32,457 nucleotides of DNA from Nitrospirae bacterium JdFR-81 (GTDB lineage: Bacteria > Nitrospirota > Thermodesulfovibrionia > UBA6902): contig MTOQ01000034.1 of assembly GCA_002011735.1 (NCBI GenBank), positions 1 through 32,457 of the forward strand. Reading direction: 5' to 3'. Within the stretch, counting starts at the first letter, position 1. Every line of letters starts with the position of its first letter. Positions 1-32,457 of the stretch are shown one piece after another. Under the pieces are notes generated by a model. The model did not search any database. It was given only the letters and a program-made list of their open reading frames with translations, and had not been told where the DNA came from. Both the position numbers and the translations under genes were made by a program.

Positions 1-101
1 TGTTTCCAGTGATGGATCTTGACAGGATGATAGATATCTTTCAGATTTTCTTCCCAAAAAGTCTTAATAAGGGTGGATACTATGTCTCAACCAATGACCG
101 C
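1..101. other. Window edge, no supported gene
   Basis: Between the window edge and the stop codon of the Roadblock gene I find no start codon with a convincing ribosome binding site on either strand. A frame opening with GTG at 9 runs on the plus strand, but it overlaps the minus-strand Roadblock gene and has no protein-like composition. A gene cut by the window edge cannot be excluded. Confidence 0.4.
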
Positions 102-458
102 CTACAGAAACCTCTTTATACTGGAGAGGACAGAGTTGGTAAGCCTCCTCCACTTCTCCCTGACAGGCAGGACAACGATTATCATAAACCGTTCATCCTG
201 TATATCCACATACCGCACGACCAGTCTCATGCCCCTGTTATCAGCCCTGATCGCCACTTCATCGATATGTCCGGTGTGAAGCTCATCACCTACCCTCTTT
301 ATAAAACCCCTGTCTCCTGAAAAGAGAGAGGCCAGCACCTCGGGGTCATACTCAGCACCGTGGTTCTCAACAACAAGCCCATCCCTGTCCACAAGGACGA
401 CCTGTTTGACCCTGCCCTCATCCACTGCCACCTTTAATTCCTCTGAAAAGAAGGACAT
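102..458 (-). CDS. Roadblock/LC7-domain protein (first of three)
   Basis: This 118-residue protein has the size and pattern of a single Roadblock/LC7 domain, the fold of MglB-type regulators of small GTPases. The signature is VVLVDRDGLVVENHG near residues 20-33, followed by alternating hydrophobic strands (MRLVVRYVD, FMIIVVLPV). The frame stays open upstream to 560, but I chose the ATG at 458 because AAGAGG lies a few bases before it and the upstream residues do not look like the family. It is divergent from the response regulator gene at 541, so both promoters must lie within about 80 bp. It is more diverged than the two Roadblock proteins at 2022 and 2403. A role as GTPase regulator or scaffold is inferred from the fold and from the GTPase at 2749-3216. 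Confidence 0.75.
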   Translation of the reverse strand: MSFFSEELKVAVDEGRVKQVVLVDRDGLVVENHGAEYDPEVLASLFSGDRGFIKRVGDELHTGHIDEVAIRADNRGMRLVVRYVDIQDERFMIIVVLPVREKWRRLTNSVLSSIKRFL

Positions 459-540
459 CCCGATCCTCTTGAAATTTTTTCGTCTCCAATCTAATATAAC
501 AACACCCTTTTTTTCAAGTGTCTTGGGATTTGTTAAGGAG

Positions 541-1980
541 ATGCAGGATACCATACTCATTGTAGATGATAACGAGACACTCCTGCAGGCGCTGGAGTTT
601 AATCTGACCCAGGCAGGCTACAGGGTCTTGAAGGCCGTGGATGGCAGGGAGGCCCTTGAGATCGCCCTCCGTGAACACCCCGACATAATAGTTTCAGATG
701 TGGCGATGCCTGAGATGGATGGTGTTGAGTTATGCAGGAAGATAAGGGAGAATGCATCCTTCAAGGATGTCCCCTTTATATTTCTTACGGCCCATGGTGA
801 ACCGGAGGAAAGGGTAAGGGGCCTGCGGTCAGGGGCAGATGATTACATCGTGAAGCCATTTGATATAGAGGAGTTGATAGCCCGTGTGGAGGTCATTCAC
901 CGGAGGATGAAGAAGGATACATCGAGTAATGGCCTGTCCGGTGACCTGTCGCATGTCCTGCTGCCCGATATACTCCAGATGCTTGAACAATCAAGGAAGA
1001 AGGGAAGACTGGTAATCCAGACAGACGACGACAAGGGCTACATCTCTATTGATAACGGGATGCTGCTTGAGGCGGTATTCGGAGAACACAGGGGAGAGGA
1101 TGCACTTGTAAGGATGTTCATGCTGAAGAACGGAAGATTCTACTATCAGATGGGAGAGGTCGAAGAGGGGTCGATAATGAAGTCCATAGGGTTTACCATG
1201 ATAGAGGTCGCAAAGCTATGTGACGAGATTGAGATGTTGAAGGAATTCATTCCGGATGATGAGGTGAAACTTGAGATCATAAAGACTCCTCCCTCTACCG
1301 ATGATGAGACATCCACAATCATAAGGCTCTTGCAGGATTCTCCAAAGAGTATAAACGAGCTTGCAGAGATGTCAGGCCTCTCTGTAACCAGGACATCCAT
1401 TATAGCGGCAAGACTGAGAAAGGACTCCTTTGTCGAAATAGCGAATGAAAAAGACAGGAGGTGCATGATGGTATCAAAGAAAGACCCCATCAAATTCGCC
1501 CTGTGGGGGATGCTCGTGGGCAATATCGAGAGCATGGGTATACTCCCTGCACTTCAGGGTGGAGAGGCGATCGCACAGGCCCTTGAGGGCAACGATGTGC
1601 TGGAGAAGCTATCCGAGATCGATGGTGAGAACAATTATGAATTCCAGAGCAAGAACGGCTTCAGGTTTGTAATCTTAAAGGCCTGTCCATTCACCCCGAT
1701 ATATAAAGACATACCACCATGGAGTGAAAAGGCGATGAGACTCGTTGAGGCATACAACAAGAGGTCAGATGGAGGAGGTGCACTCCACCCACTCTGTCTG
1801 GTCCATAAGGGTATCAGGAGCGCGATGAAGGCAGGTATCGTCAGCATCGGCTGTAGGAGTGGCTCAACCGGAAAGATGGAGATCGCTGAACACGCACTCG
1901 ATAAGGTTGGTATATCAAAGGATGAGGCCATCGCCATGCTCGAGGGGAAGGCCTGTCTGTTTGCAATCAAGGAGGGATGA
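541..1980 (+). CDS. Response regulator with PATAN (DUF4388) and winged-helix domains
   Basis: This protein has 479 residues from the ATG at 541. Residues 4-122 are a receiver domain with acidic pair D9/D10, phospho-acceptor D53 (SDVAMPEMDG) and conserved K105 (VKPF). Residues 131-232 match the PATAN/DUF4388 domain common in delta-proteobacterial and cyanobacterial signalling proteins. Residues about 257-312 look like a winged helix (SINELAEMSGLSVTRTSI). The last 160 residues are a domain I do not recognise with cysteines at 382, 419, 438 and 472. AAGGAG directly abuts the ATG, an unusually short spacing; the frame is open upstream to 406, but those residues do not fit a receiver domain. It sits just upstream of two Roadblock genes, so it is probably the output of the nearby kinase and coupled to the GTPase module. 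The DNA or RNA target is unknown. Confidence 0.88.
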   Translation: MQDTILIVDDNETLLQALEFNLTQAGYRVLKAVDGREALEIALREHPDIIVSDVAMPEMDGVELCRKIRENASFKDVPFIFLTAHGEPEERVRGLRSGADDYIVKPFDIEELIARVEVIHRRMKKDTSSNGLSGDLSHVLLPDILQMLEQSRKKGRLVIQTDDDKGYISIDNGMLLEAVFGEHRGEDALVRMFMLKNGRFYYQMGEVEEGSIMKSIGFTMIEVAKLCDEIEMLKEFIPDDEVKLEIIKTPPSTDDETSTIIRLLQDSPKSINELAEMSGLSVTRTSIIAARLRKDSFVEIANEKDRRCMMVSKKDPIKFALWGMLVGNIESMGILPALQGGEAIAQALEGNDVLEKLSEIDGENNYEFQSKNGFRFVILKACPFTPIYKDIPPWSEKAMRLVEAYNKRSDGGGALHPLCLVHKGIRSAMKAGIVSIGCRSGSTGKMEIAEHALDKVGISKDEAIAMLEGKACLFAIKEG

Positions 1981-2021
1981 GGTCAGGTTCTATCCATAAA
2001 AAATAATAAGGAGGAAGGGAT

Positions 2022-2393
2022 ATGGCTATCACCACAGAAGAGCAACTGACACAGGTACTGAAGAGGCTACAGACCGGCACACCTGATATCGAAGGTGCCG
2101 CAGTAATAAGTATGGATGGTCTTGTAATGGCCTCTTCCCTGCCTGCAGAGGCAGAGGAAGACAGGGTCTCGGCGATGAGTGCCGCCCTGTATGGCATAGG
2201 GACGAGGACTGTCGAGGAACTCCAGAGGGGTGATATTGAACAGCTCTACATCAAGGGGAGCAATGGCTATGTGATAATCACACAGGCAGGCCCTAATGCC
2301 GTGCTTGCTGTAATGGCAAACGCAAGGGTGAAGCTCGGCATAGTCTTCCTTGATGTGAAGAGGGCGGTAGAGGAGATAGCCAAGATTGTGTAA
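2022..2393 (+). CDS. Roadblock/LC7-domain protein, MglB-like (second of three)
   Basis: This 123-residue protein is the most canonical MglB-like member here. It has IEGAAVISMDGLVMASSLP near residues 23-41, an AMSAALYGIGTR helix, and GSNGYVIITQAGPNAVLAVMA in the central strands. MglB proteins dimerise and act as GTPase-activating proteins for MglA. The start is supported by AAGGAGG about 8 bp before the ATG. It lies 41 bp after the PATAN response regulator and 9 bp before the next Roadblock gene, so the three are probably one transcript. Binding to the GTPase encoded at 2749-3216 is an inference. Confidence 0.9.
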   Translation: MAITTEEQLTQVLKRLQTGTPDIEGAAVISMDGLVMASSLPAEAEEDRVSAMSAALYGIGTRTVEELQRGDIEQLYIKGSNGYVIITQAGPNAVLAVMANARVKLGIVFLDVKRAVEEIAKIV

Positions 2394-2402
2394 CAACCGG
2401 AT

Positions 2403-2765
2403 ATGGAAGTAGAGAAGATAAAGACCGAGATCGAGAGGATAGTAAGGGGTGTAGAAGGCGTAAGGTCTGTCTTTCTCATAACAGATGATGGCCTTTCGGT
2501 CGTAAGCACACTTGAGACAGGTGAAGAGGAGATAAAGTCCACAGCGGTGGGGGCAATCCTGTGTTCAGCAGGAGAGAGGGGATCAACGGAGCTCGAACTT
2601 GGTGACTTCAATGCCGTTGTGACTATTGCGGAGAGGGGATACTTTGTTATAAGCCGTGTCAAGAAGGAATTCATCCTTATGGTGGTTGCAGGTTCAGAAG
2701 TGCCGCTTGGCATCGTCCTCCTCAATATAAGGAGGGCGATCAGGAGGATCAGAGATTATCTATGA
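2403..2765 (+). CDS. Roadblock/LC7-domain protein (third of three)
   Basis: This 120-residue protein is a second Roadblock/LC7 domain placed 9 bp after the MglB-like gene. It has VRSVFLITDDGLSVVSTLE near residues 20-38, an acidic loop, FNAVVTIAERGYFVISRV in the central strands, and PLGIVLLNIRRAIRRIRDYL as the terminal helix. A tandem pair suggests a heterodimer. No strong ribosome binding site precedes the ATG, so translation may depend on coupling to the upstream gene. The 3' end overlaps the 3' end of the convergent GTPase gene by 17 bp, which makes antisense effects between the two possible. Confidence 0.88.
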   Translation: MEVEKIKTEIERIVRGVEGVRSVFLITDDGLSVVSTLETGEEEIKSTAVGAILCSAGERGSTELELGDFNAVVTIAERGYFVISRVKKEFILMVVAGSEVPLGIVLLNIRRAIRRIRDYL

Positions 2766-3216
2766 TCCTCCTCAGGACATCCATACAGAACCCCCTCTCC
2801 CTCACATCCCCTTCCATGCAATGAATATGGAGGGGAAGAGGAGAAAGGACCCTGGTGACATCCTTCATGGTGAGAAGGGAGACAGTTGCCTTTCTGTTAA
2901 TCACAGAGATAAAAGGAGTGCCAAGCATCTTTACCTCTTTCACTATCTGCAGATCCAGGTCTTCAAGTGGCCTTGAGTTGTCAAAGATCAGGATTGACAT
3001 CCTTGCTGACAGTGCCACTATATCCCTTATGCACTCGAATCTTGCCTGTCCTGGGGTGCCGTAGAAATGGAGTGTCGTCCCGTCAAAATTGAATGTGCCA
3101 AAGTCAAAGGCAATGGTTCTACCCTGATGTTCTATATTGACCGCATCAGGTATGATGCTCCTTATGAAGGTGCTTTTACCTGCCTCTGCCTTGCCGAAGA
3201 TGACTATCTTGACCAT
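2749..3216 (-). CDS. Ras-like small GTPase, MglA-type
   Basis: This 155-residue protein has a P-loop GKAEAGKST at 8-16, a switch I threonine near T34 (GRTIAFDFG), and YGTPGQ at 52-57 where Ras proteins have DxxG. The proline variant resembles the PGQ motif of MglA. The base-specificity motif is degenerate: VINRKA at 105-110 in place of NKxD. MglA-type GTPases switch polarity and signalling complexes in bacteria and are controlled by Roadblock proteins, three of which lie within 3 kb. The gene converges on the Roadblock gene at 2403 and diverges from the kinase at 3277. It has no Shine-Dalgarno sequence; a strong promoter lies so close that the transcript should be nearly leaderless. Nucleotide preference is uncertain because of the altered motif. 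Confidence 0.85.
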   Translation of the reverse strand: MVKIVIFGKAEAGKSTFIRSIIPDAVNIEHQGRTIAFDFGTFNFDGTTLHFYGTPGQARFECIRDIVALSARMSILIFDNSRPLEDLDLQIVKEVKMLGTPFISVINRKATVSLLTMKDVTRVLSPLPLHIHCMEGDVRERGFCMDVLRRIIDNL

Positions 3217-3227
3217 CGTGGGCAGAG

Positions 3228-3256
3228 ATTATAAAGTTTTTTGATGGGAAAATCAA
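3228..3256 (-). promoter_or_regulatory. Sigma-70-like promoter of the small GTPase gene
   Basis: On the minus strand TTGATT (3251-3256) and a perfect TATAAT (3228-3233) are separated by exactly 17 bp. The start codon follows the -10 box by 11 bp, so a normal transcription start would leave a leader of only about 4-6 bases, with no room for a Shine-Dalgarno sequence. Confidence 0.65.
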
Positions 3257-3276
3257 CATCCGGGTTCGTGTAGAGG

Positions 3277-5067
3277 ATGGCAAGATCCATAGTCATTAGG
3301 GTATTTGTCATATTCACACTCTGTATCGCTGTGGCCTTCTCAGTTTTGACCTTTCTGATCATACAGAGAGAAAAGGGCCTCATCATAGAGGAGGCCCTTA
3401 AGATGGCAGAGAGGGAGGCGATATCCATAAGTGAGGCATTAAAGGCAAGCATGCTTGAGGGCAAGGCAGACTCCACAATAAACTTCCTGCAGTATCTTGA
3501 GGCCCGATCAGGGACCTCTGTCATGATCTACTCACCTGCAGGAGAGAGCCTTTTCAGAGAGGGAGAGAGGATCTCCATTCCTGATGTGGTGATAAGGGAC
3601 GGAAGGCAATACAGCCACATAGAGAAGGATTCCGTTGTCTTTTACCTCCCGCTGAGGAACGAGCCTGCCTGCAGGAGGTGTCACGATGATAATAAGATCC
3701 TGAGGGCTGTCGTGGTGATGAACCTTCCAGTGGAGGGACTGGAAGGGAGCCTGAAGGGGACAGAACTGAGATTGATCCTGTACGGGCTGTTGAGCATAAT
3801 CATCACAGGGATACTCATATATCTATTTAATCAGAGGCTTATAAAGAGACCCCTTGAACACCTCATAACAGGGATCGAGAGTGTCAGCAAGGGCGATCTC
3901 TCCACCACACTCCCTGTCAAGGGCGATGATGAGTTCTCAAAGGTTGCGGCTGCCTTTAACTCCATGATCACGAGGCTCAGGGAGTTCCAAGAGAGGCTTG
4001 AGGAGATGGTGAGGCACAGGACCAGGGAGCTACAGGAGTCAAGAGACAATCTCAGGAGTCTCCATGAAGACCTGAAGAGACACAACGAAGAGCTCAGACG
4101 CCAGCGTGACTTTATAGAGACCGTGATCAACAGTATAAACAACGGGATCATCGTCACTGATATCGATGGCAGGATCCTGCAGGCAAACCCATATACATGT
4201 AAATTCCTTGATAGAGAGAGCCAGGAGCTGAAGGGCAGGAGACTGGGAGAGGTCTTCAATGGACTTCTGGAGTTGAAGGAGAAGGGGGTGGATGAGGGCG
4301 AGATAGATGTGGGTGGCAGGAAGGTATATATAGGTTTCAAGGAATACCCGCTCAACTCTCCAGAGGGGACAGCAGGCCATATCATCCTGTTCAAGGATAT
4401 CACGGAGATCGTTGAATTAAAGAAGGAGCTTGACAGGAAGAAATACTTCTCAACCATAGGAGAGATGGCCTCTTGGATAGCACATGAGGTGAGGAACCCC
4501 ATATTTGCTATATCTTCTGTAACAAACATCATAATAAAACAGCTCCATGGGACCGAATTTGAAAATTTTGCACGATCCATCCTGAAGGAGGTGGACAGGA
4601 TCAACCGCCTTGTGGATGACCTCCTCTCCTATGGCAGTCCCCTCAGGCTTTACAAAAAAGAGACAGAGATGAGAAGCTATATTACAGAGCTCTCCTTGAT
4701 CTCCGATCTGAGGATACGTCTTGAACTCCCTGACAAAGAAGTAAATGCCCATATCGACCGGGAGAGGCTGCTCCAGGTATTCCGTAACCTCCTGAAGAAC
4801 GCAGCAGAGGCTGACGCTACAGAGGTCGTAATCTCCCTTGTCCAGGAGAACGGGAATATAAGGATCACACTGAGGGACAACGGTAAAGGGATCAAGCAGA
4901 AGGATATATCGAAGCTATTCACCCCGTTCTTTACAACAAAGAAGACAGGCACAGGCCTTGGACTGGCTATATGCAAGAAGATCGTGGAGGAACACGGAGG
5001 CACCATCTGGGTGGATGCAGAGGGGCACCCTGGCTCAACATTCCACATCTCCGTGCCTGTCAGTTGA
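3277..5067 (+). CDS. Membrane histidine kinase with periplasmic c-heme motif, HAMP and PAS
   Basis: This is a 596-residue sensor kinase. Residues 8-29 are a transmembrane segment, 30-164 a periplasmic sensor with CRRCH at 132-136, and 165-184 a second transmembrane segment. HAMP follows (about 185-238), then a coiled coil (235-280) and a PAS domain (281-380). The kinase core has phospho-acceptor H403 in HEVRNP, the N box RNLLKNAAEA with N508, DNGKGI at 534-539 and GTGLGL at 558-563. A periplasmic CxxCH between two helices is typical of c-heme sensor kinases that respond to redox state or small gases. The partner is probably the response regulator at 541, though the GTPase gene lies between them. 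AGAGG abuts the ATG directly. The ligand is unknown. Confidence 0.93.
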   Translation: MARSIVIRVFVIFTLCIAVAFSVLTFLIIQREKGLIIEEALKMAEREAISISEALKASMLEGKADSTINFLQYLEARSGTSVMIYSPAGESLFREGERISIPDVVIRDGRQYSHIEKDSVVFYLPLRNEPACRRCHDDNKILRAVVVMNLPVEGLEGSLKGTELRLILYGLLSIIITGILIYLFNQRLIKRPLEHLITGIESVSKGDLSTTLPVKGDDEFSKVAAAFNSMITRLREFQERLEEMVRHRTRELQESRDNLRSLHEDLKRHNEELRRQRDFIETVINSINNGIIVTDIDGRILQANPYTCKFLDRESQELKGRRLGEVFNGLLELKEKGVDEGEIDVGGRKVYIGFKEYPLNSPEGTAGHIILFKDITEIVELKKELDRKKYFSTIGEMASWIAHEVRNPIFAISSVTNIIIKQLHGTEFENFARSILKEVDRINRLVDDLLSYGSPLRLYKKETEMRSYITELSLISDLRIRLELPDKEVNAHIDRERLLQVFRNLLKNAAEADATEVVISLVQENGNIRITLRDNGKGIKQKDISKLFTPFFTTKKTGTGLGLAICKKIVEEHGGTIWVDAEGHPGSTFHISVPVS

Positions 5068-5125
5068 TGCCCAATCTTTTTGAGGCTTTACCATGAAGCC
5101 AGCAATAATGACCCTTGATTTATGT

Positions 5126-5144
5126 TAAAATTATACTCTCTATG
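5126..5144 (+). promoter_or_regulatory. Extended -10 promoter abutting a start codon
   Basis: TGTTAAAAT at 5123-5131 fits an extended -10 element (TG, one base, TAAAAT). The ATG at 5142 follows 10 bp after it and no Shine-Dalgarno sequence is present, so a leaderless transcript is possible. TATACT at 5132-5137 is an alternative -10 box, even closer to the start. I see no good -35 box. Confidence 0.4.
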
Positions 5145-8100
5145 AACCACCTCATCGAGACGATCACAAGTGAGGATGAGTTGATAAGGAATCGATCCAT
5201 AACCTCCCTCCTTGAAGGCAGGCAGAGGGATGAGCTACTGAGGCTTGCCTTTGAGCTCGAGTCCTTCAGGAAGACCACCACGAACCTCTATCACAGGGTC
5301 AGGGCATGCCTCTTCCTCTATGTCATATACAGGTTCTATCTGCAGGATGATCGCGGTGTAAAGAGGTGTGGTGTGATACCGCCTGAGGGCCTTGAGGCAT
5401 CAAGGCGAGGTAACCACGAGGAGGCGATAGAGGTATACCTCAGGAGGATCAGGGCTGAACATGATCATAACGGTGCGATCTTCAGCGCGATAGGGGAGGC
5501 GTACTATGCCATTGCCTTCAAGTATCTCCTTAATCAAGTTAAGTTATCTATAAGTAATTGCAGGGAAAATTTTCACCTCTTCCACATAGAGGGGCTTGAT
5601 GATTATCCATACTCCGTCAGGCCTGAGTTCATAAGGCCTGATCCATCAACAGGCAATTATCCAGTTGGTTTTGACAGGTCGCCTGTGAGGGTCGATCCCT
5701 CACACAGTGGCTGGTCTGACATCTTCTTTCTTGGTATGGACTTCCCAGAGGGGGCAAGGGTTGTAAATATCTCCGTTGACCTGAAGATACACGGGACAGA
5801 CTCGCCCATCCAGCCTCCATGTGAATGCTACTGCAGGTACATAGATAGGCCTGTCATCAGACTCACCTCCATTGACCTGAAGATATCGACCGAGGTCTCT
5901 ACAGTGGATGGACTGTTCAGACTCGATAATGATCCCCTCTCCCTGCTCAAGGCAGGTGTCATAGCTTCAGGCATAGTTCCACCCTGTTTCGAGGGCAGGG
6001 ATATCCCGCTGGAGGCCATTCTAAGGAGGCTCCTTGGCAGAGACGGTGGCATCGAGGTGGTCACAAGGGTCAACAACATCCCGAAGGGCTCGAGGCTCGC
6101 CGTGAGCACCACCCTGCTTGCAACGATCATAACGAGGTTGATGCGATTCAGCGGTCAGATAAGGGAGATTGAGGGTGGCCTCTCAGAGGATGAGAGGCGC
6201 ATCGTTGCATCAAGGGCAATACTTGGTGAGTGGCTTGGGGGCTCTGGCGGAGGATGGCAGGATTCAGGAGGATTGTGGCCCGGGATAAAGGTGATCACTG
6301 GAAGGCCTGCAAGGGAGGGAGACCCTGAATGGGGGATAAGCAGGGGGTGCCTCCTTCCTGAACACGATGTGCTTGAAGAAGGTGAACTGCCACATGATAT
6401 TGAAGAGAGGATCACACACTCCATGGTCCTTGTCCATGGTGGCATGTCATATGATGTTGGGCCAATACTTGAGATGGTGACAGAGAAATACCTGTTGAAA
6501 TACGAGGATGAATGGAGGGCAAGGCTCAGGGGTATCGAACTATTCGACAGGATCGTAGAGGCACTCAAGACTGGAGACATGAGGGAGCTCGGAAGGCTCA
6601 CCACCATGGACTGGGAGGAGGCGATACAGGGGGTGATCCCCTGGGTCAACAACGCCTTTACTGACGAGCTGATAAAGACCATGCAGGGGGAGTTCGGGAA
6701 GGACTACTGGGGATTCCTCATGCTTGGGGGGATGTCAGGTGGAGGGATGGCCTTTATAGTGAATCCTGAGAAGAACGCGGTATTCAAACAGAGGGTGCTT
6801 GAGGTAATGGGCGAACTCAAGGAACGATACAGACATTCCTATCCATTCGTCATAGAGCCTATCGTGTATGACTTCAGGATAAATCATCACGGTATAGTCG
6901 CCGGGCTGCTCAGAGGAAGCGAGGCCGTGATGCCAGGGACAGAAGAGCGGGGATGGACGATGGGGTCTATGGAGGCAGAATGCTCTGAGAAGGAGATCGA
7001 GGAGGAGTACGGGTTTGATCGTGAATCCCATGAATACATGAGGAGGCTTTATATAGACGGAAAGATAGGGCTTGCAGAGAACAGGCTACCACCAGAGACT
7101 GTAATCGAGGATGTCGATTACGATGATATACACCACTTTGAGGATGAGGAAGACAGTCACCATAGCAGGGTTGGTGCCGAGGCGATCAGCAGGAACGAGG
7201 TGGCGGTTGTGACATTCGCAGGTGGCCTCGGCAGCAGGTGGTCGCATGGTGCTGGGGTGATAAAACCCCTCAACCCGTTCCTCAGGGTGAAGGACAGATA
7301 CAGGACGTTCATCGAGGTGCACCTTGCAAAGAGCAGAAGGACGTCTGAACTCTACGGGGTGAACATAGCCCATGTATTCACCACAAGCTATCTCACACAC
7401 GATGCAATCAGGGAATACCTTGAGAGGTCAGGTTACTTCAACTACCCTGGCAGGGTATACCTCTCACCTGCAAGGAGCATAGGCAGGAGGGTCTATCCTG
7501 TGGAGAGGGATATTGTGTCCTATTTCAAGGACAACAGCACGGCCTATATAGAGTGGGTAAGGCAGAAGGGTGAGGGCAGAGACTTTTCAGACAGCACCAC
7601 GCCCTTGAGGTTCAACCCACCAGGGCACTGGTATGAGATACCGAACCTCATAAAGAATGGCACACTATGCCGTATGTTAAAGGAGAATCCTGATCTTAAA
7701 TACCTGCTGTGCCACAACATAGACACCCTCGGTGCATACATAGAGCCGTGCATACTCGGTATGCATATAAACGAGCAGAACACCCTCACATTTGAGGTCA
7801 CACCAAGACGCATCAGTGACAGGGGTGGCGGGCTCGCAAGGGTCAACGGCCATATCCGGCTTGTTGAAGGCCTTGCCCTGCCAGAGGAGCGATATGAATT
7901 GATGTTGAGTTATTATAATTCCCTCACTAACTGGATCAGTATAGACAGGCTGCTGGAATATTTTGGTATCGATAGGGATATGTTGATAAGGGCAGAGGAT
8001 GATCCAGCACTTGGAGAGAGGATAACGGACTCTATAAGGGCTGTGGAGAGGAGGCTGCCTGTGTATGTGACCATAAAAAAGGTCAAACAGGTCCTTGAAG

Positions 8101-8297
8101 GTGGACAGGAAGGGGTATATCCTGTTGCACAATTTGAGAGACTCTGGGGAGACATGACATCACTCAGGGACCTCAGGGTGGGATATATATCGGTCTCAAG
8201 GCACAGGGCCCAGCAGATGAAAGAACCATCACAGCTGTATCAATGGATGATCGATGGCTCGTTTGAATACCTTATGGAAAGGGCATCGTTTCAGTAA
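5142..8297 (+). CDS. Fused GHMP-type sugar kinase and UDP-sugar pyrophosphorylase-like protein
   Basis: This protein has 1051 residues from the ATG at 5142. The first 170 residues are helical with a short TPR-like stretch. A GHMP-kinase-like region follows: SPVRVD...SGWSD near 181-194, the glycine-rich ATP loop GSGGGWQDSGG at 367-377, and GGMSGGGMAF near 529-538 as the C-terminal GHMP motif. This pattern is closest to fucokinase and heptose-kinase relatives. Residues about 690-1040 look like a UTP-sugar-1-phosphate uridylyltransferase: GGLGSRW at 694, then NIDTLGAYIEP and EVTPRR. A kinase fused to a pyrophosphorylase would turn a free sugar into an NDP-sugar, as bifunctional FKP does for fucose, but FKP has the opposite domain order. 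A TTG at 5115 could add nine residues. Sugar and nucleotide cannot be read from sequence. Confidence 0.8.
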   Translation: MNHLIETITSEDELIRNRSITSLLEGRQRDELLRLAFELESFRKTTTNLYHRVRACLFLYVIYRFYLQDDRGVKRCGVIPPEGLEASRRGNHEEAIEVYLRRIRAEHDHNGAIFSAIGEAYYAIAFKYLLNQVKLSISNCRENFHLFHIEGLDDYPYSVRPEFIRPDPSTGNYPVGFDRSPVRVDPSHSGWSDIFFLGMDFPEGARVVNISVDLKIHGTDSPIQPPCECYCRYIDRPVIRLTSIDLKISTEVSTVDGLFRLDNDPLSLLKAGVIASGIVPPCFEGRDIPLEAILRRLLGRDGGIEVVTRVNNIPKGSRLAVSTTLLATIITRLMRFSGQIREIEGGLSEDERRIVASRAILGEWLGGSGGGWQDSGGLWPGIKVITGRPAREGDPEWGISRGCLLPEHDVLEEGELPHDIEERITHSMVLVHGGMSYDVGPILEMVTEKYLLKYEDEWRARLRGIELFDRIVEALKTGDMRELGRLTTMDWEEAIQGVIPWVNNAFTDELIKTMQGEFGKDYWGFLMLGGMSGGGMAFIVNPEKNAVFKQRVLEVMGELKERYRHSYPFVIEPIVYDFRINHHGIVAGLLRGSEAVMPGTEERGWTMGSMEAECSEKEIEEEYGFDRESHEYMRRLYIDGKIGLAENRLPPETVIEDVDYDDIHHFEDEEDSHHSRVGAEAISRNEVAVVTFAGGLGSRWSHGAGVIKPLNPFLRVKDRYRTFIEVHLAKSRRTSELYGVNIAHVFTTSYLTHDAIREYLERSGYFNYPGRVYLSPARSIGRRVYPVERDIVSYFKDNSTAYIEWVRQKGEGRDFSDSTTPLRFNPPGHWYEIPNLIKNGTLCRMLKENPDLKYLLCHNIDTLGAYIEPCILGMHINEQNTLTFEVTPRRISDRGGGLARVNGHIRLVEGLALPEERYELMLSYYNSLTNWISIDRLLEYFGIDRDMLIRAEDDPALGERITDSIRAVERRLPVYVTIKKVKQVLEGGQEGVYPVAQFERLWGDMTSLRDLRVGYISVSRHRAQQMKEPSQLYQWMIDGSFEYLMERASFQ

Positions 8298-8299
8298 CA

Positions 8300-8321
8300 C
8301 CTCTGGATGACCATCCAGAGG
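8300..8321 (+). terminator. Intergenic hairpin without U-tract
   Basis: CCTCTGGAT (8300-8308) and ATCCAGAGG (8313-8321) form a perfect 9-bp stem with a GACC loop, placed between the fused kinase and the membrane protein gene. There is no T-run after it, so it may be a processing or attenuation hairpin rather than an intrinsic terminator. It ends 18 bp before the next start codon. Confidence 0.5.
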
Positions 8322-8339
8322 TCCTGATAGGACAGAGGC

Positions 8340-10139
8340 ATGACATTCAAAGACCTTCTGAAGCATAATCTCCGATCCATAATCATCGCCCTCTTCTTCC
8401 TATCCATTGTCGCCTCTCTCACCACACCCATCTCTGATAATGACCTCTGGTGGCATCTCGCAACAGGCAGATGGATATGGCAGAACATGACCATCCCATC
8501 TGATGACCCATTCGGCATCCCCCTGAACCTTGACGAGACCCCCCTGAGGAAGAACTTCATCCTGAGGCAATACTGGCTATCACAGATAATATTCTATCTC
8601 CTGTACAGGATGGGCGGCTTCAAGACGCTGATCATGCTCAGGGCATTGGTGCTTTGTCTGAGCTTTTACCTCATCTATCGCCTCTCGATCAAAAGGGGCG
8701 CACAGCCCCTCCTCACAGCCATACTGACATTCCTCTCCTACATGGTGGTTGTGAGGGAGTTCCAGTACATCGGGGTAAAGCCCCAGATATGGACAACACT
8801 CTTCAGTGTCACAACCATATACCTGCTTGAAGAGATGAGAGGGGGCAGGCGTCCTGCACTATTCATACTGCCTGCCATGATGCTCTTATGGTCGAATATG
8901 CATGGTGGCTTTATATTGGGGGATATAATAATCCTGATCTATACATCCTCCTCCATCATTGAAAAGAAGGTCACAAGGGCCTTCCTCCTCTCTGTAATAC
9001 TGGCCATCCTCGCAAGCGGTATCAATCCGAATGGATATGTTGCCTTCCTCAGCACCATACTCGGTTTTATAAAGATCGATAGGTTGAGATACCTCTCATC
9101 GATAGTGGAGACACAGTCCCTGTTTGCCCACGCATCCTTCCTGGGGATAGTGAGATCACTGCCATTCTTCAGCGGACTCATGACCCTATCACTACTCTCA
9201 TACCTCATAAACCTCAGAAACCTGAGATCCATTGGCCTCGGGTTTATACTCCTGCACGCCCTCTTCCTCATCATGGCCACAAAGGCCATCAGATACATCA
9301 TATTCCTCGCCCTATTCTGCACATTGATCATCGCACTGAACGTGAGCCTTTCTCCCCTAATGAACAGGTTTATAAGGAGACGCCGTCTTATCACAGGCCT
9401 CAACATGATATCAGGCATCCTGTGTATAGGGCTGGGTCTGAGCCTCCTCAATGATGGACTCCGTTTCTCAGGGCTCAGGACTCCAACACCCTATAACACG
9501 GACTACGTCAGGGCAGTCCGGTTTATCAGAGAGAACCCCACACTGAGAGGGAACGTCTTTAATGACTACAACCATGGTGGTTTTCTGATATGGAGCCTTT
9601 ACCCCAGGATAAAGGTCTTTATGGATGGAAGGGCACTGAATCTCAAAGGCTTTAACCTCTACAGGGCACTGATATACACCCCTGAGGCGAGGATACACAG
9701 ACACGGTGATGAACCGATATATACCCAATTCTTCTCTTACTATGATATAAATATGGCCATACTCCCTGGCTGTGATGAGGCATCAGGGAGTGTACTGCCC
9801 ATCGTCCTAACACTGATCAAGGACAGACAATGGGCGCTCATCTATGCAGACAACAATGTGCTCATCTTCCTGAGGGACACACCTGAGACACATCCCCTTG
9901 TAGAGAGATACAGACTCCCAGAGAGGCACGCCTATGTGAATATCATAGCAACCGCATATGCCTCCAGAAAGAGGCTGTATCGGCATACCCTGCCAAACTG
10001 GATGTTCTCCCTTGCCGTGGCATATGAGGGGATGGGCAACAGGGAGGTGGCCCTTTACTGGCTGAACAGGTATCTCAAGGCAAGGCCCTCTGACCAAAGG
10101 GCATTAGAGATGCATAAGAGGATCAGGGATTCAAAATAA
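8340..10139 (+). CDS. Polytopic membrane protein, GT-C-like, with C-terminal TPR segment
   Basis: This 599-residue protein starts with a transmembrane segment (residues 11-30) and then SDNDLWWHLATGRWI (31-45), an acidic/aromatic extracytoplasmic loop typical of GT-C-type glycosyltransferase-like membrane proteins. About ten hydrophobic segments follow up to residue 370. The soluble C-terminal part has DYNHGGFLIWSLYPRIKVFMD near 401-421, also common in these proteins, and ends in a TPR-like helix pair (WMFSLAVAYEGMGNREVALYWLNRYL). Transfer of sugar from a lipid carrier would fit the NDP-sugar enzyme encoded upstream, but that link rests only on adjacency. AGAGG stands one base before the ATG. 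A confident family assignment needs a profile search. Confidence 0.7.
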   Translation: MTFKDLLKHNLRSIIIALFFLSIVASLTTPISDNDLWWHLATGRWIWQNMTIPSDDPFGIPLNLDETPLRKNFILRQYWLSQIIFYLLYRMGGFKTLIMLRALVLCLSFYLIYRLSIKRGAQPLLTAILTFLSYMVVVREFQYIGVKPQIWTTLFSVTTIYLLEEMRGGRRPALFILPAMMLLWSNMHGGFILGDIIILIYTSSSIIEKKVTRAFLLSVILAILASGINPNGYVAFLSTILGFIKIDRLRYLSSIVETQSLFAHASFLGIVRSLPFFSGLMTLSLLSYLINLRNLRSIGLGFILLHALFLIMATKAIRYIIFLALFCTLIIALNVSLSPLMNRFIRRRRLITGLNMISGILCIGLGLSLLNDGLRFSGLRTPTPYNTDYVRAVRFIRENPTLRGNVFNDYNHGGFLIWSLYPRIKVFMDGRALNLKGFNLYRALIYTPEARIHRHGDEPIYTQFFSYYDINMAILPGCDEASGSVLPIVLTLIKDRQWALIYADNNVLIFLRDTPETHPLVERYRLPERHAYVNIIATAYASRKRLYRHTLPNWMFSLAVAYEGMGNREVALYWLNRYLKARPSDQRALEMHKRIRDSK

Positions 10140-10171
10140 GCTATGCCCTTTAGCTTGAATAAAACGATCCC

Positions 10172-10201
10172 TTGTTAGTAAGGTATATAACTGAGTATTT
10201 A
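10172..10201 (+). promoter_or_regulatory. Possible promoter of the DUF362 operon
   Basis: TTGTTA and TATTTA are separated by about 18 bp in the 80-bp gap before the DUF362 gene. The match is imperfect. A small hairpin (AAGCTA at 10138-10143 with TAGCTT at 10151-10156) at the end of the previous gene suggests a transcript boundary here. Confidence 0.3.
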
Positions 10202-10220
10202 AAGGACAAAGGGGGCAGAG

Positions 10221-11252
10221 ATGGATAAGGGAAAGAAGGTTGCCCTTGTAAGGGGTGATAACAGAAAGGAGAATATAAAGAAGGCCTTATCCCTGATAAG
10301 GGAGGACATAGAACCCATTAAGGAGGCAAGGAATATACTCATAAAGCCAAATCTTGTTGCCCTAAAGCCTGACTTTGCAAATACCCATGTAGAGGCCATA
10401 GAGGCGGTAATTGAGTTTATCAGGGAGATTGTGCCAGAGACACCCATCACCGTTGGTGAATCATCTGCAACAGCATTCTACAATGGACTGCCAACAACAA
10501 AGGTCTTCGAGGATTATGATTATTACAGGCTCCCCAGAAAATACGAGAGGGTCACCCTCACGGACTTTGACAATGATACAGAGTACATCTATAGCCCGAT
10601 CCTCTCTATCGTTGGTGATACACGACTGAGGATCACCAAGAGGGCCGAAGAGTTTGACTACAAGATATCGCTCTCCATACCCAAGACACACAACTTTGCC
10701 ATGGCCACATTCGGCATAAAGAATATGGCAGGGCTTGTGATGAGACAGGATATGGCGATGATACACGGTATGAAGGGAGGGGTCGAGGTTGATGCGCCAA
10801 AGACCCTGCTTGACAGACTCCCCCCTGGGACGGTCTCAAAGGCAAGGAGGACACTCCCCAACTGGCTCATAAACTTCCTCTTCAGACAGTACAGGGGTTA
10901 CAGAAAGAGTGTGAAGATGATCCATCACAATATAGTCGAGTTTGCAAAGAGGCTGTGGCCACAGCTTGTGGTGCTCGATGGCTTTGTATGTATGGAGGGA
11001 GATGGCCCCATTGATGGCAGTCCTGTAGAGATGAGGTGTGCCATCGCCTCTGCAGATCCCGTAAAGGCAGACGGTGTTGCAGCAAGACTCATTGGGATAG
11101 AGCCAGAAGACATAGGATACCTGTATTATCTCCACAGAGAAGGTATGGGTGACTATTCCCTTGATGGACTTGTGGGTGATGACCTTGACGGCCTCAGGAG
11201 GAATTTCAAAAAGCACGGCACATTTGATATCCAGTCGCAGTGGAGAGAGTGA
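10221..11252 (+). CDS. DUF362 domain-containing protein
   Basis: This 343-residue protein matches the DUF362 family: early KKVALVRGD, ILIKPNLVALK near 38-48, SIPKTHNFAMATFGIKNMAG near 152-171, and VVLDGFVCMEGDGPIDG near 252-268. Family members often occur with ferredoxin modules, and some have been tied to metal or redox cofactor handling; their biochemical role is mostly unknown. This copy has no CxxCxxC ferredoxin cluster. The start has AGGGGG about 6 bp upstream. Its TGA overlaps the ATG of the methyltransferase by one base (TGATG), so the genes are probably translationally coupled. Confidence 0.88.
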   Translation: MDKGKKVALVRGDNRKENIKKALSLIREDIEPIKEARNILIKPNLVALKPDFANTHVEAIEAVIEFIREIVPETPITVGESSATAFYNGLPTTKVFEDYDYYRLPRKYERVTLTDFDNDTEYIYSPILSIVGDTRLRITKRAEEFDYKISLSIPKTHNFAMATFGIKNMAGLVMRQDMAMIHGMKGGVEVDAPKTLLDRLPPGTVSKARRTLPNWLINFLFRQYRGYRKSVKMIHHNIVEFAKRLWPQLVVLDGFVCMEGDGPIDGSPVEMRCAIASADPVKADGVAARLIGIEPEDIGYLYYLHREGMGDYSLDGLVGDDLDGLRRNFKKHGTFDIQSQWRE

Positions 11253-11917
11253 TGGAGCGTGTACCCGAGCCTGAGTTGATGGACGACCCAGAACATGTGA
11301 TCGCCTATCATAGGGCAGACTTCTCAGAACCCCACAATGCATTTGTCAACCACTTTGTGAAAAGATTCCCAGGCTTTACAAATGGAGAGGTCCTTGACCT
11401 TGGATGCGGGACATGCGACGTGGTGATACGTCTTGCAAGGGCACTGCCAGGCATAAGGATAACAGGCATAGACGGTTCTCATGCGATGCTCGATATCGCA
11501 AGGGCCGAGATAGAGAGACACGGCCTATCAGAGAGGATCACGGTGAAGAGGGTCACCCTGCCATATGAGGGGCCTGTGAGTGAGAGGTTTGATGCGATAA
11601 TATCCAATAGCCTGCTTCATCACCTGAGGGATCCCCATGTATTATGGAAGACCATAAGGATATTTGCCAAGGATGGCGCCCCTGTGTTTATCGTTGACCT
11701 CATGAGGCCAGAAGACAGGTTGCAGGCAGAGGAACTGGTGAGACTCTATGCAGCAGATGAATCACCCATCCTCCAGAGGGACTTCTATAACTCCCTCATG
11801 GCATCCTATACCGTTGAGGAGATAGAGGCGCAGCTCATGGATGAGGGGATGGGGTATATGAACATAGATACCATCAGTGATAGACACGTAGCGATATGGG
11901 GGAGGTTCAGACAATGA
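11252..11917 (+). CDS. SAM-dependent methyltransferase, class I
   Basis: This 221-residue protein has the Rossmann methyltransferase motif I VLDLGCGTCDV near residues 45-55, the acidic motif II GIDGSHAMLDIARAEI, and motif IV FDAIISNSLLHHLRDP. It resembles the UbiE/type-11 methyltransferases but the acceptor cannot be read from sequence. I start at the ATG at 11252 because GGAG lies 6 bp upstream; a GTG at 11240 is in frame. It overlaps the DUF362 gene by one base, and its own stop overlaps the next start in ATGA. The three genes are therefore a tight operon. Confidence 0.85.
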   Translation: MERVPEPELMDDPEHVIAYHRADFSEPHNAFVNHFVKRFPGFTNGEVLDLGCGTCDVVIRLARALPGIRITGIDGSHAMLDIARAEIERHGLSERITVKRVTLPYEGPVSERFDAIISNSLLHHLRDPHVLWKTIRIFAKDGAPVFIVDLMRPEDRLQAEELVRLYAADESPILQRDFYNSLMASYTVEEIEAQLMDEGMGYMNIDTISDRHVAIWGRFRQ

Positions 11918-12717
11918 ATGGACACGAGGCCTTCCTTGATGTCGCCATCAGGGCTGCAAGGTCGGCAGGGCGGTTTATAGTTGAGAACATGGGCAGGATC
12001 TCGACAGCGGATGTCGATATAAAACAGGCATCTGATTTTGTCACATACGTTGACAGGGAGTCAGAGAGGATGATAATAGAGGCCATAAGACAGGAGTTCC
12101 CAGGGCACACCATACTTGCCGAGGAATCACTAAGGGAGAAGGGCGAATACCTCTGGATCATAGATCCCCTTGACGGGACAACAAACTATATACACGGCTA
12201 TCCGATGTTCGCTGTCTCCATCGCCCTGAAACACGATAACAGGATAGAGGTAGGGGTTGTCTTTGATCCACTGCGGGACGAGCTATTCACCGCAATAAGC
12301 GGTAAGGGCGCTTATCTGAATGGGAGGCCCATAGGTGTATCAGGGATCAATGACATAGGGGGCAGTCTCCTTACAACAGGCTTTCCCTTCCGCAAGAAGG
12401 AGATGATCGACCTCTATCTCAGGCTCTTCAGAAGACTGTTTAACAGGGTCAGTGATATAAGACGTGCTGGCTCCGCTGCCCTTGATCTTGCACACCTTGC
12501 ATGTGGAAGGTGTGATGGGTTCTTTGAACTCGGATTGAGTCCATGGGATGTGGCAGCTGGGGGTCTATTGATAAAGGAGGCGGGCGGGATAGTCACTGAT
12601 TTTGGTGGCGGTGACGGATATATCGATACAGGAAACATCGTTGCATCATCCCCTGCCATTCACGGAGAGATTTTAAAAGAGGTCAGGGAGGTCTTCAGAG
12701 GGGTTATTGATAGGTGA
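11914..12717 (+). CDS. Inositol monophosphatase family protein (SuhB-like)
   Basis: This 267-residue protein carries the metal-binding signatures of the family: EES at about 71-73, IDPLDGTTNYIHGYP near 86-100 and LSPWDVAAGGLLIKEAGG near 205-222, with RRAGSAALDLAHLACGRCDGF before the last. These enzymes are Mg-dependent phosphatases for inositol-1-phosphate, fructose-1,6-bisphosphate or related substrates, or act as SuhB in rRNA transcription. The start is the ATG at 11914, with GGGGAGG about 8 bp upstream; it overlaps the methyltransferase stop as ATGA. The substrate is undecided. Confidence 0.9.
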   Translation: MNGHEAFLDVAIRAARSAGRFIVENMGRISTADVDIKQASDFVTYVDRESERMIIEAIRQEFPGHTILAEESLREKGEYLWIIDPLDGTTNYIHGYPMFAVSIALKHDNRIEVGVVFDPLRDELFTAISGKGAYLNGRPIGVSGINDIGGSLLTTGFPFRKKEMIDLYLRLFRRLFNRVSDIRRAGSAALDLAHLACGRCDGFFELGLSPWDVAAGGLLIKEAGGIVTDFGGGDGYIDTGNIVASSPAIHGEILKEVREVFRGVIDR

Positions 12718-12734
12718 TTGTGTTAAAATAGACC

Positions 12735-12815
12735 ATGATCGATACACTTACAGATACTGAGACATCTCTTGAAAGATTTATCTCACTCCCTATCAGAGGT
12801 CGCCCTCAGGTGTAG
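12735..12815 (+). CDS. Possible 26-codon leader ORF before the ABC exporter
   Basis: An ATG at 12735 opens a 26-codon frame (MIDTLTDTETSLERF at the start) that ends in TAG 6 bp before the exporter ATPase ATG at 12822. TGTTAAAAT, the same extended -10-like string seen at 5123, lies at 12720-12729, so a transcript would begin almost at this ATG. The AGGTG overlapping its end could serve as the ribosome binding site of the next gene. It may be a leader peptide, or the match may be chance. Confidence 0.3.
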   Translation: MIDTLTDTETSLERFISLPIRGRPQV

Positions 12816-12821
12816 TTGTGC

Positions 12822-13556
12822 ATGAGCATCGTCATCGCAAGATCACTCACAAAATACTATAACTCCCTCAAGGCAGTGGATAATATAAGCTTCGAGATCA
12901 ACGAGGGGGAGTGTTTCGGCTTCCTCGGCCCCAATGGTGCAGGAAAGACCACTGCCATGAGCATCATCTACTGCTTTATGCCTCCGACATCAGGCACGGT
13001 GAGTGTCTTCGGTATGGATGTTACCGAGAGGCCATCAGAGATAAAGTCAAGGATAGGGGTCATGCCACAGGACGACAATCTCGATGTAGAGCTGTCCGTA
13101 TTTGAGAACCTGATTGTATATGCAAGGTATTTTGATATACCAAAGAAGAGGGCCTCTCAGGTTGCGTGGAGGCTCCTTGAATTCGTCGAACTAAAGGACA
13201 AGGCAGGGGTGAATATAAGGAACCTCTCAGGGGGGATGAAGAGAAAGCTCATCCTTGCAAGGTCGCTGTTGAATGATCCGGAACTATTGATACTGGATGA
13301 ACCGACAACAGGGCTTGACCCACACAGCAGACACTCCGTATGGGATAAACTGAATTACCTGAAGTCAATGAATACCACCATCATACTCACGACACACTAT
13401 ATGGAAGAGGCCGAGAGGCTCTGTGACAGGGTCGCTATAATGAATTCAGGAAAGATCGTAGCCATTGATACCCCGGCACGGCTTATGGATACACATAAGG
13501 CCGGTAATCTTGAAGAGGTCTATCTGAGACTCACAGGGAGGAGACTTGCAGATTAA
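12822..13556 (+). CDS. ABC transporter ATP-binding protein (NodI/DrrA type)
   Basis: This 244-residue ATPase has Walker A GPNGAGKT at 36-43, a Q-loop MPQDD near 81-85, the signature LSGGM at 135-139, Walker B LLILDE at 155-160 and the H-loop H192. Strong similarity to NodI/DrrA/CcmA-like exporters is seen in FLGPNGAGKTT and in LDEPTTGLDPHSR. It powers the permease encoded immediately downstream, whose start overlaps this gene by 11 bp. An in-frame TTG lies at 12816, but the ATG at 12822 has the better spacing from AGGTG. The exported substrate is unknown. Confidence 0.93.
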   Translation: MSIVIARSLTKYYNSLKAVDNISFEINEGECFGFLGPNGAGKTTAMSIIYCFMPPTSGTVSVFGMDVTERPSEIKSRIGVMPQDDNLDVELSVFENLIVYARYFDIPKKRASQVAWRLLEFVELKDKAGVNIRNLSGGMKRKLILARSLLNDPELLILDEPTTGLDPHSRHSVWDKLNYLKSMNTTIILTTHYMEEAERLCDRVAIMNSGKIVAIDTPARLMDTHKAGNLEEVYLRLTGRRLAD

Positions 13557-14301
13557 GAGGGCATTCAGGGTCTGGCAGAGGAACTTCACGGTCTATTCAA
13601 AACGGTATAAATCGAGTATGGTCCTCAACTTCTTCGAGCCACTCCTCTATCTGATCGCCCTTGGCTTTGGTCTCGGGGCCTTTGTAAAGGAGATAAATGG
13701 TGTGCCATACATAAAGTTCATCGCCCCTGGCATCATCGCATCCTCATCCATGTTTGCAGCAACCTTTGAGAGCACCTATGGCACATATATAAGGATGACC
13801 TATCAGAAGACATTTGATGCCATACTGGCAACACCCATAAATGTGGATGACCTCGTTACAGGAGAACTCCTGTGGAGTGCAACAAAGGGGACATTCTATG
13901 GCCTCTGTATCATGGCCGTCATGTCAATATTCGGTTTTATAGACTCCCTGTTTATAATCGTTGCCATCCCCCTGATCTTCATAGGTGCCGTTATATTTGC
14001 AGAGATCGGTGTCATCACATCTGCGACCGTGCCAGGCATAGACTCATTCAACTATTTCTACACCCTGTTCATGACCCCCATGTTCCTCTTCTCTGGGATA
14101 TTCTTCCCGCTTGATACACTCCATCCAATAGTAACAAAGATCGCCTTCTTCACTCCCCTCTATCACCTTGTGAATATCTCCCGATCCTTTGCCTCTGGTG
14201 AGCTCTACAGCGCAAGGTGGGATATACTCTGGCTCCTTGCGGTCGTTATCCTCCTCACACCCTACCCCTTCAGGTTCATGAGAAAGAAGATAGTGAAGTA
14301 G
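13546..14301 (+). CDS. ABC-2 type transporter permease (NodJ-like)
   Basis: This 251-residue integral membrane protein has about six transmembrane segments and the ABC-2 exporter pattern: FEPLLYLIALGFGLG near 27-41, FAATFESTYGTYIRM near 69-83 and FLFSGIFFPLDTLHPI near 178-193. It pairs with the ATPase encoded just upstream. The start is a TTG supported by GGGAGGAG a few bases before it; it lies inside the end of the ATPase gene, consistent with translational coupling. The NodIJ and DrrAB families export oligosaccharides, lipids or drugs; the substrate is not evident. Confidence 0.9.
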   Translation: MQIKRAFRVWQRNFTVYSKRYKSSMVLNFFEPLLYLIALGFGLGAFVKEINGVPYIKFIAPGIIASSSMFAATFESTYGTYIRMTYQKTFDAILATPINVDDLVTGELLWSATKGTFYGLCIMAVMSIFGFIDSLFIIVAIPLIFIGAVIFAEIGVITSATVPGIDSFNYFYTLFMTPMFLFSGIFFPLDTLHPIVTKIAFFTPLYHLVNISRSFASGELYSARWDILWLLAVVILLTPYPFRFMRKKIVK

Positions 14302-14326
14302 ACATATACCAAACACACCATAAAAG

Positions 14327-14364
14327 TTTACAGAAACTTTACAGAGATTAACACCACATTTACA
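14327..14364 (+). promoter_or_regulatory. Helically phased TTTACA repeats upstream of the NapD-like gene
   Basis: TTTACAGA occurs at 14327-14334 and 14338-14345, and TTTACA again at 14359-14364. The spacings of 11 and 21 bp put all three on one face of the helix, as for an activator or repressor array. The last copy could also serve as the -35 box. Confidence 0.4.
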
Positions 14365-14389
14365 CAAAAATCTGTTATCTATTTAAAAG

Positions 14390-14413
14390 GATTCTGATCC
14401 ATAAGCCAGAATC
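14390..14413 (+). promoter_or_regulatory. Inverted repeat at the NapD-like gene start
   Basis: GATTCTG (14390-14396) and CAGAATC (14407-14413) are a perfect 7-bp dyad with a 10-base gap, ending 4 bp before the ATG. It may be an operator, or an RNA hairpin that hides the start region. Confidence 0.4.
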
Positions 14414-14417
14414 AGAG

Positions 14418-14696
14418 ATGAGCCTTCTTCTTGGAGAGAGGATCTGCACACACCACCGTCCCCTGATATTATGTGGTCTTATAGTCCATACACAACCAGC
14501 CAGGAGAGAGGATGTAAGAAGAAGGCTTGATGAGATGGGTGTAGAGGTCAGGGAAGTCATCGGAGACCATCAGCTCATGGTCGTTGTTCATTCAGATGTC
14601 GCCAGACGAGAGGAGGATGTACGCAGTGAGATAATGAATATAAAAGGGGTTACAGATGTCATCATGGCATATCATTATTTCGGAGGGATAGACTGA
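14418..14696 (+). CDS. napD: NapD-like chaperone
   Basis: This 92-residue protein matches the small ferredoxin-fold NapD family: LCGLIVHTQPARREDVRRRL near 18-37, a GVEV strand, a central HQLMVVVH strand, and the terminal IKGVTDVIMAYHYF. NapD binds the Tat signal peptide of the periplasmic nitrate reductase NapA during cofactor insertion. No napA is present in this window; the next gene is an octaheme cytochrome with a Sec-type signal. The protein has about 17 residues before the first strand, more than usual. The partner could be encoded elsewhere, or the protein may have been adapted to another exported enzyme. Confidence 0.75.
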   Translation: MSLLLGERICTHHRPLILCGLIVHTQPARREDVRRRLDEMGVEVREVIGDHQLMVVVHSDVARREEDVRSEIMNIKGVTDVIMAYHYFGGID

Positions 14697-14748
14697 TCAG
14701 AATCCAACAGGAAGGGAGGGGATAGATGAGTATTTAAGGTCCTCATGA

Positions 14749-14762
14749 AATCTCTGGAGATT
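14749..14762. promoter_or_regulatory. Palindrome before the octaheme cytochrome gene
   Basis: AATCTCTGGAGATT is a perfect dyad (AATCTC / GAGATT with a 2-base centre). It stands just upstream of TTAAAAT at 14766-14772, a possible -10 box, so it lies where a repressor or activator would act. Confidence 0.4.
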
Positions 14763-14792
14763 CTCTTAAAATGAAAGGAGGTAGGGAGAAAG

Positions 14793-16271
14793 ATGAAGAA
14801 GTTACTATACCTGCTCATCATAACTGTTCTTGTGATGGCAGGTACAGAGGCAGTAGCAGTTACGAAGATCAATATTCCCCAGAAACTGTCAAAGGCGAGC
14901 CAGGAGTGTATTGGATGTCATGCAGACAGCACGGTAAATATCTATCAGCAGTGGGGTTACAGCAAACACTACAGGGCCAATGTAGGTTGTTTTGAGTGCC
15001 ATGAGGCACAGAAGGGCGATCCAGATGCATTTGAGCATCAGGGATACCTCATATCCATTATTGTCTCTCCGAAGGACTGCGGGAAGTGTCATGCAAGGGA
15101 GGTCGATGAATTTGAGAACTCCCATCACTCAAAGGCAGGCCGTATCATGGGCTCACTTGATAATGTCCTGGCCGAGGTGGTTGAGGGTAACAGGGGAATG
15201 AAGACAGAGGGTTTCCCCATGGGCATCTCTGCAGCTGCGGTCAATGGATGCTGGCAGTGTCATGGTTCTGTTGTAAGGGTGCTTAAGGATGGAAGGCTTG
15301 ATCCAGCAACCTGGCCCAATACAGGGATGGGCAGGGTAAATCCGGATGGTTCTGAAGGGAGCTGTACTGCATGTCACCAGAGGCATGAATTCTCTGTTGC
15401 ACAGGCAAGACAGCCTGAGAATTGTGGGAAGTGCCATATGGGACCTGATCACCCGCAGATAGAGATCTATAAGGAGTCGAAGCATGGTATTAACTACTAT
15501 GCCAACAAGGACAAGATGAATCTTGAATCAGCCAAATGGGTGGTTGGGGAGGATTATTTTGCCGCTCCTACCTGTGCAACCTGTCATATGTCTGCCACAA
15601 AGGACATGCCTGTTACACACAATGTGGGGCTGAGGATCAAATGGAATAACAGGCCACCCTTGCTCAAGCTTGCGCACGAGACGGACAAGAGGTGGAACCT
15701 CCCATCTGCAAAGATTACAGGCGATCAGAGAAGGGCGAACATGGAGAAGGTCTGTGCCGCCTGTCACAATGAGGACTTCTATAAGGCCTTCTTCAAGCAG
15801 TATGAGGCCCAGTTACAGCTATACAATGAAAAGTGGGCAAAGCCAGGGCTGAAACTCTATAAAAAGGCAACGGAGGTGCTCAAGGCAGTAAAGGGGAAGG
15901 AGTATGCCAAGTTTGCCCAGAAGATAGATTACACATGGTTTGAGCTCTGGCACCACGAGGGCAGGAGGGTCCGTCACGGTGCCTCGATGATGGCCCCTGA
16001 CTATACCCAGTGGCATGGAAACTATGACCTCGCAAAGAACTGGTACAGCGAGTACATACCAGAGATCAGAGAGATTATAGAGATGGGCAAACATAGTGGT
16101 AAGGGAAAGGCAGAGAGGCTTGCTAAGGAACTGGAAGAGATGCTCGAAGAGATAATAAACAGCGATAACCACAAGTGGTCTATCGGCAAGGAGGACCCTG
16201 CCTCAAAGGCAGAACGCGAGCGCAGAAGAAGAGAGTTTCTGAAGAGATACCAGCAGAAGGTGGATATGTAG
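14793..16271 (+). CDS. Octaheme c-type cytochrome, hydroxylamine oxidoreductase (HAO)-like
   Basis: This 492-residue protein has a Sec-type signal peptide (residues 1-22) and eight CxxCH heme sites at 39, 66, 96, 153, 191, 211, 261 and 321. The spacing and the C-terminal DYTQWHGNYDL (403-413) fit the HAO-like octaheme family. In HAO a tyrosine from this region of a neighbouring subunit is cross-linked to heme 4 (P460) and favours oxidation; members without it, such as the epsilon-proteobacterial enzymes, are thought to reduce. Y404 is a candidate for that residue. The enzyme would work in the periplasm on hydroxylamine, hydrazine or nitrite. The charged C-terminus has no membrane anchor. AAAGGAGG and GGGAG precede the ATG. 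The direction of catalysis is not settled. Confidence 0.88.
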   Translation: MKKLLYLLIITVLVMAGTEAVAVTKINIPQKLSKASQECIGCHADSTVNIYQQWGYSKHYRANVGCFECHEAQKGDPDAFEHQGYLISIIVSPKDCGKCHAREVDEFENSHHSKAGRIMGSLDNVLAEVVEGNRGMKTEGFPMGISAAAVNGCWQCHGSVVRVLKDGRLDPATWPNTGMGRVNPDGSEGSCTACHQRHEFSVAQARQPENCGKCHMGPDHPQIEIYKESKHGINYYANKDKMNLESAKWVVGEDYFAAPTCATCHMSATKDMPVTHNVGLRIKWNNRPPLLKLAHETDKRWNLPSAKITGDQRRANMEKVCAACHNEDFYKAFFKQYEAQLQLYNEKWAKPGLKLYKKATEVLKAVKGKEYAKFAQKIDYTWFELWHHEGRRVRHGASMMAPDYTQWHGNYDLAKNWYSEYIPEIREIIEMGKHSGKGKAERLAKELEEMLEEIINSDNHKWSIGKEDPASKAERERRRREFLKRYQQKVDM

Positions 16272-16293
16272 TGTTGTAAGTATATACTGCTCA

Positions 16294-16326
16294 GGGGTGA
16301 AGGGGTCCCCCCTTCACCCCTTTTTT
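16294..16326 (+). terminator. Strong intrinsic terminator of the octaheme cytochrome gene
   Basis: GGGGTGAAGGGG (16294-16305) and CCCCTTCACCCC (16309-16320) form a 12-bp stem with a TCC loop, followed by TTTTTT. The hairpin and T-run overlap the last codons and stop of the convergent methyltransferase gene. The minus-strand side has no T-run, so termination should be one-way. Confidence 0.9.
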
Positions 16327-16928
16327 ATATCCCTGTACACGAACATCGTGAAGTCATAGGGTATCCGGTCGTGTCTGAGGGAGACAAACGGTGAGAGGTT
16401 CTTAACCGCAAAGGTGAACATATCCTCGGGATAGAGGTAGTTGAGTTCAAAATCCTTTTTCGGGTTGTGGGCAGAGAGGGCATTTAATGCAAGGCCGATA
16501 TTACATTGCTTGAACAGCCTCCTTAAGATGTTCTTTATCGACTCCTCAATACCCATCACCTTCAGGTTGAATACACCACAGAGGAATATATAGTCAAACC
16601 TCTCATCAAGTTCCTCTGTCTCGATATCAAAGACCCTGAACCTGCACTCAGGAAACCTCCTACGAGCAAACTCTATCAGATCCCTGTTTATATCAAGGCC
16701 CGTGTACTGGACATTAATGCCTGTCTCCCTGAGAAACTGGTAGAGGTCTCCCTTCCCGCATCCATAATCAAGAATGCTCCTGCCGTTAATATCGCCTATC
16801 TCAAGAAGGGCCCTGTAACGGGTTATCTGCCCCTGAGGGGTCCACCTGAGTGACTGAGGGCTATCGCCATGCATCCTGAGCAATGTGGAATAGTATGATA
16901 GGACATATTCCTTTGATAGCTCGTCCAT
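16314..16928 (-). CDS. SAM-dependent methyltransferase, class I
   Basis: This 204-residue protein has motif I SILDYGCGKGDLYQFL near residues 51-66, motif II YTGLDINRDLIEFARRRFP near 75-93 and FDYIFLCGVFNL near 110-121. It resembles trans-aconitate and type-12 methyltransferases. The last codons (Lys-Lys-Gly-stop) are encoded by the T-run and hairpin of the terminator belonging to the opposite-strand cytochrome gene. It is a single gene with no operon partner. The substrate is unknown. Confidence 0.83.
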   Translation of the reverse strand: MDELSKEYVLSYYSTLLRMHGDSPQSLRWTPQGQITRYRALLEIGDINGRSILDYGCGKGDLYQFLRETGINVQYTGLDINRDLIEFARRRFPECRFRVFDIETEELDERFDYIFLCGVFNLKVMGIEESIKNILRRLFKQCNIGLALNALSAHNPKKDFELNYLYPEDMFTFAVKNLSPFVSLRHDRIPYDFTMFVYRDIKKG

Positions 16929-16994
16929 CCTAAAAAACTGACTTACAACGTTTACCTAATATTCAGGAAAACCAGTATTTAAAAAAATCTCTTG

Positions 16995-17185
16995 CTACAG
17001 ACAGAACCCCACAGCCTTTTCCTCTGCCATTTTGGCATCTCCCTTATTATACAACCACAATTTATCCCCCACTATCCCTGGATATCTGCTGCCCTATAAA
17101 GCCTCCTCCTCCACTTCCCTGGGACTTCCTGATCTCTTAAGCCCTCTGTGAGCACCGCACCAACAAAGGGAACCCCATCCCTCCT
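16995..17185 (-). pseudogene. Possible degenerate ORF between two minus-strand genes
   Basis: Two adjoining reading frames in this 282-bp gap look protein-like. The first (17185 to 17072) reads GVPFVGAVLTEGLRDQE and ends at TAG; the second (down to a TAG at 16995) reads IVGDKLWLYNKGDAKMAEE. One indel near 17075 would join them into a reading frame of about 60 residues. No start codon with a proper ribosome binding site is present. It could be an eroded gene, or a dispersed repeat; I do not recognise a family. Confidence 0.3.
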
Positions 17186-17210
17186 TTAATCTTTCTATTA
17201 TCTTCTTGTC

Positions 17211-17558
17211 TCATCGATGAGTCCTCTGTAAAAGGGCGTCTCTATCCAGCAAGATAATCCCTTCCATTGCTATATCAAGGAAAAGGGGGTTATGATTTCT
17301 GAAGTTAGAGACCGCCTCCTCAGGGGTAAGCAAGAGTATATCAAAAGGCCCAGCAGGAAGGCATCGTCTTATCCGCATTATCTCGTTCCCTCTTCTGTGC
17401 AGTTTTGGATTGATGCCCCTGGCTACAACGAGAATATCGAGATCAGAATAAGGTGTTGCTTCTCCCCTTACCCTTGAACCAAAGGCTATCATTCCCCTGA
17501 TATCAAAGGGAAGATGGCACCCCTCAAGTGTCTCTTCAATCTCACGGAGGATATCCAT
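17211..17558 (-). CDS. MNT-type nucleotidyltransferase (orphan)
   Basis: This 115-residue protein is a minimal nucleotidyltransferase: FGSRVRGEATPYSDLDILVV near residues 26-45 has the GSxRG and DxD residues. MNT proteins are often antitoxins of HEPN RNases and work by adding nucleotides to them. The HEPN partner usually overlaps the MNT gene, but none is found downstream, where the gap holds only a degenerate frame. It could be a leftover from a lost MNT/HEPN pair, or an independent enzyme. The start has AGGG about 7 bp upstream. Confidence 0.8.
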   Translation of the reverse strand: MDILREIEETLEGCHLPFDIRGMIAFGSRVRGEATPYSDLDILVVARGINPKLHRRGNEIMRIRRCLPAGPFDILLLTPEEAVSNFRNHNPLFLDIAMEGIILLDRDALLQRTHR

Positions 17559-17633
17559 TGTCTGTCTTACCCTGCATTTAGTATATTCTCACACCACCCT
17601 GAAATCAATTGAGCAGGCAAGGCTACCCCGGAC

Positions 17634-18371
17634 TTACTCAATCCTTACAATTGCGTCCTCAGGAATAGAATCGATCAGTTCATCAACGGCCTGTCTGAGT
17701 AATGCCTCTGACCTTGATTCGGCCGTGATCATCACCAGGTATTCAGAATCACCAGCCACAGGGTATGAGCCAAAGACCACCCCCTTATTGTTCGAAACAA
17801 CCCTGTTCAGTGCACCTGTAATATCTGATTCACGAATCCTCAGGAACACCTTCTGGAGATAGAATGGTCTTGTCCTTATCTGCTCTTTTATAACCTGAAA
17901 CCTCTCCCTTAAGTGCTGGGGTATGCCAGGGAATATAAAGATGTTCCTGAATCTGACAAATGGAAAACTGTCGTCCTTTAAGCAGATAACCTGGGAACCA
18001 TCAGGCACCCTGGCCATCTTTAATACCGCCTCATTGATATCCCCCCTGTATCTTCTCGTAAGGAAGCCCCTTATCTCAGGGCTTATCACGAGTCCCACCC
18101 CGAAGCCCCTTGCTATCCCCTCCATGGTCACATCATCGTGTGTTGGTCCAACACCGCCTGTGGTAAAGACATAATTATATGAGTCTGAGAATACACGGGC
18201 CTCTCTCCCTATGGCATCAGGATCATCAGGTATGACGGATATCTTCTTGAGCTCCACACCGAGTGAACGCAACTCAGTGGCAAGATAGTGGGAGTTGACA
18301 TCCTTCACCTTCCCTGAGAGTATCTCATTCCCGATGATTATTATCCCTGCTGTCCTTGTCTCCCTCTCCAT
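17634..18371 (-). CDS. Molybdopterin-binding (MoCF) domain protein, CinA N-terminal-like
   Basis: This protein of about 245 residues has the MoCF biosynthesis domain: IIIIGNEILSGKVKD near residues 10-24 and TTGGVGPTHDDVTMEGIA near 69-86. This is the fold of the CinA N-terminal half and of MoaB/MogA. The C-terminal nicotinamide-nucleotide amidase domain of full CinA is absent, so it is the stand-alone type. Some relatives hydrolyse ADP-ribose or act in FAD synthesis. The start is ATG 18371 or the adjoining GTG 18374; the upstream gene stops right there, so the two form an operon with the PurM-family gene. Confidence 0.82.
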   Translation of the reverse strand: MERETRTAGIIIIGNEILSGKVKDVNSHYLATELRSLGVELKKISVIPDDPDAIGREARVFSDSYNYVFTTGGVGPTHDDVTMEGIARGFGVGLVISPEIRGFLTRRYRGDINEAVLKMARVPDGSQVICLKDDSFPFVRFRNIFIFPGIPQHLRERFQVIKEQIRTRPFYLQKVFLRIRESDITGALNRVVSNNKGVVFGSYPVAGDSEYLVMITAESRSEALLRQAVDELIDSIPEDAIVRIE

Positions 18372-18374
18372 CAC

Positions 18375-19379
18375 TCAGAAGACCCTTACGATCTCATCCC
18401 TCTCAAACAACGGCAGATCCACAACCCTCCCTCCCCTCCTCAGTCTTATACCATGCTCCCTGGAGACCACCTCGCCTATCCTTGATGCACTGATACCCCC
18501 TGTCTCCAGGGCCTCTATCACCCTGTCTGTGTCCTCCCTGCGGACAGTTATAAGGAGTGCACCTGAGGCAATGAGACCCAGGGGATCGATCCCGTAGTGT
18601 TCACACAGAATCCTACACTCCTCAAGCACAGGTATCCTGTCTTCATCTATAATGAGCCCTACATCCGCAGCCCTTGCAATCTCATACAGGCCTGTTGCAA
18701 GCCCTCCCTCTGTGGGGTCATGCATGCAGTGCACCTCACCGTTGTCCATCGCTATCTGCGCATCCCTGAGGACGCTTATCCCTGGATGCTCAATAAAACC
18801 CCTGCACTTCTGGACAAGATCCCTACCGAACCGCTCCTCAAGCTCCTCTGCCTTCTCCCTTGCAAGGATGGATGTCCCCTCAATGGCTATGCCCTTTGTC
18901 AGGATTATATCATCGCCAACCCTTGCACCACCCGTCCTTATCAACAGATCCTTCTCAACCTCTCCAAGCATCGTGCCTATGAGTAGCGGCCTGTCAAGGC
19001 CTGGTGTGATCTCTGTATGACCTCCACACAGTGAGACACCGAGCCTCTCACAGGCAGAGGAGAGTTGTTGAAATATCCTCTCTACAAGCTCAGGCGTTGT
19101 AGAGCCCTCAGGGAGCAGGATGGTCGCAAGAAACCACAGCGGCCTTCCACCCATTGTTGCTATATCATTGGCGTTGATGTTGATTGCATATGTCCCGATA
19201 TCATCTGCCACAAATGTGATCGGGTCGGTCTTTGCAATAAGATATCTCCCTCCCATATCAATAGCGGTCGCATCCTCGCCGATTGCAGGGCCAACAATCA
19301 CCCTGCTGTCCGAAGATGCATACCTCCCTATCATCCTCTCAAGCATCTCTGCAGGTAACTTCCCTGATGGTATCGACAT
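18375..19379 (-). CDS. HypE-like AIR synthase (PurM/ThiL family) protein
   Basis: This 334-residue protein matches the PurM/HypE ATP-binding fold: GPAIGEDATAID near 30-41, ININANDIATMGGRP near 66-80 and HDPTEGGLATGLYEIARAADVG near 222-243. True HypE ends in a conserved C-terminal cysteine motif (PRIC) that carries the CN group for [NiFe] hydrogenase. This protein ends in DEIVRVF with no such cysteine, so it is not a working HypE by that criterion. No other hyp genes are present. I prefer the ATG at 19379, with GGGGA about 8 bp upstream. It is coupled to the MoCF-domain gene downstream. ATP-dependent activity on an unknown substrate is inferred. Confidence 0.85.
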   Translation of the reverse strand: MSIPSGKLPAEMLERMIGRYASSDSRVIVGPAIGEDATAIDMGGRYLIAKTDPITFVADDIGTYAININANDIATMGGRPLWFLATILLPEGSTTPELVERIFQQLSSACERLGVSLCGGHTEITPGLDRPLLIGTMLGEVEKDLLIRTGGARVGDDIILTKGIAIEGTSILAREKAEELEERFGRDLVQKCRGFIEHPGISVLRDAQIAMDNGEVHCMHDPTEGGLATGLYEIARAADVGLIIDEDRIPVLEECRILCEHYGIDPLGLIASGALLITVRREDTDRVIEALETGGISASRIGEVVSREHGIRLRRGGRVVDLPLFERDEIVRVF

Positions 19380-19476
19380 GATCACATTCCCCTGAAAGGT
19401 TTATGGACTTTACTATTACGTTATCAAAACAGACAGATTATTATCTATATCCGTCCGGGACCAGCCTCAATAACAC

Positions 19477-19506
19477 TTGACAAGAATGTTTCTTATCTGG
19501 TATTCT
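19477..19506 (+). promoter_or_regulatory. Promoter of the Fur-family gene
   Basis: TTGACA (19477-19482) and TATTCT (19501-19506) are 18 bp apart, a good sigma-70-type promoter. AAGAAT (19482-19487) and ATTCTT (19502-19507) form an inverted repeat across it. Confidence 0.65.
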
Positions 19507-19516
19507 TTTTTTAATA

Positions 19517-19528
19517 AAAATTAATTTT
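19517..19528. promoter_or_regulatory. AT-rich palindrome before the Fur-family gene, candidate operator
   Basis: AAAATTAATTTT is a perfect 12-bp palindrome 8 bp before the ATG, just after the promoter. Fur and PerR proteins bind AT-rich dyads and often regulate themselves, so autoregulation is plausible but inferred. Confidence 0.4.
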
Positions 19529-19536
19529 AAAATGTT

Positions 19537-19953
19537 ATGGCCATTCAGTTACCAAAAGGGATCAAGAGGACACCACAGAGGCTGGCGATACTACGGTATC
19601 TTGAAGGGAACAGGGATCACCCCTCTGCAGAAGAGATATACAGGGATATAAAGAGGGACTTCCCAACGATGTCATTCGCCACTGTCTATAACACGCTCGA
19701 GGCCCTGAGGGCACATGGCCAGGTCATCCAGCTCAGCATCGATCCAAAGAGGAGACGATATGACCCTGACACCACGATGCACCACCACCTCATCTGCAGA
19801 AGGTGCAGCAGGATAGTGGACATCCATATAGATTTTGATATATCATTGCCCGAGGAGTTTAATAAAGGATACAGCCTTATAGGCAGTCATATAGAGTTTT
19901 ATGGGATATGCCCTGAATGCAAGGAGGATAGAGATGAAGACAACAAGGTCTGA
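19537..19953 (+). CDS. Fur/PerR-family transcriptional regulator
   Basis: This 138-residue protein has the Fur winged helix (RTPQRLAILRYLEGNRDHPSAEEIY near 11-35, then SFATVYNTLEAL), HHHLICRRCSRIVDI near 82-96 and a second CPEC near 125-128. The two CxxC pairs are those of the structural zinc site found in PerR and many Fur proteins, and the His-rich stretch belongs to the regulatory metal site. Peroxide or iron sensing cannot be told apart. No Shine-Dalgarno sequence precedes the ATG. It overlaps the small zinc-ribbon gene, which hints at a shared role in iron or oxidative stress. Confidence 0.92.
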   Translation: MAIQLPKGIKRTPQRLAILRYLEGNRDHPSAEEIYRDIKRDFPTMSFATVYNTLEALRAHGQVIQLSIDPKRRRYDPDTTMHHHLICRRCSRIVDIHIDFDISLPEEFNKGYSLIGSHIEFYGICPECKEDRDEDNKV

Positions 19954-20113
19954 AGATGGCTCAGGCTACTATATCATAAACCCCCTCCAGCCCAACATCG
20001 AGATAACCTGCCCAATGTGCGGGTTTGACATAGATCTCTGGACTGACGAGAATGTCACAGAATGTGAGCTCTGTGGATACAGGCCGTTCAATCACGAACG
20101 GATGATAAACTGA
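19934..20113 (+). CDS. Small zinc-ribbon/rubredoxin-like protein
   Basis: This 59-residue protein has two CxxCG knuckles, CPMCG and CELCG, 16 residues apart (ITCPMCGFDIDLW and TECELCGYRPF), so it binds one zinc or iron. The start has AAGGAGG 6 bp upstream and lies inside the end of the Fur-family gene, which it overlaps by 20 bp. It could be a rubredoxin-like electron carrier in peroxide defence, but the spacing fits a zinc ribbon equally well. The stop codon is part of TGATCA shared with the acnA stop. Confidence 0.75.
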   Translation: MKTTRSEDGSGYYIINPLQPNIEITCPMCGFDIDLWTDENVTECELCGYRPFNHERMIN

Positions 20114-22753
20114 TCACCGGTTGTCCAGAAGCCTTTTTAACACATATGGCAGGATACCACCGTTCCTGAAATACTCAACCTCTGTCCACGTATCAAGCCT
20201 TGCTACCACGGTGAACCTCTTCTGTCTGTCTCCGCTGTTAACAACCACCTCAAGCTCCTTATTGGGTGCCATATCGTCAAGTCCATATATGGAAAACTCC
20301 TCATCCCCCCTGAGCCCGAGACTATCTACACCTTCGCCATCCCTGAAGCAGAGTGGCAACACCCCCATACCAACAAGGTTGCTCCTGTGGATCCTCTCAA
20401 AGGACTCAGCGATCACCGCCTTCACACCAAGGAGATATGTGCCCTTTGCCGCCCAGTCCCTTGATGAGCCTGCCCCGTACTCCTTACCGGCAAGTATTAT
20501 GAGTGGAACACCCTCTGCCCTATACCTCATGGCTGCATCATATATGAACATCTCCTCTCCTTCAGGGAACTTTATCGTATAGCCACCCTCCTTTGGGCTG
20601 ACGAGTCTGTTCCTGAGCCTCAGGTTTGCAAATGTCCCCCTCATCATGACCTCGTGATTACCCCTCCTTGAGCCATATGTATTGAACTCCTCCACCCTCA
20701 CACCCTTTTCGATCAGGTATCTGCCTGCTGGATAGTCAGGCGGGATGGCACCAGCAGGCGATATATGGTCGGTGGTCACAGAATCACCCAGCACAGCGAG
20801 CACCCTTGCCCTCACGATGTCATGACCTGCCTCACCCATCAGGAAGGAGTCGAAGAACGGAGGATTCTTTATATAGGTGGATGTCTCATCCCATTCAAAT
20901 GTCTTGCCTGACGATGCAGACAGTGACCGCCAGTGGTCATCCCCATTGAGGATGTCACTGTATGCCCCTGAGAACATATCAGGTGTCAGCATCCTGCTAA
21001 CCTCGTGTATCTCCTCTCTTGATGGCCATATCTCCCTCAGATACACAGGCCTGCCATCACTACCGGTGCCAAGTGGCTCATGTGTCAGGTCGATATCTAT
21101 CCGCCCTGCGATGGCGTATGCAACAACGAGCATTGGTGAGGCAAGATAATTCGCCCTGACAGAGGGGTGTATCCTTGCCTCAAAATTCCTGTTACCAGAT
21201 AGCACGGCAGATACAATGAGGTTGTCCCTCTTTATGGCATCCTCTATCTCGGGCAATAGGCCACCGCTGTTGCCTATGCATGTGGTGCAACCAAAGCCAA
21301 CCACATGGAAGTTGAGTCGCTCAAGATACTCAAGCAGACCAGACGCCCTGAGATACTCATACACAACCCTTGAGCCTGGTGCAAGGGATGTCTTCACATG
21401 GGGTCTCACCTTGAGTCCCCTCTCAACCGCCTTCTTTGCCACAAGGCCAGCACCGATCATCACGGAGGGGTTCGATGTATTTGTGCACGATGTTATGGCA
21501 GCTATCACGATCGATCCATCAGCCATCTCCCTGGATTCCACAGGCCTTGTCTTTGTATCTGTGCCCTTCTTTGTCCTTACATACTCATGAAATCGATCTC
21601 TAACCTCTTTTAAGGGGATCCTGTCCTGTGGCCTTGATGGACCAGCGATACAGGGTGTGACGGTGGAGAGGTCGAATTCGATCACCTCGTTGTATTCCGG
21701 TGCATAATCGCCATCCTGATAGAAGATGCCCTGCTCCTTGGTATAGGCCTCTATCAGATCAGCCACATCCCCTCTTGCCGTCAACCTCATGTAATTGATC
21801 GTCTCTTCGTCAACAGGGAAGAAACCAACGGTTGCACCATACTCTGGCGCCATGTTTGATATGGTTGCCCTCTCAGGGATCGAGAGGGCCTTTATGGCAG
21901 GCCCGAAGAACTCAACAAACCTTCCAACAACACCATGTCTCCTGAGCAACTCTGTAATGGTGAGCACTATATCCGTGGTCGTCACCCCTTCCACAGGCTC
22001 TCCGATAAGCCTCACACCCACAACCTCTGGAACCGTCATATAATAGGGCTGACCAAGCATAACGGCCTCGGCCTCTATGCCCCCAACACCCCAGCCCAGG
22101 ATGCCAAGACCGTTAATCATCGTTGTATGGGAGTCTGTGCCAACAAGCGTCTCTGGAAAGACCAGCCTCTCGCCATTAACCTCCCTTGTCACAACAACAC
22201 TTGAGATATACTCAAGGTTCACCTGGTGTATGATGCCCGAACCTGGAGGAAAGATCCTCACGTTCTTGAAGGAGTTCTTTGCCCATTTCAAAAGGGCATA
22301 CCTCTCCCTGTTCCGTGAAAACTCAAGCATTATGTTCTTCTGATGCGAATCAACACTACCTGAGTAATCGACCTGTATGGAGTGGTCGATCACCAGATCC
22401 ACAGGCACAAGGGGGTTTATTATCTCAGGGTCTCTGCCCAGCCTGAGCACCGCATCCCTCATGGACGCAAGATCAACAATACACGGGACACCTGTAAAGT
22501 CCTGCAGTATCACCCTGGTTGGATGGAAGGCTATCTCCCCTTTGTCTCCAGACCTGTAGTCTGCCAGCCTCTTGATGTCCCCCTCTGTTATGACCCTCCC
22601 ATCCATGTTTCTCAGGAGGTTCTCAAGCAACACCCTGATGCTGAATGGGAGGCGATGGATGCCGGCAATACCGAGCCCCTCAAGCCTCCTCAGGCTGAAG
22701 ATGGTGTAAGGCCCTCCCTTAAAATCAAACCTCTCCTTTATCTCATATAACAT
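20114..22753 (-). CDS. acnA: Aconitate hydratase (AcnA/IRP type)
   Basis: This 879-residue enzyme converts citrate and isocitrate in the TCA cycle using a [4Fe-4S] cluster. Cluster ligands are visible as the cysteine in ITSCTNTSNPSVMIGAG (near residues 418-434) and the pair in GFGCTTCIGNSGG (near 484-496). The swivel domain includes AGKEYGAGSSRDWAAKG. Length and layout fit the AcnA/IRP group rather than AcnB. It is the last gene of the long minus-strand run. No Shine-Dalgarno sequence precedes the ATG; the 34-bp gap after queC is AT-rich. The stop codon directly abuts that of the convergent zinc-ribbon gene. Confidence 0.95.
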   Translation of the reverse strand: MLYEIKERFDFKGGPYTIFSLRRLEGLGIAGIHRLPFSIRVLLENLLRNMDGRVITEGDIKRLADYRSGDKGEIAFHPTRVILQDFTGVPCIVDLASMRDAVLRLGRDPEIINPLVPVDLVIDHSIQVDYSGSVDSHQKNIMLEFSRNRERYALLKWAKNSFKNVRIFPPGSGIIHQVNLEYISSVVVTREVNGERLVFPETLVGTDSHTTMINGLGILGWGVGGIEAEAVMLGQPYYMTVPEVVGVRLIGEPVEGVTTTDIVLTITELLRRHGVVGRFVEFFGPAIKALSIPERATISNMAPEYGATVGFFPVDEETINYMRLTARGDVADLIEAYTKEQGIFYQDGDYAPEYNEVIEFDLSTVTPCIAGPSRPQDRIPLKEVRDRFHEYVRTKKGTDTKTRPVESREMADGSIVIAAITSCTNTSNPSVMIGAGLVAKKAVERGLKVRPHVKTSLAPGSRVVYEYLRASGLLEYLERLNFHVVGFGCTTCIGNSGGLLPEIEDAIKRDNLIVSAVLSGNRNFEARIHPSVRANYLASPMLVVAYAIAGRIDIDLTHEPLGTGSDGRPVYLREIWPSREEIHEVSRMLTPDMFSGAYSDILNGDDHWRSLSASSGKTFEWDETSTYIKNPPFFDSFLMGEAGHDIVRARVLAVLGDSVTTDHISPAGAIPPDYPAGRYLIEKGVRVEEFNTYGSRRGNHEVMMRGTFANLRLRNRLVSPKEGGYTIKFPEGEEMFIYDAAMRYRAEGVPLIILAGKEYGAGSSRDWAAKGTYLLGVKAVIAESFERIHRSNLVGMGVLPLCFRDGEGVDSLGLRGDEEFSIYGLDDMAPNKELEVVVNSGDRQKRFTVVARLDTWTEVEYFRNGGILPYVLKRLLDNR

Positions 22754-22787
22754 TTTTATAATTATTTCAAGGAGTTATAGAATAAAC

Positions 22788-23516
22788 TTAATATTTTACT
22801 TCATGTTTCAGGGGATCCTCTATCCCTGCCTCCCTGAAACCCTTCTCCCTGAGAAGACAGCTGTCACACCTGCCACACGGGACATAGCCGTGATGTGTGA
22901 CGGCTGACGTGTAGGATAGTGCACCACGCTCCTGTGGATCATAACAACTCCACGTGTCAGAGAAATCCACTCCAAGTTCATATCCCTTCCTGATGATCTC
23001 GGCCTTGCTCATGTTAATCAGTGGGGCATGGATCCTGAACCTCATCCTGCCCTCCACAGATGCCTTCATCGCCAGATTCGCCATCTCCTCATACGCCCTG
23101 AGAAACTCGGGTCTGCAATCAGGATAACCACTGTAGTCAATGGCATTTGCACCAATGAATATATCCCCAGAACCGATGGTCTCAGCCCATGCAAGTGCAA
23201 GGGACAGAAATATCACATTCCTTGCAGGCACATATGTAACGGGTATCTCCCTCAGCCTCTGGACGTCACGATCCTTTGGCACCTCGATATCTGAGGTAAG
23301 GGCCGATCTCGCTATGGAGGAAAGATCGATCTCTATTATGACATGCTCAACCACCTTAAACCTCTCTGCGTTTCTCCTCGCCACTTCAAGCTCCACCCTC
23401 TGCCTTTGATGATAGTCAAGACTCATGGCATACACATCATATCCCTCATGCCTTGCAATGGCGAGGGTCGTCGTGGAATCAATGCCTCCGCTCAGAAGCA
23501 CCACCGCCCTCTTCAT
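22788..23516 (-). CDS. queC: 7-cyano-7-deazaguanine synthase QueC
   Basis: This enzyme of about 242 residues makes preQ0 from carboxydeazaguanine, an early step in queuosine tRNA modification and in 7-deazaguanine DNA modification. Visible are the N-type ATP pyrophosphatase loop [11 protein letters not shown] near residues 7-17, the [19 protein letters not shown] motif and the zinc-binding cysteines in WSCYDP and PCGRCDSC. The start is ATG 23516, with GAGGTG 5 bp upstream. No other queuosine gene is adjacent. It follows the PATAN-fusion gene by 9 bp. Confidence 0.95.
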
Positions 23517-23525
23517 CACATCACC

Positions 23526-24569
23526 TCAATATATATCGTCTTCCGTGCCTTTAATCCTGTCAGGGCCTGAACTGAAGAGCCTGAAACCATCCTCTGTCCT
23601 CTCATATATAAACGGCATACCCCAGGGGTCCTTTTCATCGGTTATGAGGTCAAGGCTCTCCGGATACCTCCCATGTGTTACCCTGTAGATATCTATCTTG
23701 TTCTTCAGCTGTTCTATCTTTGAGACGGCCCTGTTCTTTTTAAACGCCTTGAATACATCGATCTGCCCGAAGAACGTGAAGAAGAGGATAAATATTATAG
23801 CAACAAAGACCAGGCCGATTACTATATTCCTCCTTGATGGTGCCTCAACAACCTGCACCTCTTCCCTCTGGGGCCTTCTAACTGGCGCGATGATCCCTTT
23901 CTCATTAAGGGAGATCAGGGCCTTTGATGTCTCAAGGTCACCAAGGGGGCTTATATTTATTATCATGCTCGCATCACTCTCACCATCAACAAGATTAAGC
24001 ACCGCCGCCTCCACATCATCGATCTCGTCCTTTTCAGGGACCCTCTCCTGTTTAAAGACCGTGTCAAGGCTCAGCCTGCCCTCCACCACAGACCATTCGT
24101 CAACACTCTTGAGACTGTCCATCAGGAGGTGCTGTGTGTCTATTGTGACCGGTAGCTCTGAAGGGGCCTTCTCCTGGGGTATAAACTCATACCTGCCCTC
24201 ATTCCATGTGAGCACAAGGGACAGTGTATCAGTAATCTGGTGCTGGATCGTCTCTATGAGTATCTCCTTAGGGACCAGCCCCTTTTTATACAGGATATTT
24301 GCGAGACGGGCATTCTCCTGCTTCTGTATCTCGAGTGCTGACTGAAGTGCCTCAGGGGTCAGGAGACCCTTCTTCACGAGTATCCTGCCAAGCTTCTCCT
24401 CCTCCACCCTGTTCTCTGATTCAAGGCCTGTTATGTTACCATTCACAATGGTCACCTTTATGCGATTGTCCTTGCCCTCGATCAACAACACACCTGTCTT
24501 CTTCTGAAAGTATATGAGCTGGAGGATATCGGCAAGTCCAAACTCCTGCAGGAATCCCTCTAACGCCAT
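23526..24569 (-). CDS. PATAN (DUF4388) - transmembrane - type II pseudopilin-like fusion protein
   Basis: This 347-residue protein begins with a PATAN/DUF4388 region (ALEGFLQEFGLADILQLIYF at 2-21, continuing to about 155). A second helical segment follows, then one transmembrane helix at 248-268 and a C-terminal domain (283-347) like the soluble part of GspG-type pseudopilins: KIEQLKNKIDIYRVTHGRYPESL, DPWGMPFIYE and SGPDRIKGTEDDIY. The pseudopilin N-terminal methylated helix is missing, so it is anchored by the internal helix, with the PATAN part presumably in the cytoplasm. It overlaps the TPR/zinc-ribbon gene by 10 bp. A role in envelope signalling or assembly is inferred. Confidence 0.8.
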   Translation of the reverse strand: MALEGFLQEFGLADILQLIYFQKKTGVLLIEGKDNRIKVTIVNGNITGLESENRVEEEKLGRILVKKGLLTPEALQSALEIQKQENARLANILYKKGLVPKEILIETIQHQITDTLSLVLTWNEGRYEFIPQEKAPSELPVTIDTQHLLMDSLKSVDEWSVVEGRLSLDTVFKQERVPEKDEIDDVEAAVLNLVDGESDASMIINISPLGDLETSKALISLNEKGIIAPVRRPQREEVQVVEAPSRRNIVIGLVFVAIIFILFFTFFGQIDVFKAFKKNRAVSKIEQLKNKIDIYRVTHGRYPESLDLITDEKDPWGMPFIYERTEDGFRLFSSGPDRIKGTEDDIY

Positions 24570-26317
24570 CTCCTCGGAACCTTTCTGAATACATTAAAAA
24601 GGGTTATTGTATAGAGGAGTATAAGACCTGATAGCGAGACCCATCTGAACACCCTGGCCGCATCACTCATTGCAACAGAGGGGATGAAATATGTCCATAT
24701 AAAGGCGACGATTAATAGAAAGACAAAGAAGAACATTATGAGAAAGCCCTGGATTGTCCATCCATAAAACAGATGACCGCTACCTGGCAGGATGAGACTC
24801 AACAACTTGACCATCTGTATCCTGTCCTCCCTGTAACGGTGTATCTGCACGGTCCTTGCTATCCTCTCCTTGACCCTGAGGCTGGTGATATCGGTGAGTG
24901 CACTGTAGCAGAGGTGACACATATCACCACGGGCGAGCTTCCTCTCACAATGGCCACACTGTACGGCCCCACACATGACACACCTGTAGGCGAATACCTG
25001 GGCCTTCCGTTCATACACATTAAAGGCGATTAGGATGAGTACAAGTATCAGATAAGAGATCTTCTTATTTGTGAATGAGAGCATCTTGCCCAGGTGTCCC
25101 TCTGACGATGTGCTCCTGAACGCCAGTGACCACAGCTCACCAACACTCAGTATCTCATCCACGACAAAGCTATTCACCGTGGTCCCCCTAAGCCCTGTGA
25201 AGAGGCGGACCTTCTCAGGGCTGATGGAGAGCGCCATATTGTAGAACTCCTCACCCTTCTTGAAGTCAAAGAACTCCCTGTACATCTGGCTGAGATTATA
25301 GTATGTTGAGGCCAACTTTGATGTCTGGAGTGCCTTTGTATAGTATTTAAGTGCCATCTCGTTATCATTCAGGCCCACATAACAGTTTGCGATATTATTG
25401 TAGAGCTTTGCATCAGCAGTCCTCCCATACTTACCAAGGAGGGATTGATACACCTCGATCGCCTTCCTGTAATGCCCCTTCCTCTTGAGGTCAAGGGCAT
25501 ATGTGAAGGCCGTTTCGTAATCGTCTCCGCCCTTCAACAGATAGACCGTATCGCCTGTGTAAAGGCCACTGTTGATATTGATTATATTCCTGAGCCTGAC
25601 ATTTGCAGAGGCATTGAAGAAGGACGAAAGGAATGGGGCCAGCTGTATCATAACCGCTACGACTATGAAGATTGCGTAAACAAGGTATCTCTCGTCCTTC
25701 TTCAGATACAGCCAGAACGGCAATAGCGAGGCGAGTATACCGAATATCGGACCAAGGAAGACAAAGACCACGGGAGGGATGAGCAGATACAGCCTCCTCC
25801 TGTCCTCATGTATATCATGTATGTACAGGTTAAACCTTGAGGCCACCAGTATGATGACCAGGATGATTATAGAGATATACAGGGACAGATAAAGGGCGAT
25901 GAGGAAATTGCCCGATGTCCTGAAAGACCACCAGAAGTTATTCCTAATCGCCCTCCACGCATCCCTTATGTACCCGATGCTCTGTGTAAGCCCCTCTGTT
26001 GTAAAGGAGAAGCTCGTCCTTGCAAGGTATATATAGGACTGCGGGAGGTCAGGTGAGAGGCTTGCTGCAGCCTTGAAGTATGCTATGGCCTCCTCTGTCC
26101 TGCCATTCTCCAGTGCAACAAGGCCCTTTGATATGAGGGTTATGGACTGTGGCTCAAGGTTACGGAGGCCCTTCTCCTTCCTGAAATCAGAGAATGCCTT
26201 GATGTCGACGATATTCGTGGGCTTATCCTCACCAAACAGATCCCCTGCAGACACCATACCCACAATAAAAAAGAGGACCAGCACCAGCAGGGTCTTGTTC
26301 CTTCTGTGTATGCTCAT
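24560..26317 (-). CDS. TPR-rich membrane protein with zinc ribbon
   Basis: This 585-residue protein has an N-terminal signal or membrane segment (9-24), TPR repeats near 58-100 and 270-375, transmembrane segments around 140-240, and another near 425-440. A cysteine-rich zinc ribbon (CVMCG, CGHC and CHLC) lies near 445-471. Near the C-terminus SLILPGSGHLFYGWTIQGF looks like a TM2-type loop, followed by two helices. The start codon lies 4 bp inside the end of plsY. It is translationally coupled to the PATAN fusion gene downstream, so the two products probably act together. Function is unknown. Confidence 0.75.
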   Translation of the reverse strand: MSIHRRNKTLLVLVLFFIVGMVSAGDLFGEDKPTNIVDIKAFSDFRKEKGLRNLEPQSITLISKGLVALENGRTEEAIAYFKAAASLSPDLPQSYIYLARTSFSFTTEGLTQSIGYIRDAWRAIRNNFWWSFRTSGNFLIALYLSLYISIIILVIILVASRFNLYIHDIHEDRRRLYLLIPPVVFVFLGPIFGILASLLPFWLYLKKDERYLVYAIFIVVAVMIQLAPFLSSFFNASANVRLRNIININSGLYTGDTVYLLKGGDDYETAFTYALDLKRKGHYRKAIEVYQSLLGKYGRTADAKLYNNIANCYVGLNDNEMALKYYTKALQTSKLASTYYNLSQMYREFFDFKKGEEFYNMALSISPEKVRLFTGLRGTTVNSFVVDEILSVGELWSLAFRSTSSEGHLGKMLSFTNKKISYLILVLILIAFNVYERKAQVFAYRCVMCGAVQCGHCERKLARGDMCHLCYSALTDITSLRVKERIARTVQIHRYREDRIQMVKLLSLILPGSGHLFYGWTIQGFLIMFFFVFLLIVAFIWTYFIPSVAMSDAARVFRWVSLSGLILLYTITLFNVFRKVPRRWR

Positions 26318-26946
26318 CGACTCCTCTGTCCGATCTTCGGCTCCCTTCCTTCCAGCAGCCTCTTTATATTCTCCTTATGCCTTAATACTACCAAAAAAGC
26401 AGCGATTATACCAAAATAAATTTTAAATGCTGTGTGATCAAAAAGTAAAATAGAGACAGGCAGAAATAGAGAGGCACATATGGCAGCAAGTGATGAGTAT
26501 CTTGTAACAACAGCCACGGTCAGCCAGACCACGATAACACCAAGTGCAGGTATGGGGGTGTATACGGCGATTACACCAAGGCTCGTTGCCACGCCCTTAC
26601 CGCCTTTGAACGAGAGGAAGACTGAATATATATGACCCAGGATCGCCATAAGACCCACCAGGCCCTCCCATAGTGTGGCCTCGCTATATATACCGTCTCC
26701 CTGTATACGGGCAAGGATTACCCTGCAGAGCAGCACAGGCAGTGCACCCTTGAGCGCATCACCAAGGAGGGTGGCAAGTGCAGGGAGCCTGCCTGTCGTC
26801 CTCAGGACATTCGTTGCCCCGATGTTCCTGCTCCCTGTCTGCCTTATATCGACCCCCTTTGCCCTGCTGATAAGGAGGCCGAAGGGGATCGAACCCATTA
26901 TATATGCAAAGGGTATAAGCGCATATAAAAGGAGATACAGCATCAT
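26314..26946 (-). CDS. plsY: Acyl-phosphate glycerol-3-phosphate acyltransferase PlsY
   Basis: This 210-residue integral membrane enzyme transfers the acyl group of acyl-phosphate to glycerol-3-phosphate in the first step of phospholipid synthesis. PlsY motifs are present: GSIPFGLLI near residues 18-26, GSRNIGATNVLR near 38-49 and GHIYSVFLSFKGGKGVAT near 104-121. Five or so transmembrane segments fit the family. The ATG overlaps the pgsA stop codon (ATGA). An acyl-phosphate source (PlsX) is not in the window. Confidence 0.95.
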   Translation of the reverse strand: MMLYLLLYALIPFAYIMGSIPFGLLISRAKGVDIRQTGSRNIGATNVLRTTGRLPALATLLGDALKGALPVLLCRVILARIQGDGIYSEATLWEGLVGLMAILGHIYSVFLSFKGGKGVATSLGVIAVYTPIPALGVIVVWLTVAVVTRYSSLAAICASLFLPVSILLFDHTAFKIYFGIIAAFLVVLRHKENIKRLLEGREPKIGQRSR

Positions 26947-27473
26947 ATCTTTCTCCAGAACAATACAAAATACCTCATTCCAGAGACAACACCTATAACC
27001 ATCGCTATTAACAGCAGAATGATACCTGGATTATAGAGGTCTATACCTATAGAGCTCCTGTCAACAAGCAAGAGGAGGATGGATGATACCTGGGCAACGG
27101 TCTTGATCTTCCCACCTGACTCAGCAGGGATCATGATATTCCTTGAGAGTGCTACGATCCTCAGGCCTGTGACAAGAAACTCCCTGAGGATGATTATGAT
27201 GGCGATCCACGCAGGCACCATGCCCATGTCCACAAGCATGATAAGGGCCGAGATAACCAGGAGTTTGTCAGCAAGGGGATCAAGCAATATGCCAAGCTTC
27301 GTTATCTGCTTCTGCCTCCTTGCAAGGTAACCGTCAAGGAGGTCCGTGGCAGAAGCAATGGCAAAGACAAGCGCACCTGGTAGTGGGTCAGATGTTGCGA
27401 TCAGGATAAAGACAGGTATCAGGAGTATCCTGCTGAGGGTGATTATGGTGGGTATGTTAAACAAGTGACTCAC
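26943..27473 (-). CDS. pgsA: CDP-diacylglycerol-glycerol-3-phosphate 3-phosphatidyltransferase PgsA
   Basis: This 176-residue membrane enzyme makes phosphatidylglycerol-phosphate. The CDP-alcohol phosphatidyltransferase signature is complete: DLLDGYLARRQKQITKLG then ILLDPLADK near residues 44-70, with the DGxxAR...D...D pattern. Other hydrophobic segments fit the family. It overlaps kdsC by 17 bp and plsY by 4 bp, so it is inside a tightly packed operon that joins lipid A/Kdo supply to phospholipid synthesis. Confidence 0.94.
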   Translation of the reverse strand: MSHLFNIPTIITLSRILLIPVFILIATSDPLPGALVFAIASATDLLDGYLARRQKQITKLGILLDPLADKLLVISALIMLVDMGMVPAWIAIIIILREFLVTGLRIVALSRNIMIPAESGGKIKTVAQVSSILLLLVDRSSIGIDLYNPGIILLLIAMVIGVVSGMRYFVLFWRKI

Positions 27474-27993
27474 CAGATACAGAATCCCACAGGCCAGAGG
27501 ACTTTAATATAAGATCTATCAACTCCCTGACCGCTCCCTTACCCCCCTCCTTTGTGGATATAAAATGTGCATGTGCCTTTGCCTCATCATCGGCATCTGC
27601 AGGCACAGCAGCAAGCCCTGCCCTCTTGAGTATCTCTATATCAACAACATCATCACCCATAAAGGCAACCTCCTCGTCCCTCAGGTTATACCTCCTGAGC
27701 AGATCCTCATAAACCTTGGATTTCTTGAATATGCCCTGATAGACATCTGTAACCCCCATCTCCTTTGCCCTCCGTGCCACAACATCAGAGACCCTCCCTG
27801 TGATAATGGCGACCCTTATCCCTGCCCTTATAAGCATCCTGACACCATGGCCATCCCTCACATAAAACCTCTTCAGTTCGTTGCCCTCATTATCAAGGAT
27901 GATGCCACCATCTGTCAGGACGCCGTCTACATCGAGTATAAGGAGCTTTATATTCCTGGCAATGGCCTCGAGTTCTCTACCTGTGTTCCCCAT
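27457..27993 (-). CDS. kdsC: 3-deoxy-D-manno-octulosonate 8-phosphate phosphatase KdsC
   Basis: This protein of about 178 residues is a C0-type HAD phosphatase that removes phosphate from Kdo-8-P. HAD motifs are visible: LLILDVDGVLTDGG (I), IITGR (II), FKKSK (III region) and FMGDDVVDIEIL (IV). Kdo is the inner-core sugar of lipopolysaccharide. The start is ATG 27993, with GTGAGG 5 bp upstream; a TTG lies one codon before. It overlaps pgsA and is 74 bp downstream of the kdsD-type gene. Confidence 0.94.
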   Translation of the reverse strand: MGNTGRELEAIARNIKLLILDVDGVLTDGGIILDNEGNELKRFYVRDGHGVRMLIRAGIRVAIITGRVSDVVARRAKEMGVTDVYQGIFKKSKVYEDLLRRYNLRDEEVAFMGDDVVDIEILKRAGLAAVPADADDEAKAHAHFISTKEGGKGAVRELIDLILKSSGLWDSVSGESLV

Positions 27994-28066
27994 CAAACCT
28001 CACTTCCAGGATACTCTTCAGAGGGGGCAATTCAAACCGTTCCATAAACCATCACAAGGAGACGCA

Positions 28067-29035
28067 TCACACTATCCCCCTCTTCAGTATATCATGTAGA
28101 TGGATGATGCCTGAGACCCTTCCCGTCTCATCAGGCACTATAAGGGATGTTATTGAATAACTCTCCATTATGGAGACTGCCTTTGCAGCAAGCTCATCTC
28201 CTGAGACCATCTTGGGGTTCCTTGTCATGACCTCCTCTGCCTTCATCTCAAAGAACCCCTTCCCCCACCTCTGTATACCCCTCCTCAGATCACCATCGGT
28301 GATGATCCCGACTATCTTCCTGTCCGCATCAGCCACTATGGTGACCCCGAGCCTCTTTGAGGATATCTCCATAACGGCATCTGTCATGGGTGTGTGGGGA
28401 TGGACTATCGGCACCTCATCACCTGTATGCATCAGGTCTTTGACCCTTATGAGCAGTCTCTTGCCGAGACTGCCTCCTGGATGAAACAGTGCAAAATCCT
28501 CCTCCCTCAAACCCCTCTTTTTCAGGAGTGCCACGGCTATTGCATCTCCCATCGCAAGGGCAGCTGCAGTGGATGCCGTTGGCACGATGCCCATAGGACA
28601 TGCCTCCTCCTCCACAGAGATATCAAGACCCACATCTGATGACCTTGCGAGTATCGAGTCGGGGTTGCCCGTCATGGATATCAGCTTCACATTGAAACGC
28701 TTCAGGAACGGTATCAGACTCACGAGTTCGTCTGTCTCACCACTGTTAGAGATTGCAATCATCACATCATCAGGCGTGACCATACCGAGGTCACCATGCC
28801 CTGCCTCTGCCGGATGCATGAAGAAGGCAGGCGTGCCTGTTGATGCAAGCGTTGCAGCAACCTTCTTGGCTATAATGCCTGACTTGCCCATGCCTGTGAC
28901 CACAACCCTCCCCTTGCTGTTGAATATTATCTCAACGGCCTCAAGAAACCTCCTGTCAACCCTCTGTTTCAGGGCAGAGATGGCACGGGCCTCGATATCA
29001 AACACCCTCTTTGCTATCTCGATGAGATCATCCAT
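28067..29035 (-). CDS. kdsD: Arabinose-5-phosphate isomerase (KdsD/KpsF family)
   Basis: This 322-residue protein makes arabinose-5-phosphate from ribulose-5-phosphate for Kdo synthesis. An N-terminal SIS domain has VVTGMGKSGIIAKKVAATLASTG near 44-66, PAEAGHGDLGM near 76-86 and ISNSGET near 93-99. Two CBS domains occupy about 205-322. ATAAGGATGG precedes the ATG. It is 17 bp after kdsA, and with kdsC completes the Kdo branch up to Kdo; kdsB and waaA are not in this window. Confidence 0.93.
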   Translation of the reverse strand: MDDLIEIAKRVFDIEARAISALKQRVDRRFLEAVEIIFNSKGRVVVTGMGKSGIIAKKVAATLASTGTPAFFMHPAEAGHGDLGMVTPDDVMIAISNSGETDELVSLIPFLKRFNVKLISMTGNPDSILARSSDVGLDISVEEEACPMGIVPTASTAAALAMGDAIAVALLKKRGLREEDFALFHPGGSLGKRLLIRVKDLMHTGDEVPIVHPHTPMTDAVMEISSKRLGVTIVADADRKIVGIITDGDLRRGIQRWGKGFFEMKAEEVMTRNPKMVSGDELAAKAVSIMESYSITSLIVPDETGRVSGIIHLHDILKRGIV

Positions 29036-29052
29036 CCTTATACAGAACCCCT

Positions 29053-29877
29053 TTATTTTAACAACTCATCTATGGCCCTAACAGTGGCCATCATCTCCTT
29101 CATCTCACTCAGCCTTATCATATTCGGCCCATCACAGAGGGCCTTTTCAGGCTCGGGATGAACCTCCATAAATAACCCATCAACCCCGCAGGCAACAGCA
29201 GCCCTCGCCATATACGGTGCATACTCACTCTGTCCACCTGACGAAACACCCATGCCACCAGGCAGCTGCAGGCTATGGGTCACATCAAATATCACAGGGT
29301 AACCAAAGGAACGCATTATGGGGAAGGCCCTGAAGTCAACAACAAGGTTATTATAACCAAACACCGTGCCCCTCTCTGTAATCATAAGGCCCTGATTACC
29401 TGTTGATGTAAACTTGTCTATTATATTCTTCACATCCCATGGTGCCAGAAACTGTCCCTTCTTTATATTTACAGGCCTTCCTGTCCTGGATGCTGCAACA
29501 ACCAGATCTGTCTGCCTGCAGAGAAATGCGGGTATCTGTATTGAGTCGAGCACCTCTGAGGCAATCCCGACCTCTTCAACAGAATGGACATCCGAGATCA
29601 CTGGCATACCAAACTCCCTCCTTACCCGCTCGAGTATCCTTAAACCCTCCTTTATCCCTGGCCCTCTGTAGGAGTGGATGGATGTCCTGTTTGCCTTATC
29701 ATACGAGCTCTTAAACACAATGGGCATGGCCAGCTCCTCTGAATACTCCTTCAGCCTCTCAGCAACATAAAGCGTGGATGCCTCATCCTCTATAACACAT
29801 GGGCCTGCTATAAAGACGAGGGGGTTCCCCCCACCTATGGTCACATTCCCTATCCTGACCTCCCTTGTCACCGCCAT
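29053..29877 (-). CDS. kdsA: 3-deoxy-D-manno-octulosonate 8-phosphate synthase KdsA
   Basis: This 274-residue enzyme condenses phosphoenolpyruvate with arabinose-5-phosphate. It has FIAGPCVIEDE (22-32), and C27 occupies the position that binds metal in class II (metal-dependent) KdsA proteins, where the E. coli class I enzyme has asparagine. KSSYDKANRTS, FLCRQTDLV, NIKKGQFLAPWD and FDVTHSLQLPG are the other family motifs. It is the first gene of the long minus-strand run; a short open frame upstream overlaps its start by 10 bp. Confidence 0.95.
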   Translation of the reverse strand: MAVTREVRIGNVTIGGGNPLVFIAGPCVIEDEASTLYVAERLKEYSEELAMPIVFKSSYDKANRTSIHSYRGPGIKEGLRILERVRREFGMPVISDVHSVEEVGIASEVLDSIQIPAFLCRQTDLVVAASRTGRPVNIKKGQFLAPWDVKNIIDKFTSTGNQGLMITERGTVFGYNNLVVDFRAFPIMRSFGYPVIFDVTHSLQLPGGMGVSSGGQSEYAPYMARAAVACGVDGLFMEVHPEPEKALCDGPNMIRLSEMKEMMATVRAIDELLK

Positions 29878-30047
29878 ATAACCTTCCCAAAAAAGGCCAA
29901 TAGCCTTAAATACTCTGGACTTATATTATCCTGAATCCTGAGGGTATTATTCAATATGCTGACCTTTATCTCCTCCTCAAGGATCAAAAAATCCCTCCCC
30001 CTCTTATCCTTGTTCCCCTTTGTTTTAACGACAATTAATTTGCCAGA
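29868..30047 (-). pseudogene. Short protein-like frame before kdsA, ZapA-like fragment
   Basis: A 59-codon open frame runs between a stop at 30048-30050 and TGA at 29868-29870, overlapping the kdsA start. It contains EEEIKVSILNNTLRIQDNIS and then PEYLRLLAFF, which resembles the N-terminus of ZapA cell-division proteins. GGGGAGGG before a TTG at 29987 could start a 39-residue product. ZapA is normally about 90 residues, so this would be truncated. It may instead be the kdsA leader region with chance coding character. Confidence 0.3.
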
Positions 30048-30096
30048 TTAGAGGCCACTGTGGGTTCCTATTTGTGCGAAAAATATTGTTGTGCGT

Positions 30097-30355
30097 TTAA
30101 GGGAGCCGTTCTGCATGAAGTGTAATCTCATCTTCTTTACCAGGCGTGTATATCTTTTCAATTTTGTTCGAGACCTTCTGCAGCCACTGAAAGAGCCTTT
30201 CAGCCTGTTCGTCATGGTATTCAATACAAAGCTCTGTATTCCTGGAGAGCTCTTCCCTGATAGACCTCCCACAGATCAGCAGCAAAGACATCCATTGTGA
30301 GCCTGCCTTCAAGGATGTCTTTATGAGGAACGGCTATAGTGTGAAATGATTTCAT
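30097..30355 (-). pseudogene. DUF499-family ATPase remnant, truncated
   Basis: From the ATG at 30355 the frame reads MKSFHTIAVPHKDILEGRLT and then MDVFAADLWEVYQGRALQEY. This is the well-conserved N-terminus of DUF499 ATP-binding proteins, which are about 1000 residues long and are found in DUF1156-methyltransferase/helicase defence clusters. The frame stops at TGA 30221-30223 after 44 codons, before any Walker A motif. A second, offset frame down to a TAA at 30097 contains IEYHDEQAERLFQWLQKVSN and may be the C-terminal part left by an internal deletion. The start lies 10 bp after the stop of the broken HepT gene. Not functional as a DUF499 protein. Confidence 0.6.
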
Positions 30356-30364
30356 AATATTTAT

Positions 30365-30708
30365 TTATATTTCCCTCAGAATCTTCTGTATTTCAGGTTT
30401 CAAATCTGGCAATTCTTTACTGATTATATCCCAAACGATGTCATAATCGACAACAAAATAGCCATGGATCAAACGATTCCTAAGAGATATAATTTGGGGC
30501 CAGGGGATTGGTTGATATTTCTGTTGAATCTCTCTTCAGGAATCTGGTTGGCAGCCTCTCCTATAATTTCAAGATTTCTAACTACAGCATCCTTTGTTTT
30601 TGCATCCTGAATAAATTCTTCATAAGAGAGTCCAGAAATATAACTTTCAATCTTTTCTATGCACTCTAATATATCTATCAGAAACAGTCTCAAGTCTCTC
30701 TTAGACAT
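30365..30708 (-). pseudogene. HepT-type HEPN RNase toxin (DUF86), frameshifted
   Basis: The first 60 or so codons read MSKRDLRLFLIDILECIEKI through NLEIIGEAANQIPEE, a clear DUF86/HepT start. The frame then goes out and stops at 30469. The second half continues in another frame as IQQKYQPIPWPQIISLRNRL and IHGYFVVDYDIVWD, down to TAA 30365-30367. The RNRLIHGY stretch is the HEPN catalytic RNase motif. The break is at a (GA)3 tract (30529-30534, TC on the plus strand): removing one GA restores a 114-residue protein of normal length. It overlaps the MntA-like gene by 8 bp. Either a natural mutation or an assembly error. Confidence 0.85.
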
Positions 30709-30997
30709 AACTCAAGTCCTCTTTTATACTCTCCCATAGCTGGGACTTTTGCTTTATTGCTTTTACTGTAAGCAGATCAACCCTTACACCCAGAACTTCC
30801 TCAAGGTTATTCCACAATTCAAAAAACTTAAGCCCAATAGGCCGTTCTAATTCAACAAGAATATCAACATCGCTTAATTTGTTTTGCTTCCCCCTTGCAT
30901 AAGAGCCGAATACGCCAAGAATGACTACACCGTATTTCTCTCTTATTTCCTGTTTATGCTTTGACAATATGTGTTTTATGTCTTCTAAGGTTCTCAT
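30701..30997 (-). CDS. MntA-type nucleotidyltransferase antitoxin
   Basis: This protein of about 98 residues has VFGSYARGKQNKLSDVDILV, the GSxxRG...DxD motif of MNT nucleotidyltransferases. In MntA/HepT modules the antitoxin AMPylates a tyrosine near the HEPN motif of the toxin. The HepT gene follows with an 8-bp overlap, the usual order. I start at the ATG at 30997; an upstream TTG at 31027 would add ten residues. The antitoxin looks intact while the toxin is frameshifted. Confidence 0.87.
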   Translation of the reverse strand: MRTLEDIKHILSKHKQEIREKYGVVILGVFGSYARGKQNKLSDVDILVELERPIGLKFFELWNNLEEVLGVRVDLLTVKAIKQKSQLWESIKEDLSYV

Positions 30998-31046
30998 TTT
31001 CTTAAAATCTATTTTGACATATCTCAATTTGATTTTTCTTTTTGTC

Positions 31047-31783
31047 TCAAATTCTCAATTCTTCCACCCTGCCAGTAAACATATCAAAGAAAAATACCCT
31101 GTCAAACCGTGAAGTATATCTGAAAGCTAAAGTGTCATCTGTTAATCTTGATGTTGAGGAGAGGGTTCCTAGCGCTACTATAAGAAGCCAAAGAACCTGA
31201 AAATCATTTCTATAATTAGAAACTCTGGCATTCTTTCCGTCGATTATTTGCTGAATTCGCTCTGGAGAACAATCAGGAATAAAATCAGCATATGGGTTAT
31301 CCCAATCGTTTTCATCAAGCCCTTCTATGCGATAAATATGAATCGCCGCAATTTCCTCTGGCAAACCATGAGATTCATCAAGTTTTACTTCTCCTCCAAC
31401 TACTGGAATGTTATTAGCAACAACAGTTATCAATCTATTAGAAATATCGTTAACATCTCTTCTGTCTATCTCAGTGCCTGACCAAAAATAGATACACGAA
31501 GTGGCGGATGCCCTCCGCTCGCATACATTCCTCTAGCTCTTTCAACAATTCTCTCTTTAAGACTTTCTTGAGCCTGTAAGGCTGAAGATCTTGCCCCATG
31601 TTCACGATAAAATCTTGTTATCTCTATACCAATCAAGCCATTTTGTGTCTCTACTACTATATCTGGCTCTCTTCTGGGGCAACCGGCTCTTATGTTTCCT
31701 TCTGGAAAATCAGAATAATGTCTTCTGAAAGAACTCACTATAGCTCGATTAAGTCGTTCGTGCTCTGGATTTTCACATGACAT
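31047..31783 (-). pseudogene. Frameshifted gene with PD-(D/E)xK-like region
   Basis: Two adjoining frames, 31783 to 31466 and about 31486 to 31047, make one protein of roughly 245 residues. The first ends near RVSIF, and the second resumes with WSGTEIDRRDVNDISNRLI. A T5 run (31484-31488 on the plus strand) would give a continuous frame if it were T6. The N-terminal part contains REPDIVVE...GLIGIEITRFY, which resembles the acidic core of PD-(D/E)xK nucleases, though the usual lysine is threonine. AAGGAG before the ATG at 31783 is a good ribosome binding site. The family is not recognised. Confidence 0.65.
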
Positions 31784-31837
31784 TTCCGTCTCTCCTTATT
31801 CACTTTCAATCAGAGAAATATCTTAGATAACTTTATA

Positions 31838-31951
31838 TCAAAGATGCCTTTTTGACAAAAACCTCCTTTTAAATAAAACTTTTGCCTCTTCAATAGATTC
31901 TTCTGCCTCCTTAAGCCTGTATTCAATAAGGGCACGAAGCTCTTTTTTCAT
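31838..31951 (-). pseudogene. Truncated HEPN-domain gene (37 codons)
   Basis: The ATG at 31951 overlaps the stop of the nucleotidyltransferase gene (ATGA), the usual MNT/HEPN coupling. The protein begins MKKELRALIEYRLKEAEESI then EEAKVLF, typical of the first helix of HEPN proteins, but stops at TGA 31838-31840. No catalytic RxxxxH motif remains. The rest was probably lost by a deletion whose edge lies near the next gene's start. Confidence 0.6.
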
Positions 31952-32265
31952 ACAGTAATTCCTTCTTTATAAACATTTTTAATAAAAACAGATTCTTTTA
32001 TATTTCCATATCTTAGCGAATCTTTACTTAATACGATAGGCACAACTACAACATCTTCAAAGAATCCTGCTTCCCATGCACATTCACTAATATATTTTTC
32101 TATTTCACGATCCAGATACTCAACAACTATCAAAACATCAAGGTCAGATACTTTTGTAGCCGTACCTCGCGCCCTTGATCCAAAGACTCTTATCTCATAA
32201 ACTTTTACTTTTCTGGAAATAAGTTCCTTGAACCTTTTAATTATTTTCAAATCCTTTTCGTCCAT
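31948..32265 (-). CDS. MNT-type nucleotidyltransferase
   Basis: This 105-residue protein has VFGSRARGTATKVSDLDVLIVV near residues 27-48, with the GSxxRG and DxD motif of minimal nucleotidyltransferases. It is the upstream member of a MNT/HEPN pair whose HEPN gene is truncated. It differs in sequence from the copies at 30701 and 17211, so these are not recent duplicates. The ATG has only a weak ribosome binding site. It may have kept a function of its own or be a relic. Confidence 0.82.
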   Translation of the reverse strand: MDEKDLKIIKRFKELISRKVKVYEIRVFGSRARGTATKVSDLDVLIVVEYLDREIEKYISECAWEAGFFEDVVVVPIVLSKDSLRYGNIKESVFIKNVYKEGITV

Positions 32266-32457
32266 TTTTACTTATTTTTAATGATTTAAATGATTTCTGA
32301 ATAATTATATCAAATTTTTAGTATCAGCGCTTTTCTAACTTTTTATAATTAGTTACTAACACTACTGTCCGCTTAAAATAGAGAGTGTTGTAAGTCAGGT
32401 TCTCTCGCCTTGGAAATATTGTAGTGTCTACAAGAAAGCAAGTCAATAAGACTGATT
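32266..32457. promoter_or_regulatory. AT-rich upstream region with extended -10 box
   Basis: This gap holds no gene I can support. On the minus strand TGATATAAT at 32304-32312 is an extended -10 element about 40 bp before the nucleotidyltransferase start. The rest, including a CACTACTGTCCGC stretch near 32370, gives no clear signal. Confidence 0.35.

Follow-up and report, generated by a model that had tools for sequence, protein, structure and literature searches.

MglA/MglB systems with PATAN neighbours were reportedly described by Makarova et al. (2006), whom Wuichet and Sogaard-Andersen cite (PMC4316618). The latter work reports PATAN proteins encoded close to MglA and MglB, and 328 of its 749 MglB-type proteins were orphans, with no GTPase nearby. 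The G3 motif is TVPGQ in group 1 MglA and GTPGQ in groups 2–5, and the G4 motif [NT]KxD is kept in groups 1, 4 and 5; groups 2 and 3 deviate from it (PMC4316618). Operons that join a kinase, a Roadblock protein and a GTPase are known as conservons (PMC13343842). Their core (AGPS) comprises the CvnA kinase, the CvnB Roadblock protein, CvnC and the CvnD GTPase, with no response regulator (PMC13343842). The hand-over from two-component systems to Roadblock/GTPase switches is poorly understood, and the signal paths of conservons are described likewise (PMC13343842). A c-heme Cache sensor family fused to signalling modules is reported to sense NO (PMC12889525), and PilB1 is a binding partner of PATAN regulators in Synechocystis, one of which, PixG, has PilC as a further partner (PMC12288463).

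Gene content and layout of the locus

The stretch analysed here (the window) was the whole of contig MTOQ01000034.1, 32,457 nucleotides of a 2.05 Mb Nitrospirota MAG (JdFR-81), and the locus was viewed from contig position 1. The region between 102 bp and 5067 bp encoded three Roadblock proteins, a Ras-fold GTPase, a response regulator with receiver (REC), PATAN and winged-helix parts, and a histidine kinase with a CxxCH motif. An earlier note on this DNA had named the same genes, and all were found close to where it had placed them.

The three Roadblock proteins of that note all matched Robl_LC7 (PF03259) above the gathering cut-off of 23 bits, and a profile search of the MAG revealed these to be its only Robl_LC7 matches. 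The Asp-Gly pair typical of MglBs coupled to MglA of groups 2–5 (as defined in PMC4316618) was present in each. Roadblock protein 1 (minus strand, 102 bp–458 bp, 27.3 bits) was divergent from the response regulator gene; its reading frame was open to 560 bp, and the more likely start is at 458 bp, giving 118 amino acids, as a Shine-Dalgarno sequence precedes MSFFSEEL. Roadblock protein A, which we have designated RoblA (plus strand, 2022 bp–2393 bp), was 123 amino acids long and scored 69.5 bits, and Roadblock protein B, or RoblB (plus strand, 2403 bp–2765 bp), was 120 amino acids long and scored 28.9 bits.

Pfam scans of the response regulator (plus strand, 541 bp–1980 bp) identified a Response_reg domain at approximately 553 bp–891 bp (110.7 bits) and a PATAN domain (DUF4388, PF14332) at 937 bp–1227 bp (54 bits, gathering cut-off 25). 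The winged helix that the note had described after these was weak (1315 bp–1461 bp), MarR_2 scoring 20 bits (E = 8e-4) under a cut-off of 27. No DNA-binding model scored above its cut-off in the Pfam scans. An additional C-terminal domain of approximately 165 amino acids (1477 bp–1977 bp), designated Cdom, had been overlooked.

Searches of Pfam, NCBIfam and PDB gave no match to Cdom, which is, as far as these libraries go, an undescribed domain family. An alignment of 15 divergent members showed residues C70, C107, H110, R114, C126 and C160, numbered from the codon at 1477 bp, to be invariant. The four cysteines and one histidine among them probably bind a metal or Fe-S cluster, or act as a thiol switch; the cofactor is only a guess, because the AF2 model built from four sequences was poor (pLDDT 67) and Foldseek found no fold match for it, returning only Hsp90 and similar proteins at probability below 0.2. 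A V4R/TRAPP identity, prompted by the cysteine spacing, was rejected on an hhalign probability of 0.1%, against a comparison set of proteins whose own V4R matches were below the V4R cut-off, and on the lack of a Pfam match.

The GTPase (minus strand, 2749 bp–3216 bp, 155 amino acids) was antisense to its neighbours, overlapped the tail of RoblB by 17 bp and was divergent from the kinase gene. It lay within four genes of MglB homologues, RoblB overlapping it and RoblA being next. Its G domain matched PF01926 (35.4 bits), and its motifs were G1 GKAEAGKST, which fits GxxxxGK[ST], G2 GRT, G3 GTPGQ and G4 NRKA. The P-loop and degenerate NRKA noted earlier were confirmed, and the AF2 model (pLDDT 84) matched Ras-superfamily (Rab/Ras) G domains in Foldseek (E ~1e-8). 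The Arg beside the G2 Thr aligned with the Arg that serves group 1 MglA as its intrinsic finger.

The kinase (plus strand, 3277 bp–5067 bp, 596 amino acids) consisted of a transmembrane segment, an extracytoplasmic domain with a single CxxCH (CRRCH, 3670 bp–3684 bp, amino acid 132), a second transmembrane segment, HAMP, PAS, HisKA and HATPase; Pfam and the motif agreed with its earlier description as a heme-motif kinase. The c-heme Cache sensor profile (PF11845/PF21563) matched it below cut-off (E = 0.027). Its C-terminus read ...GSTFHISVPVS and was without an LPxR motif.

Conservation of the module

A Nitrospirota genome of another GTDB family, G227, had the same gene order and strands: response regulator, Cdom, RoblA, RoblB, antisense GTPase and c-heme kinase, with the GTPase again between the RoblB tail and a divergent kinase. 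In G227 the module was located inside a type II secretion operon, between gspE/F-like and gspG–K-like genes; that of the window was not adjacent to secretion or pilus motor genes. A second genome, G103, kept the regulator, Cdom, RoblA, RoblB and the kinase, and the GTPase was missing. The CxxCH was at the same place in the three kinases (CRYCH at amino acid 135 in G103, CLQCH at amino acid 132 in G227), and PF21563 scored 28.4 bits (E = 2.1e-6, cut-off 27) on the G103 kinase and 23.6 bits on that of G227. As order and strands were the same in G227 despite 43% identity of the GTPase and 37% of the kinase, sequence comparison implies that the linkage is under selection, and the genes look like a real conserved signalling module and not chance neighbours.

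The conserved gene set proposed in the earlier note was partly upheld, the unit being kept in G227 and, minus the GTPase, in G103, with only two of the three Roadblock proteins belonging to it. Roadblock protein 1 had no homologue at E<=1e-3 in the 231 genomes of the class; it was private to the JdFR-81 genome and was for this reason rejected as a part of the module. Across the window genome, G103 and G227, Cdom and RoblA showed 73–78% identity whereas the kinase, GTPase and RoblB showed 36–45% (43–45% for RoblB), so that the slowest-changing parts were Cdom and RoblA, at a shared rate. The GTPase was not a constant member of the set: its orthologues were confined to 2 of the 231 genomes (the window genome and G227), it was absent from 36 genomes sampled from the GTDB family to which the window belongs, and a kinase–regulator–Roadblock set existed without it (L050). 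On these gene sets, the module core is kinase–regulator–Roadblock–Cdom and the GTPase is optional.

Three types of fusion joined the parts: REC-PATAN-wHTH-Cdom in the window, REC-PATAN-Roadblock adjoining Cdom in G108 and others, and PATAN-Roadblock adjoining Cdom in Chloroherpetonaceae. The window protein is, by this comparison, a natural fusion, because Cdom was a separate gene directly after the regulator gene in both G103 and G227. At the C-terminus of the regulators of these two genomes hmmsearch and hhalign gave no more than a hint of a degenerate G domain (probability 5% and 43%). Cdom was often downstream of a fused REC–PATAN–Roadblock protein. All type-A/C Cdom genes in the class (17/17) were <=0.9 kb from a Roadblock gene; one type-A Cdom (G547, L113) was alone, with no neighbouring Roadblock gene.

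Candidate signal path and output

The best explanation overall, which we hold tentatively, is a heme-sensing two-component system with a Roadblock-based switch complex as its output. The kinase would carry a single c-type heme on the extracytoplasmic side and respond to redox state or to a diatomic gas, NO for example; the redox signals invoked in the earlier note are one option only, the c-heme Cache family that the kinase resembles being reported to sense NO (PMC12889525). The phosphoryl group would pass to the REC domain of the adjacent regulator, whose PATAN domain may engage RoblA, probably with RoblB, and also Cdom; RoblA and Cdom would form a tight complex. Where present, the GTPase could be an accessory switch that the RoblA/RoblB pair reads or regulates as GAP, GEF or effector, and the likely target would be a motor, either of type II secretion or of type IV pili. 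In favour of this explanation are the co-conservation in G227 and G103, the fusions, the shared slow rate of Cdom and RoblA, the Roadblock neighbours of Cdom, its invariant residues, the Asp-Gly pairs, the place of the G227 module among gsp-like genes and the PilB1 and PilC binding of Synechocystis PATAN regulators. Against it speak the rarity of the full set, the solitary Cdom of G547, the surroundings of the window module, the poor Cdom model and the below-cut-off sensor domain of the window kinase.

The linear pathway of the earlier note, in which kinase and regulator act through RoblA/RoblB as GAP or GEF and the pathway ends in the GTP-bound GTPase, in the manner of polarity control by MglA/MglB, is a weaker possibility. 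The complete P-loop, the GTPGQ G3 shared with G227, the Arg aligned with the group 1 finger, the Ras fold of the model and the kept orientation and order of the gene in G227 all favour it. However, the G103 module has no GTPase, nor have the REC-PATAN-Roadblock and Cdom cassettes (including L055) a neighbouring one. In addition, the nucleotide choice is uncertain because the guanine-selecting Asp of G4 was lost in both orthologues (NRKA in the window, NRKT in G227); this does not alone exclude the MglA family, as G4 deviates in groups 2 and 3 too.

We consider it rather improbable that the locus is an ordinary transcriptional two-component system, its winged helix binding DNA and the Roadblock proteins, Cdom and GTPase being modulators or unrelated passengers. 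The weak MarR_2 match after PATAN would fit such a role, as would group 3 MglA systems, in which MglA and MglB are likewise accompanied by a protein with receiver-like and winged-helix parts (PMC4316618), but no DNA-binding model passed its cut-off, the window regulator ends in Cdom, and the REC-PATAN-Roadblock relatives end in Roadblock and had no winged-helix match at E<=0.01. A chance neighbourhood or assembly artefact with no functional unity is barely credible: although the complete six-gene set was found in two genomes only and not in the window's close relatives, order and strands are shared with G103 and G227, independent MAGs of different families, in which kinase and GTPase sequences have diverged, and fusions join the parts.

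The heme-sensing system with a Roadblock-based output can be taken further, in a form we regard as speculative and less likely. Cdom would be a new cytoplasmic cofactor domain (metal, Fe-S or thiol-redox) in obligate complex with Roadblock dimers; signals from the extracytoplasmic heme and from Cdom would merge on a Roadblock scaffold driven by the PATAN regulator, and an optional, unusual GTPase, with the group 1 Arg finger, the GTPGQ of groups 2–5 and altered base specificity, would set a secretion or pilus motor.

Comparison with known systems

Like the c-heme Cache/PAS sensors (DUF3365/Tll0287, GSU0582/GSU0935, PF21563; PMC12889525, PMC3460858), the kinase is a HAMP signalling protein with a single extracytoplasmic CxxCH; the G103 kinase passes the PF21563 cut-off, the window kinase is below it, and the proposed output differs in being a Roadblock module. 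The regulator shares REC and PATAN with cyanobacterial PATAN regulators (PixG and others; PMC12288463), for which Roadblock, Cdom and GTPase are unmentioned in that source. Group 3 MglA systems of beta/gamma-Proteobacteria (PMC4316618) also have a receiver and winged-helix protein, together with a single MglA and either one MglB or two; the window differs in its clear PATAN, Cdom, in-cluster kinase and lineage.

Actinobacterial conservons (CvnA-D, Mfp; PMC13343842) have a histidine kinase, a Roadblock protein, a domain of unknown function and a small GTPase in one operon, as here. Unlike these, the Nitrospirota window encodes a true response regulator, has two Roadblock proteins in the unit and has Cdom as its unknown domain. 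Scans of the cluster proteins revealed no CvnC-like (Pfam DUF742) match, and membership of the conservons was rejected on this, on the regulator and on the kinase C-terminus without LPxR.

The MglA/MglB systems of groups 1 and 5, which have PATAN neighbours (PMC4316618), likewise combine Roadblock, small GTPase and a nearby PATAN protein, and the GTPGQ G3 and MglB Asp-Gly pair of the window are as in groups 2–5. The window GTPase differs in its 155 amino acids, in a G2 of GRT (Arg as in group 1) and in a G4 of NRK[A/T] without Asp, and the cluster has its own c-heme kinase and Cdom. The recurring REC–PATAN–Roadblock fusion adjoining Cdom provides a concrete partner for orphan Roadblock proteins, and the role of a Roadblock without a GTPase becomes testable through such Cdom-associated fusions. 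The pathway had earlier been called possibly undescribed: its kind is known (PMC4316618; PMC13343842), and the exact gene set, the c-heme kinase and the Cdom family are new.

Genes of the cluster

The window spans the entire contig G000:C25, part of a 2.05 Mb MAG. Reading frames and Pfam bore out the gene list of the earlier note: Roadblock 1 (102 bp–458 bp, minus strand, ORF open to 560 bp), a REC–PATAN–winged helix response regulator (541 bp–1980 bp), the Roadblock proteins RoblA (2022 bp–2393 bp) and RoblB (2403 bp–2765 bp), a small GTPase (2749 bp–3216 bp, minus strand) and a histidine kinase (3277 bp–5067 bp). A whole-genome search found all three Roadblock genes of this genome inside the cluster and none outside the window; as these are its only three, their clustering is non-random. 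Roadblock 1 had no homologue across the 231 genomes of the class. The gene at 5115 bp–8297 bp (plus strand) encodes an unusual 1060-aa fusion protein of two weakly related parts (UDPGP nucleotidyltransferase; resemblance to bifunctional fucokinase/fucose-1-phosphate guanylyltransferase).

The response regulator was found to extend beyond its winged helix: codons 1477–1977 encode an extra domain, Cdom, which the earlier note missed and which matched nothing in Pfam, NCBIfam or PDB. Homologues from Nitrospirota and Chloroherpetonaceae aligned over their full length (alignment A8), with C70, C107, H110, R114, C126, S128, G132 and C160 invariant in 15/15 members. Of the cluster's components, the Cdom family is the most novel.

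The GTPase is predicted to adopt a Ras-superfamily G domain (pLDDT 84), the model matching Rab6, Sec4 and Ras in Foldseek (E ~1e-8). By the motif rules of PMC4316618 its sequence mixes MglA classes: G3 is GTPGQ, the motif of groups 2–5, while in G2 the residues Arg33-Thr34 line up with group 1 MglA at its intrinsic Arg finger. The Asp-Gly pair, a typical feature of MglBs coupled to groups 2–5, is present in all three window Roadblocks. G4 is NRKA or NRKT and has lost the guanine-selecting Asp; this need not abolish GTP binding, since CvnD9, a group 2 protein, is an active GTPase although its own G4 is deviant (PMC4316618). An orthologue was present in 2 of the 231 class genomes and was not found in 60 sampled relatives. 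The window's genome has a second, conventional MglA-like protein outside the cluster, and MglA matches also occur in G103 and G227 (below). The protein at G000:C17:22105–22683 (L101) is an MglA of the conventional group 1 type that bears a long C-terminal extension and lacks an MglB, the window holding the only Roadblock genes found in this genome.

The kinase has a single CxxCH motif, in an equivalent place in all three orthologues (window, G103 and G227); it has the phospho-acceptor His403 (in HEVRNP), and the regulator has the REC Asp. Against PF21563 the sensor domain of G103 scored above the cut-off, that of G227 scored 23.6 bits and that of the window fell below the cut-off. The kinase seems to lie near the c-heme sensors GSU0582 and GSU0935 (PMC3460858), a type that has recently been reassigned to the Cache domains and is reported to sense NO when fused to signalling modules (PMC12889525). 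The redox input proposed in the earlier note is possible but not the sole reading. A multiheme cytochrome (14,793 bp–16,271 bp, plus strand; 8 CxxCH motifs, Multi-haem_cyto 104 bits) lies ~10 kb from the kinase.

Conservation of the cluster and of Cdom

The nearest named relatives carrying the cluster's genes are Nitrospirota MAGs. A Cdom search of the 231 class genomes revealed two close homologues (78–79%), both in other families: Nitrospirota bacterium M_MetaBat.199 (G103) and Nitrospirae bacterium DBS2-1.bin112 (G227). The G227 block reads response regulator, Cdom (as a separate gene), RoblA, RoblB, antisense GTPase and c-heme kinase, with strands as in the window and a similar GTPase/RoblB overlap; it is flanked by gspE/gspF-like and gspG/H/I/J/K-like genes, so named from reading translations. 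The G103 block comprises response regulator, Cdom, RoblA, RoblB and kinase, with no GTPase between the last two or elsewhere in this 71% complete MAG. Pairwise identity among the three genomes was 75–77% for Cdom, 73–78% for RoblA, 56–72% for REC, 43–45% for RoblB, 36–41% for the kinase and 35–40% for PATAN; the GTPase, in the window and G227 only, showed 43%. Persistence of the linkage despite far-diverged kinase and GTPase sequences argues for selection keeping the cluster together as a unit, and the equally low rate of change of Cdom and RoblA suggests that these two touch each other.

Where the window regulator has its fused Cdom, those of G103 and G227 end in a different domain (L050:2545–3048 and L051:8032–8514), the middle of which resembles the GTPase G2–G3 region. 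With hhalign it matched the GTPase at 43% probability using a wider GTPase alignment and 5% using a narrow one; it is possibly a dead G domain.

We located 26 Cdom genes in the class, 17 of types A and C and nine of type B. A Roadblock gene lay within 0.9 kb of 17/17 type A and C genes and of 0/9 type B genes; by our own arithmetic, chance proximity is ~0.1% per gene if a 2.5 Mb genome holds ~1.5 Roadblock genes. Type C Cdom usually stands directly behind a single REC–PATAN–Roadblock protein (architecture Pfam-confirmed in two), in the Chloroherpetonaceae locus L063 Cdom precedes a PATAN–Roadblock fusion, and in one f24 genome it lies immediately behind a PATAN gene. REC, PATAN, Roadblock and Cdom are thus recurrently fused or adjacent. 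G547, of the same class as L063 and possibly a cultured strain, has a lone type A Cdom (L113:4028–4537, on a 3,293,456-base contig) without a Roadblock neighbour. The type B Cdom at L057:6272–6853 and its relatives cluster with genes for a PATAN response regulator, CheW-like, CheA-like hybrid and MCP proteins; the sole type B neighbourhood read fully, in G062, holds PATAN, CheW-like and CheA-like genes. Type B Cdom is likely an uncharacterised chemosensory accessory.

Proposed mechanism and known systems

We infer that the heme kinase would signal to the REC–PATAN regulator, which in turn would act on a complex of RoblA, RoblB and Cdom; the GTPase would be an extra, optional switch. The output may act on a secretion or pilus motor, given the location of the G227 block and the binding of Synechocystis PATAN regulators to PilB1 and, for one, also PilC (PMC12288463). 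A possible target exists in the window's genome, which has six T2SSE-family ATPase matches, none adjoining the module. The window also encodes a PATAN–GspG-like fusion at 23,526 bp–24,569 bp (minus strand), which scored 98.8 bits against DUF4388/PATAN and, in its C-terminal part, 33.8 bits against T2SSG (pseudopilin G).

A literature search covering few subscription papers found none joining DUF4388 with Roadblock or MglA. PMC4316618 or PMC13343842 already describe PATAN genes near MglA/MglB, systems that pair MglA and one or two MglBs with a receiver plus winged-helix protein, and conservons made up of kinase, Roadblock and GTPase; the cluster is therefore a new variant of described arrangements.

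Follow-up and report, generated by a model that had tools for sequence, protein, structure and literature searches.

A gene pair of Nitrospirota encoding a PATAN/pilin-like fusion protein and a TPR membrane protein: a candidate c-di-GMP relay at the inner membrane

What role can be envisioned for a protein that carries a PATAN domain at one end and a GspG-like domain at the other, and how is it related to the membrane protein encoded beside it? The question is raised by two overlapping genes in a 32,457-nucleotide stretch of Nitrospirae bacterium JdFR-81 (contig MTOQ01000034.1, hereafter the window). A sequence-only reading had described a PATAN domain, one helix, and a GspG-like C-terminus in a single chain whose gene shares 10 bp with that of a TPR membrane protein carrying CxxC zinc knuckles. 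Both descriptions were confirmed: the first by matches to DUF4388 and T2SSG and by a helix at residues 246-299 of a 347-aa protein, and the second by the open reading frames and by six cysteines (C446, C449, C454, C457, C467, and C470) that are invariant in 28/28 aligned partner proteins.

The gene pair and its neighborhood

Both genes lie on the minus strand. The gene for the 585-aa TPR protein (24560..26317; ORF, Pfam, alignment, and hydrophobicity), which has zinc-knuckle-like cysteines and an N-terminal signal-like segment, comes first and is followed by the gene for the 347-aa fusion protein (23526..24569; ORF, profile matches, and an AlphaFold2 [AF2] model), with its PATAN, MshE-like, winged-helix, transmembrane, and GspG-like parts. 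The overlap occupies 24560..24569. Upstream on the same strand, the TPR gene shares 4 bp with a gene that we take to be plsY (26314..26946), itself preceded by a presumed pgsA (26943..27473); these two names come from the sequence-only reading rather than from a family search. Downstream, 6 bp past the fusion gene, starts a presumed queC (22788..23519, minus strand). All three neighbors were placed by ORF and synteny. The setting is a kdsA-kdsD-kdsC-pgsA-plsY cluster, in which the overlapping genes suggest a single transcript, and no pil or gsp cluster was found around the pair. Elsewhere in the window, three small minus-strand proteins (17211-17558, 30701-31027, and 31948-32265) show by eye a GSxARG...SDLDxLV-type nucleotidyltransferase motif and are possibly toxin-antitoxin or defense parts.

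Conservation of the pair is strict. Of the 61 related genomes compared, both genes are present in 14 and missing from 47, and none has one alone; the weakest true match scored 187 bits against 71 for the best background in the case of the fusion, and 130 against 31 bits in that of the partner. Across 395 genomes of the phylum, the partner gene was directly upstream on the same strand in 97/97 full-length fusion matches (profile end >= 345) among the matches listed, with a spacing of <=30 nt in 92 and the same 10-bp overlap in 66 of these 97; left out of this count were 24 further matches chosen partly for having the partner nearby. Three genomes (G302, G373, and G414) gave a strong TPR-protein match with the fusion not among the matches listed, and in three others (G191, G280, and G329) the fusion adjoins such a match. 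The named relatives come from Nitrospirota assemblies, including Thermodesulfovibrionia. Gene order was kept in 30/30 loci (28 distinct, since, judging from their lengths, L038 duplicates the contig of L009 and L039 that of L011), with queC next in 28 and the contig ending in the other two.

The position of the pair is regular: it comes after plsY in 17/17 named loci and, in 16 distant loci, after pgsA in 16/16 and after plsY in 15/16 (the partner in L101 being detected by profile only). These positions, together with the overlaps that suggest one transcript, favor a reading in which the pair regulates lipid or LPS supply: sensing c-di-GMP as well as the envelope, it would tune the PlsY, PgsA, or Kdo synthesis encoded in the same cluster. 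However, a place beside housekeeping genes may be kept passively, and the sites that lack the pair argue against this reading. At 12 such sites, drawn from the 43 pair-less relatives in which plsY was matched, queC came right after plsY in 9, a queE-like gene and then queC followed in 2, and the contig ended in 1; kds, pgsA, and plsY stayed put at all 11 assessable sites. The pair is therefore not needed for that cluster, nor do its enzymes need the pair, and we consider control of lipid or LPS supply unlikely. The pair is a dispensable cassette and not a required part of the kds/pgsA/plsY pathways. In this phylum-wide system of two genes, the pair-less genomes can be compared as natural "knock-outs."

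A PATAN domain with an MshE-type insert

The PATAN domain (DUF4388) was matched in the fusion protein at an E value of 2.9e-28 (98.8 bits against a Pfam cut-off of 25) and at E <= 0.01 in 28/28 aligned orthologs. The match is made up of two minus-strand stretches with an insert in between: profile positions 1-77 fall at 24315..24560, with the remainder of the domain beyond a helical insert, and profile positions 49-122 fall at 24090..24314, overlapping the second motif of that insert. The insert itself (residues 59-111; 24237..24395, minus strand) consists of KLGRILVKKGLLTPEALQSALEIQ, 5 residues, and RLANILYKKGLVPKEILIETIQHQ, and is predicted from a profile, motif counts, and fold to be an MshE-type c-di-GMP-binding domain. 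It had been overlooked in the sequence-only reading, as had a winged-helix region at about residues 165-233.

The NCBIfam model for MshE-related c-di-GMP-binding domains, NF053729, scored 49.4 bits over residues 59-111 against a cut-off of 38 (52.7 bits when run at 24237..24395) and matched 28/28 aligned orthologs at E <= 0.01. A passage of PMC5013675 gives the MshEN layout as a pair of 24-residue motifs separated by 5 residues, and this spacing is matched exactly. In 29 sequences, the first motif has R/K1 in 29, G3 in 29, L17 in 29, and Q24 in 23, and the second has R/K1 in 26, G3 in 28, and Q24 in 27. In a PDB sequence profile search, the fusion protein matched PilF (5.2e-23) and MshE (9.4e-9). 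With VIA-align, residues 57-115 were superimposed on MshE with c-di-GMP at a Z score of 11.0 (59 aligned, rmsd 2.0), which, for a helical bundle, falls short of the tool's own warning level of about 13. Foldseek gave no match for the fusion at E <= 0.001, the MshE and PilF rows having E values of 0.2 to 0.7, mostly with probability 1.00; weight was therefore placed on the profile and VIA results.

Does the insert bind its presumed ligand? In the window's own copy, Ala90 occupies the Gly3 position of motif 2 (Gly in 28/29), and the published relaxed motif is satisfied by both halves in only 9/29 sequences. It can be argued that the protein is instead a scaffold, with an insert that does not bind c-di-GMP, a PATAN domain and winged helix that act as protein-protein adaptors, and a GspG-like domain that serves as a periplasmic anchor. 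Ala90 favors this reading, as do the 5/16 distant loci in which the insert is under the cut-off and the precedent of XpsE/GspE, which a passage of PMC5013675 describes as having lost c-di-GMP binding. The objection is hardened by PilF GSPII-A, where, according to a passage of PMC12002112, small departures from the motif are part of the reason why binding is lost. It is softened by two points made in passages of PMC11731258, namely, that the glycine at position 3 touches the base with its backbone amide and that PilF GSPII-B, in which Lys and Leu occupy position 1, binds c-di-GMP at 6 nM. Furthermore, the orthologs retain most contact positions, and 28/28 match the c-di-GMP model. We regard the scaffold as quite improbable and consider it likely, judging from these profile and motif data, that the fusion protein is a c-di-GMP receptor. 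The ligand is likely to be available, since 61/61 relatives, the 14 pair genomes among them, encode GGDEF proteins, with 11 matches in this genome. PilO was present in 58/61 (14/14 pair genomes and 44/47 pair-less ones); with both so nearly universal, their presence argues little and profiling is uninformative.

The same kind of insert is found in two other PATAN proteins of this genome, PilZ-PATAN-DnaJ-TPR (L002:847-2502) and PATAN-DnaJ-TPR (L003:775-1923), with NF053729 scores of 54.5 bits and 32.5 bits, respectively, the latter under the cut-off; no NF053729 match was obtained at the insert position of an insert-free REC-PATAN protein (window 541-1980, plus strand). The PATAN proteins of this genome suggest that the helical insert of PATAN domains, also called the alpha-clip, may generally be an MshE-type module. 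Passages of PMC7380572 and PMC5812497 call the function of PATAN domains undetermined, and passages from papers that mention both PATAN and MshEN did not equate the insert with MshEN.

A short stand-alone protein (L059:1375-1785) has three MshE-type motif stretches (102.7 bits). In the window, a roadblock protein (102-560, minus strand), the REC-PATAN-winged-helix protein without the insert, and a small Ras/MglA-like GTPase (2749-3216, minus strand) lie close together (Pfam) and resemble a polarity-type module.

The pilin-like end and the TPR partner

Beyond the PATAN domain, the fusion protein has a winged-helix-like region (residues about 165-233; 23871..24077, minus strand) recognized by fold only, from the AF2 model and VIA-align (Z up to 9.6 against winged-helix regions, 68 aligned, rmsd 2.2). 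It is followed by a continuous 54-residue helix (residues 246-299; 23673..23834, minus strand; AF2, VIA, hhalign, and hydrophobicity), one half of which is transmembrane and the other pilin-like alpha1-C. The single hydrophobic segment of the protein begins at about residue 248, and the modeled helix resembles pilin alpha1. The AF2 model, built from 28 sequences, has a mean pLDDT of 85.0 and a pTM of only 0.52.

The GspG-like region (residues 269-347; 23529..23765, minus strand; T2SSG, VIA, and patterns) contains DPWG and a GPD..DDI loop and matches GspG by both profile and fold, as had been proposed. T2SSG scored 33.8 bits (E value of 3.9e-8) against a Pfam cut-off of 21 and was matched at E <= 0.01 in 25/28 aligned orthologs; with DUF4388 matched in 28/28, the combination is not due to chance. 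The GspG model TIGR01710 (7.7e-7) remained far under its whole-protein cut-off, since its match is confined to the C-terminal part of the fusion. VIA-align superimposed residues 269-347 on GspG 3g20 (Z 10.6, 79 aligned, rmsd 2.2) and residues 242-347 on residues 1-130 of the filament-model pseudopilin 9a1f (Z 7.8, rmsd 3.8). The PDB profile search aligned profile positions 253-348 with residues 6-126 of GspG 5wda (5.9e-7), and hhalign matched the C-terminal part to six true GspGs of related genomes (E value of 4e-16), the global alignment beginning near mature residue 1. DPWG-like sequences were present in 24/27 and the calcium-loop-like pattern in 23/27 orthologs having a C-terminus. In another locus, a small lipoprotein-like protein (L006:1429-1815) has a helix and a YPESL segment like pilin alpha1-C, without the calcium-loop sheet.

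A class III prepilin cleavage motif with Glu5, scanned as a pattern, was found in 0/27 orthologs having a C-terminus. The pilin-like part should therefore escape cleavage and remain anchored, a pilin fold kept fixed in the membrane and apparently reused as a transmembrane stalk. True GspG over the cut-off was present in 11/14 pair genomes and 39/47 pair-less genomes. A secretion-specific role for the pair was rejected on this lack of association, and the absence of GspG over the cut-off from three pair genomes (G039, G049, and G050) argues against a role in type II secretion only. Resemblance to GspG along its length, in profile and fold, would suit a genuine pseudopilin that is built into a pseudopilus and to which the N-terminal part is an addition; however, the missing prepilin motif, the roughly 245 residues ahead of the helix, and the three pair genomes without GspG over the cut-off make this hardly credible. 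Judged by the missing motif, the GspG-like domain cannot be an ordinary secretion pseudopilin.

The 16 distant fusion proteins separate the constant part from the variable ones. PATAN was kept in 16/16, the insert was over the NF053729 cut-off in 11/16, and T2SSG was over its cut-off in four (L095, L096, L097, and L099), just under it in L103, and not reported at E <= 0.1 in 11/16. What stays constant is therefore the PATAN core, and the pair can persist without the insert or the GspG-like end. All five proteins with a sub-cut-off insert are among those without a T2SSG match, which is suggestive of linked loss; the five come from related families. In L094, DPWG and GPDG..DDL are still visible by eye despite the lack of a T2SSG match. 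The GspG-like C-terminus has degenerated in L089-L093, L098, L100-L102, and L104, along with the c-di-GMP motif in five.

The TPRs of the partner, at about residues 60-100 and 265-370, flank a membrane-helix block, and several hydrophobic segments are present. Its K/R fraction is 0.23 in the zinc-knuckle part and 0.26 in the C-terminal part, with the second TPR region near neutral. These values faintly suggest that the zinc-knuckle-like and C-terminal parts are cytoplasmic and the TPRs periplasmic. All matches from a fold search were to ordinary TPR proteins, and the membrane and cysteine parts were barely covered. On either side of the fusion helix, mean K+R counts are nearly equal (3.39 and 3.36; positive-inside rule), so the orientation of the fusion protein rests on homology.

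A proposed relay and its relation to known systems

The computed domains, fold resemblances, missing cleavage motif, and gene linkage are consistent with a two-protein, c-di-GMP-responsive relay in the inner membrane, a proposal whose chances we put just short of even. Ligand, topology, mutual contact of the two proteins, signaling direction, and target are inferred, as follows. On the cytoplasmic side would lie a winged helix and a PATAN domain whose MshE-type insert binds c-di-GMP. The uncleaved pseudopilin-like helix would be the anchored link, so that PATAN lies on the cytoplasmic side of the membrane and the GspG-like domain on the periplasmic side. The partner, its TPRs in the periplasm and its zinc-knuckle-like module in the cytoplasm, would probably contact the fusion protein on one or both faces. 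On c-di-GMP binding, the PATAN module would undergo a change that the helix and the partner pass on, altering the state of an envelope machine. PATAN and TPRs joined in one chain elsewhere in this genome (L002 and L003) were counted as support.

The likeliest target would be the motor and platform of a type IV filament (a pilus or pilus-like structure), which we favor because, according to a passage of PMC12288463, PilB1 of Synechocystis is bound by PATAN regulators, one of which, PixG, binds PilC as well; by this analogy the choice is tentative, at somewhat less than an even chance. The envelope-signaling device proposed from the sequence is partly supported: it is reasonable in that the pair may pass signals between the inside of the cell and its envelope, with c-di-GMP as the candidate signal, but synteny alone is no proof of control over envelope synthesis. 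Of the two outcomes that would have refuted the sequence-only reading, namely, a C-terminus that fails to match GspG profiles and an unconserved gene pair, neither was obtained. More speculatively, and below an even chance, the pair could define a receptor class in which cytoplasmic c-di-GMP is relayed by an uncleavable pseudopilin stalk and a TPR/zinc-knuckle partner; more widely, the PATAN insert would be an MshE-type c-di-GMP sensor in general, and many PATAN regulators would be c-di-GMP receptors. PATAN domains are linked to pilus direction and cell patterning, and if the insert is such a sensor, c-di-GMP binding by PATAN proteins becomes directly testable.

The insert is reminiscent of the MshEN/GSPII domains of the MshE, PilB, and PilF traffic ATPases, with which it shares the 53-residue tandem motif, its spacing, and a predicted four-helix bundle. 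Unlike those domains, it sits inside the PATAN domain of a membrane protein that has no ATPase domain. Likewise, the regulators PatA, PixG, PixE, and LsiR have a PATAN domain, a helical insert, and a helix-turn-helix-like region; the insert and helix-turn-helix of PatA were reportedly described by Makarova in 2006. The fusion protein differs from them in being membrane anchored, in having a GspG-like C-terminus, and in lacking a receiver domain (no Pfam match to Response_reg, the PatA-type C-terminal receiver, was found in it). The L002 and L003 proteins have a PATAN domain with the same kind of insert and are TPR linked, but they carry the TPRs in the same chain and have no pilin part. With the major pseudopilins GspG, PulG, and XcpT, the fusion protein has in common a long alpha1 helix, DPWG, a calcium-loop-like sequence, and the fold, whereas it has no class III signal, a large N-terminal part before the helix, and a shorter helix-sheet loop.
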